A stretch of 64,000 nt of DNA from Amycolatopsis sp. EV170708-02-1 (GTDB taxonomy: Bacteria; Actinomycetota; Actinomycetes; Mycobacteriales; Pseudonocardiaceae): contig NZ_CP092497.1 in assembly GCF_022479115.1 (NCBI RefSeq), positions 9,486,001 through 9,550,000 of the forward strand, given 5' to 3'. Made by a program: the position numbers and the translations under genes. Each line of letters begins with the position of its first letter. Within the stretch, counting starts at the first letter, position 1. Below are positions 1 through 64,000 of the stretch, piece by piece. A model generated the notes under the pieces. The model saw nothing but the letters and a program-made list of their open reading frames with translations, was not told the origin of the DNA and did not search any database.

Positions 1-98
1 CCAGGGTGCACACGCTCGACGGCGTCGCGCTCACCGACTCCAGCGCGATCCACGCCGAGCTGGCCGCCGCGTACGAGAGCGAGTACGCGATCAGCTGA
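1..98 (+). CDS. C-terminal end of an unidentified gene
   Basis: These are the last 31 codons of a gene that begins before the window. The frame runs from base 3 and stops with TGA at 96-98. The visible tail contains LDGVALTDSSAIHAELA and ends in YAIS. I do not recognise a family from so little sequence. The gene converges on the zinc-ribbon gene downstream, and the two stop regions overlap by 8 bases. Confidence 0.5.
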   Translation, partial: RVHTLDGVALTDSSAIHAELAAAYESEYAIS

Positions 99-522
99 GC
101 GTCGCGCGCAGCTTGGCGATGGTGCGAAGGACCTCGTCGCGGTGCTTCGCCGCCGTCATCCAGGCGGGCAGCCGGGCGACCAAGGTCATGCCGGGACGAT
201 CCCCGAGCCCGCGTTCGCGCAGCTTCGCCGCGACAAATCGTTCGAGCAGGTCGAGGTGACGTTCGTGGAACGCCCAAAGGGTGTTCCCGCCGCAGCAGTC
301 GGCGCGTAGCCACAGTGGTTCGCGGAAGTACGGGTCGACCGGCCGGTTCCACGCGCGGTAGTCGGGTTCCGGAGGAACGCGGACAAGGGCACAGCTGGCG
401 CAGGTCAGCCGTTCGCGGGTGACCGAGGCGCGGCCCGAGCAGCGTGGGCAGACGACGAGGATCGGCTCGTCCGTGAGGTTCTCGATCCGATCCTGGGGAT
501 CGCGGAACCGCGGGCGGTCCAT
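91..522 (-). CDS. Zinc-ribbon hypothetical protein
   Basis: This 143-residue protein has one clear feature: a four-cysteine zinc ribbon near the N-terminus, CPRC at about residues 25-28 and CASC at 41-44. A further Cys pair (DCCGG) lies near residue 75, and the C-terminal half looks helical. There is no signal peptide or membrane segment, so it is probably cytosolic. A nucleic-acid or protein-binding role would be a guess. Its ATG overlaps the TGA of the upstream gene 522..935 by one base (TGATG), so the two are probably translated together. Confidence 0.7.
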   Translation of the reverse strand: MDRPRFRDPQDRIENLTDEPILVVCPRCSGRASVTRERLTCASCALVRVPPEPDYRAWNRPVDPYFREPLWLRADCCGGNTLWAFHERHLDLLERFVAAKLRERGLGDRPGMTLVARLPAWMTAAKHRDEVLRTIAKLRATLS

Positions 523-935
523 CAGCCGAGCGGGCTGATGATCAGCAGGTGCGGCAGGATCTCTTCCTCGCGGTAGGCCGCGATCTTGTGGTGCCCGTCG
601 AGGATCACCGCCGCGTCGGTGGTCTCCAGCACGACCGCGACCGGCCGGTGCCCGCTCTTGATCGCGGTCCGGTAATAGCCGACCCGGGAGACGTCGGCGG
701 GCGGCCAGTCGGCGCTCGGGGTCAGGTAGCGGTCTTCGGCCAGCCGTTCGGGTCCGGTGACCTGGTACTCGCCGTCGGCGAAGAGCGCGAGAAGCGGGCG
801 GAGCGTGTCGCCGAGCGGGCGCCGCATCTGGCCGGTGGCCAGCGCGATCCGCAGCGACTGCGGCAGTTCGGGTTGGGTTGGGACCGAATTCGTGTCGATG
901 ACACCCGTGCCACCGTCGACCTTTACCTGTTCCAC
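522..935 (-). CDS. Hypothetical protein with a DGHHK motif
   Basis: This 137-residue protein starts at a GTG. It carries the stretch VILDGHHKIAAYRE near residue 115. A DG-H-[HR]-x-hydrophobic pattern of this type occurs in the ParB/sulfiredoxin-like fold, where it contacts a nucleotide phosphate, and in the DUF1015 family. That resemblance is a motif-level inference only. The gene overlaps the end of pxpC by 13 bases upstream and is coupled to the zinc-ribbon gene downstream, so the two small proteins may work together. The start codon is not certain. Confidence 0.65.
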   Translation of the reverse strand: MEQVKVDGGTGVIDTNSVPTQPELPQSLRIALATGQMRRPLGDTLRPLLALFADGEYQVTGPERLAEDRYLTPSADWPPADVSRVGYYRTAIKSGHRPVAVVLETTDAAVILDGHHKIAAYREEEILPHLLIISPLG

Positions 936-1795
936 ACCCTCGTGGACGAGTGAAAGCGGAGAAGGGTTCCGGGTCTGGCCTGCGCGAGGGCCGGGAGTGA
1001 CGCCTGTCTCACCACGGCCGCCACCGGGTAACCACCGGTAGTTGGATGATCCGCCAAGAACACCACCGGCAACCCGTTCGGCGGAACCTGCACGGCGCCG
1101 GTCAGCAGGCCTTCGCTCGGCAGTTCCCGCTCCGCGTATTCGTGCCCGCGGGTCAACGCGGATCCGTCGAGCCGGAGCCCGACGCGGTTGGATTCCGACG
1201 TCACCGTCCAGGTCTTCGCGAGCCCGGACGCCAGGTCCTCGAACCAGTGCGCCCGCGGGCCCGGATCGATCCGCACGACCAGTTCCGCCGGAGCCGTCGT
1301 GGGCAGCACGACGTCGGCGCCTCCGGGCACGGACGACGGGCCGAGCGGCAGGACGTCGCCCTTCTTAAGCGGTGCGGGGCCGATCTCCGAAAGGACGTCC
1401 CGCGACCGGCTGCCGAGTTCCGCGTCGACCGTGATGCCGCCGGAAACCGCCAGGTAGCACCGTAATCCGGTGGCGGGCGTGCCGATCGCCATGACCTCAC
1501 CGGGCGCCAGCCACACCGGGGCGTGCGAGCCGACGGGACGCCCGTCCACTTCGACGGCGACGGTAGGGCCGGTCACCGCGACCGTGCAGGACGACGTCGC
1601 GCGCAGCCGCAGCCCGCCGAACAGGCATTCCACGCCGGCCGCGTCCTCGGTGTTGCCGACGAGCCGGTTCGCCAGTTTCAGCGCCGGGACGTCCAGCGCG
1701 CCCGACGGAGGCACGCCGAGGTGCGCGTAGCCGGGTCTGCCGAGATCCTGGACCAGCGCGAGCGGGCCGGTCTCGATCACTTCGAGTGCCCTCAT
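923..1795 (-). CDS. pxpC: 5-oxoprolinase subunit PxpC (KipA, biotin-dependent carboxyltransferase family)
   Basis: PxpC forms the ATP-dependent 5-oxoprolinase with PxpA and PxpB; the enzyme opens 5-oxoproline to glutamate. The Bacillus homologues KipA and KipI are also known for affecting the sporulation kinase KinA. The 290-residue protein has the family opening with VQDLGRPGYAHLGVPPSGA near residue 15 and the conserved GLRCYLAVSGGI block in the middle, at the usual length. Its start overlaps the end of pxpB by 4 bases (ATGA). No pxpA is visible in this window. Confidence 0.9.
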   Translation of the reverse strand: MRALEVIETGPLALVQDLGRPGYAHLGVPPSGALDVPALKLANRLVGNTEDAAGVECLFGGLRLRATSSCTVAVTGPTVAVEVDGRPVGSHAPVWLAPGEVMAIGTPATGLRCYLAVSGGITVDAELGSRSRDVLSEIGPAPLKKGDVLPLGPSSVPGGADVVLPTTAPAELVVRIDPGPRAHWFEDLASGLAKTWTVTSESNRVGLRLDGSALTRGHEYAERELPSEGLLTGAVQVPPNGLPVVFLADHPTTGGYPVAAVVRQASLPALAQARPGTLLRFHSSTRVWNR

Positions 1796-2403
1796 CCGGC
1801 GCTCCGGAACCGCACGCGGTCGCCGGGCGACAGCAGTGCCGGCCGGTCGGCGCGGGGATCGAACAGGACGGTCCGGGTGTGGCCGATCAGCCGCCAGCCG
1901 CCGGGTGAGACGCGCGGGTACACGCCGGTGAACTCGCCCGCGATACCGACCGAACCCGGTGGCACCCGAGTGCGCGGGGCGGGCAGCCGCGGCTGCCGGA
2001 GCGGCTCGGGAAGTCCGGTCAGGTAACCGAATCCGGGCGCGAACCCGGTGAAGGCCACGGTGTAGACGGCGCCGGTGTGCAGCCGGACGACGTCCTCTGT
2101 GGACACTCCGGCGTCGCGTGCGACGAGGTCGAGATCCTCGCCGTCGTAGGTCACGTCGAGGGTGATCTCGCGGGATTCGCCTTCCGGCGGATGTTCGAGG
2201 TCGGCGTCCGCCAGCAGCTCACGGACGGCCGCGAGCGCGCCGGAGCCGGGGGTTTCCACCACGAGCAGGCTGCGGGCGCCGGGGACGAGTTCGGTGACGC
2301 CGTCCGGGCGCGCGGACGAGACCGTCGCGTGCGCCGCGATCGTTTCGGCGAGGGAAGCGCAGTCGAGCAGGGCGGCGTGCTCGCCGTAGGCACGCCACCG
2401 CAT
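1792..2403 (-). CDS. pxpB: 5-oxoprolinase subunit PxpB (KipI family)
   Basis: PxpB is the partner of PxpC in 5-oxoprolinase (KipI in Bacillus). The 203-residue protein has the family core FTGFAPGFGYLTGLPE near residues 118-133, followed by PRLPAPRTRVPPGSV and VSPGGWRLIGHT. The N-terminal half is the small alpha/beta domain usual for the family. The gene starts at ATG 2403, ten bases after the stop of the nitrobindin gene, so the four genes from nitrobindin to pxpC may share a transcript. Confidence 0.9.
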   Translation of the reverse strand: MRWRAYGEHAALLDCASLAETIAAHATVSSARPDGVTELVPGARSLLVVETPGSGALAAVRELLADADLEHPPEGESREITLDVTYDGEDLDLVARDAGVSTEDVVRLHTGAVYTVAFTGFAPGFGYLTGLPEPLRQPRLPAPRTRVPPGSVGIAGEFTGVYPRVSPGGWRLIGHTRTVLFDPRADRPALLSPGDRVRFRSAG

Positions 2404-2413
2404 GGGAAAGAGG

Positions 2414-3037
2414 TCAGCCCACCACGCGACGCAGCAGCGCCGACGTGTGCGGCTGCAGTTCCTGGCCCATCATGGCGCGCTCCTCGACGTAGCCGAGTTC
2501 GCCGTTGACGATGCCGTAGAGCCGCTGCGAAGCCGTGACGTCCTTGGCCGTCGACGTGCGGACGACCGCGTCGGTGCCCAGCTCCCAGGCGGGGACCGAG
2601 GCCTTGCCACGCGGCTTGCCGTAGAAGAGCTCCACGATGCCGGTGTTGTGGGTCAGCAGCAGCTCGATCGTGTCGTCGGCCTGCGGGCGCCAGAACCCGG
2701 ATTCGCGCGCGGCGGGACGGATGACCTTGCCGTCCTCGTCGAGCAGCCAGGCGCGTGCCTCGTGCGTGAGGAACGGGCGGCCGTCGTGCGCGATGGTCAG
2801 CTGCATGCCGAACCGGTACGGGCCCTCGATGGTCGGGTAGTCGACCTCGCCCTCGCCGCGCCACACACCGACGAGCGGCAGCAGTGCCAGGCAGGCGTCG
2901 TTGAGGTTCGGGCCCTCGCGCAGGTTCGCCGTGTCGCCCGGGATGGGCATGTCGTCAAACTGCGGAAGGTTCCGGTCGCGCGTGGTTTCCGCGCGCTTTT
3001 CCGCGGCCTGGATGGCCTCGTCGCCACTAGCCGTCAT
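2414..3037 (-). CDS. Nitrobindin family heme protein (FABP-like, peroxynitrite isomerase type)
   Basis: Nitrobindins are ten-stranded beta-barrels that bind ferric heme and convert peroxynitrite to nitrate; the M. tuberculosis member is Rv0813c. The 207-residue protein has the family signature GVWRGEGEVDYP near residue 57 and a conserved C-terminal His in QPHTSALLRR, a candidate proximal heme ligand. The N-terminal 40 residues are an extra charged segment. The position next to sseC and cysA2 is the same as in M. tuberculosis. It begins at ATG 3037, just after the small membrane-protein gene. Confidence 0.9.
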   Translation of the reverse strand: MTASGDEAIQAAEKRAETTRDRNLPQFDDMPIPGDTANLREGPNLNDACLALLPLVGVWRGEGEVDYPTIEGPYRFGMQLTIAHDGRPFLTHEARAWLLDEDGKVIRPAARESGFWRPQADDTIELLLTHNTGIVELFYGKPRGKASVPAWELGTDAVVRTSTAKDVTASQRLYGIVNGELGYVEERAMMGQELQPHTSALLRRVVG

Positions 3038-3040
3038 GGG

Positions 3041-3139
3041 TCAGCGCTGGTCCGCGTAAAGCCGGTAGACGACGTACACGGCGAACCAGGTGATCGCGAC
3101 GCCGGCGAGCACCAGCAGGGTCGTAAACAGGATCTCCAC
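3041..3139 (-). CDS. Small single-span membrane protein
   Basis: I read a 32-residue peptide from GTG 3139: a short N-terminus (MEIL), one strongly hydrophobic stretch (LLVLAGVAITWFAVYVVY) and a basic C-terminus RLYADQR. A second GTG at 3148 is also possible. An AAGG run lies a few bases before 3139. The open frame extends further upstream into the hairpin repeat, but that part looks noncoding. The stop is 3 bases before the nitrobindin start, so the two are probably cotranscribed. Function unknown. Confidence 0.55.
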   Translation of the reverse strand: MEILFTTLLVLAGVAITWFAVYVVYRLYADQR

Positions 3140-3242
3140 GACACGCACCTTAGTCGCTACCTGCCCCGACAGGCCTGCCGAGGTCGCGTGGCAGTGCCCA
3201 CAGGAGCTGAAGGACGCTTTCACCGCATGTGATGCGACGAAG

Positions 3243-3330
3243 GGGCCCTTCACCGCTGGAATCCAGGCCGGGCGCGCAGCGCCTCAGTTGAGGGCGGCGG
3301 CGGGGGCATGGATGGAGCGGTGAAGGGCCC
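3243..3330. repeat. Intergenic inverted repeat with the GGGCCCTTCACCG core
   Basis: A 15-base arm at 3243-3257 (GGGCCCTTCACCGCT) is repeated exactly in reverse complement at 3316-3330, with a loop of 58 bases. The same core returns at 12.84 kb and in variant form at 3.21, 12.51, 53.3 and 57.1 kb. It lies just downstream of sseC and upstream of the small membrane gene. It could end sseC transcription or be a dispersed repeat. Confidence 0.75.
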
Positions 3331-3342
3331 TTTCAGCCCGTC

Positions 3343-3651
3343 TTAGGCGACCGAGATCGCCAGCTGGTGCACGCCCGGTCCCTGCGCGGTCACCGAGGCC
3401 TCGCCGTTGCCGGAGCGGTGCAGCGCGCGCACCGTCCAGTCACCGGGGGCCGCGTAGAAGCGGAAGTCGCCGTTGGCCGACGAGACCACCTCGCCGGTGA
3501 AGTCGCCGCCGCCGTCCAGCAACCGCACGAAGGCGCCGCCGACGGGCCCGTCCGAGCCGGTCACCTTGCCCGCCAGGACGACCTGGCCGCGGGTGTCGTA
3601 ATCGGCGGGCGTGGCCTCCTGGACCGGCGCGCCGCAGCTGTCGTCTGCCAT
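3343..3651 (-). CDS. sseC: DUF1416 protein SseC
   Basis: This 102-residue protein (SseC in mycobacteria) is a constant neighbour of the rhodanese CysA2 in Actinobacteria, and its exact role is not settled. It is predicted to be a small beta-sandwich like a carboxypeptidase regulatory or transthyretin-type domain: GKVTGSDGPVGGAFVRLLD, then GEVVSSANGDFRFYAAPGDW. The ATG at 3651 overlaps the cysA2 stop by one base (TGATG). A GTG at 3654 would add one residue. Confidence 0.85.
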   Translation of the reverse strand: MADDSCGAPVQEATPADYDTRGQVVLAGKVTGSDGPVGGAFVRLLDGGGDFTGEVVSSANGDFRFYAAPGDWTVRALHRSGNGEASVTAQGPGVHQLAISVA

Positions 3652-4487
3652 CACTTAGCTCCCAACTCGACCGGCACGCCGACGAGCGAGCCGTATTCCG
3701 TCCACGAACCGTCGTAGTTCTTCACCTGGTCGTAGCCGAGGAGCTCGTGCAGCGCGAACCACGCGATGGACGAACGCTCACCGATCCGGCAGTACGCGAT
3801 CGTGGACTTCGACTCGTCGAGGCCCTCGTCGGAGTACAGCTCCTTGATCTCTTCCTCGGTCTTGAAGGTGCCGTCCTCGTTGGCGACCTTCGCCCACGGG
3901 ACGTTCAGCGCGCCGGGGATGTGGCCCGGGACCTGCGACTGCTCCTGCGGCAGGTGCGCCGGGGCGAGCAGCTTGCCGGAGAACTCGTCGGGCGAGCGCA
4001 CGTCGACGAAGTTGCTGGCGCCGATGGCCTGGACGACCTCGTCGCGGAACGCGCGGATCGACAGATCCTGCTCCTTGGCCTGGTACGTGGTGGCCTCGCG
4101 CTTGACCTCGTCCGCGTTCAGCTCGCGCCCGTCGAGCTCCCACTTCTTGCGGCCGCCGTCGAGCAGCTGCACGTTCTCGTGGCCGTAGAGCTTGAAGTAC
4201 CAGTACGCGTACGCGGCGAACCAGTTGTTGTTGCCGCCGTAGAGGATCACGCGGTCGTCGTTCGAGATGCCCTTCTCGGACAGCAGCTTCTCGAAGCCCT
4301 CCTTGTTGACGAAGTCGCGGCGGACCCCGTCCTGCAGGTCCTTGCGCCAGTCGAACTTCACCGCACCGCGGATGTGTCCGTTGTCGTACGCGGTCGTGTC
4401 CTCGTCGACCTCGATGAACACGACACCCGGGGTGTCCAGGTTCTCCTCGGCCCACTGGGTGGTGACCAGGACGTCTTCACGGCTCAT
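3651..4487 (-). CDS. cysA2: Thiosulfate sulfurtransferase (rhodanese, CysA2/SseA type)
   Basis: The enzyme moves sulfane sulfur from thiosulfate or a similar donor to an acceptor such as cyanide or a thiol. The 278-residue protein has two rhodanese domains. The first begins LDTPGVVFIEVDEDTTAYD; the second contains the active-site loop with catalytic Cys, YCRIGERSS, at about residue 232. It is the middle gene of the DUF4395-cysA2-sseC operon, coupled to sseC by a one-base stop/start overlap. The operon is preceded by a cysteine-type leader peptide, which points to regulation by sulfur supply. Confidence 0.93.
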   Translation of the reverse strand: MSREDVLVTTQWAEENLDTPGVVFIEVDEDTTAYDNGHIRGAVKFDWRKDLQDGVRRDFVNKEGFEKLLSEKGISNDDRVILYGGNNNWFAAYAYWYFKLYGHENVQLLDGGRKKWELDGRELNADEVKREATTYQAKEQDLSIRAFRDEVVQAIGASNFVDVRSPDEFSGKLLAPAHLPQEQSQVPGHIPGALNVPWAKVANEDGTFKTEEEIKELYSDEGLDESKSTIAYCRIGERSSIAWFALHELLGYDQVKNYDGSWTEYGSLVGVPVELGAK

Positions 4488-4508
4488 GGAGCTGACTCTC
4501 TTTCTGGG

Positions 4509-4943
4509 TTAGGACGCGCGAGGGCTGGGGCTGAAACGCTTGATGAGCAGGTACATCTCGCAACCGAGACAGAAGTTGAACGCCGCGTTGAGGAAGGCCG
4601 CGAACAGCGCGAACGCCGTGGCGACGAAACCGAGCGCGGTCAGGCCGGCGGCGAAACCGACGGTGCCGGCCACGGCGAACACGAACCCGACGGCCTGCGC
4701 GAACCGCAGCGGGGCGGCGTCCTCGCGTTCGGTCGTGGGGCCGAGCCGCGGCGCGACGAGGTAGCGATAGATCAGGGAGTACGGCGCCGGCTTCAGTCCG
4801 ATGAAGGCACCGATCGCGAACACCACCGCCTGCGCCGCGAGCAGTGGCCACCACTGGGTGATGAGCACGACCGCGAGCACGATCGTCGTCAGGATGGCGG
4901 CGAAACGCGGACCACGGGGGTCGACGGCCGGTCCTGCGGACAT
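4509..4943 (-). CDS. DUF4395 integral membrane protein
   Basis: This 144-residue membrane protein has about four hydrophobic helices (residues 15-33, 37-50, 83-100 and 104-122). It ends with the conserved FNFCLGCEM, whose two cysteines (125 and 128) form a CxxC-like pair at the membrane face. DUF4395 proteins occur next to thioredoxin and rhodanese genes in Actinobacteria, so a role in thiol or sulfur handling at the membrane is likely but unproven. It starts at ATG 4943 with GGAGGAACC just upstream, 21 bases before cysA2. Confidence 0.85.
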   Translation of the reverse strand: MSAGPAVDPRGPRFAAILTTIVLAVVLITQWWPLLAAQAVVFAIGAFIGLKPAPYSLIYRYLVAPRLGPTTEREDAAPLRFAQAVGFVFAVAGTVGFAAGLTALGFVATAFALFAAFLNAAFNFCLGCEMYLLIKRFSPSPRAS

Positions 4944-5010
4944 GGTTCCTCCTGCGAACGAGAGGGAAAAGGTGCGTGCCGGACGGGCACGCGCAGGCTT
5001 CAGGGCGCGT

Positions 5011-5097
5011 TCAGCGAACCGGACACAGGCTGCTGCGAACGCGGCACAGATCCACTGCGCGGCGCTGGGTCAGCAAGGTTCGGGGCAGCCTGTTCAC
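5011..5097 (-). CDS. Cysteine-type leader peptide of the sulfur operon
   Basis: A short frame from GTG 5097 to TGA 5011-5013 encodes 28 residues ending in RRAVDLCRVRSSLCPVR. This RR-x-VDL-C-R pattern with closely spaced cysteines is typical of the actinobacterial leader peptides found before cysteine and sulfur genes. In mycobacteria, cysteine-rich leader peptides of this kind have been shown to control downstream operons by translation-dependent attenuation. It lies 68 bases before the DUF4395-cysA2-sseC operon and on the same strand. The exact start (GTG 5103, GTG 5097 or TTG 5076) is uncertain. Confidence 0.7.
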   Translation of the reverse strand: MNRLPRTLLTQRRAVDLCRVRSSLCPVR

Positions 5098-5140
5098 GGG
5101 CACGAGGGTACGCAGAGCTCCCTCAGGTTGGGAACCGTGT

Positions 5141-5581
5141 TCACACCTTGGGACGCTTCCCGGAATCCGGGATCAGATGGGGTTTCAGGGCTTCGAGAAG
5201 CTCCTGACCTCGGGGAACGCCGCCGACGCGGAAAACCTCCCGGCCGTCCGGCGTCAAGGCCAGCGTCGTCGGGGTCCGCAATATCGAAAGTGCCTGGGCG
5301 ACTTCGGGGGTTTCGGTGACGTCCAGATCGACGTGCGTGAGGCCGTCGGTCTTGTCGGCGAGCGCCGAGAGGATAGCGCGGGTGTGGCGGCACGGCGCGC
5401 AGAACGTCGTGGAGATCTGGATCAGGGTGACGCCTTCGGGCGCGAGGGCGGCCGAGACCCGGCCGGGCAGTGTGGGCGCGCCGGGCTTGGCCGCGCGGAT
5501 GCGCCCGTTGCGCGCTTGCAAAAGCGCACCGGCCGCCCCGGCGAGCACCAAGACGCCCAGCAGCACCCACACTCCGGTCAT
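5141..5581 (-). CDS. thiX: Membrane-anchored thioredoxin-like protein (ThiX type)
   Basis: This 146-residue thiol-redox protein has an N-terminal membrane anchor (residues 4-21) and a thioredoxin domain whose active site is CAPC at residues 61-64, followed by the cis-Pro region ILRTPTTLAL. It should face the outside. I chose ATG 5581 over longer in-frame starts because it puts the anchor at the N-terminus and leaves a 7-base gap after lmeA. The order lmeA-thiX-cysA2-sseC matches Rv0817c-Rv0814c of M. tuberculosis. Confidence 0.85.
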   Translation of the reverse strand: MTGVWVLLGVLVLAGAAGALLQARNGRIRAAKPGAPTLPGRVSAALAPEGVTLIQISTTFCAPCRHTRAILSALADKTDGLTHVDLDVTETPEVAQALSILRTPTTLALTPDGREVFRVGGVPRGQELLEALKPHLIPDSGKRPKV

Positions 5582-5588
5582 CCGCAAG

Positions 5589-6482
5589 TCACCCCTGAGG
5601 CTTCGCTCCGCTGAAGGCGACGTTCTTGCCTTCACCCTTGATGGTCACCGAGCCGCTGTTCACGCGCACCGACGTCGGGGTCACCGAGAACGGCATCGCG
5701 CCGGTGTCGATGGTCGCGTTGAAGTTCGGCAGCAGCGCGTCCTGCACTGCCTGGGGAACGACGGTGGTCTCCTTGTCATTCCCGAACTGCAGCCGCTTCG
5801 GCTCGAGGCGGATCTTCTGCCCGTCCAGTTCGATCATCGCGAAGCAGAAGATCTCCACCTTCTGCCCGGCGATCTGGACGTTGCCCGAAACCCGGATCCC
5901 GGCGCTGGCGGTGTCCACCGGCTCGCCGTTCTCGTTGGTCGCCGTCGGCTTCGTCTCGCCCTGGCCGCTGTCGCCGTTGCGGACGTAGTCCTCGGTGACC
6001 GGCTCGATCCTGAGGTTCTCGATCTTGTCCAGCGGCGCCTGCCGCGCGATGTCCGCGGCCTTGATCGTCACCTCGCCCTTGAGCGTGCCGATGACGATCG
6101 ACTTCGTGTTGCCGGACGTCAGGTCCGAAAGCGGCGCCGTGACGTCGCTCATGTCGGCGTTGAAGTCCACGTCACGCAGCTTCGGCGGAACGGCCACGCC
6201 CTGGGCGTTGATGGTGATGTGACTGTAGTCACCGGAAAGGGCCTGGGTCAGGAACGGGAAACCGTGCACCGTGACCGCCGGATCGTTGGCCAGGTTCAGC
6301 TGTTCGCGGGTCTTCTGGGAGATCGTGTGCTCCGCGAACGCCGCCGCGCCGAAATCGGCCCCGACCAGCAGGACCACCAGCACCGCGAGGGCGATGAGCC
6401 AGCCCCGGCCACGGCGCTTTCCTCGCTTGGCGGACCGGCCGGGAGAGGGTCGGTCGTCCTGCGCCACGGGCCTGCTCACCAT
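5589..6482 (-). CDS. lmeA: LmeA family phospholipid-binding protein (DUF2993)
   Basis: LmeA in mycobacteria binds phosphatidylinositol-type lipids in the periplasm and is needed for normal lipomannan elongation. This 297-residue homologue has a basic cytoplasmic tail, one membrane anchor or signal at about residues 28-48, and the long DUF2993 beta-rich domain (VTVHGFPFLTQALSGDY and similar). It is divergent from glnR with 144 bases between them, exactly as Rv0817c and Rv0818 are in M. tuberculosis. The lipid ligand here is unknown. Confidence 0.88.
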   Translation of the reverse strand: MVSRPVAQDDRPSPGRSAKRGKRRGRGWLIALAVLVVLLVGADFGAAAFAEHTISQKTREQLNLANDPAVTVHGFPFLTQALSGDYSHITINAQGVAVPPKLRDVDFNADMSDVTAPLSDLTSGNTKSIVIGTLKGEVTIKAADIARQAPLDKIENLRIEPVTEDYVRNGDSGQGETKPTATNENGEPVDTASAGIRVSGNVQIAGQKVEIFCFAMIELDGQKIRLEPKRLQFGNDKETTVVPQAVQDALLPNFNATIDTGAMPFSVTPTSVRVNSGSVTIKGEGKNVAFSGAKPQG

Positions 6483-6542
6483 TACGTCGAATCTCCTTCG
6501 TCAACCTCTTTGGCCAGGTGTGATCGATCCAGCACGGGGTAG

Positions 6543-7373
<831 letters not shown>

Positions 7374-7436
7374 GTCCCCCTCTCTGCCTGACAAGACGTC
7401 CAGGCGGGATCCGGGTTCCCGGGTAGGGTCGATTTC

Positions 7437-8312
7437 ATGCTCGATCTGGCTTGGACCGGTGAACCGGACACGGAAGAGATCCACGACTTCCTCCTCGCCG
7501 TGCGCGAGGCCGACGGCCGCCCGGAGGACTCCGGTTTCGACGGCGGGCGGCACCTCCTCGGTCACGTCGACGGCACGTTGGTCGCGTACGCGCACCTGGA
7601 CACCGCGGGTGACTCGCACGGCAACCAGGTCGCCGAACTGTTCGTCCATCCCGCGCATCGCCGAGCCGGTCACGGCAGGGCGCTCACCAGGGCGCTCGTC
7701 GAAGAGACCGCCGGGAAGCCGCTGCGCGTCTGGGCGCACGGAGACCACCCCGCCGCCGTCCACCTCGCCGGGACCGAGGGTTTCGAACGCGCTCGCGAGC
7801 TGCTGATCCTCCACGCGGACGTCGAGACGGCCGACTGGCCGGAGCCCGTGACGCGCGAAGGGGTCACGCTGCGCACGTTCGTCCCCGGCCAGGACGAGGA
7901 GGCGATGGTGCGGGTCAACGCCCGCGCCTTCGACTGGCATCCCGAGCAGGGCGCGCTGACCGCCGACGAGGTCAGGGCGACCGAGCAGGACGCGTGGTTC
8001 GACCCCGAAGGCTTCTTCCTCGCGGAAGAGGACGGGAAGGTCATCGGCTTCCACTGGACGAAGGTCCACGACGCGGTCCCCGGCCGCTTCGGCGGCGAGC
8101 CGACAGGCGAGGTCTACGTCGTCGGCATCGACCCGGACGCACAGGGCGGAGGCCTCGGAAAGGCCCTCACGCTCGCCGGGCTGCGGTATCTCCGTGATCG
8201 CGGGCTGGGGCAAGTGATCTTGTACGTCGAAGGCGACAACGCGCCGGCACTCGCCGTGTATTCGAAGCTCGGCTTCACCCGATACGAGGTAGACGTCCAA
8301 TACGCTCGGTAA
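7437..8312 (+). CDS. mshD: Mycothiol synthase
   Basis: MshD acetylates the cysteine amine of Cys-GlcN-Ins with acetyl-CoA, the last step of mycothiol synthesis in the cytosol. The 291-residue protein is a tandem GNAT: an N-terminal domain with AELFVHPAHRRAGHGRAL near residue 70, and the catalytic C-terminal domain with VYVVGIDPDAQGGGLGKAL near residue 230, both acetyl-CoA-binding loops. It follows glnR by 63 bases as in M. tuberculosis. Confidence 0.94.
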   Translation: MLDLAWTGEPDTEEIHDFLLAVREADGRPEDSGFDGGRHLLGHVDGTLVAYAHLDTAGDSHGNQVAELFVHPAHRRAGHGRALTRALVEETAGKPLRVWAHGDHPAAVHLAGTEGFERARELLILHADVETADWPEPVTREGVTLRTFVPGQDEEAMVRVNARAFDWHPEQGALTADEVRATEQDAWFDPEGFFLAEEDGKVIGFHWTKVHDAVPGRFGGEPTGEVYVVGIDPDAQGGGLGKALTLAGLRYLRDRGLGQVILYVEGDNAPALAVYSKLGFTRYEVDVQYAR

Positions 8313-8421
8313 CGACGTTCACACGGGCGGCACTTGACCGGTCACGGAGAGCAGACGCGCAGGTCACGGGCGGGACACGGGCCACTTTCGGAGTAGTCGC
8401 GCTGCTCACATCGGCCGCCTT

Positions 8422-8443
8422 GTTCACTTGCCGTTCACCCTTA
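8422..8443 (+). promoter_or_regulatory. PHO box (PhoP-binding direct repeats) before pstS
   Basis: Two adjacent 11-base direct repeats, GTTCACTTGCC at 8422-8432 and GTTCACCCTTA at 8433-8443, match the GTTCACC-type repeats bound by PhoP in actinomycetes. They lie about 100 bases before the pstS start, the usual place for phosphate-starvation activation. Confidence 0.8.
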
Positions 8444-8541
8444 GACGGCCGCCTGTCCACTGTCGGTGCTTAATGTCCGGGTCCGGAAGGAACGCTCCCG
8501 TTCCACCGATCCGGCGAAAGTCTCCCAGTGGAGGAAATGCA

Positions 8542-9666
8542 GTGAAGATCATGCGGCCCGCGGGCGCGATCGGCATCGTGGCCACCGCCGCCCTCGTGCT
8601 CGGCGCCTGTGGATCCGACCCGGCGGCGACCAAGCCCGGCAGCACGGGTGCCGCCGCCGCTCCGAGTGGTGCGGCCAACGTCGAATGCGGCGGCAAGAGC
8701 CCGCTTTCGGCCGAGGGCTCGTCCGCGCAGAAGAACGCGATCGACATCTTCGTGCAGGCTTACGCCGCCAAGTGCTCCGGCCAGAAGGTGAACTACAACC
8801 CCAGCGGTTCGGGCGCCGGCATCAAGCAGTTCAACGCGAACCAGGTCGACTTCGCCGGTTCGGACTCGCCGCTCAAGGACGAAGAGGCCGAGAAGGCCAA
8901 GGCCCGGTGCGCCTCCGACGCGTGGAACCTCCCGCTCGTCGTCGGCCCGGTCGCGGTCGCCTACAAGCTCTCCGGGGTCGACAAGCTGACCCTGACCCCC
9001 GAGGTCACCGCCAAGATCTTCAACGGTGGCATCACCAAGTGGAACGACCCGGCCATCAAGGCGGTCAAGGGCAACGAGAGCCTGAACCTGCCGGACAAGG
9101 CCATCCAGGTCATCTCGCGCACCGACGAGTCGGGCACCACCGACAACTTCCAGAAGTACCTGAAGGTCGCGTCCAAGGGCGCCTGGACCCAGGGTGACGG
9201 CAAGAAGTTCAACGGCGGTGTCGGCAACGGCGCGGAGAAGTCCAACGGTGTCGCCAACGCCGTGAAGTCCGCCGACGGTGCCATCACCTACGTCGAGTCC
9301 GCGTTCGCGAAGGACGGCATCAGCACCGCCCTCATCGACAGCGGCTCCGGCGGTGTCGAGCTCAGCGCGGCGAACGTCGCCAAGGCCCTCGACGCGGCGA
9401 AGTTCAAGAAGGAGGGCTCGAACGACCTGGCCCTCGACCTGGACGCGATCTACGCCAGCAACGTGCCCGGCTCCTACCCGGTCATCCTCACCACCTACGA
9501 GATCGTCTGCTCGAAGTACGCGGACGCCGAGGTCGGCAAGGCCGTCAAGGCGTTCCTGAACGTCGCCGCCACCGACGGTCAGAAGCCGCTGTCGGAGAAG
9601 GGCTACGTGCCGATCCCGCAGAGCCTGCAGGACAAGGTCCTGACCGCCGTCAAGGCCATCGCCTGA
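8542..9666 (+). CDS. pstS: Phosphate-binding lipoprotein PstS
   Basis: PstS captures inorganic phosphate outside the membrane and hands it to the PstCA channel. I chose GTG 8542 because GGAGG lies 7 bases upstream and because this start gives a short lipoprotein signal with the lipobox LGAC (Cys23). The 374-residue protein then shows the phosphate-ligand signatures EGSSAQKNA, NPSGSGAGI and RTDESGTTDNF. It is the first gene of pstSCAB. A strong hairpin after it may set its expression above that of the other subunits. Confidence 0.95.
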   Translation: MKIMRPAGAIGIVATAALVLGACGSDPAATKPGSTGAAAAPSGAANVECGGKSPLSAEGSSAQKNAIDIFVQAYAAKCSGQKVNYNPSGSGAGIKQFNANQVDFAGSDSPLKDEEAEKAKARCASDAWNLPLVVGPVAVAYKLSGVDKLTLTPEVTAKIFNGGITKWNDPAIKAVKGNESLNLPDKAIQVISRTDESGTTDNFQKYLKVASKGAWTQGDGKKFNGGVGNGAEKSNGVANAVKSADGAITYVESAFAKDGISTALIDSGSGGVELSAANVAKALDAAKFKKEGSNDLALDLDAIYASNVPGSYPVILTTYEIVCSKYADAEVGKAVKAFLNVAATDGQKPLSEKGYVPIPQSLQDKVLTAVKAIA

Positions 9667-9718
9667 CCTGTCGACGACCTCTAGGTTGATCAGTAAACAG
9701 GCTGGACAGAAGTAGTCG

Positions 9719-10792
9719 ATGAGCGATTCGTCTTCGCCCAGAACGCCCACCGGCGACCCCGGTGGGCGTTCTGGCGTCCGCGAGACCTTCACGGAGGACC
9801 CGATTTCGGAGCAATCTGCCGCGTCACCGCCCGAGCAGTCCTCGGTGCGCCTCGCGAGCCCCAATTCCAGGACGGTGCGACCCGGTGACCGCATCTTCCA
9901 GATCCTGACCACCGGAGCCGGCGTCTTCGTCGTCTCGCTGATCGGCCTGATCGGGTTGTTCCTGCTGGTGCAGGCCATCCCGGCGCTCCAGGCCGACAAC
10001 GTGAACTTCCTGACCAGCCAGGTCTGGCAGACCACCCCGGACGACATGCGCTTCGGCATCATGGGTCTGCTGCTGGTCACGGTGTACTCGTCCCTGCTGG
10101 CGCTGATCATCGCGATGCCGATCTCGCTCGGGATCGCCCTCTTCCTCACGCAGTACGCGCCGAAGCGGCTGGCACGGCCCTTCGCGTACGTGATCGACCT
10201 GCTCGCCGCGGTTCCCTCGATCATCTACGGCCTGTGGGGCCTGATGGTCTTCGCGCCGGCGATCGAGCCCTTCTCGCAGTGGGTCAACGACACCTTCTCG
10301 TGGATCCCGCTCTTCGCGGCCGGCAACGTCTCGCCGGACCTGCGCGGCACCATCTTCACCGCGGGCATCGTGCTCGCCGTGATGATCCTGCCGATCATCA
10401 CCTCGCTGTCCCGCGAGATCTTCGAGCGGACCCCCACCCCGCATATCGAAGGCGCGCTGGCGCTGGGCGCCACCCGCTGGGAGGTCATCCGCACCACGGT
10501 GCTGCCGTTCGGCAAGGCGGGCTACATCGGCGCCTCGATGCTCGGCCTCGGCCGCGCGCTCGGCGAGACGATCGCGCTCGCGATCATCCTGACCGGCGCG
10601 GTCGGCCGCGAGTTCACCTGGAGCCTCTTCGACGGCGGCGCCACGTTCGCCTCGAAGATCGCGGCGGACTACGCGGAACTCAACAACGAGATCTCGGCGG
10701 GCGCGTACATCGCGGCGGGTCTCGTGCTGTTCCTGCTGACGCTCGTCGTCAACTTCATCGCGCGATCCGTCATCGCCAAGAAGGGGGACTGA
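9719..10792 (+). CDS. pstC: Phosphate ABC transporter permease PstC
   Basis: One of two membrane subunits of the high-affinity phosphate transporter, with six predicted helices starting near residue 62 and the binding-protein-dependent permease loop EGALALGATRWEVIRTTVLP near residue 242. The frame is open from ATG 9719 (357 residues). However, the first 50 residues are hydrophilic and overlap a perfect 16-bp hairpin, so the true start may be GTG 9875, giving MRPGDRIFQIL with AGGA upstream. It is followed after 2 bases by pstA. Confidence 0.92.
   Translation: MSDSSSPRTPTGDPGGRSGVRETFTEDPISEQSAASPPEQSSVRLASPNSRTVRPGDRIFQILTTGAGVFVVSLIGLIGLFLLVQAIPALQADNVNFLTSQVWQTTPDDMRFGIMGLLLVTVYSSLLALIIAMPISLGIALFLTQYAPKRLARPFAYVIDLLAAVPSIIYGLWGLMVFAPAIEPFSQWVNDTFSWIPLFAAGNVSPDLRGTIFTAGIVLAVMILPIITSLSREIFERTPTPHIEGALALGATRWEVIRTTVLPFGKAGYIGASMLGLGRALGETIALAIILTGAVGREFTWSLFDGGATFASKIAADYAELNNEISAGAYIAAGLVLFLLTLVVNFIARSVIAKKGD
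9738..9774 (+). terminator. Strong hairpin after pstS, inside the annotated start of pstC
   Basis: CCAGAACGCCCACCGG (9738-9753) pairs perfectly with its reverse complement at 9759-9774 across a 5-base loop. There is no T tract, as is common in high-GC actinomycetes. It begins 72 bases after the pstS stop, so it could be a partial terminator or an RNA end that protects the pstS message. Confidence 0.7.
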
Positions 10793-10794
10793 GC

Positions 10795-11712
10795 ATGTCC
10801 ACCACGCTCGAGAAGACCCCCGCCACCACCCCCGCCTTCCAGCAGGTCAGCCTGGCCAGGAAGGCCAAGAACGGCTTCGCCACGGCACTGATCTGGCTGT
10901 CGTTCCTGATCGCCGTCGTGCCGCTGGTGTGGCTGCTCGCCACGGTGGTCATCAACGGTGTCAAGCGGATCCCCTACAGCAACTGGTGGACCGAAGACTT
11001 CGGCTCGGTGCTGTCCGACGAGGTCGGCGGCGGCGTGGCCCACGCCGTCATCGGTTCGGTGCTGCAGGGCCTGGTCTGCGCGATCATCGCGGTGCCGATC
11101 GGCATGCTGGTCGCGATCTACCTGGTCGAATACGGCCGCGGCAAACTCGCGAAGATCACGACCTTCATGGTGGACATCCTCTCCGGTGTCCCCTCGATCG
11201 TCGCGGCGCTGTTCATCTACGCGCTGTGGATCACCACGTTCGGCCTGCCGCGCAGTGGTTTCGCCGTGTCGCTCGCCCTGGTGCTGCTGATGATCCCGGT
11301 GGTCGTGCGCTCCTCGGAGGAGATGCTGCGGATCGTCCCGGACGACCTGCGCGAGGCCTCGTACGCGCTGGGCGTGCCGAAGTGGAAGACGATCATGAAG
11401 ATCGTCCTGCCGACCGCGCTGTCCGGCATCATCGGCGGCATCATGATGGCGCTCGCCCGGGTCATGGGCGAGACCGCGCCGCTGCTGGTCCTCGTGGGGT
11501 ACTCCGCCTACGTGAACTGGGACATCTTCGGTGGCGAACAGGCCGCACTGCCGCTTCTGATGAACAACGAACGGGTCAGCAACCCGTTCGACGAAGGTAC
11601 CGTCGCGTTCGACAGGATCTGGGGAGCGGCGCTCACCCTGGTGCTGATCATCGCGATCGTGAACCTCCTCGCCATGCTCTTTGCCCGTCTTGTCGCCCCG
11701 AAGAAGAAGTGA
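10795..11712 (+). CDS. pstA: Phosphate ABC transporter permease PstA
   Basis: The second membrane subunit of the Pst transporter. The 305-residue protein has about six helices, beginning with [20 protein letters not shown] near residue 25. The permease signature [19 protein letters not shown] lies near residue 190, where it docks with PstB. I chose ATG 10795, two bases after the pstC stop, over an upstream frame that lies inside pstC. The gene is followed by pstB after 10 bases. Confidence 0.94.
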
Positions 11713-11722
11713 GCTGTTTGAG

Positions 11723-12499
11723 ATGGCCAAACGAATCGACGTCAAAGACGTGGACATCTACTACGGCAAATTCCACGCCGTGGACGGCGTCACCCTCTCG
11801 GTGCCGCCGCGGAACGTCACCGCGTTCATCGGCCCGTCGGGCTGCGGCAAGTCGACGGTGCTGCGCACGCTGAACCGGATGCACGAGGTCATCCCCGGCG
11901 CCCGCGTCGAGGGCGAGGTGCTGCTCGACGGCGAGGACATCTACGGCGCCGGGGTCGACCCGGTGCAGGTCCGCCGCACGATCGGCATGGTGTTCCAGCG
12001 CCCCAACCCGTTCCCGACGATGTCCATCCGCGACAACGTCGTGGCCGGCCTGCGGCTCGGCGGCACGAAGGGCAAGAAGGAGCTCGACGACGTCGCCGAG
12101 CGTGCCCTGCGCGGCGCGAACCTGTGGAACGAGGTCAAGGACCGGCTGAACAAACCGGGCGGCGGCCTCTCCGGTGGTCAGCAGCAGCGGCTCTGCATCG
12201 CGCGGGCGATCGCCGTGCGGCCCGACGTGCTGCTGATGGACGAGCCGTGCTCCGCGCTCGACCCGATCTCGACGCTGGCCATCGAGGACCTGATCGGTGA
12301 GCTCAAGAAGGAGTACACGATCGTCATCGTGACCCACAACATGCAGCAGGCGGCGCGGGTCTCGGACCAGACCGCGTTCTTCAACCTGGCGGGCGTCGGC
12401 CAGCCGGGGCGCCTGGTGGAGCTGAACGACACCGAGAAGATCTTCTCGAACCCGGACGAGAAGGCGACCGAGGACTACATCTCGGGCCGCTTCGGCTGA
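11723..12499 (+). CDS. pstB: Phosphate ABC transporter ATPase PstB
   Basis: PstB hydrolyses ATP to drive phosphate uptake through PstCA. The 258-residue protein has Walker [10 protein letters not shown] near residue 36, the ABC signature [14 protein letters not shown] near 150, Walker B VLLMDEP near 170, and the H-loop [12 protein letters not shown] 11723 gives the usual start [15 protein letters not shown]. It ends the operon and converges on phoU across a repeat-rich 414-base region. Confidence 0.96.
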
Positions 12500-12511
12500 G
12501 TCTCCCTTAGT

Positions 12512-12564
12512 GCGTGAAGGCCCCTTTCACCTCGGCTGAGTCGAGGTGAAAGGGGCCTTCACGC
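12512..12564. terminator. Perfect 23-bp hairpin at the end of the pst operon
   Basis: The arms 12512-12534 and 12542-12564 are exact reverse complements, with a 7-base loop (GCTGAGT). The core GTGAAGGCCCCTTTCACC is a variant of the GGGCCCTTCACC repeat family. It starts 12 bases after the pstB stop and should end transcription. Confidence 0.85.
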
Positions 12565-12600
12565 GCAAGGGGGCTGTGCCGAACCGGCGATTTCGCTCGC

Positions 12601-12789
12601 GTGACCGGCCGGACGACGCACGTGATCAGCCGGACGACACGCGTGACTGGCTGGACGACATACGTGACTGGACGGACGACACCCGCGGTGGCGAGGCAGG
12701 CGGCGAGACGTCCGTCCAATCACGCGTGTCGTCCGGCTGGACACAGGTGTCGTCCGTCCTGTCACGGGTGCCGGCCATTCAGTCACGTG
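12601..12789. repeat. Array of 21-bp tandem repeats, two opposed blocks
   Basis: Four head-to-tail units of exactly 21 bases begin at 12601, 12622, 12643 and 12664. Each starts GTGA and contains GGACGAC. After a 24-base centre, a partial unit is followed by three 21-base units in the opposite orientation (12727, 12748, 12769) with the reverse-complement core GTCGTCC. The unit ends are kept and the middles vary. The array lies between the convergent pstB and phoU genes and has relatives at 41.5, 45.9 and 63.9 kb. Direct repeats are adjacent, with no spacers, so it is not CRISPR. Confidence 0.85.
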
Positions 12790-12838
12790 GGACGGCACCG
12801 TGGCGCAGGGCGGGGTGTGGGCCGGGGAGACGGCGAAA

Positions 12839-12873
12839 GGGCCCTTCACCGCATGAGATGCGGTGAAGGGCCC
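12839..12873. terminator. Perfect 16-bp hairpin at the end of phoU
   Basis: GGGCCCTTCACCGCAT (12839-12854) is followed after 3 bases by its exact reverse complement (12858-12873). A second, weaker hairpin with GGGGAAAGTCCCC lies at about 12892-12905. The position 41 bases after the phoU stop suits a terminator. The core is shared with the repeat at 3243. Confidence 0.8.
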
Positions 12874-12913
12874 CCTTCGCTACGTCCTATGCGGGGAAAG
12901 TCCCCTTCAGCCC

Positions 12914-13576
12914 CTACAGCTCGTCGGGTCCGTAGCCGGGCATCTTGCCGGTCACCACGAAGATCATCCGGCGCGCGACCGAGACGGCGTGGTCGGCGAA
13001 GCGCTCGTAGAAGCGGCCCAGCAGGGTGACGTCCACGGCCGCGGCGACGCCGTGGTCCCAGTTCCGGTCCATGATGACCGTGAACAGGTGCTTGTGGATC
13101 TCGTCGACCTCGTCGTCGTCCGACTCGATCGTGCGGGCGGCCTCGACGTCCTTGGACTTGATGACCTGCTCGACCTGACGGGCCAGGCTCACGCCGACCT
13201 CGCCCATCTTGGCGAAGTCCGCCTTCACCTCTTCGGGCAGTACGGGGTCCGGGTGACGGCGGCGCGCGGCCTTGGCCACGTGCAGCGCCAGATCGCCCAT
13301 CCGCTCCAGGCTTTCCGCCGCGTGGATCGCGGCGAGCACGGTCCGGAGGTCGGTCGCGACGGGTGCCTGCAGGGCCAGCAGCGCGTACGCCTGCTCCTCG
13401 CATTCGGCGCGCGCGTCGTCGACCTTCGCGTCGTCGCTGATGACCTGCTCGGCGAGCCCGAGATCGACCTCGAGCAACGCCCGGGTCGCCCGCTCCATCG
13501 CGTCGGCGACCTGGAGGGACATGCTCGCTAGGTTCTCGGCGAGCTGTTCGAGTTCGACATGGTAAGCCTCACGCAT
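12914..13576 (-). CDS. phoU: Phosphate signalling regulator PhoU (PhoY type)
   Basis: PhoU links the Pst transporter to the phosphate two-component system and keeps Pho genes repressed when phosphate is plentiful. The 220-residue protein has the two PhoU three-helix repeats, with family motifs LERMGDLALHVAK near residue 90 and ERFADHAVSVARR near 192, which bind metal clusters. It converges on pstB, as PhoY2 (Rv0821c) does near pst genes in mycobacteria. Confidence 0.95.
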   Translation of the reverse strand: MREAYHVELEQLAENLASMSLQVADAMERATRALLEVDLGLAEQVISDDAKVDDARAECEEQAYALLALQAPVATDLRTVLAAIHAAESLERMGDLALHVAKAARRRHPDPVLPEEVKADFAKMGEVGVSLARQVEQVIKSKDVEAARTIESDDDEVDEIHKHLFTVIMDRNWDHGVAAAVDVTLLGRFYERFADHAVSVARRMIFVVTGKMPGYGPDEL

Positions 13577-13655
13577 GGCCCAACCCTACGGGAACAAGGG
13601 CCAAAAGCCGCATCCCAGAGTGAACCTGACATGAACCCGGACTAACGAATGATCC

Positions 13656-15638
13656 TCAGCCTGAGCTGCTGCTCTTCTTGGCTCCGCCGGACTTGGCCGA
13701 GCTGGTCGGGGGCGACGCCGTATCGCTCGCGGGAGGCGCCGGGGCCTTCTCTTCCAGCGGGGTGTTGTTGATCAACGCGTCGAAGACGGCCTTCGCCTTG
13801 CTCTGCAGCAACACCTCGTTGCCGCGTTTGTTCGCCTCTTCGGTGGTGGGCACGGTGAGGAACTTGACCTTGTCCGAGCCCATCCCGCGCATCGACTTCG
13901 CCAGCGTCATCATCTGGTTGATGCCGAGGTTCTCGCCGAAGGTGGCCTTGGCGAACGCGTCGATGAAGCCGCTGAGCTTGCCGGTGTCCAGGATGACGTC
14001 CTTCGACATCACCGTCTTCAGCAGCGCGCCGAGGAAGGCCTGCTGCCGTTTGATCCGGCCGTAGTCCGACGTCGGGTCGCCCTTGACGTGCCGCGCCCGG
14101 ACGTAGTTCAGCGCCTGGTCGCCCGAGATCCGCGTTTCGCCCGCTTGCGGGATGATCATGCCGAGCGTGGTGTCGTCGACCGGTTTCTCGTTGTACACGG
14201 TGACGCCCTGCACGGCGTCGACCATGGATTTGAAGCCGTTGAAGTCGATCCCGACGAAGTGGTTCATCTTCATGCCGGTGATCTGCTGGATGACCTTCGT
14301 GACGCACTGCGGGCCGCCGACCGCGTAGGCGGTGTTCAGCTTCGCGATCTTCTGCGCCGGCGAGGTCTCCTCCGAGTACGACGACGTCGCCGGGTCCCAC
14401 CGCTTGCATTCGGGACGGCTGATCTCGAGGTCGCGCGGGAAGGACACCATCACGACGCGCTGCCTGTCGGCGGGGACGTGCGCGATCATGACCGTGTCCG
14501 AACGGGCGCCCGGGGTGCCGTCGGCGTCGCCGACACCGTCTTCGGCGGCCGCGCCGTCACGGGTGTCGGAGCCGACCATGAGGAAGTTCTCGTCGCCGGT
14601 CTGGCCCGCGGCGTCCTGGATGTCGGACGAGTCCTCGTCGAGCGAGGCGACGGTGTTGAACTTCGCGTCGAACCAGGTCTGGGCGCCCCACGCCGAGCCG
14701 ATGGAGAGGAACACGAGCGCGGCGACCACGGCGGCGGTGATCCGGCCCGCCTTGGCCGTCTGCCTGGTCTTGCGTTCCTTCTTCTCCTGCAGCCGGGTCT
14801 GCGGCGCGGATTCCTCGGCAGGGTCGGGGTCGGCGGTCGTGACCACCCGTTGCAGTGCCGTGCGGGTCTGCTCCAGCAGGGCGGCGGGGCGCAAGGCGAG
14901 CCGCTCGCGGCGTTCGCGCTTCTTGGCCTCTTCGGCCTCGAGTTCGTCGTGCGCGGCGGAGAACCGGGCGAGCGTGTGGTCGATCTTGCGCTTGATGATC
15001 GTCGCGTCGTCGATCGCTTCGAGCTCGTCGGTCATGGTGAGCCGGTCCATCTCGGACCGCGGCGGCACACCCGGCGACGGCGGGGCGGGCGCCTGCTGCA
15101 CCGGCCGTTGCGCCGGACGGCGGGGACGACGCGGGGGCGGCGGTACCGCGGGCTGCTGCTGCGCGCCGGGGCTCACCACGGGCGGGCGGCGCTGTGTCGG
15201 CGCTTCTGGGCTGGGCGCGGCCTGCGGAGTGCGGCGCGGCTGGCGCGCGCGAGGCGGGCGCGGGGCCTCTTCGGGCTGCGGGTTCCGCGGCGGCATCTGG
15301 GCCCGCGGGGCGGCGGGTTTGGCCGCGCGGGGCGCGGGCGCCGGGCTTTCGACGGGGGCGGCGGGCCGAGGGCGACGAGGTGCCGGAGGTTCCGTCCGAG
15401 CGGCACGCGCTCCGGGTCTCGGAGGCTCCTCGCCCTGCCGGAGCCGACGCGGAGCGGGCGCCTCGGCGGACGGGTCGAAGATCGGGCGTTCACCCGTATG
15501 ACGTGCGACGACGTCGGAAACGCTGATCCCGCCGTGGGTGTCCATCGAGCGGCGTCGAGCCCTGCGGCCGCGCTCACCGGCATTCCTGTCGGTGTTGCTG
15601 TGGCGACCGGTCCCCGGGGTGTGGTGCTCGTCGGGCAC
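13656..15638 (-). CDS. LytR-CpsA-Psr (LCP) family cell-wall glycopolymer transferase
   Basis: LCP enzymes attach lipid-linked glycopolymers, for example arabinogalactan or wall teichoic acid-like chains, to peptidoglycan outside the membrane. I chose GTG 15638 because AAAGGAGA precedes it at good spacing; this gives 660 residues. A long Pro/Arg-rich cytoplasmic region (to about 295) contains GGISVSDVVARHTGE near residue 36. A membrane helix follows at about 298-318 and the LCP domain at about 375-600, with DTVMIAHV, SFPRDLEIS and NYVRARHVKG. A Ser/Gly-rich tail ends the protein. The position next to phoU and near dusB matches Rv0822c. Confidence 0.92.
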   Translation of the reverse strand: MPDEHHTPGTGRHSNTDRNAGERGRRARRRSMDTHGGISVSDVVARHTGERPIFDPSAEAPAPRRLRQGEEPPRPGARAARTEPPAPRRPRPAAPVESPAPAPRAAKPAAPRAQMPPRNPQPEEAPRPPRARQPRRTPQAAPSPEAPTQRRPPVVSPGAQQQPAVPPPPRRPRRPAQRPVQQAPAPPSPGVPPRSEMDRLTMTDELEAIDDATIIKRKIDHTLARFSAAHDELEAEEAKKRERRERLALRPAALLEQTRTALQRVVTTADPDPAEESAPQTRLQEKKERKTRQTAKAGRITAAVVAALVFLSIGSAWGAQTWFDAKFNTVASLDEDSSDIQDAAGQTGDENFLMVGSDTRDGAAAEDGVGDADGTPGARSDTVMIAHVPADRQRVVMVSFPRDLEISRPECKRWDPATSSYSEETSPAQKIAKLNTAYAVGGPQCVTKVIQQITGMKMNHFVGIDFNGFKSMVDAVQGVTVYNEKPVDDTTLGMIIPQAGETRISGDQALNYVRARHVKGDPTSDYGRIKRQQAFLGALLKTVMSKDVILDTGKLSGFIDAFAKATFGENLGINQMMTLAKSMRGMGSDKVKFLTVPTTEEANKRGNEVLLQSKAKAVFDALINNTPLEEKAPAPPASDTASPPTSSAKSGGAKKSSSSG

Positions 15639-15856
15639 TCGGTCTCCTTTCAGGCCTGGCGTCGAAGCTCTTTCGTTATCGTACGGACACCTCAGGTTCG
15701 TGACGACAACCATCCCGGAATTTTCTTCACCCAAGGTACCGAGAAGCGCCGAACGGTCCATGCGATCGGGTGAGCGGTCGTGGTTAAAGCTGCGTTAAAA
15801 GGTTCGAAACCACTACGCAGAGTGCGACGGTCGACTGAGTGAGTGTCGGCAGGTGG

Positions 15857-16654
15857 CTAAGCGCCGGCGGACTCCGCCGCGTTCATCGGATGCGGAATCG
15901 TGCGCGACGATTCCCTATCCTGATAGGCTACTTTGTTTCGCCCCGCCCGTTTCGCCATATACAACAAAGCGTCGGCGCTGCGCAACTGCCGTTCCGGTTC
16001 GGCCGCGAGATCCGGCTCCGCGCGGCTTTCGTGCGCGAGCCCCACGCTGATCGTCACGGAGAGGCCGGGGCGGATGCGGCGCCACGGATGGCGCGCGACC
16101 CGGATACGGGCGGTGTCGGCGATACGCACGGCGCGGGCGGCGTCGACGTCCGGGATGACGAGCGCGAACTCCTCGCCGCCGTAGCGGGCGCAGAACGCCT
16201 CCGGCGGAAGTCCCTGTTGCAGCAGGTCGGCCACCTCGCGGAGCACTCGATCGCCCACCAGATGCCCGAACGTGTCGTTGACGTCCTTGAACAGGTCGAG
16301 GTCGACCAGCGCGATCGCGACGCCGGGCGGACCGCGGTGGTCGACGGCCGGTCCGTGCAGCCACTGGTCGAGGTAGCGGCGGTTGTAGCTGGACGTCAGC
16401 GTGTCCCGCAGGTTGCCCGCCCTGGCGAGGTCGAAGGCGGATTTGAGGTGGTGGTACGCGCGTCGCCAGTCGCCCTGCGTGGCCAATACCCCGGCGATCG
16501 ACTCGTGGAGGCTGAGCAGATCGGTGGTCGGCGCGCCCGGTGGGAGCGCGGCCTCGTCGTCGGCTGCCACGCTCACCTCCGCCACGAATTGGTTTTCGTC
16601 GTATAGGAGGGATCTCTTGAGGTATGAGTACGGGCCAAAGTGAATATCGCTCAA
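15857..16654 (-). CDS. GGDEF-domain diguanylate cyclase
   Basis: This protein probably makes cyclic di-GMP from two GTP. The 265 residues comprise a helical N-terminal region of about 90 residues, perhaps TPR-like, and one GGDEF domain. The catalytic motif is intact as RYGGEEFALV near residue 168, and the metal-binding DLDLFKDVNDTFGH lies upstream. I see no RxxD inhibitory site before GGEEF and no membrane segment. The TTG start at 16654 overlaps the idi stop in a TTGA, which suggests translational coupling, although a later start is possible. Confidence 0.88.
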   Translation of the reverse strand: MSDIHFGPYSYLKRSLLYDENQFVAEVSVAADDEAALPPGAPTTDLLSLHESIAGVLATQGDWRRAYHHLKSAFDLARAGNLRDTLTSSYNRRYLDQWLHGPAVDHRGPPGVAIALVDLDLFKDVNDTFGHLVGDRVLREVADLLQQGLPPEAFCARYGGEEFALVIPDVDAARAVRIADTARIRVARHPWRRIRPGLSVTISVGLAHESRAEPDLAAEPERQLRSADALLYMAKRAGRNKVAYQDRESSRTIPHPMNAAESAGA

Positions 16655-17262
16655 GAGGACGACGGTTCGGCGCCATTGTCACGCACCGAAGCGTCGTTCC
16701 GTAAGGACGAAAATGGCTCGGCGTCCTTGAGCTGCGAAAACTGATCCTTCGCCCAGTAACTCACGTCAGTCACATCGTCATTCAGCAACAGTGCGTAATC
16801 ATTCCAGCTCAGCCAACGCCAGTCGCCGACCTCGTCGGGATGCGGTTCCGGATCTTCGTCGACCCAGGCGACGAAGACCGGGCAGAACTCGTTCTCGACC
16901 ACGCCTTCGAACGGCGGCGTGGAGTAACGGTAGGCCGGAAGGACGCACCGGAGCCCGTTCAGCCGGGACAGCCCGAGCTCGAAGGCGGCGCGGCGCCGGA
17001 CGGCCTCCTCGATCGGTTCACCCGGTGCGGGGTGCCCGCAGACACTGTTGGTCCAGACCCGGGGCCACACCTTCTTGGTGGCGGCGCGGCTGGTGATCAG
17101 CAGGGCCTGGTCGCTGCTGCGCAACAGATAGCAGGAGAACGCCAGGTGCAGCCGGGTGTGCTCGTGGTGCGCGGCCAGCTTGGGCGCGGTTTCGCCGGTC
17201 GGCTCGCCGTCCTCGGTGACGTAGACGATGCGTTCGGTGTCCACTTCGGTCATGTTGTTCAT
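16651..17262 (-). CDS. idi: Isopentenyl-diphosphate delta-isomerase, type I
   Basis: Idi interconverts isopentenyl and dimethylallyl diphosphate in isoprenoid synthesis. It is a Nudix-fold enzyme. The protein has the catalytic-Cys motif TNSVCGHPAPGE near residue 75, the Nudix helix EEAVRRRAAFELG, and the ENEFCPVFVA block with the catalytic Glu. I place the start at ATG 17262 (MNNMTEV, about 203 residues); GTG 17271 and ATG 17253 are alternatives. The C-terminal 25 residues are an extra acidic and serine-rich tail. The coupled downstream gene is a GGDEF protein, an unusual partner. Confidence 0.92.
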   Translation of the reverse strand: MNNMTEVDTERIVYVTEDGEPTGETAPKLAAHHEHTRLHLAFSCYLLRSSDQALLITSRAATKKVWPRVWTNSVCGHPAPGEPIEEAVRRRAAFELGLSRLNGLRCVLPAYRYSTPPFEGVVENEFCPVFVAWVDEDPEPHPDEVGDWRWLSWNDYALLLNDDVTDVSYWAKDQFSQLKDAEPFSSLRNDASVRDNGAEPSSS

Positions 17263-17320
17263 CGGACCCACTGAACCAGCAGGCTCGCTGTAACCGGTAC
17301 CGCGACCAGTGTTACCCCTG

Positions 17321-18154
17321 TTAGTGGGATGAAAGGTGCTCCACGAGCAAAGATGTGACGGCTTCGGGAGCCTCCTCCACGACCCAGTGAGAGACGTCCT
17401 CGATCATCTCGAAGCGGTACGGCCCGGTGACCCGGTTCGCGGTGTCGAGCGCGGCCGTCGAACCGAAGGCGGCGTCCTCGGTGCTCCAGATGTAGAGCGT
17501 CGGAACCTCGATCGGCCCGATCTTCCCGCCGGGACGGCCGGCGCGGTACCAGTTGAGCGCGGCGGTCAGCGCGCCCGGCTCGGAAAGGCGCTGGACGTAC
17601 TCGTCGATCTTGCTCGGCGGCACCTTCCAGTCGAACATGCGGCGCAGCGCGTCGGCGTTGTTCTCGAGCATCCGGCGTTCGGTGACGCGGGTCTGGCGCC
17701 ATTCGGTCATGTACGCCGAACGGAGATGCTGGTCCTCGTCGGTCTTCATGGCTTCCGCCAGTGCCGCCGGATGCGGCGTCGAAATCACCGCGAGACTGCG
17801 GAGCCTGCCGGGATGCGCATCGGCCGTCCACCACGCGACGGCGCCGCCCCAGTCGTGCCCGACGAGATCGAATTCGTTCCACCCCAAGCGATCCGCGATC
17901 GCGATGACGTCACCGACGAGATCGTCGATCCCGTAGTCGGAGGCCTGTTCCGGCCGTACGCCCGGCGAGTAGCCGCGCTGATCCGGGGCCACCGCGCGAT
18001 AGCCGAGCACGCCGAGCGTCGCGACCTGGTGCTCCCATTCCACCGCGGCCTCGGGAAACCCGTGCAGCAGCAGGACGGGGCGGCCGTCCTCGGGGCCCGC
18101 CGCGATGGCGTCGAAGGAACCGGCCGCGGTGGGGATGCTCAGCTGCTCGATCAC
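17321..18154 (-). CDS. Alpha/beta hydrolase, epoxide-hydrolase-like
   Basis: This 277-residue enzyme belongs to the alpha/beta hydrolases that use an aspartate nucleophile. The oxyanion HGFPE lies at 31-35, nucleophile Asp101 in GHDWGG, acid Asp227 in WSTED, and His256 in VSHWV. The cap motif NWYR with Tyr203 is typical of epoxide hydrolases, where cap tyrosines open the epoxide. The substrate is unknown. I chose GTG 18154 because upstream in-frame sequence shows no homology features. The gene is monocistronic, separated from idi by about 60 bases. Confidence 0.85.
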   Translation of the reverse strand: MIEQLSIPTAAGSFDAIAAGPEDGRPVLLLHGFPEAAVEWEHQVATLGVLGYRAVAPDQRGYSPGVRPEQASDYGIDDLVGDVIAIADRLGWNEFDLVGHDWGGAVAWWTADAHPGRLRSLAVISTPHPAALAEAMKTDEDQHLRSAYMTEWRQTRVTERRMLENNADALRRMFDWKVPPSKIDEYVQRLSEPGALTAALNWYRAGRPGGKIGPIEVPTLYIWSTEDAAFGSTAALDTANRVTGPYRFEMIEDVSHWVVEEAPEAVTSLLVEHLSSH

Positions 18155-18476
18155 GACTGCGACTTTACGGGTCTCCGGTTTCCGGCAAGCGGCAAGGGAT
18201 TGACGACCAGTGTTCGTTGATCGTCTAATGAACGCGCTGCCGATCTTCGGCCGCACTGGGGTGTCACACCGCTCGCGGGCGGAATCGGTGTCACCGCGGC
18301 GAATGTCGCGGTCGCGCAGGAGGAACCGGAACAGGTTTCGGTGCTCGGGGTCTGTGACGGCAACCCGAGCAGAGCAACATGGCCCGGTATTACACGATCA
18401 CCATGCGGTGTTTCGAGGTCGACCACGACCAGTGGAAGTTCGCCTACAAGACCAGGGGAACCTGAGTCGTGAACGA
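18155..18476 (+). other. Intergenic stretch with possible remnants of a small gene
   Basis: No confident gene lies in these 322 bases. On the plus strand, one frame from about 18219 reads VTPLAGGIGVTAANVAVAQ, which looks protein-like but lacks a start codon and changes character after about 18350. In another frame ATG 18379 opens a 28-codon peptide (MARYYTITMRCFEVDHDQWK...) ending at TGA 18463-18465, right before a strong terminator. These may be two pieces of one decayed gene or a real small gene with a poor upstream frame. Confidence 0.3.
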
Positions 18477-18507
18477 AACGCTCCCGCCGCCCGGCGGGAG
18501 CGTTTTT
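18477..18507. terminator. Rho-independent terminator
   Basis: AACGCTCCCGCC (18477-18488) pairs with GGCGGGAGCGTT (18493-18504) over a 4-base loop. On the plus strand it is followed by a run of T, ending at 18507. On the minus strand it starts 5 bases after the dusB stop, so it could serve both directions. Confidence 0.88.
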
Positions 18508-18511
18508 CGTT

Positions 18512-19657
18512 TCAGCCGCCCGAGTGCATGTCCTCGGCCTCGGGGACGCAGTCGTCGTCCGGGTCGTCGAGCCAGCCGTGCGGCAGCGTGACCTTGCCCG
18601 GCGAACCCTGCCGCCCGCGCGGACCGGTGGCCGCGGTGGGGAACGGGGCGTCGTGGTCGAGCTTGGCGATCAGGTCGTCGAGCTGGTCCATGCTGGACAG
18701 CATCGCGAAGCCGCGCCGCAGCTCGGAACCGACCGGGAAACCCATGAAGTACCAAGCCATGTGCTTGCGGATGTCGCGCATGGCCTTGTCGTGACCGTCG
18801 TGTTCGACGAGCAGTTCCGTGTGGCGGCGCAGCACCTTCGCGACCTCGCCGAGATTCGGCGGCGTCGGCTGCGGGCGGCCGGCGAAGGCGGCCTCCAGCT
18901 CGCCGAACAGCCACGGCCTGCCCAGGCAGCCGCGGCCGACGACGACGCCGTCGCAACCGGTCTCGTCGACCATGCGCAGCGCGTCCTCGGCGGAGAAGAT
19001 GTCACCGTTGCCGAGCACCGGGATGCTCGTGACGGCTTCCTTGAGCGCCGCGATCTTCGTCCAGTCGGCCTGGCCGGAATAGCGCTGCGCGGCGGTGCGA
19101 GCGTGCAGGCTGACCGCCGCCGCGCCCTCCGCCTCGGCGATACGCCCGGCGTCGAGGTACGTCAGGTGGTCGTCGTCGATGCCCACCCGGAACTTGACCG
19201 TGAACGGCACCCCCGCCTCGGCCGCGGCCTTCGCCGACTCGCGCACGATGTCGGCGAACAGCTTGCGCTTGAACGGCAACGCCGCGCCGCCGCCCTTGCG
19301 CGTCACCTTCGCCACCGGGCAGCCGAAGTTGCTGTCGATGTGGTCGGCGAGGCCCTCGCCGGTGATGATGCGGACGGCCTCGGCCATGGTCTTCGGGTCG
19401 ACCCCGTAAAGCTGCATGGACCTGGGCTTTTCGTTCTCGCCGAAGGTCATCATGTGCATGGTGCCGGGGTGGCGCTCGACCACCGCGCGGGCGGTGATCA
19501 TCTCGCAGACGTAGATGCCGGCGCCGTACTCCTGGCACAGCTGCCGGAACGCGACGTTGGTGATGCCCGCCATGGGAGCGAGCACGACCGGAGGATCGAC
19601 CTCGTAGGGGCCGATCTTCAGGCTGGGCTTGCTCAAGGTGGCTGTCACGTCCTCCAT
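18512..19657 (-). CDS. dusB: tRNA-dihydrouridine synthase, DusB type
   Basis: This FMN enzyme reduces specific uridines in tRNA to dihydrouridine with NADPH. The 381-residue protein has the family start PPVVLAPMAGITNVAFRQLC near residue 22, the catalytic-Cys motif DSNFGCPVAKV near 107, and the FMN phosphate loop PVLGNGDIFSAEDA near 225. The orthologue Rv0823c is likewise placed just beyond the LCP gene. The tail beyond about residue 330 is acidic and variable. Confidence 0.94.
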   Translation of the reverse strand: MEDVTATLSKPSLKIGPYEVDPPVVLAPMAGITNVAFRQLCQEYGAGIYVCEMITARAVVERHPGTMHMMTFGENEKPRSMQLYGVDPKTMAEAVRIITGEGLADHIDSNFGCPVAKVTRKGGGAALPFKRKLFADIVRESAKAAAEAGVPFTVKFRVGIDDDHLTYLDAGRIAEAEGAAAVSLHARTAAQRYSGQADWTKIAALKEAVTSIPVLGNGDIFSAEDALRMVDETGCDGVVVGRGCLGRPWLFGELEAAFAGRPQPTPPNLGEVAKVLRRHTELLVEHDGHDKAMRDIRKHMAWYFMGFPVGSELRRGFAMLSSMDQLDDLIAKLDHDAPFPTAATGPRGRQGSPGKVTLPHGWLDDPDDDCVPEAEDMHSGG

Positions 19658-19704
19658 TGTCGCCTGTGGTGTCTGTCACTCGCAGGTGGGCCGGTCTCCG
19701 TGTT

Positions 19705-19733
19705 GATTTCGGGATGTCGGATGTCCCGAAATC
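19705..19733. repeat. Short inverted repeat GATTTCGGGA
   Basis: GATTTCGGGA (19705-19714) is mirrored by TCCCGAAATC (19724-19733). The same GGATTTCGGGAC-like sequence forms larger hairpins at 35751-35851, so this may be a member of a dispersed family. It lies in the divergent region between dusB and 19858. Confidence 0.5.
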
Positions 19734-19857
19734 CAGACAGTGGCCCGGGTAGCTCCGCATCACCAATTTCACTCGTTGAGGGAGCGGAAGCAGCGGTGTT
19801 GCGAAGGGGGCTCGGACCGTACCGAATGCGTCGGGACAGGGTCCATAGGCTCGGCTG

Positions 19858-20433
19858 ATGTCCGCGCTCCAGGCCTTCGCCGACGAATCGTTCAAAGAGG
19901 ACGATGACGGCGGTTTCTATGTACTCGCGGCCGCGGTCTTACCCGTTGAACGGCACGCCGAGTTCCGCGAGGTCATGTTCGGCGTACGGGCCGAACGCAC
20001 GGGCAAACTGCATTGGAACGTGCTGACCGACGGTCAGAAACGAGCGGTCGTCAAGCGGGTCGCCGACTTAGGGGAATTACACCTGGTGGCGGTGGGCGCT
20101 CCGGTGCCGGCGCGACGGCAGGAACGAGGCCGTGCTCTGTGCTTGCAGCGTCTGGTGATGGAGTTGCACGCGCTCGGTGTCGGCCTTTTGGTCGCTGAAG
20201 GCCGAACCGCTCAGCTCGACGCTCGTGATGTGCGCACTGTCCAACAGAGCCGCTTTTCACTGCCTCAGGGCGCCGCGTTTCGCGTTCGGCACGCTCGCGG
20301 TGTCGATGAGCCGCTGTTGTGGATCCCCGACATCGTCGCTGGTGCTGTCCGCGCGCGTCGACAAGGAATTCCCGACTACGCCGACCAGCTGGCCGAGTGC
20401 GCGATCGAGCTGGAGGTCGACACGCGTTCCTGA
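19858..20433 (+). CDS. DUF3800-like hypothetical protein
   Basis: This 191-residue soluble protein opens with ALQAFADESFKEDDDGGFYVLAA, which resembles the acidic start of DUF3800 proteins (an RNase H-like fold). It also has KLHWNVLTDGQKRAVV and LLWIPDIVAGAVRARRQG. A conserved Asp/Glu pair (ADES) and a late Asp (PDIVAGA) fit a metal-dependent nuclease site, but activity is not shown. The gene stands alone between divergent dusB and the prenyltransferase. The assignment rests on pattern similarity only. Confidence 0.65.
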   Translation: MSALQAFADESFKEDDDGGFYVLAAAVLPVERHAEFREVMFGVRAERTGKLHWNVLTDGQKRAVVKRVADLGELHLVAVGAPVPARRQERGRALCLQRLVMELHALGVGLLVAEGRTAQLDARDVRTVQQSRFSLPQGAAFRVRHARGVDEPLLWIPDIVAGAVRARRQGIPDYADQLAECAIELEVDTRS

Positions 20434-20559
20434 GCCCGGACATGCGTAAGGCCAGGGTCCCGGTATTCCCCGGGTGCACCTGGCCTTGCGACTCGTGCGA
20501 CGCCCACGGCGCCGCACTCCACGTCATCCGAAACAGCTCGGACGGCACTTCAAGCGTAG

Positions 20560-20599
20560 CTCATGTGCCCTCATGAGCGCATATGAAAGCTCATGAGCG
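20560..20599 (+). promoter_or_regulatory. Helically phased 10-bp repeats before the prenyltransferase
   Basis: Four consecutive 10-base blocks read CTCATGTGCC, CTCATGAGCG, CATATGAAAG and CTCATGAGCG (20560, 20570, 20580, 20590). Two carry the palindrome CTCATGAG with centres 20 bp apart, on the same DNA face. The block ends 39 bases before the ATG at 20639 and could bind a dimeric regulator. Confidence 0.5.
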
Positions 20600-20638
20600 T
20601 TCAGCGCGCCGAATCCCGATTTCGGTAGCTTCGCCTTC

Positions 20639-21397
20639 ATGAGCGTCCGGACCAGACTCGACGACCTCTACGCACGCCGGCTCCGCGCCCGCCTCCTCCA
20701 AGGTCCGTTGCCGCGCCACGTCGGCGTGATCATCGACGGCAACCGCCGCTGGGCCCGCGCGATGGGCTTCGAGGACGTCCGCGAGGGGCATCGTCACGGA
20801 GCTCAGCACATCGCACGGTTGATGTCGTGGTGCGAAGGCCTCGGCATCGGGCACGTGACGGTGTACCTCGCTTCGGTCGACAACCTGACGAAGCGCGCTT
20901 CGCCGGAGATGGCCTTCTTGATGCAGGTGATCGAGGACGTCGTCCGCGAGCGGCTCACCGCCCCGGGCGCGAACTGGCGCGTCGCGCCGGTGGGACGTCT
21001 CGACATGCTGCCGTCGTCGACGGCCGAAGTGCTGAAACAGGCCGAAGAGGACACTCGGGACGCGACGGGGCCTGAGCTGACCCTCGCGATCGGGTACGGA
21101 AGCCGCGAGGAGATCGTCGACGCCGTCCGCGATCTCGTGCTCGAAGGGGCGGCGGACGGCAAGTCCCTCGTGGAGATCGCGGAGTCCGTCTCCGTCGACG
21201 CGCTCGCCGCGCATCTGTACACGGTCGGCAGTCCCGATCCCGACCTGATCATCCGGACCAGCGGCGAGGTCCGGCTGTCCGGATTCCTGCTTTGGCAGGC
21301 CAAGGATTCCCGGCTGTACTTCTGCGACGTCAACTGGCCGGGCTTCCGGTACGTGGACCTCCTGAGAGCACTCCGGGTGTGGGCCAGATCGCGATGA
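20639..21397 (+). CDS. Isoprenyl transferase (cis-prenyltransferase, UppS family)
   Basis: The enzyme extends an allylic diphosphate with isopentenyl diphosphate in cis geometry; products in actinomycetes range from Z,E-farnesyl to decaprenyl diphosphate, the carriers for cell-wall sugars. The 252-residue protein has VIIDGNRRWAR with catalytic Asp33, ASVDNLTKRASPEMAFL, GYGSREEIVDAVRDL and RTSGEVRLSGFLLWQ. In the last motif Gly stands where most family members have Asn. The length suits a cytosolic UppS homologue, and chain length cannot be told from sequence. The starting ATG follows a phased-repeat region. Confidence 0.9.
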   Translation: MSVRTRLDDLYARRLRARLLQGPLPRHVGVIIDGNRRWARAMGFEDVREGHRHGAQHIARLMSWCEGLGIGHVTVYLASVDNLTKRASPEMAFLMQVIEDVVRERLTAPGANWRVAPVGRLDMLPSSTAEVLKQAEEDTRDATGPELTLAIGYGSREEIVDAVRDLVLEGAADGKSLVEIAESVSVDALAAHLYTVGSPDPDLIIRTSGEVRLSGFLLWQAKDSRLYFCDVNWPGFRYVDLLRALRVWARSR

Positions 21398-21481
21398 TCT
21401 TGCAGGTCGCGACCACATCGTCATCACGATTGAGTAGTGCTACGGATCCCCCGGAGCGCCTCAGGCCGCATGCTGATCGCC

Positions 21482-23431
21482 ATGACCACCGATGGGGATG
21501 TGCTCCTCAGGCTCGCCGGGGAGATCGACGACCTTGGGGCCCGCCTCGCGCGGGTCGGCACCGAGCTGCGGACCGTCCAGTCCGCGGCGGAACCGAAGCC
21601 CGAAGAAGCGCCTGAACAGGAAGAGCAGCAGGCGGAGCAGGCCGCGGCACCGCAGGCCGAGCAGCCCTCGGGCCCGCAGCCGCAGGCCGGACAGCCGCAG
21701 CAGCCCCAGGTGCCGAACCAGGCCCAGCCGCAGCAGCCCCAGGTGCCCCAGCAGCAATACCAGCAGCCCTACCCGCACCCCCACTACCAGCAGCACGCCC
21801 AGTACCAGCGCTACCAGCAGGCCCAGTACGCGCAGTGGCACCAACAGCAGCAGTACCGCCAGCAGCCGCAGCAGCCCTACCGCCCGTATCAGCCCGCGCC
21901 GAAGGTGTCGCTCGCCGAGAGGCTGGGCAAGGAGGGCGCCGGCAGCAGGCTCCTGGCCTGGATCGGCGGCGCGGTCACGTTGCTCGGCATCGTGTTGTTC
22001 CTCGTGCTCGCGATCCAGCGTGGCTGGTTCGGCCCGATGCCGCGGGTGATCGGCGGCGCCGTGCTCGGCGCGGTGCTGGTCGGGATCGGCCTGAGGCTGC
22101 ACCGCACGCCGGCGGGCCGCACGGGTGCGTTCGCGCTCGCCGCGACCGGGATCGGCGCGTTGTACCTCGACGCCATCGCCGCGACGACGATGTACGAGTA
22201 CCTCCCGGCCTACGCCGGTCTCGCGATCGGGCTCCTGATCGCGGTCGGCGGGTTGCTGCTGGCCGTGCGCTGGAAGTCGTCGCTGCTCGCGACTGCCGTC
22301 GTGCTCGGCTGCGTGATCTGCGCGCCCATCATCACGCAGGGGTTCACCCCGCAGCTGGTCGCGTTCCTGCTCGTGGTCCAGGTCGCTTCGACGCCGGTGC
22401 AGCTGCGCCAGTCGTGGCCGTCGGTCGCGGTCGCGGCCGGGATCCCGCCGCTGATCGCGTCGGTCTGCAGCACCTCGTTCACCGGCGTCGGCGGCAGCGC
22501 GGCCAACACCGCCGCCGCGCTGGCCGCGGGCGGGGTCGGGCTCGTCCTCGCCTTGATCGTCACCCTCAAGCGGAGCGGGGACGCCGCCGCGCTCGCCCTG
22601 CTGGCCGTCGCCCCCGCGCCGTCGCTGCTCGCCGCGCTGTTCCTGCCGAAGACCCCTGCCGTGCTCGTCACCGCCTCGGTCGCGCTGGTGCTGCTCGCGG
22701 TGTGGGCGGCCGGGCAGTGGCTCGACGGCTGGACGGGTGAGCTCGCGGGCGCCGCCGGGCTCGTCGCGGCCCTGCAGACGACGATGACGCTGTTCGACGG
22801 CAGTGCCCGTTCGGGGATCCTCATCGGCGAAGCGGTTCTGCTGGCGCTGGTCGCGCTGTGGACGAAGAAGCACGTGGCGCTCTTCGGCGGGATGGGCTTC
22901 GCCGTCATCGGCGGCATGATCGCGCTGGTCATCGACGTCCCGCCGACGCTGTTCTTCCTGATCCGTAACCGTCCGGACGCCGACCTCGCCGCCGCGTTCC
23001 TGGTGGCCCTCGCGATCCTGGCCGCCTCGATCACGCTTCCGTGGGTCTCGCACCGGCTCGGGCTGTTCAAGGCCGCGGCGGAGAACGTGGCGCCGTGGAT
23101 CCTCGCCGGGCTCTGCGGGCTCTACGGCGCGGGCGCGCTGGTGCTGTGCGGCGCGCTGCTGGTGGTTCCCGGCCGGTCGGGTTTCCTGCTCGGCCACGTG
23201 GTGATCACGGTGTCGTGGACGGTCGCGGCGCTGGTGCTGCTCATCCGCGGCATCTCGGCGGTCAACCTGCGGGTGATCGGGTTCGTGCTGGTCGGCGCCG
23301 CGGTGCTGAAGCTGGTCCTGTTCGACCTCTCCGCGCTCGACGGCCTGGCCAGGGTCGCCGCCTTCCTCATCGCCGGTCTGGTGCTGCTCGGCGCGGGGAC
23401 GCGCTACGCGAAACTCGTCGCGTCTCGCTGA
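21482..23431 (+). CDS. DUF2339 multi-spanning membrane protein
   Basis: A 649-residue integral membrane protein of unknown function. A short coiled-coil start (LRLAGEIDDLGARLARVGTEL) is followed by a Gln/Pro-rich linker to about residue 140. Then a run of about 15-18 hydrophobic helices begins with GSRLLAWIGGAVTLLGIVLF. This architecture is that of DUF2339. I use ATG 21482; ATG 21470 is four codons earlier. It is followed by an unrelated oxidoreductase gene. Confidence 0.85.
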   Translation: MTTDGDVLLRLAGEIDDLGARLARVGTELRTVQSAAEPKPEEAPEQEEQQAEQAAAPQAEQPSGPQPQAGQPQQPQVPNQAQPQQPQVPQQQYQQPYPHPHYQQHAQYQRYQQAQYAQWHQQQQYRQQPQQPYRPYQPAPKVSLAERLGKEGAGSRLLAWIGGAVTLLGIVLFLVLAIQRGWFGPMPRVIGGAVLGAVLVGIGLRLHRTPAGRTGAFALAATGIGALYLDAIAATTMYEYLPAYAGLAIGLLIAVGGLLLAVRWKSSLLATAVVLGCVICAPIITQGFTPQLVAFLLVVQVASTPVQLRQSWPSVAVAAGIPPLIASVCSTSFTGVGGSAANTAAALAAGGVGLVLALIVTLKRSGDAAALALLAVAPAPSLLAALFLPKTPAVLVTASVALVLLAVWAAGQWLDGWTGELAGAAGLVAALQTTMTLFDGSARSGILIGEAVLLALVALWTKKHVALFGGMGFAVIGGMIALVIDVPPTLFFLIRNRPDADLAAAFLVALAILAASITLPWVSHRLGLFKAAAENVAPWILAGLCGLYGAGALVLCGALLVVPGRSGFLLGHVVITVSWTVAALVLLIRGISAVNLRVIGFVLVGAAVLKLVLFDLSALDGLARVAAFLIAGLVLLGAGTRYAKLVASR

Positions 23432-23475
23432 CCGGAACGAGGAAGAAAAGCCGCGGGGCCGTGGTTGGTCGGTGC

Positions 23476-23877
23476 ATGACCTACCAACCCGACCCGCGGC
23501 TCGCCGAGCGGGCGAAGGAGAACGTCGCCTGGCTGACCACGATCAGCCCGAAGGGACGCCCTTCGCCCCGCCCGGTGTGGTTCGTGCTCGACGGTGACGA
23601 CTTCATCGTCTTCAGCCAGCCGGACACGGCGAAGACCCGGCACATCGAAGCCAACTCCGAGGTCAGCCTCCACTTCAACAGCGACGAGCACGGGGGCTCG
23701 ATCCTGGTGATCGGCGGCAAGGCCGAGATCCTGCCGGACGGTCTCGCGTCGGAGCAGCCGGGTTTCCTCGCCAAGTACGAGAAGCACTACCCGGCGATCG
23801 ACTACGACGTCCCGAAATTCGACCGGGAGTACAGCGTCCGGATCAGGATCCGGCCCGAACGTACGTGGGGCTTCTAG
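23476..23877 (+). CDS. PPOX-class F420-dependent oxidoreductase (split beta-barrel)
   Basis: Small flavin/F420-binding split beta-barrel proteins of this type reduce varied substrates with F420H2. The 133-residue protein has the family pattern NVAWLTTISPKGRPSPRPVW near residue 15, then GDDFIVFSQPDTAKTRHIE and SVSLHFNS-like strands, and ends with RPERTWGF. It resembles the Rv3369-type subgroup. The physiological substrate is unknown. The stop TAG at 23875-23877 overlaps the stop of the convergent SOD-like gene in the palindrome CTAG. Confidence 0.85.
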   Translation: MTYQPDPRLAERAKENVAWLTTISPKGRPSPRPVWFVLDGDDFIVFSQPDTAKTRHIEANSEVSLHFNSDEHGGSILVIGGKAEILPDGLASEQPGFLAKYEKHYPAIDYDVPKFDREYSVRIRIRPERTWGF

Positions 23878-24425
23878 AAACCGACGGTCACGCAGGCCAG
23901 CCGGGCCCCCGCGGTCCCGGCGTGGCCCGGGTCGGTGTGCGTATGCGTTTCGTGGATCACGATCGAGTTCGCGCGCCGGTCGGTGAACGTCCAGTCCACT
24001 TTGGACACGGCGACGCCGCGGCCGGTGGCGTCGGTGGTGAGGTCGAGCCAGATCTCGTTGCGGGGGTTGGCGTAGGCCGGGTCCACCGACGGCTTCACCG
24101 GGTCTTCGACGTTCTGGTAGTGCGGGCCGGCCAGATCACCGGTGGCGCCGCACGGCTTGGTGTGCGCGTGGGCGCCGTATTCGCGGTTGGGCAGCAGGCC
24201 GGTCACGAGGACCGCGGTCGAGGTGCCGAAGGCCTTGGAGGTCAACCCGAAGACGTGCGCGCGGGCACCGGGCGGCGCCAGATCGGGTTTGTAGATGGTG
24301 AGACCGCTCTTGGCGGTGATCACGTGGACCCGGGAGCCGGGGACGGCGGTGGCCGGTCCGGCGCCGGCGGTCAGGGCCAGTGCGGCCGCGGACAGGACGA
24401 GGGCGAGTGCGGGGACGGGGCGCAT
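23874..24425 (-). CDS. Secreted Cu-only superoxide dismutase-like protein
   Basis: This 183-residue secreted protein has a clear signal peptide (residues 1-27, cleavage near ATA-VPG) and the Cu/Zn-SOD fold. Copper ligands are visible: HAH in GAHAHTKPCG, His in GPHYQN and His in IVIHETHTH. So are the disulfide cysteines (KPCG and RLAC) and the substrate-guiding Arg in GTAGARLAC. The zinc-loop histidines usual after GPHYN are missing; that region reads VEDPVKPSVDPAYANPRNE. It therefore looks like a Cu-only SOD, as described for some fungal and mycobacterial enzymes. Activity is an inference. Confidence 0.8.
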   Translation of the reverse strand: MRPVPALALVLSAAALALTAGAGPATAVPGSRVHVITAKSGLTIYKPDLAPPGARAHVFGLTSKAFGTSTAVLVTGLLPNREYGAHAHTKPCGATGDLAGPHYQNVEDPVKPSVDPAYANPRNEIWLDLTTDATGRGVAVSKVDWTFTDRRANSIVIHETHTHTDPGHAGTAGARLACVTVGF

Positions 24426-24508
24426 GCCCCTTGCCTAGTCCGCACGAATCGGACACGCCAGGGTGGTCACTCGGTCGGGCGATCATTCTCAAACTATGGG
24501 CAGGATAC

Positions 24509-25471
24509 GTGAGTAGCAACCCTCCGGATCGCACTTGGCTGGTCGCGGTCGCCGCCGCTCTTTGGGGCACCGACGGGCTTTTGAGGCTCCCGCTCGCCGA
24601 GGCGCTCCCGGCGGCCACGGTCGTCTTCTGGGAGCACCTGCTGGTGGTGCTCGTGCTGAGTCCCTTCATTCCCGGCGCTTTCCGCGCGCTGCGCCGCACC
24701 GGGCCACGGGAATGGCTGGCCGTGCTCGCCATCGGCGGCGGATCCTCCGCGCTCGCGACGGCGATGTTCACCGCGGCCTTCAAACTGGGCGACCCGGTGA
24801 CGCCGCTGGTGCTGCAGAAGCTCCAGCCGGTGTTCGCCGTGCTCGCCGCGTATTTCGTCCTTCGTGAGCGGGTCCGCCCCGGGTACGCCTTCTTCGCCGT
24901 CCCGGCGCTGCTCGGCGCCTGGCTGCTGGCGTTCAAGGATCCGCTGAACATCCAGGTCGCCGCGGCGAAGGCGGCGCTGCTGGCGATCGGCGCGGCCGCG
25001 TTGTGGGCGGCGGGCACGGTGCTCGGGCGGATGCTCTCCACCGAACTGGCGCCGAAGGAGGTCACCACCCTGCGCTTCACCGTCGGGCTCCCGGTCGCGG
25101 CGGGCATCGTGGCGTACCAGGGCGGCCGGTTCGCGGTCGGCTGGGACAACGCGCTCGGGCTCGGCCTGCTCGCCCTGGTCCCTGGCCTGCTGGCGCTGAG
25201 CCTGTACTACCTGGGCCTGCGGTCGACCCCCGCCGCGAGGGCGACGCTGGCCGAGCTCGCGTTCCCCGTCACCGCGGCCGTGATCGGCGTATTGTGCTTG
25301 AACGCCGATTTGTCGGGTACTCAGTGGCTGGGCCTCGCCGTGGTGGTCGTGTCAGTGACGTCGCTCGGCTGGCACGAAAAGGTCAGGCGTCAACCGATGG
25401 TCTTGGAGCCGCCACATGGTCGAGCACACCGGCGAGACGAAGAACGAGCGCCTGACCCGCAACGTCAGTGA
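24509..25471 (+). CDS. EamA/DMT family transporter
   Basis: A 320-residue drug/metabolite transporter family permease with ten predicted helices in two EamA repeats. The first starts TWLVAVAAALWGTDGLLR and has the PLVLQKLQPVFAVLAAY block; the second contains ALLAIGAAALWAAGTVLGR and STPAARATLAELAFPVTAAV. The substrate is unknown. I chose GTG 24509 with AGGA just upstream, because the longer frame runs into the divergent SOD-like gene. The C-terminal 56 bases overlap the next gene in another frame. Confidence 0.85.
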   Translation: MSSNPPDRTWLVAVAAALWGTDGLLRLPLAEALPAATVVFWEHLLVVLVLSPFIPGAFRALRRTGPREWLAVLAIGGGSSALATAMFTAAFKLGDPVTPLVLQKLQPVFAVLAAYFVLRERVRPGYAFFAVPALLGAWLLAFKDPLNIQVAAAKAALLAIGAAALWAAGTVLGRMLSTELAPKEVTTLRFTVGLPVAAGIVAYQGGRFAVGWDNALGLGLLALVPGLLALSLYYLGLRSTPAARATLAELAFPVTAAVIGVLCLNADLSGTQWLGLAVVVVSVTSLGWHEKVRRQPMVLEPPHGRAHRRDEERAPDPQRQ

Positions 25472-25880
25472 GCTCCTGCAGGAGCTGCGGGTCGCGCAGG
25501 CCGGTGTCCAGATCCTCTTCGGTTTCCTGCTCACGGTGGTGTTCACCGACGAGTTCCACAACGCGAGCGGATTCGAGAAATCCGTCCACCTGACGGCGGT
25601 CCTGCTCACGGTCTGCTCGACCGTGCTGCTGACGGCGCCCGCCGCGTGGCACCGGCTGCTGTTCCGCACCGGGAACCGTGAGCGGATCCTCACCGTCGGC
25701 AATCGTTCCGTCCTGGTCGGCCTCGGCTGCCTGGCGGCCGCCATCACCACCACCGTCGCGCTCATCGCCAAGGTCGTCTTCGGCCCGATCGCGATGACGA
25801 TCTTCGGCGTGGTGTCGGGGGTGCTGTTCGTCGTCATGTGGTTCGTCGTGCCGAAGAAGATCGACCGCAACGGCGACTGA
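25416..25880 (+). CDS. DUF6328 family membrane protein
   Basis: A 154-residue membrane protein of unknown function. A soluble N-terminus (ERLTRNVSELLQELRVAQAG) precedes four hydrophobic helices, the first of which reads VQILFGFLLTVVF. The third and fourth lie at about residues 92-112 and 117-140. The whole matches the DUF6328 pattern. It overlaps the EamA transporter gene by 56 bases, so the two are probably cotranscribed. Its stop directly abuts the stop of the convergent gene. Confidence 0.8.
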   Translation: MVEHTGETKNERLTRNVSELLQELRVAQAGVQILFGFLLTVVFTDEFHNASGFEKSVHLTAVLLTVCSTVLLTAPAAWHRLLFRTGNRERILTVGNRSVLVGLGCLAAAITTTVALIAKVVFGPIAMTIFGVVSGVLFVVMWFVVPKKIDRNGD

Positions 25881-26408
25881 TCACCGGCCGGTGCGCACCG
25901 GGGTGCTTTCGGGCAGGCCGAACGCGGCGGCCGACACCGACTTCGGGTCGTCCGGGCTCGCGCCGTCGAGCACCCGGCGGGCGCCGACCCACGAGAACAT
26001 CTCCTTGACCGAACGCGAGTAGCCGGCGCCGTCTTCGGCGAACTTCCGGTCGAGCACGCGGAACCCGCCGGGAGTGCGTTCGACGCGGTAGACCATCGGC
26101 TGACGGCGGAATCCGCCGAGCGTGACGAGCCCGTCGCCGTCCCTCGTGACCTCGTCGCAGCTGGCGACCAGGCCGATCTTGACCTGGTCACCGTCCGGCC
26201 GGGTCTCGATCACCTTCTGCGTGCACACCCAGCGGACGCCCGCGTCGCGGGAGCCGGCGAGCGCGCGCAGATGCTCGTCGATCGGCGGCAGCGCCTCCCT
26301 GGCGACGGCGTCGTCCACCGTCGGCATCTCGTCCACGATCCACCAGCCTGCCGCGGCCACCACCACACCGACCCCGGCGAGCACGGGCCAGCGTTTGACG
26401 TTCCCCAT
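25881..26408 (-). CDS. Hypothetical membrane-anchored or secreted protein
   Basis: A 175-residue protein with an N-terminal hydrophobic segment (residues 8-24, WPVLAGVGVVVAAAGWWIV) that is either an anchor or a signal. The mature part is soluble, with two cysteines (WVCTQ and ASCDE) that could form a disulfide and beta-rich segments such as PMVYRVERTPGGFRVLDR. I do not recognise the family. ATG 26408 is the only reasonable start. The gene is divergent from the phosphoesterase. Confidence 0.7.
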   Translation of the reverse strand: MGNVKRWPVLAGVGVVVAAAGWWIVDEMPTVDDAVAREALPPIDEHLRALAGSRDAGVRWVCTQKVIETRPDGDQVKIGLVASCDEVTRDGDGLVTLGGFRRQPMVYRVERTPGGFRVLDRKFAEDGAGYSRSVKEMFSWVGARRVLDGASPDDPKSVSAAAFGLPESTPVRTGR

Positions 26409-26485
26409 GGGACGAAGCTACCGAGCGGGGCAAGTGTTCACCCGCGGTTCGGGACGCGTTGCCTCCGCGACCGTAGGTTGCGGCC

Positions 26486-28297
26486 GTGAACGACTCATCC
26501 AGACGGACCTTCCTGCGCGGCGCGGGCCTGCTCGGCGCCGGTGCGGCGGTCTCCGCGTTACCCGCGATAGGCGCCCCCGCGGCCTCGGCGACGTTCGGCC
26601 GCGGCCCGGACACCGAAGACGGCCGCTTCACCCTCGCGGTCCTGCCCGACACCCAGTACCTCTTCGACGCCGACCGCGGCGACCCCGCGCCGTTGGACGC
26701 CACGCTGCGGTATGTCACCGGCGGGGAGGAGAACATCGTCTTCCTGGCGCATCTCGGCGACCTCACCGAGAACGGGCAGCCGGGCGAGTTCGACCAGATC
26801 AGCCGCTCCTTCCAGCATCTCGACCGGCGCCGGTTCCCGTACAGCACCCTCGCCGGCAACCACGACATCAAGTCCTCGACCGACGACCAGCGCGGCCGCA
26901 CGCCGTACCTCGACGCCTTCGGGCCGCAGCGGCAGCGCGGTTCGCGGACCTTCCGCGGCGCGAGCCCGGACGGCTACAACAGCCACCACGTCTTCCGCGC
27001 GGGCGGCCGGGAGTGGCTGCTGCTCGCGCTCGACTGGCGGCCGTCGGCGGGCGGGCTGGAGTGGGCGCGGTCGGTGCTGGCGCGGAATCCGCGGCTTCCG
27101 GCCATTCTGACCATCCATGAATTGGTATGGGCCGACGAGGCCGGGCAGGCCCAGTTCTCGGAGTTCGGGCAGAAGGTCTGGGACGAACTGGTCGCCGGGA
27201 ACGACCAGATCTTCCTGACGCTCAACGGGCACTACTGGCCGCCCGGACGCATGGTGAAGCAGAACAAAGCGGGCCACGACGTCCATCTGCACATCACCAA
27301 CTACCAGGACCGGTACTACGGCGGCAGCGCGATGATCCGGCTCTACCGGTTCGACCTCGCGCGCAACGTGATCGACGTCCGCACGGTCTCGCCGTGGCTG
27401 GCGGACCAGGCTCCACGGCTGAACGAGCTGCAGCGGCAGGAGATCGAACGCACCGGCCCGGCGGACTACTTCAGCCTGGAGATCGACTTCGAGTCGAGGT
27501 TCGCCGGTTTCGCGCCGGTCCCGGTGCCGCCCGCGCGGCCCGCCGAACGCCAGCTGATCCGCGGGACCGTGGCGTACTGGCGGTTCGAGGGCCGGGACGG
27601 CGCGCCCGTCGACCGTGTCCGTGACCTTTCCGGCCGGGGCAACGACCTGGTCCGGGTGACCCTGTCCGGTAGCGCGCCCGAGGCGTTGCGGTTCTCGAGC
27701 GAGTTCTCCACGCGGCAGCCGTCGAGGTCGAGCCTCCGGTTCGACGGTGGCAAGAAACCGGCTCGCGGCGGGTATCTGCGCACGGCGGACTCCGCGCCGA
27801 TGAACGCGGAGACGTTCGACCGCGGCTACACCGTCGAGGCGTTCGTGAAACTGCCCGAGGATTTCAAGGACGGCAAGCATGCCTGGGCCGCGATCTTCGG
27901 CAGGCAGGGCTCGGGCGGCAAGGCGGGCAAGACCGGCGACGATCCCGGCGAGCCGTCAGCCACACTGTCCCTTTCGGACGGTGCCGCTTTCCAGTGGGCG
28001 GTTTTCCCGGTGAACCAGAACGGGATCTCCACCTGCTGGGGACACGAACTGGCGTTGCAGGAATGGATCCACGTCGCCGCGGTCAACGACGGCAGGCGGA
28101 CGACGCTCTACGTCGACGGCTGCCCGGTGCTGCGGAATCCGAAGACGCCTGCCGCGGGGATCGCGAATCCCGGCGGCTCGTGGCTGATCGGTGCCTACGC
28201 CTACGACTCGATCGTCGAGCAGGCGTTCCACGGCTGGCTCGGCGACGTCCGGGTGGTGGGCAGGGCGCTGGACCCCCGCGAGTTCATGCTCGGTTGA
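26486..28297 (+). CDS. Tat-exported metallophosphoesterase with a LamG-like domain
   Basis: The 603-residue protein opens with a Tat signal, SRRTFLRGAGLLGAGAA. It then has a calcineurin-type phosphoesterase domain (about 45-310) whose metal-ligand motifs are VLPDTQYL, HLGDLTENG, AGNHDIKS and TLNGHYWPPG. Residues 345-603 form a concanavalin/LamG-type domain (GTVAYWRFEGRDGAPVDRV... to VVGRALDPREFMLG), often used to bind sugars. Folding before export by the Tat route suits a metalloenzyme. The substrate is unknown. It starts at GTG 26486. Confidence 0.88.
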   Translation: MNDSSRRTFLRGAGLLGAGAAVSALPAIGAPAASATFGRGPDTEDGRFTLAVLPDTQYLFDADRGDPAPLDATLRYVTGGEENIVFLAHLGDLTENGQPGEFDQISRSFQHLDRRRFPYSTLAGNHDIKSSTDDQRGRTPYLDAFGPQRQRGSRTFRGASPDGYNSHHVFRAGGREWLLLALDWRPSAGGLEWARSVLARNPRLPAILTIHELVWADEAGQAQFSEFGQKVWDELVAGNDQIFLTLNGHYWPPGRMVKQNKAGHDVHLHITNYQDRYYGGSAMIRLYRFDLARNVIDVRTVSPWLADQAPRLNELQRQEIERTGPADYFSLEIDFESRFAGFAPVPVPPARPAERQLIRGTVAYWRFEGRDGAPVDRVRDLSGRGNDLVRVTLSGSAPEALRFSSEFSTRQPSRSSLRFDGGKKPARGGYLRTADSAPMNAETFDRGYTVEAFVKLPEDFKDGKHAWAAIFGRQGSGGKAGKTGDDPGEPSATLSLSDGAAFQWAVFPVNQNGISTCWGHELALQEWIHVAAVNDGRRTTLYVDGCPVLRNPKTPAAGIANPGGSWLIGAYAYDSIVEQAFHGWLGDVRVVGRALDPREFMLG

Positions 28298-28310
28298 GTG
28301 CGGTGCGGAT

Positions 28311-28353
28311 CGTGCGCGGTAATGGTGGATATCCGTCCCCATTATCGCGCACG
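28311..28353 (+). terminator. Hairpin after the phosphoesterase gene
   Basis: CGTGCGCGGTAATGG (28311-28325) pairs with CCATTATCGCGCACG (28339-28353) with a single G-T wobble and a 13-base loop. It starts 14 bases after the stop codon. Confidence 0.75.
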
Positions 28354-28381
28354 GTCGTTTCCGGGGAATTCCGGGGGTCTC

Positions 28382-28436
28382 TTGACAAGCGGTGGACAAT
28401 AAAAAATCGGCGCCCGTATCAGATTCACTGATCAGT
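28382..28436 (+). promoter_or_regulatory. Putative helD promoter and palindrome
   Basis: A consensus -35 box TTGACA lies at 28382-28387, followed by the A-rich AATAAAAAATC. A perfect 10-bp palindrome ACTGATCAGT sits at 28427-28436, 40 bases before the helD start. I cannot place a -10 box with certainty. Confidence 0.4.
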
Positions 28437-28476
28437 ACGCCGAATGTGTTGTCAGTCTAACCGCTGTGAGGGGAAC

Positions 28477-30681
28477 TTGTCAAATCAGGGGTACGACGAG
28501 GAATTGCGATCCGAGCGGCGATATGTGGCGTCGCTCTACGGGCGGCTGGACACCGAGCGCGTGCGCGTGAGCGAGGCTTATGCCGGTGCGCTGCGCGGAG
28601 AAGGCTTCGCGCTGTCCGACCGCGAGGTGTCCGTCGGGGCGAAGGCGCGCGAGATGGCCAGGCTGAAGATCGCCGACGAGGGTCTTTGTTTCGGCCGTTT
28701 GGACGCCCTTTCGGGAGAACGGTCGTACGTCGGCCGGATCGGTCTTTTCGACGAAGAGAACGACTACGAACCCTTGCTGCTGGATTGGCGGGCGCCGGCT
28801 TCGCGCGCGTTTTACTGCGCGACGGGCGCGTCGCCGGAAGGAATGGCCCGGCGACGCCAATTCCGCACCCTCGGGCGCGAGGTCCTCGACTTCACCGACG
28901 AGGTCTTCGGCCGTCCGGACCCGGCGGGTGAACGGGGTGACGTCGCGCTGCTGGCCGCGGTCAACGCGCCACGCGGCGAGGGGATGCGGGACATCGTCGC
29001 GACGATCCAAGCCGAGCAGGACGAGATCATCCGGCTGGACCACGCGGGGGTCGTCGTCGTGGAGGGCGGCCCCGGCACCGGGAAGACGGCGGTGGCGCTG
29101 CACCGCGTGGCGTACCTGCTGTACACGAAACGGGAACGCATGGAACGCCGCGGCGTGCTCGTGGTCGGGCCCAGCAGCGGCTTCCTCGACCACATCGGCC
29201 GGGTCCTGCCGTCGCTCGGCGAGACCAGCGCCGTCTTCGCGACCCCGGGTGACCTCGTCGCCGGTCTGCGCACCGAACGGGAGGATCCGCCGCCGGTCCA
29301 GCGGATCAAGGGTTCGCTGGCGATCCTCCACGTGCTCGCGGCGGCGGTGGCGGATCGCCAGGAGCTGCCGGCCGAACCGGAGCCGATCGAGCTCGACGAC
29401 GTCACCGTGCCGTTGGACGCCGAAGTCGCGGCCGCCGCGCGCGAGGTCGCGAGGGAAAGCGGCCTGCTGCACAACGAGGCCAAGGCCGTCTTCGAGCGCA
29501 CGGTGATCGCCACGCTCGCCGTGCGCGCGGTCGACCGGCTCGGCGCGGGCTGGCTGCCGCCGGACGACGAGCACACCCGCCCGGAGATGCTCGAGAACGC
29601 CCGCCGGGACCTGGAAGCCAGCGAAGAGCTCGGCGTGGTGCTCGATCGGCTCTGGCCGTCGCTGACGCCGCAGCGGCTGCTCGCCGACCTGTACGCCTCG
29701 CCGGAGCGCTTGCGGGCGGCCGGGGCGGATTCGGCGCTGTTCCGAGAGGAAGCGGACGCGTGGACGGTGTCCGACGTGCCGCTGCTGGACGAAGCCGTCG
29801 AACTGCTCGGCCGGGATCGCACCGCCGAGCGCCGGGCGGAGGAGCGGCGACGGCTGGCACGCAAGGAATACGCCGAGCGGGTGCTGGAAATCGTCGAGGT
29901 CGAAGACGACCACGACGATTACGAGTTCGCGCTCCGGCCGACGGACGTGCTGATGGCGGAGGAACTGGCGGACCGGTTCGCCGAACGCGACGAGCGGGAT
30001 CTGGCCGAACGCGCCGCCGCCGACCGGGAATGGACCTATGGGCACGTCGTCGTCGACGAGGCACAGGAACTGTCCGAAATGGACTGGCGGGTGCTGATGC
30101 GGCGCTGCCCCAGCCGGTCGTTCACCGTCGTCGGGGATCTCGCGCAACGCCGGTCGCCGTCCGGCGCGCGCTCGTGGGACGAGATGCTCTCGCGGTACGT
30201 CGCGGATCGGTGGGTGTACCGGAAACTGACGGTCAACTACCGGACGCCGTCGGAGATCATGGCGGTGGCGGCGTCACTGCTGGCGAGTTTCGCACCGGAC
30301 GTCGTGCCGCCGGAATCGGTGCGTTCGTGCGGGGTTCGGCCGTGGGCGCGTCGACTGTCCGAAATGGACATCGAGGGTGCCGTCGCCGAGTTCGTCCGCG
30401 AAGAGGCGGGACGCGAGGGGACGTCGGTCGTCATCGGGCCGCCGGGAGTGCCCGGCGCGATCGCGCCGTCCGCGACCAAGGGGCTGGAATACGACGCCGT
30501 CCTGGTGGTCGATCCGGAGCGGATCCTCGCGGAAGGCCCGAGCGGCGAGGCGGAACTGTACGTCGCGCTGACGCGGGCGACGCAGCGGCTCGGGGTCTTG
30601 TATCGCGGGGTGCTGCCGAAAGTCCTCCGCGGTCTTGATTCCGGGCGGCGGACTCCCGACGCTTACCTGCACTGCGTCTAG
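28477..30681 (+). CDS. helD: RNA polymerase-associated helicase-like ATPase HelD
   Basis: HelD is a UvrD/Rep-like ATPase that pulls stalled RNA polymerase from DNA and helps recycle it; structures with RNA polymerase are known from Mycobacterium and Bacillus. The 734-residue protein starts with the helical arm that enters the polymerase (ELRSERRYVASLYGRLDTER). It has Walker A EGGPGTGKTAVALHR near residue 197, the motif II VVVDEAQELS near 526, GDLAQRRSP near 555, and a late helicase motif KGLEYDAVLVVDP. TTG 28477 is chosen because GAGGGG lies upstream at good spacing; ATG 28444 would add 11 residues. Confidence 0.92.
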   Translation: MSNQGYDEELRSERRYVASLYGRLDTERVRVSEAYAGALRGEGFALSDREVSVGAKAREMARLKIADEGLCFGRLDALSGERSYVGRIGLFDEENDYEPLLLDWRAPASRAFYCATGASPEGMARRRQFRTLGREVLDFTDEVFGRPDPAGERGDVALLAAVNAPRGEGMRDIVATIQAEQDEIIRLDHAGVVVVEGGPGTGKTAVALHRVAYLLYTKRERMERRGVLVVGPSSGFLDHIGRVLPSLGETSAVFATPGDLVAGLRTEREDPPPVQRIKGSLAILHVLAAAVADRQELPAEPEPIELDDVTVPLDAEVAAAAREVARESGLLHNEAKAVFERTVIATLAVRAVDRLGAGWLPPDDEHTRPEMLENARRDLEASEELGVVLDRLWPSLTPQRLLADLYASPERLRAAGADSALFREEADAWTVSDVPLLDEAVELLGRDRTAERRAEERRRLARKEYAERVLEIVEVEDDHDDYEFALRPTDVLMAEELADRFAERDERDLAERAAADREWTYGHVVVDEAQELSEMDWRVLMRRCPSRSFTVVGDLAQRRSPSGARSWDEMLSRYVADRWVYRKLTVNYRTPSEIMAVAASLLASFAPDVVPPESVRSCGVRPWARRLSEMDIEGAVAEFVREEAGREGTSVVIGPPGVPGAIAPSATKGLEYDAVLVVDPERILAEGPSGEAELYVALTRATQRLGVLYRGVLPKVLRGLDSGRRTPDAYLHCV

Positions 30682-30694
30682 CGGGTGCCAACGT

Positions 30695-30740
30695 GTCGTG
30701 AGTGGCGAGGACGGTTCTAACCGTCCTTGCCACTCACGAC
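30695..30740. terminator. 22-bp hairpin between helD and the Lrp gene
   Basis: The arms 30695-30716 and 30719-30740 are reverse complements with one G-T wobble and a 2-base loop. The core is GTGAGTGGCGAGGACGG. It lies 13 bases after the helD stop and 10 bases after the stop of the convergent Lrp-type gene, so it probably ends both transcripts. Confidence 0.88.
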
Positions 30741-30750
30741 CCAACAGCGC

Positions 30751-31245
30751 CTATCTGGTCAGGTTGCCCCAGGCGTATGTCTGTTTTGCGAGTTTCAGGT
30801 AGACCAAGGTCTCCGTGCTGACGACACCCGGGATGGGCCGGATGTCGTCGTTCAGCACACTCAAGAGGTGTTCGTCGTCCCGGCAGGCGACCTCGGCGAG
30901 CAGGTCGTAGCCTCCCGCGGTCAGTACGACGTAGTGGACGTCCGGCATTCCGGAGAGCTGGTCGGAGACCGCCCGCGGATCGCCTTGGACCTTGATCCCG
31001 ACCATCGCCTGACGGCCGAGCCCGACGTTCGCCGGATCCGTGACCGCGACGATCTGCATCGTCTCGTCCCGCAGCAGCCGCTGGACGCGCTGCCGCACGG
31101 CGCCCTCCGACAACCCGACGGCCTTGGCCAAGGCCGTGAACGAGGCCCGCCCGTCGACTTGCAGTAGAGCGATCAGAGTGCGATCGGTATTGTCCAAACC
31201 TCTAGGTGTGCGCTGCTCCATCTGCGCGCGTGGTTCGTCACCCAT
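30751..31245 (-). CDS. Lrp/AsnC family transcriptional regulator
   Basis: A 164-residue regulator with an N-terminal winged helix-turn-helix (LDNTDRTLIALLQVDGRAS, then ALAKAVGLSEGAVRQRVQRL) and a C-terminal RAM effector domain (VGIKVQGDPRAVSDQL and GGYDLLAEVACRDDEHLLSV). Such proteins form octamers and sense amino acids or related molecules. The next gene on this strand upstream is none; lysA lies 168 bases away on the same strand and ahead of it. Target genes are unknown. Confidence 0.9.
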   Translation of the reverse strand: MGDEPRAQMEQRTPRGLDNTDRTLIALLQVDGRASFTALAKAVGLSEGAVRQRVQRLLRDETMQIVAVTDPANVGLGRQAMVGIKVQGDPRAVSDQLSGMPDVHYVVLTAGGYDLLAEVACRDDEHLLSVLNDDIRPIPGVVSTETLVYLKLAKQTYAWGNLTR

Positions 31246-31413
31246 GCCGTCCCTCCCTTTGTTTCGGCATGCGATTCTTGTCGCGCAGCGTATCGATAAG
31301 TGTCCAGAATGCTACCGCCGTTAAGTTGTTTGTCGTGATTCTCTTTCTCGGCGCCTTCGCGCGAAGGATTCTGTCGTTCGATAGGGCGAGTGACGAGGTT
31401 TTCGGATGACGCG

Positions 31414-32757
31414 TCAGCCGAGGTCGCGTTTCAGCAGGTCCTCCTCGGTTTCGCGGCGGACGAGCAGCGTCGCGGTGCCGCGGGAGACGCCGACCACCGG
31501 CGGCCTGCCGACGAGGTTGTAATTCGACGCGAGCGAGTGGTGGTATGCCCCGGTGCACGGGACGGCGAGCAGATCCCCGGGGTGGACGTCGTCGGGGAGC
31601 GAGAGCCCGTCGGCGAGGACGTCGCCGGATTCGCAGTGCCGCCCGACCACCGTCATCGGCCGCCGGGCGGCGCGGCTGCGCCTGCCGACCAGGCGCGCGG
31701 TGTACGCCGCCCCGTAGAGCGCCGGGCGCGCGTTGTCGCTCATCCCGCCGTCGACGGCGACGAAAGTGCGCGAGCCGCGTTTCACCGCGCAGACCCGGTA
31801 CACGGTGATCCCCGCCGGGCCGACGATCGCGCGGCCCGGTTCGATCGTCAGCTTCGGCTGGGGGAAGCCGTGCGAGGAGCATTCGTAAGCGAGCGCGACC
31901 CGCAGACGGCGCACATAGCCGTCGATGTCGAAACCCGTGTCGCCGGGCAGATAGCGCACGGCGTGCCCGCCGCCGAGGTCCAGTTCCCGCAGGGTGACGC
32001 CGTGGCTCTCACGCAGTGCGACGAGCACGCCGATCATCTTGCGGGCGGCCAGTTCGTAGAAATCCACCCGCGACACCTGCGAACCGATGTGGCAATGCAG
32101 CCCGGCCAGGCGGAGCCCGGGCTGCGCGAGCACGGCGGACACGGCCCGCCCGAGGTTGTCGCGCACCCCCTCACGCAGCGAGAAGCCGAACTTCTGTCCT
32201 TCGGTGCCGGTGGTGATCGCCGCGTGCGTGCCCGCCGCGACGTCGGGGGTCACGCGGATCAGCACCTGCTGCGCGCCGGTGGCCAGCGCGCCGAGCTGCT
32301 CGATCTCGTCGAGCGAGTCCACCACGATGCGGCGGACGCCGTAGGACAAGGCGGCTTTGAGGTCTTCGGGGGTCTTCGCGTTGCCGTGCAGCAGGATCCG
32401 CTCGGCGGGGAAGCCGATCGACCGCGCCACCGCGATCTCGCCCGCCGAGCAGGTGTCGAGGGAAAGCCCTTCTTCGGCGACCCAGCGCAGGACCGCGCGG
32501 GTGCACAGCGCCTTGCTCGCGTACGCCACCTCGGCGTCGGGCAGTGCCTTCCGGTACGCGCGGGCGTTCTGCCGGACCTCGTCCTCGTCGAGCAGGTACG
32601 CCGGTGTCCCGAACCTCGCGGCGAGGTGGGACACCGGCGCGCCCGCGAACAGCAGTTCCCCGCCCGGCCCGAGCCGGGTGCTCCGTGGCCAGACCCCGGG
32701 TTCGAGGTGGTCGGCGGCCTCGCAGCCGAGGCTGGGCAGGAGCTCGCTGAGCGTCAC
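31414..32757 (-). CDS. lysA: Diaminopimelate decarboxylase
   Basis: LysA decarboxylates meso-diaminopimelate to L-lysine. The 447-residue PLP enzyme has the alanine-racemase-type barrel with the PLP lysine in YASKAL near residue 82, the glycine-rich DLGGGHAVRY near 250, EPGRAIVGPAG near 293, and the late Cys in GRHCESGDVLA with the tyrosine of VPCTGAYHHSLAS. The length is normal. It may be an accessory copy, since here it is not beside thrA or argS. It starts at ATG 32757 after a CG-rich leader containing an imperfect GATCGGGTC inverted repeat. Confidence 0.93.
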   Translation of the reverse strand: MTLSELLPSLGCEAADHLEPGVWPRSTRLGPGGELLFAGAPVSHLAARFGTPAYLLDEDEVRQNARAYRKALPDAEVAYASKALCTRAVLRWVAEEGLSLDTCSAGEIAVARSIGFPAERILLHGNAKTPEDLKAALSYGVRRIVVDSLDEIEQLGALATGAQQVLIRVTPDVAAGTHAAITTGTEGQKFGFSLREGVRDNLGRAVSAVLAQPGLRLAGLHCHIGSQVSRVDFYELAARKMIGVLVALRESHGVTLRELDLGGGHAVRYLPGDTGFDIDGYVRRLRVALAYECSSHGFPQPKLTIEPGRAIVGPAGITVYRVCAVKRGSRTFVAVDGGMSDNARPALYGAAYTARLVGRRSRAARRPMTVVGRHCESGDVLADGLSLPDDVHPGDLLAVPCTGAYHHSLASNYNLVGRPPVVGVSRGTATLLVRRETEEDLLKRDLG

Positions 32758-32899
32758 GGTTACCTCCGCGTCGATCGGGTCAGTGCCTCCTCAGCACAAC
32801 TCCGATCGACCCGGCCCGGCCGTCCCGGCAACGTCTCCCTGACGCTTCGCGAGGTCTCGCTGACGCCTTGTTAACGCGTGAGTAACCCCGGCCACAGTG

Positions 32900-33058
32900 T
32901 CAGCGGACGGGCTCCGGGACGGTGTCGAGCGCCCGCACCATGTGCACGGCCAGCGCGAACGCCGCCTCGTTGTCCAGGTCGGTGTGCTCGTTGACGATCT
33001 TCTTCACGGTGTCGACCCGGATCTCGTAACGGGAGACGGGGACGGTGTCGGCGTTCAT
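32900..33058 (-). CDS. Small protein, DUF6307-like
   Basis: A 52-residue helical protein from ATG 33058: it has VSRYEIRVDTVKKIVNEHT, then AAFALAVHMVRALDTVPE near the end. The VSRYE-x-RV and late ALAV-x-x-x-xALDT pattern recalls DUF6307 proteins of Pseudonocardiaceae. There is no signal, membrane segment or cysteine. It follows the RGCVC-type gene by 9 bases and so is the third gene of the desaturase operon. Function unknown. Confidence 0.65.
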   Translation of the reverse strand: MNADTVPVSRYEIRVDTVKKIVNEHTDLDNEAAFALAVHMVRALDTVPEPVR

Positions 33059-33067
33059 GGTGATCCT

Positions 33068-33247
33068 CTATTCGGTTGTTTCGGGTTTCGTGGCGCAGGT
33101 GCAGCCCCGGCTGAAGCCGCCGGCCGCGGTCGCGGTGCAGAACCGCCGGGCGATCGCGTCGTGCGCGGACATCGGATGCGGGCAGCTCGGGCAGCGGTCG
33201 TCGGCGGCGGGTTCGGCCACGTCGCCGAGGGAACGGATGGAGGTCAT
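33068..33247 (-). CDS. Small cysteine-rich RGCVC-type protein
   Basis: A 59-residue protein with five cysteines: CPSC near residue 19, FCTA near 37, and RGCTC near 47. HP and HD residues lie between them (CPSCPHPMSAHDAIARRFC). The set suggests a zinc-binding mini-domain and matches the small RGCVC family of Actinobacteria. Its ATG overlaps the stop of the desaturase gene (ATGA), which is strong evidence for coupled translation and a shared role, though none is known. Confidence 0.75.
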   Translation of the reverse strand: MTSIRSLGDVAEPAADDRCPSCPHPMSAHDAIARRFCTATAAGGFSRGCTCATKPETTE

Positions 33248-34269
33248 CGCGCGACGGCCGGTTGAGCACGCAGCGGCGCCCCGACCTCGTGCAGATGCCG
33301 CAGGACGTACCCGTAGGACGCCGCCCAGCCGCACTGCGCGTAGTCGATGCCGTGTTTGGCGCAGAACTCCCGGACGATCACCTGCGCGTGCTTGAGGTTC
33401 GGCCGGGCCATGCTCGGGAACAGGTGGTGCTCGATCTGGTAGTTGAGGCCGCCGAGGGCGAAGTCCACGACGCGGCCACCGCGCACGTTGCGCGAGGTGA
33501 GGACCTGCTTGCGCAGGAAGTCGAGCTTGTGCCCGGCCGACAGCGTCGGCATGCCCTTGTGGTTCGGGGCGAACGAGCAGCCCATGTACACACCCCAGAG
33601 GCACTGGTGCACGGCGATGAAGACGAAGCCGACGCCGGGTGAGAGGACCACGAACACCGCTGTCAGGTACGCGGCGAGGTGGGCGAGCATCAGCGCCGAT
33701 TCGAGTTTCCGCCGCTTGAACCCGCGCTGGAAGATCGCCGTCACGCTCGACACGTGCAGGTTCAGGCCTTCCAGCAACAGCAGCGGGAAGAACAGGAACG
33801 CCTGGTACTTCGCCATCCAGCGGAGGAAACCGCGCCGCTCGGCGCCCTGCGCCTTGGTGAAGATCAGCGCGGCGAGGTTGACGTCGGGATCCTCGTCCTC
33901 GTGGTTGGGGTTGGCGTGGTGGCGGGTGTGGGTCCCGATCCACCAGCCGTAGCTGAGCCCGGTCAGTCCACCGTGGACGAATCCGGTGACGTCGTTCGCC
34001 TTGCGGCCGCGGAAGATCTGCTTGTGTCCCGCGTCGTGGCCGATGAAGGACAGCTGCGTGAACATCATCGCGAAGAAGGCGGCGAGGAACAGCTGCCACC
34101 AGGAGTCGCCGAGGTGCGCGAACGCGACCCAGCCGCCCGCGAAGGCGAGCAGGTTCAAGCCGATCTTCACCGCGTAGTACTTGCGACGCCGATCGAGGAG
34201 GCCGGCGTCCTTGACCAATTTGGACAGTTCGGCGAAGTCGCTGCCCTGCCTCGTCTGGGTGGAGGTCAT
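33244..34269 (-). CDS. Membrane fatty acid desaturase (acyl-CoA desaturase type)
   Basis: This di-iron membrane enzyme introduces a double bond into acyl chains. The three histidine boxes are intact: HDAGH near residue 78, HTRHH near 113 and QIEHH near 281. Hydrophobic helices flank them (residues 36-72 and 190-225). At 341 residues it resembles the DesA3-like group of actinobacterial delta-9 desaturases, which take electrons from an oxidoreductase not encoded here. Two small proteins follow in the operon. The upstream 437 bases hold no recognisable gene. Confidence 0.9.
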   Translation of the reverse strand: MTSTQTRQGSDFAELSKLVKDAGLLDRRRKYYAVKIGLNLLAFAGGWVAFAHLGDSWWQLFLAAFFAMMFTQLSFIGHDAGHKQIFRGRKANDVTGFVHGGLTGLSYGWWIGTHTRHHANPNHEDEDPDVNLAALIFTKAQGAERRGFLRWMAKYQAFLFFPLLLLEGLNLHVSSVTAIFQRGFKRRKLESALMLAHLAAYLTAVFVVLSPGVGFVFIAVHQCLWGVYMGCSFAPNHKGMPTLSAGHKLDFLRKQVLTSRNVRGGRVVDFALGGLNYQIEHHLFPSMARPNLKHAQVIVREFCAKHGIDYAQCGWAASYGYVLRHLHEVGAPLRAQPAVAR

Positions 34270-34675
34270 GGGAGATCACACCGTTCTGGTTCGTGAAAGT
34301 GGGCAATCCAGCAACGGGTTCGCAAACACCGAAGGGTCTGGTTCGGCCGAGAAAAGGCACTGGTACCACAACACGCCACGGACGCTCCGTGGTCTTCTGC
34401 CAGCGTCCCACGAGCGCGGAGCGGAAGCAATTCACCAAAGCGGCACGATCTGGCGTACAGTCGAAGACATCGAGGGAAATTTCCCCCGGTTCCGTCCGGT
34501 CGCGAGCTTCGGCCGGAGACAGGAGCACCGGCCAGACATCGATCCCTTCGCGCTCATGGTCCCGCCGGCTTCGCCGGTGAGCAGCCGCCCGCCGCGCCTC
34601 ATGGCGCGCCCCGAGGCGCCCATATGGGCCAAGCCGCGATCCGTCGATGGCCACGACCTCTGACCTGTCACCGTG
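34270..34675. other. Intergenic region without a recognisable gene
   Basis: These 406 bases precede the desaturase on the minus strand. Open frames exist on both strands but have poor codon patterns and no recognisable motifs. GGGAAATTTCCC at 34474-34485 is a 12-bp palindrome that could be an operator. Otherwise I see only promoter-size noncoding sequence. Confidence 0.5.
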
Positions 34676-34701
34676 TCCGCGTCCACTCCGGTGGACGCGG
34701 A
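34676..34701 (-). terminator. Hairpin after the DapA-like gene
   Basis: TCCGCGTCCAC (34676-34686) pairs with GTGGACGCGGA (34691-34701) over a 4-base loop. It ends 6 bases from the stop of the DapA-like gene at 34707. Confidence 0.8.
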
Positions 34702-34706
34702 CGCGG

Positions 34707-35642
34707 TCAGAAAATTTCCCGGCGCAGGCGCCATTTTTCGAGAATCGCGGCGACTTCGCCGCGCTCGCCGCCGGTCAGCGGGCGGCTCGGCGGCCGGACG
34801 TCGGCGCGGCACAAACCCAGCTGTGCCAAGGCTTCCTTCACCACGCTCACGTTGTTGGCGTTGCCGTCCGCGGCCCGCAGCTCCTCGAACGGCCGGATCC
34901 GCTCCCAGATCGCCATCGCCCCGGTGAAGTCGCCGTCCCGCAACGCACGGAACATCTCCAGCGAGAGCTCTGGCGCGACGTTCACCAGCCCTGAGGTGAA
35001 CCCGATCGCGCCGACGGCGAAGTAACCCGGCGCGGACAGCTCCGCCAGCCCGGCGATCCACACGAAGCGATCGATCCCCGCGTCCCGCGCCACCGAGGCG
35101 AAGCGCACCGGATCCGGCACCGCGTACTTCACGCCGATGACGTTCTCCGCGGCGTCGGCGAGCGCTGCCAGCCGCTCACCATCGATTCGCGCGTCGCGCA
35201 CGTACAGCACGACACCCAGCTCCGGGACCGCCGCCGCGATGGCGCGGTGGTACTCGACCCAGCCCTCCGCCGAGACGTACGGATGCACCGGCTGATGGAT
35301 CATGACCAGGCCGGCGCCCGCGTCCCGGGCATGCCGCGCGGCGCCGATCGCCGTCCGGACGTCGTGCCCGACCCCGGCGATCACGCTCGCCCGTCCCGCC
35401 GCCGCCTTGACCGCCACTTCGAGACAGCGGCGCGCCTCGGCCTCGTCCAGCGCGTAGAACTCGCCGGTGTTCCCGTTCGGCGTCACGGCCTCGACCCCGG
35501 CGGTGACCACCCGGTCGACGAGGTGCGCGTAGGTCTCGGAATCCACGGCGCCGTCGGCGTCGAACGGGGTCACCGGGATGGCCACGACCCCGGACAGCCG
35601 CCGTTTCCGCTCGTCGAACCGGAGAGAGGAGGTCACTGGCAT
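34707..35642 (-). CDS. Dihydrodipicolinate synthase-family aldolase
   Basis: A 311-residue class I aldolase of the DapA/N-acetylneuraminate lyase group. The Schiff-base lysine is in IGVKYAVPDPVR near residue 170. The substrate-carboxylate loop reads TPNGNTGEFYALD near residue 54, instead of the GTTGE of biosynthetic DapA. The usual YNRP is replaced by VLYVRDAR. It is therefore probably not lysine biosynthesis but a sugar-acid or keto-acid aldolase/dehydratase. The gene stands alone, with an AT-rich stretch (TGATATATGATG) right before its start that may hold a leaderless promoter or an operator. Confidence 0.85.
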   Translation of the reverse strand: MPVTSSLRFDERKRRLSGVVAIPVTPFDADGAVDSETYAHLVDRVVTAGVEAVTPNGNTGEFYALDEAEARRCLEVAVKAAAGRASVIAGVGHDVRTAIGAARHARDAGAGLVMIHQPVHPYVSAEGWVEYHRAIAAAVPELGVVLYVRDARIDGERLAALADAAENVIGVKYAVPDPVRFASVARDAGIDRFVWIAGLAELSAPGYFAVGAIGFTSGLVNVAPELSLEMFRALRDGDFTGAMAIWERIRPFEELRAADGNANNVSVVKEALAQLGLCRADVRPPSRPLTGGERGEVAAILEKWRLRREIF

Positions 35643-35750
35643 GTCCGATCTGATATATGATGTGACGTCTCAACGGTAGCATGACGGGACGGTTGTCCTG
35701 AGATTTGGGACACGTGGCCGGACGGGTCGTGAGTGGCCGGGTCGAGTGTG

Positions 35751-35851
35751 GAGGATTTGGGACGTTGAGCGTCCCGAATCCTCCGTTGATCAAGGTCATG
35801 TCGAGCGGGGAGGATTCCGGACACTGAACGTCCGAAATCCTCCCCGCTCGA
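35751..35851. repeat. Two adjacent intergenic hairpins of the GAGGATTTCGGGAC type
   Basis: The first hairpin has arms 35751-35764 and 35770-35783 (14 bp, one mismatch). The second has arms 35801-35822 and 35830-35851 (22 bp, one mismatch). Both contain GGATT-x-CGGGAC-like sequence, and a shorter form lies at 19705. They sit between the DapA-like gene promoter and the 3' end of the chitinase gene, so at least the second probably terminates chitinase transcription. Confidence 0.8.
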
Positions 35852-35865
35852 CCGGCCCCGGGACC

Positions 35866-36954
35866 TCAGCCGAAGTACGAAGCGAAGTTCTTCGAGAACT
35901 CCCAGCCGCCGAACTTGTCCCAGTTGATCGACCAGGTCATCAGCCCGCGCAGGGCCGGGAAGGTGCTGTGCGGCTGGTAGGTGCCGCAGCCGCTCCCCTT
36001 CGTCAGGCAGTCCAGCGAAGCGCGCACGTCCGCCGGGGTCGTATGCCCGTTGCCCGCCGACGGCGACGCAGGCAGGCCGATCGCGACCTGTTCCGGTTTC
36101 AGCGCGGGGAACACGTTCGCCGCGTCGCCCGCGACGGGGAAGCCGGTGAGCACCATGTCGGTCATCGCCGTGTGGAAGTCCGCGGTCCCCATCGTGTGGT
36201 ACTGGCCGTCGAGTCCCATGATCGGGCCGGAGTTGTAGTCCTGGACGTGCAGCACGGTCAGCGAGTCCCGCAGCGCGTGGATCACCGGTAGGTAGGCGCC
36301 GGAGCGCGGATCGGCGCTCCCGTTCGGGCCCGGCCCGTAGAACTGGTGTCCCAGCTGGACGAAGAACGTCTCCGGCGCCATCGTCAGCACGAAGTCGTTG
36401 CCGTACTTGGCTTTCAACGTCTTCAACGCGGAGATGAGGTTGACCACCACGGGCGTCTTCGGGTTCTTGAAGTCGGTGTCGCCGGGGTCGAGGGACAGCG
36501 AGTGGCCCTCGAAGTCGATGTCGATCCCGTCCAGGCCGTACTTGTCGATGATCGCGCTCGCCGAGCTGACGAACGCGTCCCGCGCGGCGGCCGTGGTCAG
36601 CCGCACCTGCCCGTTCTGGCCGCCGACGGAGATGACGACCTTCTTGCCCTTCTCCCGCTGCGCCTTGATCCCGGCGATGAACTCCGCCTCGGATTCGACG
36701 TTCGGGCATTCCGCCGCGGGGCAGAGTCCGAACCGGAGTTCGCCCGAGGTCGTGGATGTCGGTTCGGCGAAGGCGAGGTCGATGATGTCCCAGTCGTCAG
36801 GGACGTCGGCGATCCTCGTGTAGCCGGAGCCGTTCGCGAAGCTCGCGTGCAGGTAGCCGACCAGGGCGTGGGCCGGGATCGCGGCCTGTGCCGCGGCGGG
36901 CATCAGCAGGCCCAGTAAGAGGAAAACGATGCCGACGGCGGCTTTCCGGCGCAT
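35866..36954 (-). CDS. Secreted chitinase, GH18
   Basis: The enzyme hydrolyses chitin outside the cell. The 362-residue protein has a signal peptide (residues 1-24, AQA-AIP) and a single GH18 catalytic domain. VVISVGGQNG lies near residue 106 and the active-site DGIDIDFEG, whose Glu is the acid, near 142. It has no binding domain. It starts at ATG 36954 with GAGGGAG upstream. A DasR-like site overlaps the promoter, fitting repression relieved by N-acetylglucosamine-6-phosphate. Confidence 0.92.
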   Translation of the reverse strand: MRRKAAVGIVFLLLGLLMPAAAQAAIPAHALVGYLHASFANGSGYTRIADVPDDWDIIDLAFAEPTSTTSGELRFGLCPAAECPNVESEAEFIAGIKAQREKGKKVVISVGGQNGQVRLTTAAARDAFVSSASAIIDKYGLDGIDIDFEGHSLSLDPGDTDFKNPKTPVVVNLISALKTLKAKYGNDFVLTMAPETFFVQLGHQFYGPGPNGSADPRSGAYLPVIHALRDSLTVLHVQDYNSGPIMGLDGQYHTMGTADFHTAMTDMVLTGFPVAGDAANVFPALKPEQVAIGLPASPSAGNGHTTPADVRASLDCLTKGSGCGTYQPHSTFPALRGLMTWSINWDKFGGWEFSKNFASYFG

Positions 36955-36993
36955 GGGGACTCCCTCGGATGTGGTTCAGGTCACGTCAAGGAT

Positions 36994-37021
36994 TGGACTA
37001 GACCACTGGAGGGTTTGTCAA
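36994..37021 (-). promoter_or_regulatory. DasR-like site and promoter of the chitinase gene
   Basis: On the minus strand a -35 TTGACA (37021-37016) is followed at about 18 bp by TCCAAT/TAGTCC-type -10 sequence. TGGACTAGACCA (plus strand 36994-37005) differs from the DasR element TGGTCTAGACCA by one base and overlaps the -10 region, the right place for repression. Confidence 0.65.
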
Positions 37022-37060
37022 GAAATAACCGGAACTCGTCCGGTTTTGTCGCCGCCGTAC

Positions 37061-37097
37061 GGAGTTGTCCACACGTGAACAACCTGTGGACAACTCC
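37061..37097. terminator. Hairpin that contains two inverted DnaA-box-like sequences
   Basis: GGAGTTGTCCAC (37061-37072) pairs with GTGGACAACTCC (37086-37097). The loop is 13 bases. Each arm carries TTGTCCACA (37065-37073 and, reversed, 37085-37093), the actinobacterial DnaA box. It lies 14 bases after the stop of the heme-degrading-domain gene, so termination is the simplest role. Confidence 0.6.
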
Positions 37098-37110
37098 GCG
37101 GAAGGTCCAT

Positions 37111-37590
37111 TTAGGACGCTGCGGCGAGGAAGATCTCCAGCTGCTCGACGACGAACGCGTGATCGTCGGCCTGAGGCAGTCCCGAGACGCCGACGGTGCC
37201 GACCGGGCCCACGCCCTCGACGATCACCGGGAACACGCCGCCGTGCGCGGCGTACAGGTCCGGGTCGAGGCGGGAGTCCGCTTCGAACGTCGTGCCCTTC
37301 GCGCGGAACTGCTCGCCGACGAAGAACGAGCTGTGCCCGTATCGGTCGACGACGCGGCTCTTGCGGTCGATCCACGCGTCGTTGTCGGCCGAGGTGCCCG
37401 GCAACGCGGCGTGGAACAGGCGCTGTCCGCCGCGGCGCACGGAGACCGTCACCGGGAGGGCGCGGTCCCGTGCCGCCGCGAGCAGGTGGGCGCCCAGCTC
37501 CAGCGCGGTCTCGTTGTCGAACCGGCGGAAGACCAGGCGCTCCTCCTGTGCGGCCAGGACGGCCAGGGTGTCATCGCTCATGGCACCCAT
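37111..37590 (-). CDS. UPF0303 / heme-degrading-domain protein
   Basis: A 159-residue protein of the HbpS/GlcG-like fold, annotated in databases as heme-degrading domain or UPF0303. Visible patterns are ALPVTVSVRRGGQRLFHAALPGTS near residue 45 (family beta strand and loop), SRVVDRYGHSSFFVGE and LYAAHGGVFPVIVEGVGPVG. Some relatives bind heme or cobalamin, but function in this subgroup is not known. The start is ATG 37590 or ATG 37581. Confidence 0.8.
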   Translation of the reverse strand: MGAMSDDTLAVLAAQEERLVFRRFDNETALELGAHLLAAARDRALPVTVSVRRGGQRLFHAALPGTSADNDAWIDRKSRVVDRYGHSSFFVGEQFRAKGTTFEADSRLDPDLYAAHGGVFPVIVEGVGPVGTVGVSGLPQADDHAFVVEQLEIFLAAAS

Positions 37591-37614
37591 TAAATCAACG
37601 CTGTTGTGTAATGG

Positions 37615-38844
37615 CTAGCGAAGGGCGTCCAGCGCGAAGGCGGCGTACATCGCCACGCCGTTGGCCATCGCGTCCTCGTCGAAGACCACCCGGTTCGAGT
37701 GGTTCGCCTCCACCGTGGCCAGGTCGGCGTCGGGCGGGCAGGCCCCCAGGAACGCGAACGCGCCCGGCACCCGCTGCAGGACGTAGGAGAAGTCCTCCGC
37801 GCCCATCACCGGGTTCTCCATGACCTCGGAGTTGCCGGCGCCGAGGACCTCGGCCGCCAGCTCCAGCACCCGGGCCGCGACCTGGGGATCGTTCACCGTG
37901 ACGGGGTAGCCGGGGAGGACCTCGGCGCTCACCTTGACGCCGTGCGCCGCGCCGACCGCCTCGCACACCCGCGGCAGTTCCTCGCGCACGAACGCCTGCG
38001 TCCGCTCGGACAGCGTGCGGATCGTGCCCTCCAGGAACGCCGTCTCCGGGATGATGTTCGTCGTCGTACCGGTCTCGATGCGGGTCACCGACACCACCGC
38101 GGGCTCGAACACGCTGACCTTGCGGGTCACCATCGTCTGCAGCGCGCCCACCATCGCGGCCGCCGCCGGCACCGGGTCGATCGCCTGGTGCGGCGCCGAG
38201 CCGTGCCCGCCCCGGCCGGTGACGGTGACGTGGAAGCTGTTCGCCGACGCCATGATCGGACCCGGCCGCGTCTGCACGACGCCGGCCGCGGCCGAGGTGA
38301 AGATGTGCAGGCCGAACGCCTTTTCGACGCGTTCGCCCGCGGCGTCCAGCACACCCTCGTGGATCATGTGGCGCGCGCCGTGCTCGCCTTCCTCGCCGGG
38401 CTGGAACATGAACACCACCGACCCGGCCAGCTCGTCGGCGTGCTCGCAGAGCAGCCGCGCGGCCGACGCCAGCATCGCGACGTGGGTGTCGTGCCCGCAG
38501 GCATGCATCGCGCCGTCGTCTTCGGAGGCGAAGCCGAGCCCGGTGTCCTCGTGCAGCGGCAGCGCGTCCATGTCGCCGCGGAGCAGGATCGCCGGGCCCG
38601 GCTTCCCGCCGCGGAGGACGGCGGTCAGCGAGGTGGTCGATTTGCCCTCGGTGATCTCCAGCGGCAGGCCATCGAGGGCGGCTTTGATCGAGGCCTGGGT
38701 CTTCGGCAAGTGGAGGCCGATCTCCGGATTCCGGTGGATCTCCCGGCGGAGCTCTACGGTTTTCGTCTGGAGGGCGCGGGCCTCGGCCAGCAATCCGGCG
38801 AAGCGCGCGTCGGGGAGGGTGGGCAGGTCGGTGGGTCCGGTCAT
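37615..38844 (-). CDS. M20 family metallo-aminoacylase/amidohydrolase
   Basis: A 409-residue zinc hydrolase that removes an acyl or amide group from amino acid conjugates. Metal-binding motifs are HACGHDTH near residue 110 and GEEGEHGARHM near 148. The dimerisation domain includes HGSAPHQAIDP. Such enzymes cleave N-acyl amino acids, hippurate or indole-acetyl-amino acids; the substrate here is unknown. ATG 38844 (MTGPTDLPTLPD) gives a start typical of the family; the longer frame reads into the divergent gene. Confidence 0.9.
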   Translation of the reverse strand: MTGPTDLPTLPDARFAGLLAEARALQTKTVELRREIHRNPEIGLHLPKTQASIKAALDGLPLEITEGKSTTSLTAVLRGGKPGPAILLRGDMDALPLHEDTGLGFASEDDGAMHACGHDTHVAMLASAARLLCEHADELAGSVVFMFQPGEEGEHGARHMIHEGVLDAAGERVEKAFGLHIFTSAAAGVVQTRPGPIMASANSFHVTVTGRGGHGSAPHQAIDPVPAAAAMVGALQTMVTRKVSVFEPAVVSVTRIETGTTTNIIPETAFLEGTIRTLSERTQAFVREELPRVCEAVGAAHGVKVSAEVLPGYPVTVNDPQVAARVLELAAEVLGAGNSEVMENPVMGAEDFSYVLQRVPGAFAFLGACPPDADLATVEANHSNRVVFDEDAMANGVAMYAAFALDALR

Positions 38845-38920
38845 GTCTCGATAGTGGCGCATGCGGCGCTTCGGGCGCACCGTGCGTGCGTTCCGAATGC
38901 GGGCGGAATACGGTGTGCGC

Positions 38921-39403
38921 ATGGCGGTGCAAGAGCCGATCACGGGGTTCGCGGTGGCCGTGGTGCGGGAGGACGGTCGGTGGCGGTGCAGTTCCCTTGA
39001 TCCGGGGGCGCTCGGCGAGCTCGACGCTGCGATCACCGAGCTGGGCAAACTGCGTTCGACAGGGGCCGCGTTCGGGCTGCTGGCGGTGGACGACGAGTTC
39101 TTCGTGATCGTCCGGCCGAGCCCGAGAGGCCCGTCGCTGCTGCTGTCCGACGCCGCCGCGGCGCTCGACTACGACATCGCCGCCGACGTCCTCGACGTGC
39201 TGAGAGTCGACCCGCCGGACGAGGACGACGACGCGGTCTGGCCGGAAGGCGACCTGGAGATCCTGTCCGATCTCGGACTGCCCGGGGCCGAGCTGCAGGT
39301 GATCGTCGGCGAGGTCGACCTCTATCCGGACGAACAGCTCCAGATGGTCGCGCAGCGGTGCGGGTTCGCCGCCGAGTTCACGAAGATCCTGGACGAGATC
39401 TGA
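38921..39403 (+). CDS. tRNA adenosine deaminase-associated protein
   Basis: A 160-residue acidic protein found in Actinobacteria directly before tadA. It opens with TGFAVAVVREDGRWRCSSLD and has the long acidic stretch PPDEDDDAVWPEGD before LEILSDLGLP. The role is unknown, perhaps assisting TadA folding or tRNA binding. The ATG 38921 is preferred over earlier GTG codons. Its 3' end overlaps the tadA frame by 46 bases. Confidence 0.88.
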   Translation: MAVQEPITGFAVAVVREDGRWRCSSLDPGALGELDAAITELGKLRSTGAAFGLLAVDDEFFVIVRPSPRGPSLLLSDAAAALDYDIAADVLDVLRVDPPDEDDDAVWPEGDLEILSDLGLPGAELQVIVGEVDLYPDEQLQMVAQRCGFAAEFTKILDEI

Positions 39404-39879
39404 GCCCCGCAGCCTCCGCCGCCGACATCGCCGCCGTCCGGGCGGCGATCGTCGCGGCGCGAGGTGCGGGCGAAGACGTGCCGATCGGTGCCGTCGTCCT
39501 GGCGCCGGACGGGACCCCGCTCGCTTCCGCGCGCAACGCCCGCGAAGAACTCGGCGACCCGACGGCGCACGCGGAGATCCTCGCGCTGCGGGCCGCGTCC
39601 GAGATCTACGGCGACGGTTGGCGGCTCGAAGGCTGCACGCTCGCGGTGACACTGGAGCCGTGCACGATGTGCGCCGGCGCCCTCGTGATGGCCCGGGTCG
39701 CGAAGGTCGTCTTCGGCGCCTGGGAGCCCAAGACCGGGGCCGTGGGGTCGCTGTGGGACGTCGTCCGCGACCGGCGGCTCAGCCACCGCGCGGAAGTCGT
39801 CGGCGGGGTGCTGGAGGCCGAATGCGCGGCCCTGCTCGAAGACTTCTTCCACGGCCAACGGGGTAACCGCACCGGGTGA
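39358..39879 (+). CDS. tadA: tRNA-specific adenosine deaminase
   Basis: TadA deaminates the wobble adenosine of tRNA-Arg(ACG) to inosine and is essential in most bacteria. The zinc site is intact: TAHAEILALR with His and catalytic Glu, and EPCTMCAGALV with the two cysteines. GTG 39358 lies inside the previous gene and adds 14 residues before the usual N-terminus; no later ATG, GTG or TTG fits, and CTG 39400 would be the only close alternative. Overlap with the associated-protein gene suggests coupling. Confidence 0.92.
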   Translation: MRVRRRVHEDPGRDLSPAASAADIAAVRAAIVAARGAGEDVPIGAVVLAPDGTPLASARNAREELGDPTAHAEILALRAASEIYGDGWRLEGCTLAVTLEPCTMCAGALVMARVAKVVFGAWEPKTGAVGSLWDVVRDRRLSHRAEVVGGVLEAECAALLEDFFHGQRGNRTG

Positions 39880-39964
39880 AGGATGTGTCGTACCCGGCGT
39901 CACGGGTAACCCTCCGGACAGGCGGCCGCAGACGGTGGCCGCAGTCGAAGGAGGAACATCCGCC

Positions 39965-40171
39965 ATGAGCGTTTTCGACAAGGCGAAGGACAAGGCCGAG
40001 CAGGCCATCGGCGCCGCCAAGGAGAAGCTCGGCGAGAAGACCGGCAACCAGGACCTCGCGAACTCCGGCCGGGCCGACCAGACCAAGGGCGAGGTCAAGG
40101 AGGCCGGGCACGACCTCCGCGACCGCGCGGAAGGCGGCGTGCAGGACCTCAAGGACAAGTTCAACAAGTAG
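39965..40171 (+). CDS. CsbD family stress protein
   Basis: A 68-residue hydrophilic protein rich in Lys, Asp and Glu, with the CsbD pattern FDKAKDKAEQAIGAAKEKLG, then GRADQTKGEVKEAGHDLRDR. CsbD-like proteins are often induced by general stress and have no fixed structure; the function is unknown. ATG 39965 has AAGGAGG at ideal distance, so the longer frame is rejected. Confidence 0.93.
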   Translation: MSVFDKAKDKAEQAIGAAKEKLGEKTGNQDLANSGRADQTKGEVKEAGHDLRDRAEGGVQDLKDKFNK

Positions 40172-40182
40172 TCGCGAACGCA

Positions 40183-40214
40183 GAAGAGCCGGTCTCCGTG
40201 GAGACCGGCTCTTC
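40183..40214. terminator. 15-bp hairpin between csbD and tRNA-Ser
   Basis: GAAGAGCCGGTCTCC (40183-40197) is followed by its reverse complement at 40200-40214. It follows the CsbD gene stop by 11 bases and the tRNA 3' end by 4 bases, so it can serve both strands. Confidence 0.9.
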
Positions 40215-40218
40215 GCTG

Positions 40219-40306
40219 CGGTGGCGGTGGGATTTGAACCCACGGACGGGTATTAACCGTCACACGATTTCGAGTCGTGCTCCTTCGGCCGCTCGGACAC
40301 GCCACC
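40219..40306 (-). tRNA. tRNA-Ser (CGA)
   Basis: An 88-base type II tRNA read from the minus strand. The acceptor arms GGTGGCG and CGCCACC pair fully, and the discriminator is G as usual for serine. The anticodon stem-loop ACGACTCGAAATCGT gives CGA, a long variable arm follows, and the T loop is TTCAAAT. CCA is not encoded. It decodes UCG. Confidence 0.97.
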
Positions 40307-40348
40307 GCCGAGAACAATACCGGAGGGCCTTCCGGTGTCTTCAGGGGG

Positions 40349-40894
40349 TCAAGAAAGCTGCGCGGTGATCTCGTCGATCGCCGCCGTCTGGTTCTCCACG
40401 ATCTCCTGTGCCAGCGCTTTCGTCTCGGCGTGCTCGCCGGAGGAGAGCACCGTCTTGGCCATCGCGACGCCGTTGCGCAGATGCTCGGCCATCAGCGGCA
40501 GCCACACCTTGTCGAATTCGGCGCCGGTCAGGTTCTGCAGCGACGCGACCTGCCCTTCGGTGATCATCCCCGGCATCGCGTGCCCGGCGTGGCCCGCCGC
40601 GGGGAGCACGGCCGCGTTCCACGACTGGAGCCAGGCGGTCATCGTCTGGACTTCGGCCGACTCGGCCTTGACGATCTTGGCCGCGGTGGCCTTCACATAC
40701 TCGGAAGCCGACCGTTCCGAAGCCAGGTTCGCGACCTGGATCGACTGCTGGTGGTGCGGCACCATCTGCTGGGAGAAGGTGATGTCGGCCTGGTTGGCAC
40801 CCGGTGTCGCCGGGGCGGCGCCCGTGGCCGTCGAGCAGCCCGCGAGCACCCAGGCGACCAGCACGAACAGGGCCATCGGCAGTCGCCGTCGCAT
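40349..40894 (-). CDS. DUF305 lipoprotein
   Basis: A 181-residue secreted lipoprotein with signal peptide and lipobox VLAGC near residue 19. It contains two ferritin-like DUF305 halves with the His motifs MVPHHQQSIQVANLA and MAEHLRNGVAMAKTV, plus GHAGHAMPGM. DUF305 proteins occur near copper resistance genes and may bind metal, but no metal gene is adjacent. ATG 40894 follows GGAGG by 6 bases, so the start is secure. It is divergent from the LEH-type gene. Confidence 0.9.
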   Translation of the reverse strand: MRRRLPMALFVLVAWVLAGCSTATGAAPATPGANQADITFSQQMVPHHQQSIQVANLASERSASEYVKATAAKIVKAESAEVQTMTAWLQSWNAAVLPAAGHAGHAMPGMITEGQVASLQNLTGAEFDKVWLPLMAEHLRNGVAMAKTVLSSGEHAETKALAQEIVENQTAAIDEITAQLS

Positions 40895-40988
40895 CGATAC
40901 CTCCGTAGTCAGGGGAAACCGGCCCCTCTCCTCCTGTGATACGGCTGTGACCTTCCGGCGGTTCAAAATCGGATTAGCCTTGGTGGAC

Positions 40989-41453
40989 ATGACGGATCCG
41001 AAGACTGTGGTGACCGGTTTCCTGCAGGCTCTCGAAGAGCTCGACATCGACCGCGCGCTGGGCTTCGTGGCGATCGACATCGTCTATCAGAACGTCCCGC
41101 TGCCCCCGGCTCGCGGCCTTTCGGCGGTGGAGAAGCAGTTGCGCACCATGGCCCGCTACGGAAGCGGGTTCGAGGCGCGCACCCACCACATCGCCGCCGA
41201 CGGCCCGATCGTGCTCACCGAGCGCACCGACGTCCTGCGGCGCGGCGTGTGGGAGGCCGAGTTCTGGGTGTGCGGCACGTTCGAAGTGCGCGACGGCCGG
41301 ATCGTGCTGTGGCGCGACTACTTCGACTGGACGACGTTCCTCGCGGCGAGCGCGAAGGGCGCGGGCAAGGCCGCGGTCGCCGGCGCGAAGTCGCTGATCG
41401 GCAAGTACAAGGCGCGGCAGGAACTCGTGCCCGGCAAGGACGCGAAGGCGTGA
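40989..41453 (+). CDS. Limonene-1,2-epoxide hydrolase-family protein (SnoaL/NTF2-like fold)
   Basis: A 154-residue protein of the LEH group within the NTF2-like cone fold. The family triad Asp-Arg-Asp can be recognised: ALGFVAIDIVYQNVPLPP, ADGPIVLTERTDVLRR and RIVLWRDYFDW. The reaction would be epoxide hydrolysis, but natural substrates of bacterial members are mostly unknown. The tail after residue 120 (basic, KARQELVPGKDAKA) is beyond the domain. ATG 40989 follows GTGGAC; GTG 40983 is an alternative. Confidence 0.85.
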   Translation: MTDPKTVVTGFLQALEELDIDRALGFVAIDIVYQNVPLPPARGLSAVEKQLRTMARYGSGFEARTHHIAADGPIVLTERTDVLRRGVWEAEFWVCGTFEVRDGRIVLWRDYFDWTTFLAASAKGAGKAAVAGAKSLIGKYKARQELVPGKDAKA

Positions 41454-41457
41454 TTCG

Positions 41458-41529
41458 CGAGTTACGTCTCCAAGCACGCGAGATACGCCTTCGAGCACGC
41501 GAGTTCCGTCTCTGAGCACGCGAGTGCGG
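41458..41529. repeat. Three 21-bp tandem repeats
   Basis: Units begin at 41458, 41479 and 41500, each starting CGAG and ending CACG, and a fourth starts CGAGTGCGG at 41521 before decaying. The variable middle contains TACGTCT, TACGCCT or TCCGTCT. They start right after the LEH gene stop and lie between it and a convergent small membrane gene. They belong to the same family as the arrays at 12.6, 45.9 and 63.9 kb. Confidence 0.85.
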
Positions 41530-41619
41530 CGAAGCGGAAATGACACACCGCCGGTGTACGGGCTCCGTCCTCCCCCGACGGGTCCCGTGCACCGGCGGTG
41601 CGCCCCCAGTTCCCCCTGC

Positions 41620-41802
41620 TCACCCTCCCCGGTGAGCGTCGAGAAGTCCTTCGCCCAGGTCTGCCTCGCGCAAGACGGCGTCGAGCCGTGCCCCGCCGAA
41701 ATGGGCCACCGGGCGTCCGCCGCGTTTCCGGTCGCGCAGGTCGACGGCCAAGGCGATGCTCAGCAGCAGAACCAGTGCCGTACCGACGATGAGCCAGTTC
41801 AT
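41620..41802 (-). CDS. Small membrane protein
   Basis: A 60-residue protein with one N-terminal transmembrane helix (residues 3-20, WLIVGTALVLLLSIALAV), a short basic patch DLRDRKRGG and a hydrophilic C-terminus ending in LLDAHRGG. ATG 41802 has GGAGG 6 bases upstream, which makes the start convincing. Further upstream, GGCGACGTGAG (41817-41827) pairs with CTCACGTCGCC (41846-41856), a possible operator or RNA hairpin in the leader. Function unknown. Confidence 0.75.
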   Translation of the reverse strand: MNWLIVGTALVLLLSIALAVDLRDRKRGGRPVAHFGGARLDAVLREADLGEGLLDAHRGG

Positions 41803-41816
41803 CGGACACCTCCTCC

Positions 41817-41856
41817 GGCGACGTGAGGGAGGATTTGTGTCCTCGCTCACGTCGCC
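41817..41856. promoter_or_regulatory. Inverted repeat in the leader of the small membrane gene
   Basis: Arms of 11 bases, GGCGACGTGAG and CTCACGTCGCC, are separated by 18 bases. They lie immediately upstream of the ribosome-binding site of 41620..41802, so either an operator or an attenuating RNA stem is possible. Confidence 0.45.
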
Positions 41857-41927
41857 AAAGGTAGCTCCGGAAATGCCGGGTTGTACCCGGACTTGAGGTT
41901 CATTTAAGGCAGCGGAACACCAATGGG

Positions 41928-43256
41928 CTATTTCCGCGGGGCTCCCGCGACATAAATGTCACCGTCGGCCACGGAGACGTCACGGGCGCTGGACGCGCCG
42001 GTCGCCAGAATGCGGGCGGGGTCACGGAAACCGGTGATCACTTCGACGCGCTGGACCGGTTTCGGCGTGGTGATCAAGGTTTCCGGCGTCCAGGCGCGGC
42101 CGTTCTCGAGCAAGAACGTTTCGATGCCCGGCTGTCCGTCTCGCGTTCCGTAAACGCGCCACGTGCCGCCATTGAGCTGTTCGATCTCACGCAATCGGAG
42201 CCCCTTCGCGACTTCGCGCACTTCCCAGTTCCGGCCGTTCCACGCGCCCGCGAAATCGCGCGGCGAGCCCGCGGCGTCGAACTGGAACCAGGTGACGAAC
42301 GGTTTGCCGTCGCACTGGGTGCCGACCTGCAGGATGTAGTCCGGCGATTTGAGCCCGCCGGGGAGTTCGAGCGGGGTTTCGACGACCTTGAGATACCGCT
42401 CCTGCTCGGCGTCGTCGACCTGCGTGCCGAGGTCGCGGCCCGACGCGGAGAAGAAGCGCAGGGTGTGGACGTCGAACGACAGGTGATAGACGTTCCGGTG
42501 ATAGACGTCGTGCTTGTGCTGCGACGGCCCGCCGCCCGCGAGCGTGTAGACGAAGTGGATCCGTCCGGACGACGGCAGATACCGCACCTGTCCGACGTAG
42601 ATCTCGTCCATGTGGTCCGCCCGGCCCAGCGAGCCGAACGCCCACCGCTTCCCGGTCAGCTGCACGGAGTTCTTCCACGTCTTCCCGTGATCGCGGGAAA
42701 CGAGGTACTTCATCGGGCGGAAGTCGGAGTTCGCCGTCGGATCCAGTTCGTTGGTGGTCTCGCGATAGAACAGGAAGAGCGTGCCGTCCACGGTCTTCAC
42801 CGGCATCGGGTAGCTCGCCGAGTCACCCTCGGGGACCTCGGTGTCGGTCCAGGTGCCTTCGAGGGAGTGGGCGAGCGGCGCGCGGCTGATCACGGTCCGC
42901 GTGTTGTGCATGCCGCGGAAGATCAGCAGATGCCCGTCGCCGGCCAGCAGCATCGTCGGGTAGTTGTGCGGATCGGACTCGCCGTCGGCGATCTTCTTCG
43001 GCGCCGTCCAGACGCCGGTGCGATGGTCGTACGCCTGGACGTAGGTGTCCGCGGCCTTGCCGGACCACGAGATGAAGGTCTTGCGCGCGACCGGGTCGAA
43101 GATCCCGCCCGCGTTCGGCCGCCGGTCGGTGCGCGACGCGACCGTGCTCGCCGGGGTCATCACCTCGAACGTGGCCTTCTCCGGTGGTGCGGCGGCCGCC
43201 GGGGGAACCGGGATCACGAGACCGGCCGCGACGAGCGCGCAAAGCAGTCTGCGCAT
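41928..43256 (-). CDS. Secreted BNR-repeat beta-propeller protein
   Basis: A 442-residue secreted protein with a signal peptide (residues 1-22, AAA-APP). Its BNR-like repeats include SRDHGKTWKNS, DGTLFLFYRETTNE and SSGRIHFVYTL. The whole fits the BNR-4 propeller of some polysaccharide lyases and sialidase-like proteins (candidate His/Tyr in KHDVYHRNVYHLSFD). Enzyme activity is not certain. The gene begins at ATG 43256. It is divergent from the secreted nuclease gene with 158 bases between. Confidence 0.8.
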   Translation of the reverse strand: MRRLLCALVAAGLVIPVPPAAAAPPEKATFEVMTPASTVASRTDRRPNAGGIFDPVARKTFISWSGKAADTYVQAYDHRTGVWTAPKKIADGESDPHNYPTMLLAGDGHLLIFRGMHNTRTVISRAPLAHSLEGTWTDTEVPEGDSASYPMPVKTVDGTLFLFYRETTNELDPTANSDFRPMKYLVSRDHGKTWKNSVQLTGKRWAFGSLGRADHMDEIYVGQVRYLPSSGRIHFVYTLAGGGPSQHKHDVYHRNVYHLSFDVHTLRFFSASGRDLGTQVDDAEQERYLKVVETPLELPGGLKSPDYILQVGTQCDGKPFVTWFQFDAAGSPRDFAGAWNGRNWEVREVAKGLRLREIEQLNGGTWRVYGTRDGQPGIETFLLENGRAWTPETLITTPKPVQRVEVITGFRDPARILATGASSARDVSVADGDIYVAGAPRK

Positions 43257-43414
43257 GAAAAACGCCTCCTGGTGCGTAGCAGGCGGCGGACTTCGATCGT
43301 CTCACGCGAGGATCCGATCGGGCTAGTGGTGACGAATCGTTGTCTTGACGTCTTCCTCATTTCACTTGTTCGGGGGAGTATGCCTCGACCGATCTTGCGA
43401 AAAGGGGACTCAGC

Positions 43415-45880
43415 GTGACCACATCCCGACGTGCTGCCCGGAGACGAGCCCTGACCGTGGCCGTCGCCTCGGGCCTGGTCGTGAGCGGCATGACCGCTCC
43501 GGCCGCGCTCGCCGCACCCAGTGCCGACGCCGTGATCGCCGAGGTCTATGGCGGTGGCGGCAACTCGGGCGCCACGCTGACCAACGACTTCGTCGAACTC
43601 GCGAACCGTGGCGCGGCGGCGGTGAGCCTCGACGGCTTCAGCGTCCAGTACGCGCCCGCGTCGGGGAACAGCTGGCAGGTCACGCCGCTGACCGGCAGCG
43701 TCGCGCCGGGTGCGCGGTACCTCATCGCGCAGGCGAAGGGTTCGGGCGGCACGGTCGCGCTGCCGGCGCCGGACGCCACCGGCTCGCTGGCCCTGTCCGC
43801 GAGCGCCGGCACCATCGCGCTCGTCCAGGGCACCTCGGCGCTGACCTGCAAGACCGCCGCCGACTGCGCGGCCGACAGCCGGATCAAGGATCTGGTGGGC
43901 TTCGGCTCCACCGCCGTCATCCGTGAGGGGGCCGCGGCACCCGCGCCGTCCAACACCGCGTCCGTCGCCAGGGGCGCGACGCTCGCGGACACCGACGACA
44001 ACGCGGCCGACTTCACCTCCGGCGCGCCCACGCCGACCAACGGCAAGGGTGAGACGCCGGGCGAGACCGGCCCGCCGCCGGTCGACGCGAAGATCCACGA
44101 CATCCAGGGCACCACGCGGATCTCGCCGCTCAAGGACCGGAAGGTCGCCGGGGTCACCGGCGTCGTCACCGCGATCCGGAGCTTCGGTTCGGCGCGCGGG
44201 TTCTGGATCACCGACACCGCCCCCGACGCCGACCCGCGCACCAGCGAGGGCCTGTTCGTCTTCACCGGCTCGACCACGCCCGCCGTGGCCGTCGGCGACG
44301 CGGTGACCGCCGCGGGCACCGTCCGCGAGTTCTACCCGGACGCGCCCGCGACCTCGCCGTACCAGTCGCTCACCGAGCTGACGAGTGCACAGTGGACGGT
44401 CCAGTCGAGCGGAAACGCCTTGCCCGCCCCGACCGTCGTCACGCCGGACACGGTGCCGGACACCGTCGCCCCCGCGCCGGGCGGCAGCATCGAGCCGTTG
44501 CCGCTGGAGCCCGCGAAGTACTCGCTGGACTTCTGGGAGACGCACGAGAGCGAGATCGTCAGCGTCTCCGACGCGCGCGTCGTCGGCCCGACATCGTCGT
44601 ACAACGAGCTTTACGTGACCACCAAGCCTAAGCAGAACCCGAGCGTCCGCGGCGGCGCGGTGTACCTGGACTACGACCGGCTCAACACCGGCGTGCTCAA
44701 GGTCGCTTCGCTGGTCCCGTTCGCCCAGCAGCCGTTCCCGAAGGTCAACACCGGCGACGTGCTCACCGGCGAGACCTCCGGCCCGGTCGAGTACAGCAAC
44801 TTCGGCGGCTACACGCTGTTCGCGACGAAGCTGGGCGCCGCCAAGGACAACGGGTTGCAGCGCGAGAGCACCCGCGCTCAGCGCAGTGGCGAGCTTTCCG
44901 TGGCGACGTACAACGTCGAGAACCTGTCCGCTTTGGACAGTGCGGAGAAGTTCGGCGAGCTGGCGAAGGCCGTCGTCGGCAACCTGGCGAAGCCGGACAT
45001 CCTGAACCTGGAAGAGATCCAGGACAACAACGGGCCCACCAACGACGGCACCGTCGCCGCCGATCAGACGTTGCAGAAGTTCGTCGACGCGATCGTCGCC
45101 GCCGGTGGCCCGCGCTACGAGTGGCGCCAGATCGACCCGGAGAACGGCAAGGACGGCGGCCAGCCCGGCGGCAACATCCGCGTCGGCTTCCTGTTCAACC
45201 CTGCCCGGGTGTCCTTTGTGGACCGCGAGGGCGGCGACGCGACCACCCCGGTCGGCGTGGTCAAGGAACGCGGCAAGACCCACCTGACCGTCTCGCCCGG
45301 CCGCGTCGAGCCCGGGAACGAGGCGTGGGAAGCCAGCCGCAAACCGCTGGCCGGCGAGTTCGTCTTCAAGGGCCGCACCGTGTTCGTCATCGCGAACCAC
45401 TTCAACTCCAAGGGCGGCGACCAGCCGACGCACGGCCGCAACCAGCCGCCGGTCCGGAGTTCCGAGGTGCAGCGGGCCAAGCAGGCGACCGTGCTCCGTG
45501 GCTTTATCGACAAGCTGCTCGCTTCGGACAAGAACGCGAACATCGTCGTGGCCGGCGACCTGAACGACTACCCGTTCTCGCCCGCCGTGCAGACGCTGAC
45601 CGCCGGTGGCGCGCTGAAGGACCTCATCGCGTCGCTGCCCGAGAATGAGCGGTACAGCTACGTTTTCGAGGGCCAGTCGCAGGTGCTCGACCACATCCTG
45701 GCGTCGAAGGCGCCGCGCGGGCTCGACTACGACGTCGTGCACCTGAACGCCGAGTTCGCGAAGCAGGCGAGCGACCACGACCCGCAGGTTCTGCGGTTCC
45801 GGCCGAGCGCGGGCAACCCGGTCCAGGACGCGTTCTGGGACCTGGCGGACTACCTGGAGAGGGTTTTCGGCAAGCTGTAG
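43415..45880 (+). CDS. Secreted ExeM/NucH-type nuclease with a lamin-tail domain
   Basis: An 821-residue exported protein. After the signal peptide (cleavage near ALA-APS) comes a lamin-tail domain (about 38-195, IAEVYGGGGNSGATLTNDFV). Next is an OB-like region (about 225-350, VTGVVTAIRSFGSARGFWIT), then an endonuclease/exonuclease/phosphatase domain (about 490-805). Catalytic motifs are TYNVENLS, LNLEEIQDN, FVIANHFNSKGGD, GDLNDYP and SDHDPQVLRF. It probably degrades extracellular DNA. It starts at GTG 43415. Confidence 0.92.
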   Translation: MTTSRRAARRRALTVAVASGLVVSGMTAPAALAAPSADAVIAEVYGGGGNSGATLTNDFVELANRGAAAVSLDGFSVQYAPASGNSWQVTPLTGSVAPGARYLIAQAKGSGGTVALPAPDATGSLALSASAGTIALVQGTSALTCKTAADCAADSRIKDLVGFGSTAVIREGAAAPAPSNTASVARGATLADTDDNAADFTSGAPTPTNGKGETPGETGPPPVDAKIHDIQGTTRISPLKDRKVAGVTGVVTAIRSFGSARGFWITDTAPDADPRTSEGLFVFTGSTTPAVAVGDAVTAAGTVREFYPDAPATSPYQSLTELTSAQWTVQSSGNALPAPTVVTPDTVPDTVAPAPGGSIEPLPLEPAKYSLDFWETHESEIVSVSDARVVGPTSSYNELYVTTKPKQNPSVRGGAVYLDYDRLNTGVLKVASLVPFAQQPFPKVNTGDVLTGETSGPVEYSNFGGYTLFATKLGAAKDNGLQRESTRAQRSGELSVATYNVENLSALDSAEKFGELAKAVVGNLAKPDILNLEEIQDNNGPTNDGTVAADQTLQKFVDAIVAAGGPRYEWRQIDPENGKDGGQPGGNIRVGFLFNPARVSFVDREGGDATTPVGVVKERGKTHLTVSPGRVEPGNEAWEASRKPLAGEFVFKGRTVFVIANHFNSKGGDQPTHGRNQPPVRSSEVQRAKQATVLRGFIDKLLASDKNANIVVAGDLNDYPFSPAVQTLTAGGALKDLIASLPENERYSYVFEGQSQVLDHILASKAPRGLDYDVVHLNAEFAKQASDHDPQVLRFRPSAGNPVQDAFWDLADYLERVFGKL

Positions 45881-46047
45881 CGAGGTACGTCCTCAAGCAC
45901 GCGAGTCGTCCGTTCGATCACGTGTGTCGTCCGTCCAGTCACGAGTGCCCTCCATCGAGTACGCGTGCCTGGAGGCGTAACTCGCGTGCTTGGAGGGCGC
46001 ACTCGCGTGCTTGGAGGCGTAACTCGCGTGCTTGGGGGCGTGACTCA
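45881..46047. repeat. Array of 21-bp tandem repeats, four forward and four reverse
   Basis: Forward units start at 45881, 45902 and 45923 (21 bases each, CG[A]G...CACG), with a 20-base fourth at 45944. Four reverse units follow at 45964, 45985, 46006 and 46027, each CGTGC...ACTC[G/A] with core TTGGAGGCG. The reverse units are nearly identical, the forward ones more diverged. The array starts directly at the nuclease stop codon and ends 5 bases before the stop of the convergent gene 46053. Confidence 0.88.
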
Positions 46048-46052
46048 AGGGA

Positions 46053-46424
46053 TCAGGAGCGTTTGGCCCGCCAGCCCAGGGAAAGCACCGCCTGCACGAG
46101 TTCCTGGTAGCTCGGCTTGACCTCTTCCAGGTACTTCTCCAGGTACCCGGCCCGCGCGGTCGGCACCGGGCGCGGGTCTTCGTCCTCTGGCAGCCAAGAG
46201 AGGCCTTCGACGTTGTGCTGCGCCATCTTCCACCAGCGCGTGCACCGGTCGACGGCGCGCTGCTCGCGTTCGGCGGCGTCCGCGACGGCCTGGTGCGCCT
46301 CGGCGAGCCGGGCCTCCAGTTCGTCCGCGCGGCCGATCTCCCAGTTTCGGAGGTTCTCCGCCGAAGCGCGCGCGAGGCCGACGATCTCCTTGTACCGCAT
46401 GGCCGCGGTGATGCCGTCATCCAT
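46053..46424 (-). CDS. Helical hypothetical protein of the FtsK-like cluster
   Basis: A 123-residue protein, predicted to be mostly helical: a long amphipathic segment (ENLRNWEIGRADELEARLAEA and on to about 65), then CTRWWKMAQHN, a proline-rich turn (PEDEDPRPVP) and a last helix. There is no signal or membrane segment. Its ATG overlaps the end of the FtsK-like gene by 8 bases, so it belongs to the same operon. I do not recognise the family. Confidence 0.7.
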   Translation of the reverse strand: MDDGITAAMRYKEIVGLARASAENLRNWEIGRADELEARLAEAHQAVADAAEREQRAVDRCTRWWKMAQHNVEGLSWLPEDEDPRPVPTARAGYLEKYLEEVKPSYQELVQAVLSLGWRAKRS

Positions 46425-49158
46425 CGAGAAGCCCTTCCGGACGCTGGAACGGGATGATCACCTCAGGGGCGCCGTGGGTGGTGCGGTCGAAGAACAGCGC
46501 GCGCCCCGGCCGCGGTGACCAGTGCACGACCTGCCCGGCGGCGAACGGCGACAGCTCGTTGCCCTGGACGTCCAACGCCGCCCAGGATCCGATGTCGTCG
46601 GTGCCGGCGAAGCCGAGCGTGTCCTTCAGCCGGGCGATGCTGCGCCACCAGCCGATGGTGTGGACGCCGTGTGTCGGGCCCTGCTTCAGCAGCACCCGCA
46701 ACTGATCCAGACCGCTCTTGAGCTGTCCGGGAGCCTTCGCTTCCAGTGCGGGGATCGACGCGTCGACGCCGTACAGCAGCAGCACCTGTGCTTTGTCCAA
46801 AGAGGACAGATTCTCCGCGATATCGATTACCCGGGCGGGCAGATCGTCGACCAGGGTCGCCTCGTGGCCTTCCGAGCGCAGGCGGTCGGCCAGCTCGGCC
46901 ACGGCGGGGACGGACGCTTCGATGGGGCACGAGAGCACGAACTCCACCGAGCCGTGCGGATGCTGGCGGGCCAGCGAACGCGCGGCGGAGTCCATGATGG
47001 ACAGTGCTTCGGCCGTGGCCGCGCCGAGGACGGCGACGTTCCGCCCCGGTGCCTTCGGCAGCTCGACCCCGCAGGCGGCCTCGTCGACGTCGATGGACTG
47101 GCCGAGCAGCGCCCGCGGTTTGTCCGTCGGCTTGAGGTCGGTGAACGCCGGGAACTGTTCCAGCACCGGGGAATGCGCCCCGTCGAACAGCCTCGGCCGC
47201 TTGAACGACTCCGAATACCGCTCCCAGAGCCGGTGCTGCAGCTTGTTGAAGACGTCCTTGCTGCTCGCGTCCGGAACGTGGGCGAGCTGGTTCCCGTGCG
47301 CCACCCCGGAATCATGGTTGATCACCGCGTGCCACTTCGGCGCCGAGACGGCCGCGTTGTTGGTCTCGGACAGTACCCGCCGCGCCTTCGGCATGGCGAT
47401 CCGCAGCGTGCACTGCTCGAACACCGCCGGTTTGCCCCAGAAGGCCTCGATCCCGGCGACGTCCTGGCTCGCCAGCACCAGGTGGATGCCCTGGGACCGG
47501 CCTCGCCGCGCGATGTCCTCCAGCAGCTGGGTCGCGGTCGCCGTCACGCCGTCGCGGCCGGCGAACAGGTACTGGAACTCGTCGATCACCGCGACGATCC
47601 GCGGCCAGTGCCCGCCGGGGTCCTGTTCGCGCAGGTCCGCGAGGTTGGTGACCTCGTGCAGTTTCGCGGCGGCGGACCGGCGGCGCAGCTCGTCGGCGAG
47701 GTAGCGCAGCAGCGCCAGGCCGAACTCGCGGTCGGTGTTGACGTTGACCCCGATGAGTTTGGCGTGCGGCAGCCAGCTGGCGTCCCGCCGCCCCGGCGCG
47801 AGCCCGGCGAACGACACGCCTTCCTTGAAGTCCAGCAGGTACAGCGCGAGCTCGTCCGGCGAGTACCGCGCCGCGAAGCTGCCGAGCAGCGAATACAGGA
47901 AGTTCGTCTTGCCGGAACCGCTCGGCCCGCCGATGAGCACGTGCGGGCTGGCGTCGCCGATGACGACCTCCACCGGCTCGCCCTCGAAGAATCCGACCGG
48001 CGCCCGCAGCTCCCGCGCCGAGCTCTCCTTGCCCAGCTCGGTGGGCAGGAGGTCGGCGAACGCGCGCGGCCCGCCCTGTTTGGCGATCAGCGCCTCGGCG
48101 ATCCGCCCGGCGGCGCGGATGACCTGCCCGGACGGCATCGGCGGGTCGAGGTCGACGATCAGGTCGGGGCCGGTCATGCTGCTCGTCGCGCGCCGCTCGT
48201 CGTGCAGGCTCAGCGATTCGACCGACGTCGACAGCATGGTCGGCACGTCGATCAGGATCAGGCAGATCCCGGCCGCGAGCGCCCCGGTGGCGACCCGTTT
48301 CAGTTCGCGGGCGCGCTCCGGTTCGAGGGTTTCGCCGTTGCCGTAGAGCACCGCGACGCGGAACGGTTCGACGCGCTGGCCGCTCGCCCGCCGGATCTCC
48401 CGCAGCGACGTGTGCCCCGCCTGCATCCCGGTCGCGTGGATGCGGCGGATGTGCCCGGCCAGTTCGTCGAGGAGGTCCTCGAGCCGTCCCGGGTCGTACA
48501 GGGTGAGCGCGCTGGTGCGGCTCAGCGGGTACAGGTCGGGCAGGATCGCGGTCAGCTGCCCGACGTCCCACAGGTGGACGCGCACGGCGCCGGGTTCGAA
48601 CGTGCTCAGGATCCGCATCAGCAGGTTCTGCACGATGCCGTCCACCGCGGCCCTGGTCTTCGGCGCCGACGTGATGGACAGATGCGACTCGTCGAGCAGG
48701 GGGACCGCGACGTCGAAGGTGCGCGGGACGTCCTGGCCCGGCACGGTCGCCGAGCCGACCCGCCACAGCCCGGGCGCGGTGATGCCGGGATTCCCGCCGA
48801 CGCGGCCGAGCCAGTTGCCCGGCTGCTGGCTCGCGGGCCCCGGCGCGTTGTTCGCGACGAGTTCGCGCAACGCGTTCGGGCCCGCTTCCCAGTCGGCGTA
48901 GAACTGGCCGCGCACGCTGCCCAGCAGGCCGAACACCTCGTTCGCGGCGGGATGCCGCGACCATTCGGTGTACTGCTCCGAGGTGGAGTTGTTCATCCCC
49001 ACCCGGACGATGTGCTGTTCCAGCTGCAGTTTGGCCAGTTCCGCCTCGGCGGCTTGGCGGGCGCCGGCGGCGGCGCCGAGGACGAGCCCGATCTGGTGCC
49101 GGACCCGTTCGAGCGCCGTGGCGACGCGATTGCGCTGTTCACTCGCTTTGCTGCCCAT
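46417..49158 (-). CDS. Soluble FtsK/SpoIIIE-like (EccC-like) tandem ATPase
   Basis: A 913-residue ATPase without a membrane segment. Residues 1-50 form a coiled coil. Three ATPase-like modules follow. The first (about 150-340) has RVHLWDVGQL but no P-loop. The second (about 395-620) has intact Walker A GGPSGSGKTNF at 410-420, Walker B IVAVIDEFQYLF at 521-532 and sensor VLASQD. The third (about 700-900) has a degraded P-loop, VLGAATAEALS. Three modules with mixed activity recall the EccC motor of type VII secretion, but here the membrane part is missing. Three small helical proteins are encoded with it. Function is not known; protein or DNA translocation is an inference. Confidence 0.88.
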   Translation of the reverse strand: MGSKASEQRNRVATALERVRHQIGLVLGAAAGARQAAEAELAKLQLEQHIVRVGMNNSTSEQYTEWSRHPAANEVFGLLGSVRGQFYADWEAGPNALRELVANNAPGPASQQPGNWLGRVGGNPGITAPGLWRVGSATVPGQDVPRTFDVAVPLLDESHLSITSAPKTRAAVDGIVQNLLMRILSTFEPGAVRVHLWDVGQLTAILPDLYPLSRTSALTLYDPGRLEDLLDELAGHIRRIHATGMQAGHTSLREIRRASGQRVEPFRVAVLYGNGETLEPERARELKRVATGALAAGICLILIDVPTMLSTSVESLSLHDERRATSSMTGPDLIVDLDPPMPSGQVIRAAGRIAEALIAKQGGPRAFADLLPTELGKESSARELRAPVGFFEGEPVEVVIGDASPHVLIGGPSGSGKTNFLYSLLGSFAARYSPDELALYLLDFKEGVSFAGLAPGRRDASWLPHAKLIGVNVNTDREFGLALLRYLADELRRRSAAAKLHEVTNLADLREQDPGGHWPRIVAVIDEFQYLFAGRDGVTATATQLLEDIARRGRSQGIHLVLASQDVAGIEAFWGKPAVFEQCTLRIAMPKARRVLSETNNAAVSAPKWHAVINHDSGVAHGNQLAHVPDASSKDVFNKLQHRLWERYSESFKRPRLFDGAHSPVLEQFPAFTDLKPTDKPRALLGQSIDVDEAACGVELPKAPGRNVAVLGAATAEALSIMDSAARSLARQHPHGSVEFVLSCPIEASVPAVAELADRLRSEGHEATLVDDLPARVIDIAENLSSLDKAQVLLLYGVDASIPALEAKAPGQLKSGLDQLRVLLKQGPTHGVHTIGWWRSIARLKDTLGFAGTDDIGSWAALDVQGNELSPFAAGQVVHWSPRPGRALFFDRTTHGAPEVIIPFQRPEGLLDG

Positions 49159-49173
49159 ACCGGCTGGCCAATC

Positions 49174-49419
49174 TCAGAGACGGGATTGGTAACCGCTGAC
49201 CAGGTCGTCAGCGGCGGAAAGGCGCGTCAGGAGGTTTTCCATTCCCTCGTCGGCCTGCGCCAGCTGCGGCGGCACCCATGGCACGGCTTGGGCCTGGGGT
49301 TCCACGATGGCGCGTCGGGACTCTTCGAGCAGGCTCCTGGCCCGCTCGGCATGGGCGCGTCCGTCGGCGAGGCCGGTTTGGACGGCCGTCAGCAGCTGGT
49401 GCAGTTCCTCGAGGTACAT
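49174..49419 (-). CDS. Small helical protein with a YQSRL C-terminus
   Basis: An 81-residue, probably two-helix protein: MYLEELHQLLTAVQTGLADG and a second helix near 55-80, joined by a Pro/Gln linker (EPQAQAVPWVPPQLAQ). It ends AADDLVSGYQSRL. The last residues match the end of the next small protein (YSTRL). Size and helical-hairpin form recall Esx/WXG100 proteins, but no WXG is present. It lies 15 bases before the FtsK-like gene. Confidence 0.7.
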   Translation of the reverse strand: MYLEELHQLLTAVQTGLADGRAHAERARSLLEESRRAIVEPQAQAVPWVPPQLAQADEGMENLLTRLSAADDLVSGYQSRL

Positions 49420-49420
49420 G

Positions 49421-49681
49421 TCAGAGACGGGTCGAGTACGACTCGGCCGACGAGATGCCCGCCTGGATGGTGCTCTGCATACCGGTGATGCCTTGCAGCG
49501 CTTCGGCGAGAAGCCCGTGCGCCTGGCTCACCTCGTGCTGCGTGCTGCCCTGGGTGGCCTGGGAAAGCGAAAGCTGGGCTTCTTCGAGAGACTGCGCTGC
49601 CTGCTGAAGTGCGGCGATGCTCGCGGATGCCTTCTCGTTCGCGAGCGCGATACCAGCGCGGATCTCTTCGACTCCGGCCAT
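49421..49681 (-). CDS. Small helical protein with a YSTRL C-terminus
   Basis: An 86-residue Ala/Gln/Ser-rich protein predicted as two long helices (EEIRAGIALANEKASASIAA and ALQGITGMQSTIQAGISSA), ending AESYSTRL. It looks like a distant paralogue of the 81-residue neighbour and is the first gene of the FtsK-like operon. It follows tRNA-Ser(GGA) and a terminator on the same strand. There is no signal peptide, so export, if any, would need the neighbouring ATPase or another machine. Confidence 0.72.
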   Translation of the reverse strand: MAGVEEIRAGIALANEKASASIAALQQAAQSLEEAQLSLSQATQGSTQHEVSQAHGLLAEALQGITGMQSTIQAGISSAESYSTRL

Positions 49682-49780
49682 TTTGGCGGACTCCTTGGGA
49701 CGTCGGGGGCTGGAACGACCACTATTAAACTTAGCGTGATCAACTGACTCTGTTAAGTGAAGGTCCTGCTAAGTAATCAA

Positions 49781-49814
49781 CAAGGCCCCGGACGTCGGAA
49801 CGTCCGGGGCCTTG
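49781..49814 (-). terminator. 14-bp terminator hairpin after tRNA-Ser(GGA)
   Basis: CAAGGCCCCGGACG (49781-49794) is the reverse complement of 49801-49814, with a 6-base loop. It starts 7 bases after the tRNA 3' end. Confidence 0.9.
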
Positions 49815-49821
49815 CTGACGG

Positions 49822-49906
49822 CGGAGGATACAGGATTCGAACCTGCGAGGGCGTGAACCCAACACGCTTTCCAAGCGTGCGCCTTAGGCCGCTCGGCCAA
49901 TCCTCC
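49822..49906 (-). tRNA. tRNA-Ser (GGA)
   Basis: An 85-base type II tRNA on the minus strand. Acceptor arms GGAGGAT and ATCCTCC pair fully, the discriminator is G, and the anticodon arm CACGCTTGGAAAGCGTG gives GGA. The variable arm is long and the T loop is TTCGAAT. CCA is not encoded. It decodes UCC and UCU. Confidence 0.97.
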
Positions 49907-49978
49907 GTGGGGAACGATACCGGATGCCGTTTCGCCCCCGCGAAGGCGGGTCTGACCTGCGTTTGCCGCTTCGTGGAC

Positions 49979-50725
49979 TCAAGCGGCCGCGGGGGTGAGA
50001 ACGTCGGCCACGACGCAGGTGATGTTGTCCGGTCCGCCGCCCTCGTTGGCCAGGTCGATCAGCCTCGGGACGGTCTCGGCGGGATCTTGGAAGGCGCCGA
50101 GGACGTCCTTGATAACGGTTTCGACAACCGTTGCCGTCAACCCGTCCGAGCACAGCAGGAGACGGTCGCCGGGGGCGGCGTCGAAGGTCCAGATGTCCGC
50201 TTCGCCGCTGCCGGTGCTCAACAGCGCCTTCATCAACAGCGAGCCGCGAGGGTGCCCCTCGACCTCCGACGGGTCGATGCGTCCGTCGTCCGCGAGGGCC
50301 TGCGCGAGCGTGTGGTCGCGGGTGAAGCGCTGAAGCGTGCCGTCGCGCAGCAGGTAGCCCTTCGAGTCGCCGATGTGGGCGGCCGTGAAGTGGGAGCCGT
50401 CGAACAGCAGCATGGTCAGCGTGGTGCCCATGCCGCGCGTCTCGGGCTCCTGCTCGGCCGTCGCGGCGAGCCGGTCGTCGATGGCGCGAAGGCCGCCGGT
50501 GAGCACCTCGACCAGGTCGACGTCCGCGAGGTCGAAGCCGCGGAGGTCCGTGTCGAGCCGGGAGAGGACGCCGACCGCCTCGGCGCTGGCCACTTCGCCG
50601 TGCGGCTGCCCGCCGATGCCGTCGGCGACGGCCAGCATCCTGGCGCTGGCGTAGACCGAGTCCTGGTTGACCTGGCGGCGCCGTCCGACGTCCGAGCCGG
50701 CGGCGTACCGAAGGGTGTACCTCAT
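49979..50725 (-). CDS. PP2C-type Ser/Thr protein phosphatase
   Basis: A 248-residue cytosolic PPM phosphatase. Metal and catalytic motifs are complete: AGSDVGRRRQVNQDS near residue 9, VADGIGGQPHGEVAS near 33, GMGTTLTMLLFDG near 98, HIGDSKGYLLRDG near 117, CSDGLTATV near 190 and GGPDNITCVVA near 230. It should reverse Ser/Thr phosphorylation, and a Ser/Thr kinase is encoded 1.7 kb away beyond the methylase-like gene. It is divergent from that gene with 77 bases between. Confidence 0.93.
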   Translation of the reverse strand: MRYTLRYAAGSDVGRRRQVNQDSVYASARMLAVADGIGGQPHGEVASAEAVGVLSRLDTDLRGFDLADVDLVEVLTGGLRAIDDRLAATAEQEPETRGMGTTLTMLLFDGSHFTAAHIGDSKGYLLRDGTLQRFTRDHTLAQALADDGRIDPSEVEGHPRGSLLMKALLSTGSGEADIWTFDAAPGDRLLLCSDGLTATVVETVIKDVLGAFQDPAETVPRLIDLANEGGGPDNITCVVADVLTPAAA

Positions 50726-50790
50726 GGCTCCCAGTAAAGCAGTTGTGTACTGAGTTCACAAACAAAGGGCTGGAATGGTCAGCTGTCGGT

Positions 50791-50802
50791 TACGATGCGG
50801 CG
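50791..50802 (+). promoter_or_regulatory. -10 box for a probable leaderless transcript
   Basis: TACGAT at 50791-50796 fits the actinobacterial -10 consensus, and only 6 bases lie between it and the ATG at 50803. That spacing places the transcription start at or next to the A of the start codon, and no Shine-Dalgarno is present. Confidence 0.5.
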
Positions 50803-52443
50803 ATGGAGGAGCAAGCCACCGTCACCGCGGCGGACATCGCGCGCATCGCCGGCGTCGGCCGCGCCGCCGTCAGCAACTGGCGTCGACGTTACGGCGATTT
50901 TCCGCCGCCCGTCGGCGGGACGGCGTCGAGCCCCCTCTTTTCCCTGTTCGCCATCGAGAGCTGGCTGCGTGAGCGGGGGAAACCGGTCGAAATCTCGCTC
51001 GGGGACCGGGTGTGGCAGCGGCTGCGGAACCTCGGCGACGATCTGGCGCTCGGCGACCGGGTCGGCCGGGTGGGGTCGTATCTGTCGCGGCGAGGTGCGT
51101 GGACCTTCTCCTCCCGCTACGACGACGCCGAACTGCTCGGACTGCTGGACCGCTTCGCCGAGGAGCGAGGAGCGCGCGAGGCCTACGAGTTCCTGTGCGA
51201 ACGCTACGTCGAGGCGCACTCGCGCCAGCTGTCCGTCACGCCGGAGCCGGTGGCCGCGCTGATGTCCCGGCTCATCGGCCCCGAACCCGGTGTCGTGCTC
51301 GACCCCTCGTGCGGGCTCGGGACGCTGCTGCTGGCCTCCGGCGGGACCCGGCTGCTCGGCCAGGTCGACGATCCGGCGACCTCGTGCATCGCCGCGCATC
51401 GGCTCCTGCTCGCGGGGGCGGACATGGAGATGTACGGCGCGGATGCCCTGTCGATGGACTCCTACGAAGGCGTCCTCGCGGACGCCGTCGTCTGCGATCC
51501 GCCGTTCAACGAACGGGAATGGGGCTACGACGAACTCATCGGAGACCCGCGCTGGGAGTACGGCCAGCCGCCGCGCGGCGAACCGGAGCTGGCGTGGGTG
51601 CAGCACTGCCTCGCGCATGTGAAACCCGGCGGGCCCGTCGCGATCCGCATGCCGCCCGCCGCGGCGGGCCGTCGCACGGGGCGGAGGATCCGCGGGAACC
51701 TGTTGCGAGCCGGGGCTTTGCGTGCCGTGGTCACGGTCGGCGGCGCCGATCTCTGGCTGCTGCGGCGGCCGGAACCAGGGGAACGGCCGCCGTCGCGGCT
51801 GCTCCTGGCGACCGATCCGTCCACTGTGGAGGAATACCTGCGCGGTGCCGACGTGCCGGGAACGGTCCGGATCATCGAGCTGCTCGACGAGGAGATCGAT
51901 CTTTCCCCGGCGCGCCATCAGGCGCGCGAAGAGCACGCGGGCGAAGCCTTCCTTGAGGTACGAAGGCATTTCGAGGGGATCCGGCCGGAGCTGCCGTCGC
52001 TGGTGGTTTCCGGCGAGAAGCTCTCGTACGTCACGATCGGGGAGCTGCTGAAATCCGGCGTGCTCACCGTGCCGGAATCGGTGGAGGAAGGCGATGTCGT
52101 CGCGTCGCCCGCCGTGCCCGCGTATGTCCACAGTGGAGAGACGTTCGCGGCGGAGCCGACGATGTCGAAGTACCGCACGGATCCCGAACGGCTGGACGCC
52201 GCGTTCCTCGCCGGCTGCCTGCGCGCGGCCGGGCAGCTCGCGCCGACGTCTTCGACCAGGATCGACCTCAAACGCACCCGGATCCCGCGCCTGCCGATCG
52301 AGACGCAACGCGCCCACGGGGCGGCGTTCACCCGGCTCGCCGCCTTCGAGGACGCCCTGCGCGAGGCGGCGGAATCGGGCCTGGAGCTGGTGAGGCTAGG
52401 CTTGGCGGGACTGACTGAGGGCCAGCTCAAGCCGGAGAACTAG
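50803..52443 (+). CDS. Orphan N6-adenine DNA methylase-like protein with N-terminal HTH
   Basis: A 546-residue protein. The first 35 residues form a helix-turn-helix (TAADIARIAGVGRAAVSNWRR). A methylase core follows, with AdoMet motif I LDPSCGLGTLLL at about 165-176 and catalytic motif IV CDPPFNEREWG at about 231-241. The C-terminal 170 residues resemble a partial target-recognition region of type I enzymes. No restriction or specificity subunit is nearby. It may be a regulatory or defence methylase, or a DNA-binding protein derived from one. The kinase gene begins directly at the next base, so the two form an operon. Confidence 0.85.
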   Translation: MEEQATVTAADIARIAGVGRAAVSNWRRRYGDFPPPVGGTASSPLFSLFAIESWLRERGKPVEISLGDRVWQRLRNLGDDLALGDRVGRVGSYLSRRGAWTFSSRYDDAELLGLLDRFAEERGAREAYEFLCERYVEAHSRQLSVTPEPVAALMSRLIGPEPGVVLDPSCGLGTLLLASGGTRLLGQVDDPATSCIAAHRLLLAGADMEMYGADALSMDSYEGVLADAVVCDPPFNEREWGYDELIGDPRWEYGQPPRGEPELAWVQHCLAHVKPGGPVAIRMPPAAAGRRTGRRIRGNLLRAGALRAVVTVGGADLWLLRRPEPGERPPSRLLLATDPSTVEEYLRGADVPGTVRIIELLDEEIDLSPARHQAREEHAGEAFLEVRRHFEGIRPELPSLVVSGEKLSYVTIGELLKSGVLTVPESVEEGDVVASPAVPAYVHSGETFAAEPTMSKYRTDPERLDAAFLAGCLRAAGQLAPTSSTRIDLKRTRIPRLPIETQRAHGAAFTRLAAFEDALREAAESGLELVRLGLAGLTEGQLKPEN

Positions 52444-53327
52444 TTGTTGATCGCGGACCGTTACGAACTCGACGAGCTCCCGCTCGGGCGAGGTGGGATG
52501 GGCGCGGTGTACGCGGGCCACGACCGGCATCTCGGCCGCCGCGTGGCGGTGAAGTTCCTCGGCCTTCCCGGCGGCCCGGACGCCGAACTCGAACAGCGCT
52601 TCATCCGCGAGGCGCGGATCCTCGCCACGCTGGAACACGCGGGCGCACCGACGTTGTACGACTTCGGCACCTACGACGAGCGGTTGTACCAGGTCATGCA
52701 GTTCATCGAGGGTGTGACCGTCGCCGACCTCGCCGCCGAGCACGGGCCGCTTCCGATGCCGTGGGCGGCCGCGATCGCCGCGCAGGCCTGCGCCGTGCTG
52801 TCCGCCGCGCACGCGCTTTCCATCTGCCACCGCGATCTCAAGCCCACCAACCTGATGCTGTGTCCCGACGGCAGCGTGAAGGTGCTCGACTTCGGGCTCG
52901 CGATGCTGCGCGAGACCGACGTCGCCCAGTTCACCCGCGCCGGGCAGATCCTCGGCACCCCCGCGTACATGGCGCCCGAGCAGATCCAGCGCGGGATCGC
53001 CGGGCCGCGCAGCGATCTGTACGCGCTGGGCTGCGTCCTGCACGAAATGCTGACCGGCAGGCAGCTGTTCACCGGCCCGACGGCGTACGCGGTGTTCGAG
53101 AAGCAGGTCAAGGAGAGCCCGGCCGAAGTGGACGGTGTCCCGGGGGACTGAACGTGCTGCTCGCCGACCTGCTGGAGAAGGACCCGGAACGGCGGCCTCG
53201 CGACGCCGACGAACTGTTCGGGCGGCTGGCCGTGTTCGCGCGGGACCTGCCGCCGCTGCCCGGATATCTCGACGAAGGCGCCAACCCGGGCCGGATGTAC
53301 GCGCGGGTCGTCGGCCGCGTGCCGTGA
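52444..53327 (+). CDS. Ser/Thr protein kinase, frame broken by a -1 shift
   Basis: A soluble Hanks-type kinase with glycine loop LGRGGMGAVY (14-23), VAVKFL with Lys37, HRDLKPTN (129-136), DFGLA (149) and MAPEQ (176). The frame from TTG 52444 stops at TGA 53149-53151 after 235 residues, before the last helix of the domain. The missing part (NVLLADLLEKDPERRPRDA and on, to TGA 53325-53327) continues in the -1 frame. The break follows C-CCG-GGG, a canonical X-XXY-YYZ heptamer in phase, six bases before the stop. This is either a lost base in the sequence or gene, or programmed frameshifting. The start touches the methylase stop. Confidence 0.85.
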
Positions 53328-53330
53328 GCT

Positions 53331-53421
53331 GAAAGGGACTTTCCTCGCATGCGATGCGGGGAAAGCTCCCTTCGCCGCTTCGCATGAGGTGAAGGGCCCC
53401 TTCAGCCCCTGAGACGCGATC
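53331..53421. repeat. GGTGAAGGGGCCC-type hairpins
   Basis: Two imperfect hairpins stand in line: GGGACTTTCCTCGCAT paired with ATGCGGGGAAAGCTCCC (about 53335-53370), then GGTGAAGGGCCCCTTCAGCCCC (53388 on). They share the core of the repeats at 3.2, 12.5 and 12.8 kb and lie just after the kinase gene, where they could terminate transcription. Confidence 0.7.
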
Positions 53422-53506
53422 GTGACCTGCCGATCAACAACCCGGGACGGGTGCGCTCCGTCTTTACCCATGTCAGACGGACTACGGGCAAACGGGGGTA
53501 CGGGTC

Positions 53507-54142
53507 GTGAAGAAGTTCCTGGTGGGGGTGACCGCACTGGCCACCGCGCTGGTGCTGACCGCGTGTTCCGGAAACGCCGGGGGCAGCGCTCCCGGTGGCG
53601 GAGCCGTCGCGCAGGGCGACCCGTCGGGCGCGCCCACGACCACGTCGGCGCCGTCTTCGACCCCGGCCACGTCGTCCCAGACGCCGACACCGAGCAGCAG
53701 CAGCTCCACGCCGAAGCCGACGTCCTCGAAGCCCAAGCCGACGCCGAAACCCACGCCCAAGCCCGCCGCGAACGCCGCCGACGTGCCCTGCAAGGCCGCG
53801 CTGGCCTCACCGGGCGTGAGCGCCTGCGTGGACCTCTCCGCGCTGAAGACATGGCTGCTGCAGGACGGCAAGGTCATCTACGGCCCGGTCAAACAGCTGC
53901 CCGGCAAGAAGGGGTACGCCACGCCGACCGGTGTCTTCCACGTTTCGGCCAAGGTCAAGAACTACCACTCGAAGCAGTTCGACGCGCCGATGCCGAACTC
54001 CGTGTTCTTCCTGCCGGGCATCGCCTTCCACACGGGCAGCCTCTCGGTGTACTCGCACGGCTGCATCCACCTGTCCGCGGCGGCTTCGCAGAAGTACTTC
54101 ACGACCCTGCAGAAGGGCGACGTGGTGCAGGTCGTGCCCTGA
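53507..54142 (+). CDS. L,D-transpeptidase-family (YkuD) lipoprotein
   Basis: A 211-residue secreted lipoprotein: lipobox LTAC at about residue 20, then a Ser/Thr/Pro/Lys-rich stalk (residues 40-88, with PKPTPKPTPKP) that can span the cell wall. A YkuD domain follows (about 95-211). The catalytic motif reads YSHGCIHLS, with the catalytic Cys and His present. The usual Arg after HGC-I/V is His here. GYATPTGVFHV and AFHTGSL are the other family blocks. It would form or modify 3-3 crosslinks in peptidoglycan. It starts at GTG 53507. Confidence 0.87.
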   Translation: MKKFLVGVTALATALVLTACSGNAGGSAPGGGAVAQGDPSGAPTTTSAPSSTPATSSQTPTPSSSSSTPKPTSSKPKPTPKPTPKPAANAADVPCKAALASPGVSACVDLSALKTWLLQDGKVIYGPVKQLPGKKGYATPTGVFHVSAKVKNYHSKQFDAPMPNSVFFLPGIAFHTGSLSVYSHGCIHLSAAASQKYFTTLQKGDVVQVVP

Positions 54143-54266
54143 TCGCTCCACCGCGTGACGATCGATTGCGGTTCGGTTGCTTTGAGATAAATGAAAGCTC
54201 CCGGCGGCAATGACTTCCCCGCTCCCGGCGACGTGCCCAGGACACGCCGGAAATGGGGAAGTGCCG

Positions 54267-57077
54267 ATGATCTGGAACCGGGTACTCGTCGCACTGTCCG
54301 TTTCGCTCCTGCTTCTCCCCGGATGGGTGGGCGCTCCGGAAGCGACCGGAGCGCCCACTCTGCCGTCCGGCTTCGTCCTGCGTGACCAGCCGAGCGGCCA
54401 GGCCGCGTTCGACCTGACCGATTTCGCCTATCTGCCCGACGGTTCCGTGCTCAGCATCGGCAAGAGCGGCAAGGTCGCCTGGGTGCCGGTCACCGGCCCG
54501 GCCAGGACGATCGCGAACCTTCCCGTCCACGACGACGGCGACCTCGGGCTCGTCGGTCTCGCCATCGCGCCGGACTACGCCACGTCACGCCGGATCTACC
54601 TCACGTGGTCGTTCGACACGGGCGGCGGCGCGTTCACCATGCGGGTGGCGCGCTGGACGGTGACCGGCACGGACGTCCCCACCGGTCTCGCGAACGAACG
54701 GGTGCTCGTCGAGCTTCCCGGGTTCTACGACGTCCACGGCATCACCGGGCTCGTCACGGCGCCCGACGGCACGTTGTGGATCTCCATCGGCGATGCCGCC
54801 GACTTCACCAGGATGGATCCGGGCGCGTTGCGCTCGCTCGACCTCGATCAGCTCTACGGCAAGATCCTGCACGTCACTCCGGACGGAGCCGGTGTCCCCG
54901 GCAATCCGTACTACTCCGCCGCGGCCCCGGACGCCAATCGCTCCAAGGTCTTCTCCAGTGGTTACCGCAGCCCGTTCCGGTTCTCCCTCGACCCGCGGCT
55001 CGGCCTGCCCGTAGTGGGCGACGTCGGCTGGAACACCTGGGAAGAGGTGGACGTCGTGCGGCCGGGGGCGAACCACGCCTGGCCCTGCTGGGAAGGAAAC
55101 GCGCCCACGCCGGGGTATTCCGGGCTGGCGGGCTGTGCCGGGGTGGTCAACACGCCGCCGATCACCGCGTACCACCACGGTTCCGGCGCCGATGAAGGCA
55201 ACAGCGTCACCGCCGGGATCGTCTACAGTGGATCGTCCTATCCGGACGAATACCGGGGCGCCTTCTTCTTCGGTGACTATGTCACGCAGAAGATCTGGAC
55301 GATGACGTACGACAGCCAGGGCAGGCTCGTCCGGGCACCGGAGCGGCCGCCGGAGTTCACCGGCGTCGGCGGGCCGGTCAAATTCGCGGCCGCGGCCAAC
55401 GGCGACATCGTCTTCGCCGACATCCACACCGGCAACCTGCGGCGGCTCAGCTACCCGGGGACGAACGCGGAACCGGTCGCGGTGGCGACGTCGAGCACCG
55501 AGCCGTCGACGAGGACGGTGACCTTCGACGGCGGCGGTTCCTACGACTTCGACGGCGATCCGCTGACGTATCACTGGGAGTTCGGCGACGGCACGAGCCA
55601 GACCGGCGTCCGCGTGACCCACGCCTACGGCACCGAGTTCACGCGGGCGACAGCGCGGCTCACCGTCACGGACCGTCTCGGCGCCTCCGGCGGCACGGAT
55701 GTCGTCGTGGTGCCGGGAAACCGTTCGCCGGAACCGGTGATGACGGATCCCGGCACTCGGACGTTCGCGGTCGGGGAACCGGTCACCGTCGAGGTGACGG
55801 CGACGGACGCGGAGGACGGCGTGCTGCCGGTCTCGTGGACCACGCTGATCCGGCATTGCCCGGAGGAGGCGACCTGCCACGCGCACCCCGGCTCGCCGGG
55901 CAGCGGACCGGCGTTCACCGTGCCCTTCACCGACCACCAGGACTCCCGCGTCGAGATCACCGCGTCGGTGACCGACAGTGCCGGGGTGACGGCGAGCAGG
56001 ACGTACGTCGCCATGCCGCGTGAGCACCGGTTGACGCTGACCGGCACCGTGCCCGCGGCGTTGAGCATCCCGGCCGAGGGCGGCGTCAGCACCGCGATGG
56101 TGACCGAAGGCGCGACGTTCGAGGTCGTGGCGGAGGAGATCGCTGCGGACGGCGTCTCGACGTTCTCGAACTGGTCCGACGGGCGGACCTCGCGCACGGT
56201 GACCGTCACCGTTCCGGGGAACGACCTGACCCTGACGGCGAACTACCTCACCCCGATCGACAAGCGCTACCAGGCGGAACCCGCGCTGCGGCAACGGCTC
56301 GGCGCGCCCGTCGGGCCCGAGGTCGCCGACGGGACCGTGCGCTACCGGCCGTACGTGAACGGCAGGCTCTACTGGAGCGCCGAGACCGGCGTGAAACAGA
56401 TCGAGGGCGAGATCCTCAAGAAGTACCTCGCGCTGGGCGGGCACCGGAAGTTCGGGCCGCCCGCGACCGACGAGACCGGCACCCCGGACGGCATCGGCCG
56501 CTACAACCACTTCCCGAACCGGCCCGGCACGATGCAGGCTTCGATCTACTGGACTCCGTCGACCGGCGCGCATCCGGTGTACGGGCGGATCCGGGTCAAA
56601 TGGGCGGCGCTGGGCTGGGAGGCGGGCCCGCTCGGCTACCCCACGACCGACGAGCTCCCGACACCCGACGGGGTCGGCCGGTACAACCACTTCAGCAAGA
56701 AGGCGTCCATCTACTACACGGTGCCGACCGACGCGCACGCGATCTGGGGCCGCATCCGGGTCCGGTGGGAGGCGCTCGGCTGGGAGACCGGCCCGCTCGG
56801 CTACCCCACCACGGACGAGTCCGCCACGCCGGACGGTGCCGGCCGCTACAACCACTTCACCAAGGCGGGCTCGATCTACTGGACGATGGCCACCGATTCG
56901 CACGCGATCTACGGCGCGATCCGGCAGCGGTGGGCCGCGCTCGGCTGGGAGCGGTCGTACCTGCGCTACCCGGCGACGGACGAGTTCGGCATCCCCATCG
57001 GACGGCAGAGCAGCTTCCAGAGCGGCTACATCACCTGGAACCGGAGCACGGGGCAGGTGATCGACCGACGGTGGTGA
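54267..57077 (+). CDS. Secreted sugar-dehydrogenase-like protein with PKD and LGFP repeats, copy 1
   Basis: A 936-residue secreted protein. After the signal peptide (to about residue 28) comes a glucose/sorbosone dehydrogenase-type beta-propeller (30-395; DVHGITGLVTAPDGTLWIS holds the conserved His, also GYRSPFRFSLDP). A PKD domain follows at about 403-470 (YDFDGDPLTYHWEFGDGTS), then a beta-rich linker. Four or five LGFP repeats complete it (from 665 on; GYPTTDE-type blocks) and end in DRRW. LGFP repeats are thought to bind cell-wall polymers. The next gene is a close paralogue. ATG 54267 follows GGGGAAG. Confidence 0.9.
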   Translation: MIWNRVLVALSVSLLLLPGWVGAPEATGAPTLPSGFVLRDQPSGQAAFDLTDFAYLPDGSVLSIGKSGKVAWVPVTGPARTIANLPVHDDGDLGLVGLAIAPDYATSRRIYLTWSFDTGGGAFTMRVARWTVTGTDVPTGLANERVLVELPGFYDVHGITGLVTAPDGTLWISIGDAADFTRMDPGALRSLDLDQLYGKILHVTPDGAGVPGNPYYSAAAPDANRSKVFSSGYRSPFRFSLDPRLGLPVVGDVGWNTWEEVDVVRPGANHAWPCWEGNAPTPGYSGLAGCAGVVNTPPITAYHHGSGADEGNSVTAGIVYSGSSYPDEYRGAFFFGDYVTQKIWTMTYDSQGRLVRAPERPPEFTGVGGPVKFAAAANGDIVFADIHTGNLRRLSYPGTNAEPVAVATSSTEPSTRTVTFDGGGSYDFDGDPLTYHWEFGDGTSQTGVRVTHAYGTEFTRATARLTVTDRLGASGGTDVVVVPGNRSPEPVMTDPGTRTFAVGEPVTVEVTATDAEDGVLPVSWTTLIRHCPEEATCHAHPGSPGSGPAFTVPFTDHQDSRVEITASVTDSAGVTASRTYVAMPREHRLTLTGTVPAALSIPAEGGVSTAMVTEGATFEVVAEEIAADGVSTFSNWSDGRTSRTVTVTVPGNDLTLTANYLTPIDKRYQAEPALRQRLGAPVGPEVADGTVRYRPYVNGRLYWSAETGVKQIEGEILKKYLALGGHRKFGPPATDETGTPDGIGRYNHFPNRPGTMQASIYWTPSTGAHPVYGRIRVKWAALGWEAGPLGYPTTDELPTPDGVGRYNHFSKKASIYYTVPTDAHAIWGRIRVRWEALGWETGPLGYPTTDESATPDGAGRYNHFTKAGSIYWTMATDSHAIYGAIRQRWAALGWERSYLRYPATDEFGIPIGRQSSFQSGYITWNRSTGQVIDRRW

Positions 57078-57118
57078 TCACAGTTCGATAAAGGCACTCG
57101 AAAGTGTGAAATGTCCAC

Positions 57119-57162
57119 CTAGGCCCCTTCGATGAGACGTTCGACTGGGGAAAGGGGCCCTT
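57119..57162. repeat. GGCCCCTT hairpin-like repeat between the paralogues
   Basis: AGGCCCCTT at 57121-57129 is mirrored by AAGGGGCCCTT around 57154-57164, with degenerate pairing in between. It is close to the GGGCCCTT repeat family and may also carry the ribosome-binding site (AAGGGGCC) of the second copy. Confidence 0.45.
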
Positions 57163-57165
57163 GCC

Positions 57166-59988
57166 ATGCCTTCGAGATTCCGTGCGCTCTGTCACGCCCT
57201 CGTGACGTTGCTGATAGTGACCTTGCTGGTGCCGTTGACGTCCACCTCGGCGTCCGCGGCGCCGGTGCTGCCGCCTGGCTTCGTCCTGCGTGACCAGCAG
57301 AGCGGGCAGGCTCCATACGACCTGACCGACTTCGCCTACCTGCCCGACGGCTCGATGCTGACCACCGGGAAGCAGGGCAACGTCGCCTGGGTGTCCACCA
57401 CCGGGCAGACCCAGAGCATCGCCACCCTGCCGGTGCGCAGCAGCGGTGACCTCGGCCTGGTCGGCATCGCGATCGCGCCCGACTACGTCACCTCCCGCGC
57501 GATCTACACGGCCCGCGCGGTCGACGTCGCCGGCGGTGGGATCGCCCTGCGCGCCTCGCGCTGGACGGTCACCGGTACCGCCCAGCCGACCGGGCTGACC
57601 GGCGAGAAGGTGCTCATCGAGGGCGCCGCCAACACCGACATCCACGGCATCACCGGTGTCGTGGCCGCCCCCGACGGCACGGTGTGGGTCTCGACCGGCG
57701 ACAGCTCCCGGTTCCAGGGCGCGGCCGACCCGTTCGCGCTCAACGTGTACGACCTCGACAAGATCTTCGGCAAGATCTTCCACATCACCGCGGACGGTGC
57801 GGGCGTTCCCGACAACCCGTACTACTCCGCGGCGAACCCGAACTCCTTGCGCTCCAAGGTGTTCGCGAGCGGCTTCCGCAGCCCGTTTCGGTTCAGCCTC
57901 GACGCCAGCACCGGCCTGCCGGTGGTCGGCGACGTCGGCTGGGGCACCTGGGAAGAGATCAACTTCGTCCAGAAGGGCGCGAATCTCGGCTGGCCCTGCT
58001 TCGAGGGCAACCAGCCCGCGGACGGCTTTTCCGCGATGCCGCAGTGCGCTTCGGCCGTGAACACCCCGCCGATGCTGGCGGTCCGCCACGGGCAGGGCGT
58101 CGACAACGGCAACAGCATCACCGCCGGCATTGTCTACAATGGAGAGTCCTACCCCGAGGAATACCGGGGCGCGTACTTCTTCGGCGACTACGCCACCCAG
58201 AAGCTCTGGACGGCCAAGTACGACACGCAGGGCCGTGTCGTCCGCCCGCAGGAGACGCCGCCGAAGTTCACCGGTATCGGTGGTCCGGTCAAGTTCCTGG
58301 CCGCGGCCAACGGCGACATCGTCTACGCCGACATCTACAGCGGTCTGCTGCGACGGCTCAGCTACACCACCGGGAACAAGGCGCCGGTCGCGGTCGCCAC
58401 TTCCGAAACGAACCCCGAAACCCGCACGGTCACCTTCGACGGCAGCGGCTCGTACGACTTCGACGGCGACCAGCTGACCTACGAGTGGGACTTCGGTGAC
58501 GGCACCACCGGCACCGGTGCGAAGGTCAGCCACACCTACGCGGCGGGCACCGAGAAGTTCACCGCCAAGCTCACGGTGAAGGACGGCCTTCAGGCGTCCG
58601 GAAGCACGGACATCGCCGTGGCGCCCGGGAACCATTCGCCGAAGCTGACCATGACCGACCCCGGTGAGCGCCTGTTCGCCGTCGGCGAGGAGGTCAAGGT
58701 CGGCGCGACCGTGACCGACGCCGAGGACGGCGCTCTCCCGGTCACCTGGACCACCCTGGTCCGGCACTGCCCCGAGAACGCGGTCTGCCACGCGCATCCG
58801 GACCAGAGCGGCACCGGAGCCGAGTTCGCCATGCCGTTCACCGATCACACGGACTCCAACCTGGAGTTCACCGCGACGGCGACCGACAGCGCCGGCGTCA
58901 AGGTTTCGAAGACCTACATCGCTAAGCCGCGCGAGCACCGGCTCACGCTGACCAGCAACGTCGCCGCGGCGCTGGGCATCACGCCGGAAGGCGGGGCCTC
59001 GTCGGCGATGGTGGTCGAGGGCGCGAAGGTGGAGATTCAGGCGGCCGAGGTCGCTTCGGACGGCGCGTCGACCTTCACCGGCTGGTCGAACGGCGCGACC
59101 GGGCGGCTGACCGAAATCACCATGGGCACCACGGATCTGACGATCACGGCGAACTACATCACCCCGATCGACAAGCGCTACCGCGACGAACCCGCGCTGG
59201 CGCAACGACTCGGCGCGCCGACCGCGCCCGAGGCCGTCGACGGCACGGTCCGCTTCCGCACCTACGAGCGCGGGCGGCTGTACTGGTCGAAGGACACGGG
59301 CGTGAAGCAGATCGAGGGCGAGATCCTCAAGAAGTACCTCGCCCTGGGCGGCCACAAGGAATTCGGTCCGCCCGCGACCGACGAGATGACGACGCCGGAC
59401 ACCATCGGCCGCTACAACGACTTCCCGGTGTGGCCCGGAAAGATGCAGTCGTCGATCTACTACACGGTGAACACGGGCGCGCATCCGGTGTTCGGCCGGA
59501 TCCGCGTGAGGTGGAAGGCGTTGGGCGCGGAGGCCGGTGAGCTCGGCTACCCGACCACGGACGAGGGCATCACGCCGGACCGGATCGGCCGCTACAACCA
59601 CTTCAGCAAGAACGCGTCCATCTACTACACGGTGCAGACCGACGCCAAGGCGATCTGGGGCCGGATCCGGGTCAGGTGGGAAGCGCTCGGCTGGGAGGCG
59701 GGGCCCTTGGGGTACCCGACCATGGAAGAGACGAAGACACCGGACGGGATCGGCCGGTACGTCCACTTCACCAAGGCGGGCTCGATCTACTGGACGATGC
59801 AGACCGACGCGCACGGGGTCTACGGGGCCATCCGGCAGCGTTGGGAAGCGCTCGGCTGGGAGAACTCCTACCTGAGGTACCCGACCACCGACGAGATGGC
59901 CGTCACCGGCGGGCGGCAGAACAACTTCCAGGGCGGTTACGTGTTCTGGAACGCCTCCAACGGTGCGGTGACCGACCGCCGCTGGTAA
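57166..59988 (+). CDS. Secreted sugar-dehydrogenase-like protein with PKD and LGFP repeats, copy 2
   Basis: A 940-residue paralogue of the upstream gene with the same order of parts: signal peptide (cleavage near ASA-APV), sugar-dehydrogenase-like propeller (DIHGITGVVAAPDGTVW), PKD domain (YDFDGDQLTYEWDFGDGTT), beta-rich linker with the paired cysteines RHCPENAVCHAHP, and LGFP repeats (GYPTTDEGITPDRIGRYNHF). The end is again DRRW. The pair probably arose by tandem duplication and then diverged throughout. Cofactor and substrate are unknown. Confidence 0.9.
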   Translation: MPSRFRALCHALVTLLIVTLLVPLTSTSASAAPVLPPGFVLRDQQSGQAPYDLTDFAYLPDGSMLTTGKQGNVAWVSTTGQTQSIATLPVRSSGDLGLVGIAIAPDYVTSRAIYTARAVDVAGGGIALRASRWTVTGTAQPTGLTGEKVLIEGAANTDIHGITGVVAAPDGTVWVSTGDSSRFQGAADPFALNVYDLDKIFGKIFHITADGAGVPDNPYYSAANPNSLRSKVFASGFRSPFRFSLDASTGLPVVGDVGWGTWEEINFVQKGANLGWPCFEGNQPADGFSAMPQCASAVNTPPMLAVRHGQGVDNGNSITAGIVYNGESYPEEYRGAYFFGDYATQKLWTAKYDTQGRVVRPQETPPKFTGIGGPVKFLAAANGDIVYADIYSGLLRRLSYTTGNKAPVAVATSETNPETRTVTFDGSGSYDFDGDQLTYEWDFGDGTTGTGAKVSHTYAAGTEKFTAKLTVKDGLQASGSTDIAVAPGNHSPKLTMTDPGERLFAVGEEVKVGATVTDAEDGALPVTWTTLVRHCPENAVCHAHPDQSGTGAEFAMPFTDHTDSNLEFTATATDSAGVKVSKTYIAKPREHRLTLTSNVAAALGITPEGGASSAMVVEGAKVEIQAAEVASDGASTFTGWSNGATGRLTEITMGTTDLTITANYITPIDKRYRDEPALAQRLGAPTAPEAVDGTVRFRTYERGRLYWSKDTGVKQIEGEILKKYLALGGHKEFGPPATDEMTTPDTIGRYNDFPVWPGKMQSSIYYTVNTGAHPVFGRIRVRWKALGAEAGELGYPTTDEGITPDRIGRYNHFSKNASIYYTVQTDAKAIWGRIRVRWEALGWEAGPLGYPTMEETKTPDGIGRYVHFTKAGSIYWTMQTDAHGVYGAIRQRWEALGWENSYLRYPTTDEMAVTGGRQNNFQGGYVFWNASNGAVTDRRW

Positions 59989-59999
59989 GCGGTAAACGT

Positions 60000-60050
60000 C
60001 CGTGAGGGCCTCCTTCCCTACCTTCGAAGTAGGGAAGGAGGCCCTCACGG
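60000..60050. terminator. 21-bp terminator hairpin
   Basis: The arms 60000-60020 and 60030-60050 are exact reverse complements. The loop itself contains CTTCGAAG. It lies between the second sugar-dehydrogenase-like gene (stop 59988) and the convergent 3-hydroxyacyl-CoA dehydrogenase gene (stop 60062), so it should serve both. Confidence 0.92.
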
Positions 60051-60061
60051 CGTTAGGGGTA

Positions 60062-61585
60062 TCAGCGCAGCAGGTCGGCAGGGGTGGTGCCGGTCGAGGT
60101 GAGCGGCAGGCCGAGCGCGACCCGTTCGGTGAGCCAGGCGCTCGGCCGGTAGCGCTGGTCGCCGGTGCTCGCGACGAGCCCGCGCAGGACCCGTAGCACG
60201 AGTTCGGCGCCCGCTTCGTCACCCCAGGTCAGGGGCCCGCGCGGGTAGCCGAGGCCGAGCCGGACGGCGGTGTCGATGTCCTCCGGCGTCGCGAGCCGTT
60301 GCCCGGCGATGAAACAGGCGGTGTTGACGATCGACGCCAGCAGCCGCTGCGCGATCGGCGCGGGGCCGTCGCGGACCACGGTCACCGGCAGGCCGGTCGC
60401 CGCGAGCGCGCCCCAGGCGGTGCGGCCGGCGGCCGGGTCGAGCGCGGGATGGACCGAAAGCGTCAGGCGTTTCCCGTAGCCACCGAGGGGATCGACGCCG
60501 ACGACCCGTTCCGCCGGGAGGCCCGCCGCGAGCGCGGTGTCCACAGTGGACGAACCGATCGGGCTGACGATCAGGACCGTGTCCGGGTAGGCGTCGTGCA
60601 CGACCTGGATGCCTGCCGCCGAGAGCAGCGTGCCGAGGCGTTCGTCGTCGACCCACACCGGGGTGTTCGGGGCTTCCGGCGCGGCCGGTTCCGGGTCGAC
60701 CTGTTGCTGCCCGTCGACATAGCTGTAGAAGCCTTCACCGTTCTTGCGGCCGAAGAGCCCGGCGGCGACTCGGGGACGGGTCAGCCACGACGGCCGCAAC
60801 CGCGGTTCGCCATGGAAGCCGCTCCAGATGCTTTCGAGCACGGCGTGCGAGACGTCGAGCCCGGTGAGGTCGAGCAGTTCGAACGGGCCGAGTTTCAGGC
60901 CGAGCACGTCACGCGCGATGCGGTCCACTTCGGACGGTTCCGCGATCCCTTCGGCGAGGATCTGCAGCGCCTCGGTGCCGAGTCCGCGTCCGGCGTGGTT
61001 GACCAGGAAACCCGGTGCGTCGCGGGCGAGGACGGGTTCGTGTCCCCAGCCGCGGACGAGCTCGGTCACGGCGGGCGGCAGCCACACGGCGGTCCGCGCG
61101 CCGGGCACGACCTCGACCAGCCGCATCAGCGGGACCGGGTTGAAGAAGTGGAGGCCGAGCAACCGGCCTGGGTCGGTCAGCGCGGCACCGATCTCGGTGA
61201 CCGAAAGCGAGCTGGTGTTGGTGGCGAACACGGTGTCCGGGCCGCAGACGCGTTCCAGCTCGGCGAACAGCGCGCGTTTGATCTCCAGATCCTCGCGGAC
61301 CGCCTCGACGACGAGGTCGACGCCGTCGGCGGGGGCCAGCGGACCCTCGGCGGCGATCAGCCTGCCTTTCGCGGACTCGGCCGCTTCCTCGGTGATCTTG
61401 CCCTTCGAGGCGAGCTTGCCCAGCATCGCGCCGACCTGGTCGATGGCCTCGCCGACCGCCTCGGGCCGGGCGTCGGCGAGCTCGACCTCGAGCCCCGCCG
61501 TCACGGCGAGCTGGACGATGCCCCGGCCCATCACCCCGGTTCCGATCACCCGGATCCTGCCGACCTGCTCCGCCCACTTCTCCAC
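60062..61585 (-). CDS. 3-hydroxyacyl-CoA dehydrogenase (PaaH/FadB-type, duplicated C-domain)
   Basis: An NAD-dependent enzyme that oxidises 3-hydroxyacyl-CoA, probably in phenylacetate or related degradation. The 507-residue protein has the Rossmann loop VIGTGVMGRGI near residue 13, TNTSSLSVTEIG near 122, LHFFNPVPLMRLVEVV near 144, and RDAPGFLVN near 189. A second C-terminal domain extends to residue 500, with the conserved GPLTWGDE. This two-C-domain form is typical of PaaC/PaaH-like proteins. Other genes of such a pathway are not adjacent. Confidence 0.9.
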   Translation of the reverse strand: MEKWAEQVGRIRVIGTGVMGRGIVQLAVTAGLEVELADARPEAVGEAIDQVGAMLGKLASKGKITEEAAESAKGRLIAAEGPLAPADGVDLVVEAVREDLEIKRALFAELERVCGPDTVFATNTSSLSVTEIGAALTDPGRLLGLHFFNPVPLMRLVEVVPGARTAVWLPPAVTELVRGWGHEPVLARDAPGFLVNHAGRGLGTEALQILAEGIAEPSEVDRIARDVLGLKLGPFELLDLTGLDVSHAVLESIWSGFHGEPRLRPSWLTRPRVAAGLFGRKNGEGFYSYVDGQQQVDPEPAAPEAPNTPVWVDDERLGTLLSAAGIQVVHDAYPDTVLIVSPIGSSTVDTALAAGLPAERVVGVDPLGGYGKRLTLSVHPALDPAAGRTAWGALAATGLPVTVVRDGPAPIAQRLLASIVNTACFIAGQRLATPEDIDTAVRLGLGYPRGPLTWGDEAGAELVLRVLRGLVASTGDQRYRPSAWLTERVALGLPLTSTGTTPADLLR

Positions 61586-61754
61586 CGCGAGCCGCCTTTC
61601 CCTCGATGTCGTCCCGTCGTGACGCTAGCCGCCACGCCGCTATCTCGCCCGGACGGGTGATCCGTGCCCCGCTCGGCGTAAGGCCACCGAACCGGCGAGG
61701 TCTCCTCCGCGAAAACCGAGTGTTCCGCGCATCACCCCCGAAGGGAAAGCTCCC

Positions 61755-61949
61755 ATGGCCACCGTCCCCGCCGCCGCAGCCGTCCGGACCACGCCGTTGC
61801 TCCTCGTCGCCGTTCTCTTCGGCGCGGTCGCCGCGTTCCTGGCGAGCCAGGCGCTGTGGTCGCTCACCGCCCTGGCCGTCGTGGTCGCCGCCGCCGTCCT
61901 CGCGGGCGGGGTGTGGCTGTCCGGCCGGAAGCCCGAGCCCGAACTCTAA
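61755..61949 (+). CDS. Small two-helix membrane protein
   Basis: A 64-residue protein with two hydrophobic segments (about 13-31, TPLLLVAVLFGAVAAFLA, and 36-55, LTALAVVVAAAVLAGGVWL) and a short polar tail SGRKPEPEL. AAGGGAAAG lies just before ATG 61755. The TetR gene follows after 9 bases, so they are probably one transcript. I do not recognise the family. Confidence 0.7.
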   Translation: MATVPAAAAVRTTPLLLVAVLFGAVAAFLASQALWSLTALAVVVAAAVLAGGVWLSGRKPEPEL

Positions 61950-61958
61950 GATCGCCAT

Positions 61959-62582
61959 GTGACGGCGAAACGCTTGACGCGGGAGGAAAGCCGCGAGCAG
62001 ACCAGGCAGCGCCTGCTCGCGGCGGCCGCAGAGCTGTTCTCCGAACGCGGGGTTAACGGCACGTCCGTCGAGCAGATCGCCGAGCGCGCCGGCTTCACGC
62101 GCGGCGCCTTCTACGGCAACTTCGAAGGCAAGCACGAGCTGGTCGTCGAGCTGCTGCGCCGCCGCACCCAGCGGGAGGCCGAGGAGGTCGCCGCGCTGCG
62201 TGAAGGCGTCGGCTCCTTCGCCGAGATGATGGATCGGCTGCGCGTCTGGAACGTCGAGCGCGCCGAACACCTCGCCGGCTGGCTGACGCTGCGCACCGAG
62301 CTGGCCCTTTACGCGCTGCGGAATCCCGACGCCCGCCCCCTCGTCGGCGAAGGCGAGAAGTCGACAAGGGCACTGCTGGAGACTTCGATCCGGACCGAGC
62401 TCGCCGCGCGGGGCGCGGAACCGCCCGCCGATCCGGCCTTCCTCGCGTTGATCGTGCACGCGCTCGAAGACGGTCTCCTGTTGCAGCGCTTCCTCAGCCC
62501 GGAGGGAACCGGCGACGAGGACGTGGTCGACGCCGTCCAGCTGCTGATGCGCTCGTGGACCGCGCTCAGCCGGTCATCTTGA
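61959..62582 (+). CDS. TetR/AcrR family regulator
   Basis: A 207-residue regulator. The N-terminal helix-turn-helix is typical: REQTRQRLLAAAAELFSERG, then SVEQIAERAGFTRGAFYGNF (residues 32-51). The C-terminal ligand-binding domain has no recognisable effector motif. It starts at GTG 61959 and may control the small membrane protein before it. Its 3' end overlaps the convergent second TetR gene by 17 bases. Confidence 0.9.
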   Translation: MTAKRLTREESREQTRQRLLAAAAELFSERGVNGTSVEQIAERAGFTRGAFYGNFEGKHELVVELLRRRTQREAEEVAALREGVGSFAEMMDRLRVWNVERAEHLAGWLTLRTELALYALRNPDARPLVGEGEKSTRALLETSIRTELAARGAEPPADPAFLALIVHALEDGLLLQRFLSPEGTGDEDVVDAVQLLMRSWTALSRSS

Positions 62583-63255
62583 TCCCGGTGAACTCGGCCA
62601 TCTGACGGATCCCGTGCGCGAAGAAGGCGTCCGACGGGTCGACGGAGCCGACGTATTGGCCGAACAGCTCGAAGTTGATCATCCCGAACAGCTGGGTCCA
62701 GGCCATGATCAGCCGGGAGGCCGTCTCGGGGCCCAGGTTGACCTTGAGGATTTCGGTGAGCGCGTCGAGCTGGTGAAGCAGCTCGACCGGCATCTCGCCG
62801 ACCTCGGTCTCGACCCGGAGATTCGCGTCGCGCAGGACCGCGACCAGCGCGAAGGCCACCCGCCCCGCAGGGGCGACGGTGTCCTGCGGGGCCTGGTAGC
62901 CGGGGATCGGCGAACCGTAGATCAGCGCGTACTCGTGCGGATGCGCCTTCGCCCAGGCGCGGACCGCGTGCCAGATCGACTCCCATCGCTCCAGCGGCGC
63001 CTTCTTGGGGTCGTCGGCGGCCTCCGCGGCTTCTCCGACGGCGTTGTAAGCGTCGACGATCAGGGCGGTCAGCAGCTCCTCGCGGCTGGAGAAGTACCGG
63101 TAGAGCGCGGACGAGACCATCCCCAGCTCTCGCGCGACCGCGCGGAGTGAGAGGCCGAGCGCGCCGACTTCGGCGAGCTGGCGGCGGGCTTCGTCCTTGA
63201 TCTCACGGGTGAGCTCGGCGCGGGCGCGTTCGCGCGCGGTCTGAGTGGCGGCCAT
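62566..63255 (-). CDS. TetR/AcrR family regulator with a TetR_C_13-like C-terminus
   Basis: A 229-residue regulator: HTH region ELTREIKDEARRQLAEVG, then SLRAVARELGMVSSALYRYF (residues 36-55). The C-terminal domain includes ALIYGSPIPGYQAP, a pattern shared by many mycobacterial and Amycolatopsis TetR proteins. ATG 63255 is chosen; ATG 63273 would add six residues. It is divergent from the deazaflavin-type oxidoreductase, and the shared upstream region is full of one palindromic motif. Autoregulation and control of the oxidoreductase are therefore likely. Confidence 0.9.
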   Translation of the reverse strand: MAATQTARERARAELTREIKDEARRQLAEVGALGLSLRAVARELGMVSSALYRYFSSREELLTALIVDAYNAVGEAAEAADDPKKAPLERWESIWHAVRAWAKAHPHEYALIYGSPIPGYQAPQDTVAPAGRVAFALVAVLRDANLRVETEVGEMPVELLHQLDALTEILKVNLGPETASRLIMAWTQLFGMINFELFGQYVGSVDPSDAFFAHGIRQMAEFTGIKMTG

Positions 63256-63285
63256 GCTCTCACTGTAGAGCATCGCACCTAAACG

Positions 63286-63352
63286 AGAGCACTGCTCTTG
63301 ACATGACGCACTGCTCTGGTGTTCACTGCTCTTAACAGAGAGCACTGCTCTC
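63286..63352. promoter_or_regulatory. Operator cluster with the AGAGCACTGCTCT palindrome
   Basis: Two full palindromes AGAGCACTGCTCT lie at 63286-63298 and 63339-63351 (the second extends to 15 bp, 63338-63352). Two further copies of CACTGCTCT lie at 63309-63317 and 63324-63332. Start-to-start distances of the four are 19, 15 and 19 bases. The cluster lies between the TetR gene and the divergent oxidoreductase gene. A TTGACA at 63298-63303 overlaps the first site. Confidence 0.8.
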
Positions 63353-63372
63353 GCAGACTTCGAGGAGACGAG

Positions 63373-63888
63373 ATGACCACCACCACGACCGCCATCAGCA
63401 CCGGCACTGCGGCCACCACTTCCATGAGCGCCGCCGGCGCCGCCCCTGCCGCCGCGATCCGCTACGTCAAGCCGGCCAAGGCGACCAACGCGTTCAACGA
63501 GTTCGTGCTCAAGCTGACGAAGCTCGGCGTCAGCGTTCTGGGCAGCCGGGTGCTCTCGGTCCGCGGCCGCAAGAGCGGTGAACTGCGCTCTGTCCCGGTG
63601 AACCTGCTGAAGCTGGGCGGCGAGCGCTACCTGGTGGCTCCGCGCGGTGTCACGCAATGGGTGCGGAACCTGCGCGTCGCCGGTGAGGGGCAGCTCCGCG
63701 TCGGACGCCGCACCGAGACGTTCACCTACACCGAACTCGCCGACCACGAGAAGCCCGAGATCCTGCGCGCGTACCTCAAGCGGTGGAAGTTCGAGGTCGG
63801 CGTGTTCTTCGACGGTGTCGACGCGAAGGCGTCGGACGAAAAGCTGCTGGAGATCGCGCCCGGCTACCCGATCTTCAAGATCGCCTGA
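63373..63888 (+). CDS. Nitroreductase-family deazaflavin-dependent oxidoreductase (Ddn-like)
   Basis: A 171-residue split beta-barrel protein related to Ddn, which uses F420H2. An Ala/Thr-rich N-terminus is followed by VLSVRGRKSGELRSVPVNLL near residue 64 and YLVAPRGVTQWVRNLRVAGEG near 85, the usual F420-family pattern. AGVFF-like and APGYPIFKI segments end it. Substrate unknown (quinones are used by relatives). ATG 63373 has GAGGAG upstream. It is probably controlled by the divergent TetR. Confidence 0.9.
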   Translation: MTTTTTAISTGTAATTSMSAAGAAPAAAIRYVKPAKATNAFNEFVLKLTKLGVSVLGSRVLSVRGRKSGELRSVPVNLLKLGGERYLVAPRGVTQWVRNLRVAGEGQLRVGRRTETFTYTELADHEKPEILRAYLKRWKFEVGVFFDGVDAKASDEKLLEIAPGYPIFKIA

Positions 63889-63904
63889 TGCGGCTCGCTT
63901 CACG

Positions 63905-64000
63905 CGTGATCCGGCGGCCGACTCGCGTGCTCAGCCGGACGACACGCGTGATGGAACGGACGACACGCGTGTGGTTCCGTTCCGCCGCCGTGCCGTCCGC
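63905..64000. repeat. 21-bp tandem repeats at the window end
   Basis: Units start at 63905, 63926 and 63947, each CGTG...[AC]ACG or ACTCG, and a fourth starts CGTGTGG at 63968 and degenerates. Their orientation equals the second block at 45.9 kb. The array begins 16 bases after the stop of the oxidoreductase gene. It may continue outside the window. Confidence 0.8.

Follow-up and report, generated by a model that had tools for sequence, protein, structure and literature searches.

Inverted arrays of 21-bp units at gene ends in Amycolatopsis: a dispersed family that is probably a two-way stop signal for transcription

Little is known about transcription termination without U-tracts in high-GC actinobacteria, or about the means by which these bacteria separate convergent genes. 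In E. coli, Ju and co-workers reportedly described bidirectional terminators between convergent genes, ordinary short hairpins with U-tracts on both sides; in them, as is proposed for the arrays reported here, one hairpin serves both strands. The uptake-sequence terminators of Neisseria and Haemophilus are inverted pairs of a dispersed sequence that serves DNA uptake; they are single pairs and, unlike the arrays, are not known to form a tandem lattice. Short inverted repeats are also concentrated at E. coli gene ends, where part of them are intrinsic terminators, although the available part of that study describes no dispersed lattice family (PMC6060812). Moreover, poly-U has been reported not to be necessary for intrinsic terminators. 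The U-less hairpins and hairpin clusters concerned resemble the arrays in that they follow soon after stop codons, and they differ in that neither a repeated sequence family, nor 21-bp phasing, nor an exchange of families is described in the part of the article available to us; the word "convergent" is absent from its main text (PMC8355165).

The REP, BIME and REPIN elements are known in GTAG and CGTC superfamilies, with 5-13-bp stems whose GTAG or CGTC tag stays unpaired; the GTAG REPs are tied to transposases and have G-T pairs in their stems, and the roles proposed for REP elements are termination, mRNA stability or gyrase binding (accessible part of PMC3733652). According to the same portion of that source, they are, like the arrays, dispersed extragenic palindromes with opposed units, found after genes or between convergent genes and unevenly among species (PMC3733652). 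The arrays share the extragenic position near 3' ends, apart from overlaps with called genes in 5 of 63, and are unlike REP elements in that 21-bp units stand head to tail in register, with up to 17 joints (L127) and no G-U excess. Inverted 21-bp arrays in Amycolatopsis or other Pseudonocardiaceae were described in none of the literature matches listed, judged by titles and abstract openings and with subscription journals thinly covered. We take the array to be a real, abundant and patchy element that belongs to a known broad kind, the 3'-end hairpins, and takes an unfamiliar, phased form, with a putative function read from position and predicted fold.

The array lies in a stretch of 64,000 nucleotides of Amycolatopsis sp. 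EV170708-02-1 (contig NZ_CP092497.1, positions 9,486,001 to 9,550,000), which we call the window and on which all coordinates are counted (Table 1). As an earlier note on this DNA stated, it fills the interval that separates two convergent genes; the stop codon of the + gene ends at 45880 and that of the - gene begins at 46053. Its seven scored joints follow one another at steps of 21, 21, 20, 21, 21 and 21 bp, with units scored F F R R R R, and TRF, unprompted, returned a period of 21 at 45894-45947 and 45962-46046, in agreement with the head-to-tail arrangement with one 20-bp step that had been described. The same note had counted four forward and then four reverse units; the forward half does precede the reverse half, but the forward units are not uniform and start with TGTG and AGTG besides CGAG. 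RNA folding of the two strands is predicted to yield -97 and -78.5 kcal/mol, with z scores of -7.25 (+) and -5.98 (-) and none of 200 shuffles equalling either strand. The array mirrors itself less well than most others do (ungapped inverted-repeat score 13). For the second array of the window, the fold z score is -7.65 (12596-12800).

Table 1. Arrays, hairpins and flanking genes of the window (positions count from its first letter)
Feature	Position	Strand	Remarks
Inverted array, 21-bp period, FR order	45881..46047	.	spans gap between two convergent genes
Forward arm	45881..45959	+	first unit B-like (by eye), rest A-type; joints 45898, 45919, 45940
Reverse arm	45960..46047	-	B-type units; joints 45960, 45981, 46002, 46023
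Endonuclease/exonuclease/phosphatase with lamin-tail domain	43415..45880	+	left convergent gene; Pfam PF03372, PF00932; gene call
123-aa protein	46053..46424	-	right convergent gene; without Pfam match; relatives adjoin orthologous junction
FtsK/SpoIIIE-family protein	46417..49158	-	upstream of 123-aa gene; PF01580; bait for orthologous junctions
Second 21-bp array, 8 joints, RF	12596..12791	.	between convergent ABC-transporter and PhoU genes (Pfam)
Third array, three joints, F units throughout	41456..41525	+	convergent gap, right behind LEH/SnoaL-like gene
Fourth array, four joints, all units scored R	63901..63971	.	12 bp past gene ending 63888; right neighbour beyond window
Non-array hairpin, GTGAGTGG...CCACTCAC family	30695..30740	.	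between convergent genes
Non-array hairpin, GTGAGGGCCTCCTT type	60000..60050	.	between convergent genes
Simple hairpin	40183..40214	.	convergent junction; conserved, slightly altered, in 10 of 11 close relatives

The window array is a member of a family dispersed throughout the genome and not a product of chance. The two-joint pattern CACGNGNG-N13-CACGNGNG gave 234+221 matches in the 9.66-Mb genome, against 12+12 in a backwards-read control, and an array finder, which expects steps of 20-22 bp and chains steps of 41-43 bp, returned 80 pieces in a chromosome sample of 2.864 Mb (2.8 Mb fetched in blocks, plus the window), against 5 pieces each in reversed and complement-only controls; the genome-wide 21-base periodicity that the earlier note had staked its proposal on is therefore present. 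The 80 pieces merged into 63 arrays, or about 212 per genome by extrapolation. Distances between joints, measured in the first 1.664 Mb for both same and opposite orientation, peak at multiples of 21. A stricter form of the joint, CACGCGWG, matched 140+138 times in this genome; none of 97 further genomes drawn from the class had more than one match on a strand, and any such match at all occurred in 5 of the 98, the window's own included.

The 218 units occur in both orientations, and their middles, which had been described as variable between conserved joints, fall mostly into two families, type A (approximately TCGTCCGTCYGAT, 107 units, with CGTC in the middle and within the predicted stem) and type B (approximately TTACGYCTCCAAG, 98 units), with 13 others. 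When runs of like units are collapsed, 38 of the 63 arrays read RF, 4 FR, 11 R, 9 F and one RFR, so that the F-then-R order of the window array is that of a minority (4 of 42 simple two-arm arrays). What had not been noted before is that the two halves act as inverted-repeat arms. Arm identity was 0.725 in the 27 arrays (of 63) that have two clean arms, each with two or more units, against 0.450 when arms were swapped between arrays (0 of 2000 shuffles). Permuting units within an array lowered it only to 0.699 (p 0.021), so the match comes mainly from the use of one unit type per array and mirror order adds little. Most arrays are thus built so that transcripts of both strands are predicted to form a long hairpin: RNAfold, run without shuffles on the 38 arrays of the first sample, mostly gave one long hairpin, and none for the short or one-armed arrays.

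The position of the arrays relative to genes, which we called with our own script and without annotation, is strongly biased. By class, 33 of the 63 lie in convergent gaps, 23 in tandem gaps and one in a divergent gap, five overlap a called gene (two with convergent and three with tandem neighbours) and one stands at a block edge, edge arrays being excluded from the tests. Classified by neighbours, the 62 others divide into 35 convergent, 26 tandem and 1 divergent, whereas the 1154 background gaps of at least 60 bp comprise 214 convergent, 653 tandem and 287 divergent. The convergent excess suspected from the single locus is borne out genome-wide (35/62 vs 214/1154, Fisher p 1.5e-10; 33/57 and p 1.9e-10 without the gene-overlapping arrays), together with a depletion of divergent gaps (1/62 vs 287/1154, p 9e-7). 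The median distance from an array to the nearest gene 3' end is 29 bp, against 861 bp to the nearest 5' end. In a second genome (G287), 12 arrays from 29 first loci on one contig were 8 convergent, 1 divergent, 1 inside a gene and 2 at edges. The 32 merged places with periods of 19-22 or their doubles at the named loci were 14 convergent, 9 tandem, 5 divergent and 4 edge, for a background of 113 convergent, 328 tandem and 138 divergent gaps.

We then compared the junction itself among relatives, fetching 74 loci through the FtsK neighbour. In 11 close Amycolatopsis the junction could be aligned, with flanks 90-98% identical, and all 12 junctions, the window included, carry an element, drawn from four unrelated families. 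Three of them hold a 21-bp array, namely the window, A. keratiniphila and A. roodepoortensis, and the latter two have a GCGTGAAGGCCCCC hairpin next to it; this hairpin stands alone in A. azurea (1/12), a GTCCTCT...GCGGTA family with its variants occupies six and a GCAATCAGTCACC family two, one of them A. decaplanina. Simple hairpins without a lattice thus replace the array in 9 of the 11 relatives, an exchange that goes beyond the earlier note. By contrast, the simple hairpin of the 40171 junction is kept in 10 of 11, and at the 41453 junction arrays are found in the window and in 4 of 9 aligned relatives, two of the 11 being unaligned. A family of about 200 copies that is swapped for unrelated hairpins at one junction amounts to a natural experiment, with two genes and four end elements. 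More distant relatives are mixed, some junctions having no hairpin. Among the 28 of 74 loci kept for a gap of 0-650 bp (those above 650, below 0 or with a missing neighbour were dropped; at 23 further loci more than 650 bp separate the two genes, and the gap of L135 is -5), a strong hairpin is absent at L114, L138 and L162 (gaps 45, 42 and 35), and the hairpin of L115 is weak by eye. In Saccharomonospora, a 21-bp array with a seemingly related unit (GCGAGTYG... type, by eye) lies at the orthologous junction of L149-L151, with a fold z score of -14.6 in L150, and L145 has a junction hairpin without the 21-bp lattice.

Position, a fold predicted on both strands and the exchange with lattice-free hairpins weigh more than the evidence for other roles. 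For this reason we favour, with slightly more confidence than doubt, the reading of the array as a dispersed bidirectional 3'-end hairpin without a U-tract, exchanged between families; as such, it would probably be a two-way stop signal for transcription. The strong hairpins of this genome in general, which include repeated families, speak for this reading by their place: of 316, there are 150 in convergent gaps, 111 in tandem gaps and 13 in divergent gaps, while 41 lie inside genes and 1 at an edge. Among the options offered in the earlier note, an RNA end structure or transcription barrier is thereby the best supported, while a phased binding site keeps the support of rigid spacing and helical quantisation discussed below. 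The nascent RNA of whichever gene is read would form the hairpin, which would halt RNA polymerase, protect the RNA 3' end, or both, and a single element could in this way serve both convergent genes and limit antisense RNA between them. The arms may grow as 21-bp units are gained and lost. Template switching at joints that are nearly palindromic (CACGCGTG, CTCGCGAG) may add to this growth and would hold the lattice in register across the centre. Compared with a canonical intrinsic terminator, the arrays have the predicted stable hairpin after the stop codon and lack a U-tract directly after the stem: TTTT within 10 nt past the best stem occurs in none of the array gaps (12 tandem, and 28 convergent on both sides), and the T fraction after the stems is 0.197 and 0.185. 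A hairpin predicted on both strands between convergent genes is, on the other hand, what a bidirectional terminator has. If the arrays do terminate transcription, they could furnish strong two-way terminators for the engineering of antibiotic producers. Selection on RNA only would give an excess of G-U over A-C pairs in the sense strand, and its absence in the 44 arrays scoring at least 12 (13 vs 26 in tandem, 37 vs 41 in convergent arrays) and in other tandem hairpins (20 vs 20) therefore argues against such selection. Likewise, the rigid 21-bp lattice goes beyond the needs of a hairpin and hints against a pure RNA role. The missing U-tracts, the 21-bp steps, the arm distances and the lack of G-U bias are as compatible with a DNA-level role, or with template switching as their origin, as with an RNA role.

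Alternatively, the arrays could be REP-like or selfish hairpin DNA without function, persisting for the most part in harmless places behind stop codons. Several dispersed hairpin families in one genome, grouped by blast into clusters of 143 (surely a mixed one), 41 and 17 members, are what tolerated repeats would look like. So is the patchiness of the arrays. In a scan of 297 genomes of the bacterial family, the two-joint pattern was patchy; within the genus, 17 of 26 genomes (the window's own included) were clearly above control, with at least 23 forward matches, and 9, with at most 11, were not, and a few other genera exceeded their controls (most clearly G090, G128, G144, G160, G133 and G209, weakly G020). 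The missing hairpins at some orthologous junctions point the same way, as do the 72 of 157 convergent gaps (60-400 bp) without an element at the threshold used. Gaps with 0, 1 and 2 elements numbered 72, 74 and 11, where Poisson expectation is 85, 52 and 20 (p 1e-4), as if one element excluded another; however, the effect is confined to gaps of 60-150 bp (p 3e-6) and vanishes where there is room for two (150-400 bp, p 0.32; 200-700 bp, p 0.68), so that lack of room explains it and mutual exclusion is rejected. The same objection of room applies to the hairpins found in 5 of 21 array gaps vs 64 of 136 other gaps (p 0.059). Because exclusion fails in wide gaps, our confidence in a 3'-end element fell slightly, to just above even, and functionless repeats became slightly less unlikely. 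What keeps them unlikely is the occupancy of one junction in 12 of 12 close relatives by four families, as well as the density of arrays, which is higher in convergent gaps (35 per 73 kb) than in tandem gaps (26 per 252 kb), the latter including promoters. Moreover, no known mover is at hand: the REP-type Y1 transposase PF01797 had 0 matches at E 0.001 in this genome, with a profile search that rings in 5 of 14 known genomes, E. coli among them, and REP elements mobilised by a RAYT are rejected on this ground.

A role at the DNA level is an unlikely but coherent alternative: a nucleoid protein, gyrase or another dimer would sit on palindromic joints every two helical turns and act as a roadblock, a supercoil sink or a domain boundary between convergent genes. 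It draws on the spacing, since joints up to 35 bp apart stand exactly 21 bp from each other in 188 of 210 adjacent pairs despite 600 substitutions in the middles of these 188 units. The distances between arms cluster near 30, 40-45, 51-53 and 62-64 bp, with one at 84, close to multiples of 10.5-11 bp (Rayleigh p about 1e-4 at 10.5 bp and 4e-5 at 10.75-11; 18 unique loops, 41-43-bp steps left out, 13 periods tried), and periodicity at 21 bp was not significant in the same loops and trials. The missing G-U bias and the polarity of the arms (RF 38 vs FR 4) are in keeping with such a site, and other genera retain the CACGCGNG joint and the 21-bp step with different middles, in a joint-pattern search that is biased towards this outcome. 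Nevertheless, lattice-free hairpins stand in for the array in 9 of 11 close relatives, the finder itself expected 20-22-bp steps, so that the spacing is partly ascertained, and recent duplication of units may account for its rigidity. Periods of 19, 20 and 22 also occur in some relatives. At the named loci, period 21 is the commonest among 113 non-coding TRF arrays (36, followed by 42 with 11), a period that also equals seven codons, and some of these arrays look like uncalled coding repeats. A further reading, again of little probability, is a helically phased barrier at convergent gene ends, in which a putative protein along the joint lattice would separate head-on transcription at the DNA level, the RNA hairpins of the sister species being interchangeable means to that end.

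Finally, a ladder for RNase III, which acts on overlapping transcripts and would cut these, or the hairpin, at 21-bp steps to tune mRNA decay, is very improbable: long duplexes are predicted on both strands and the period is near two turns, but two turns of A-form RNA take about 22-23 bp and G-U bias is lacking. A CRISPR-like array is ruled out by the middles, 205 of 218 of which fall into two families and in both orientations, and no Cas family was found by Pfam in the 8 neighbour proteins scanned; a coding repeat is likewise ruled out, the window array having weak overlapping ORFs only. No Rfam model reached its gathering score in 45000-47000 of the window, where a microRNA match stayed below threshold (27.6 vs 268 bits).

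Purine polarity of the 5' arm was considered as a general trait and rejected, other hairpins not sharing it. The GTGAGTGG-AGGACGGTT hairpins, to which that at 30695-30740 belongs, form a very uniform family, with 41 members counted in the 2.864-Mb sample and 27 of these in convergent position; their outer end resembles an array joint by eye and several arrays are bordered by members of this family. An array seems to have been duplicated locally at G000:C1:345309-345878, where about 520 bp separate two nearly identical array pieces. The window also contains 165-bp tandem repeats at 56562-56951 and 59575-59887, the second within a called gene, with an ALGWE...GPLGYPT-like motif (by eye) that we take to be akin to LGFP-type wall repeats. 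In Amycolatopsis anabasis (L137:5223-5747), several arrays of similar look have a 19-bp period and lie in gaps called divergent, and in Kibdelosporangium persicum (L156:12086-12500) an array of 22-bp period, with 9.9 copies in its main stretch, takes up a whole convergent gap downstream of an FtsK-like gene.
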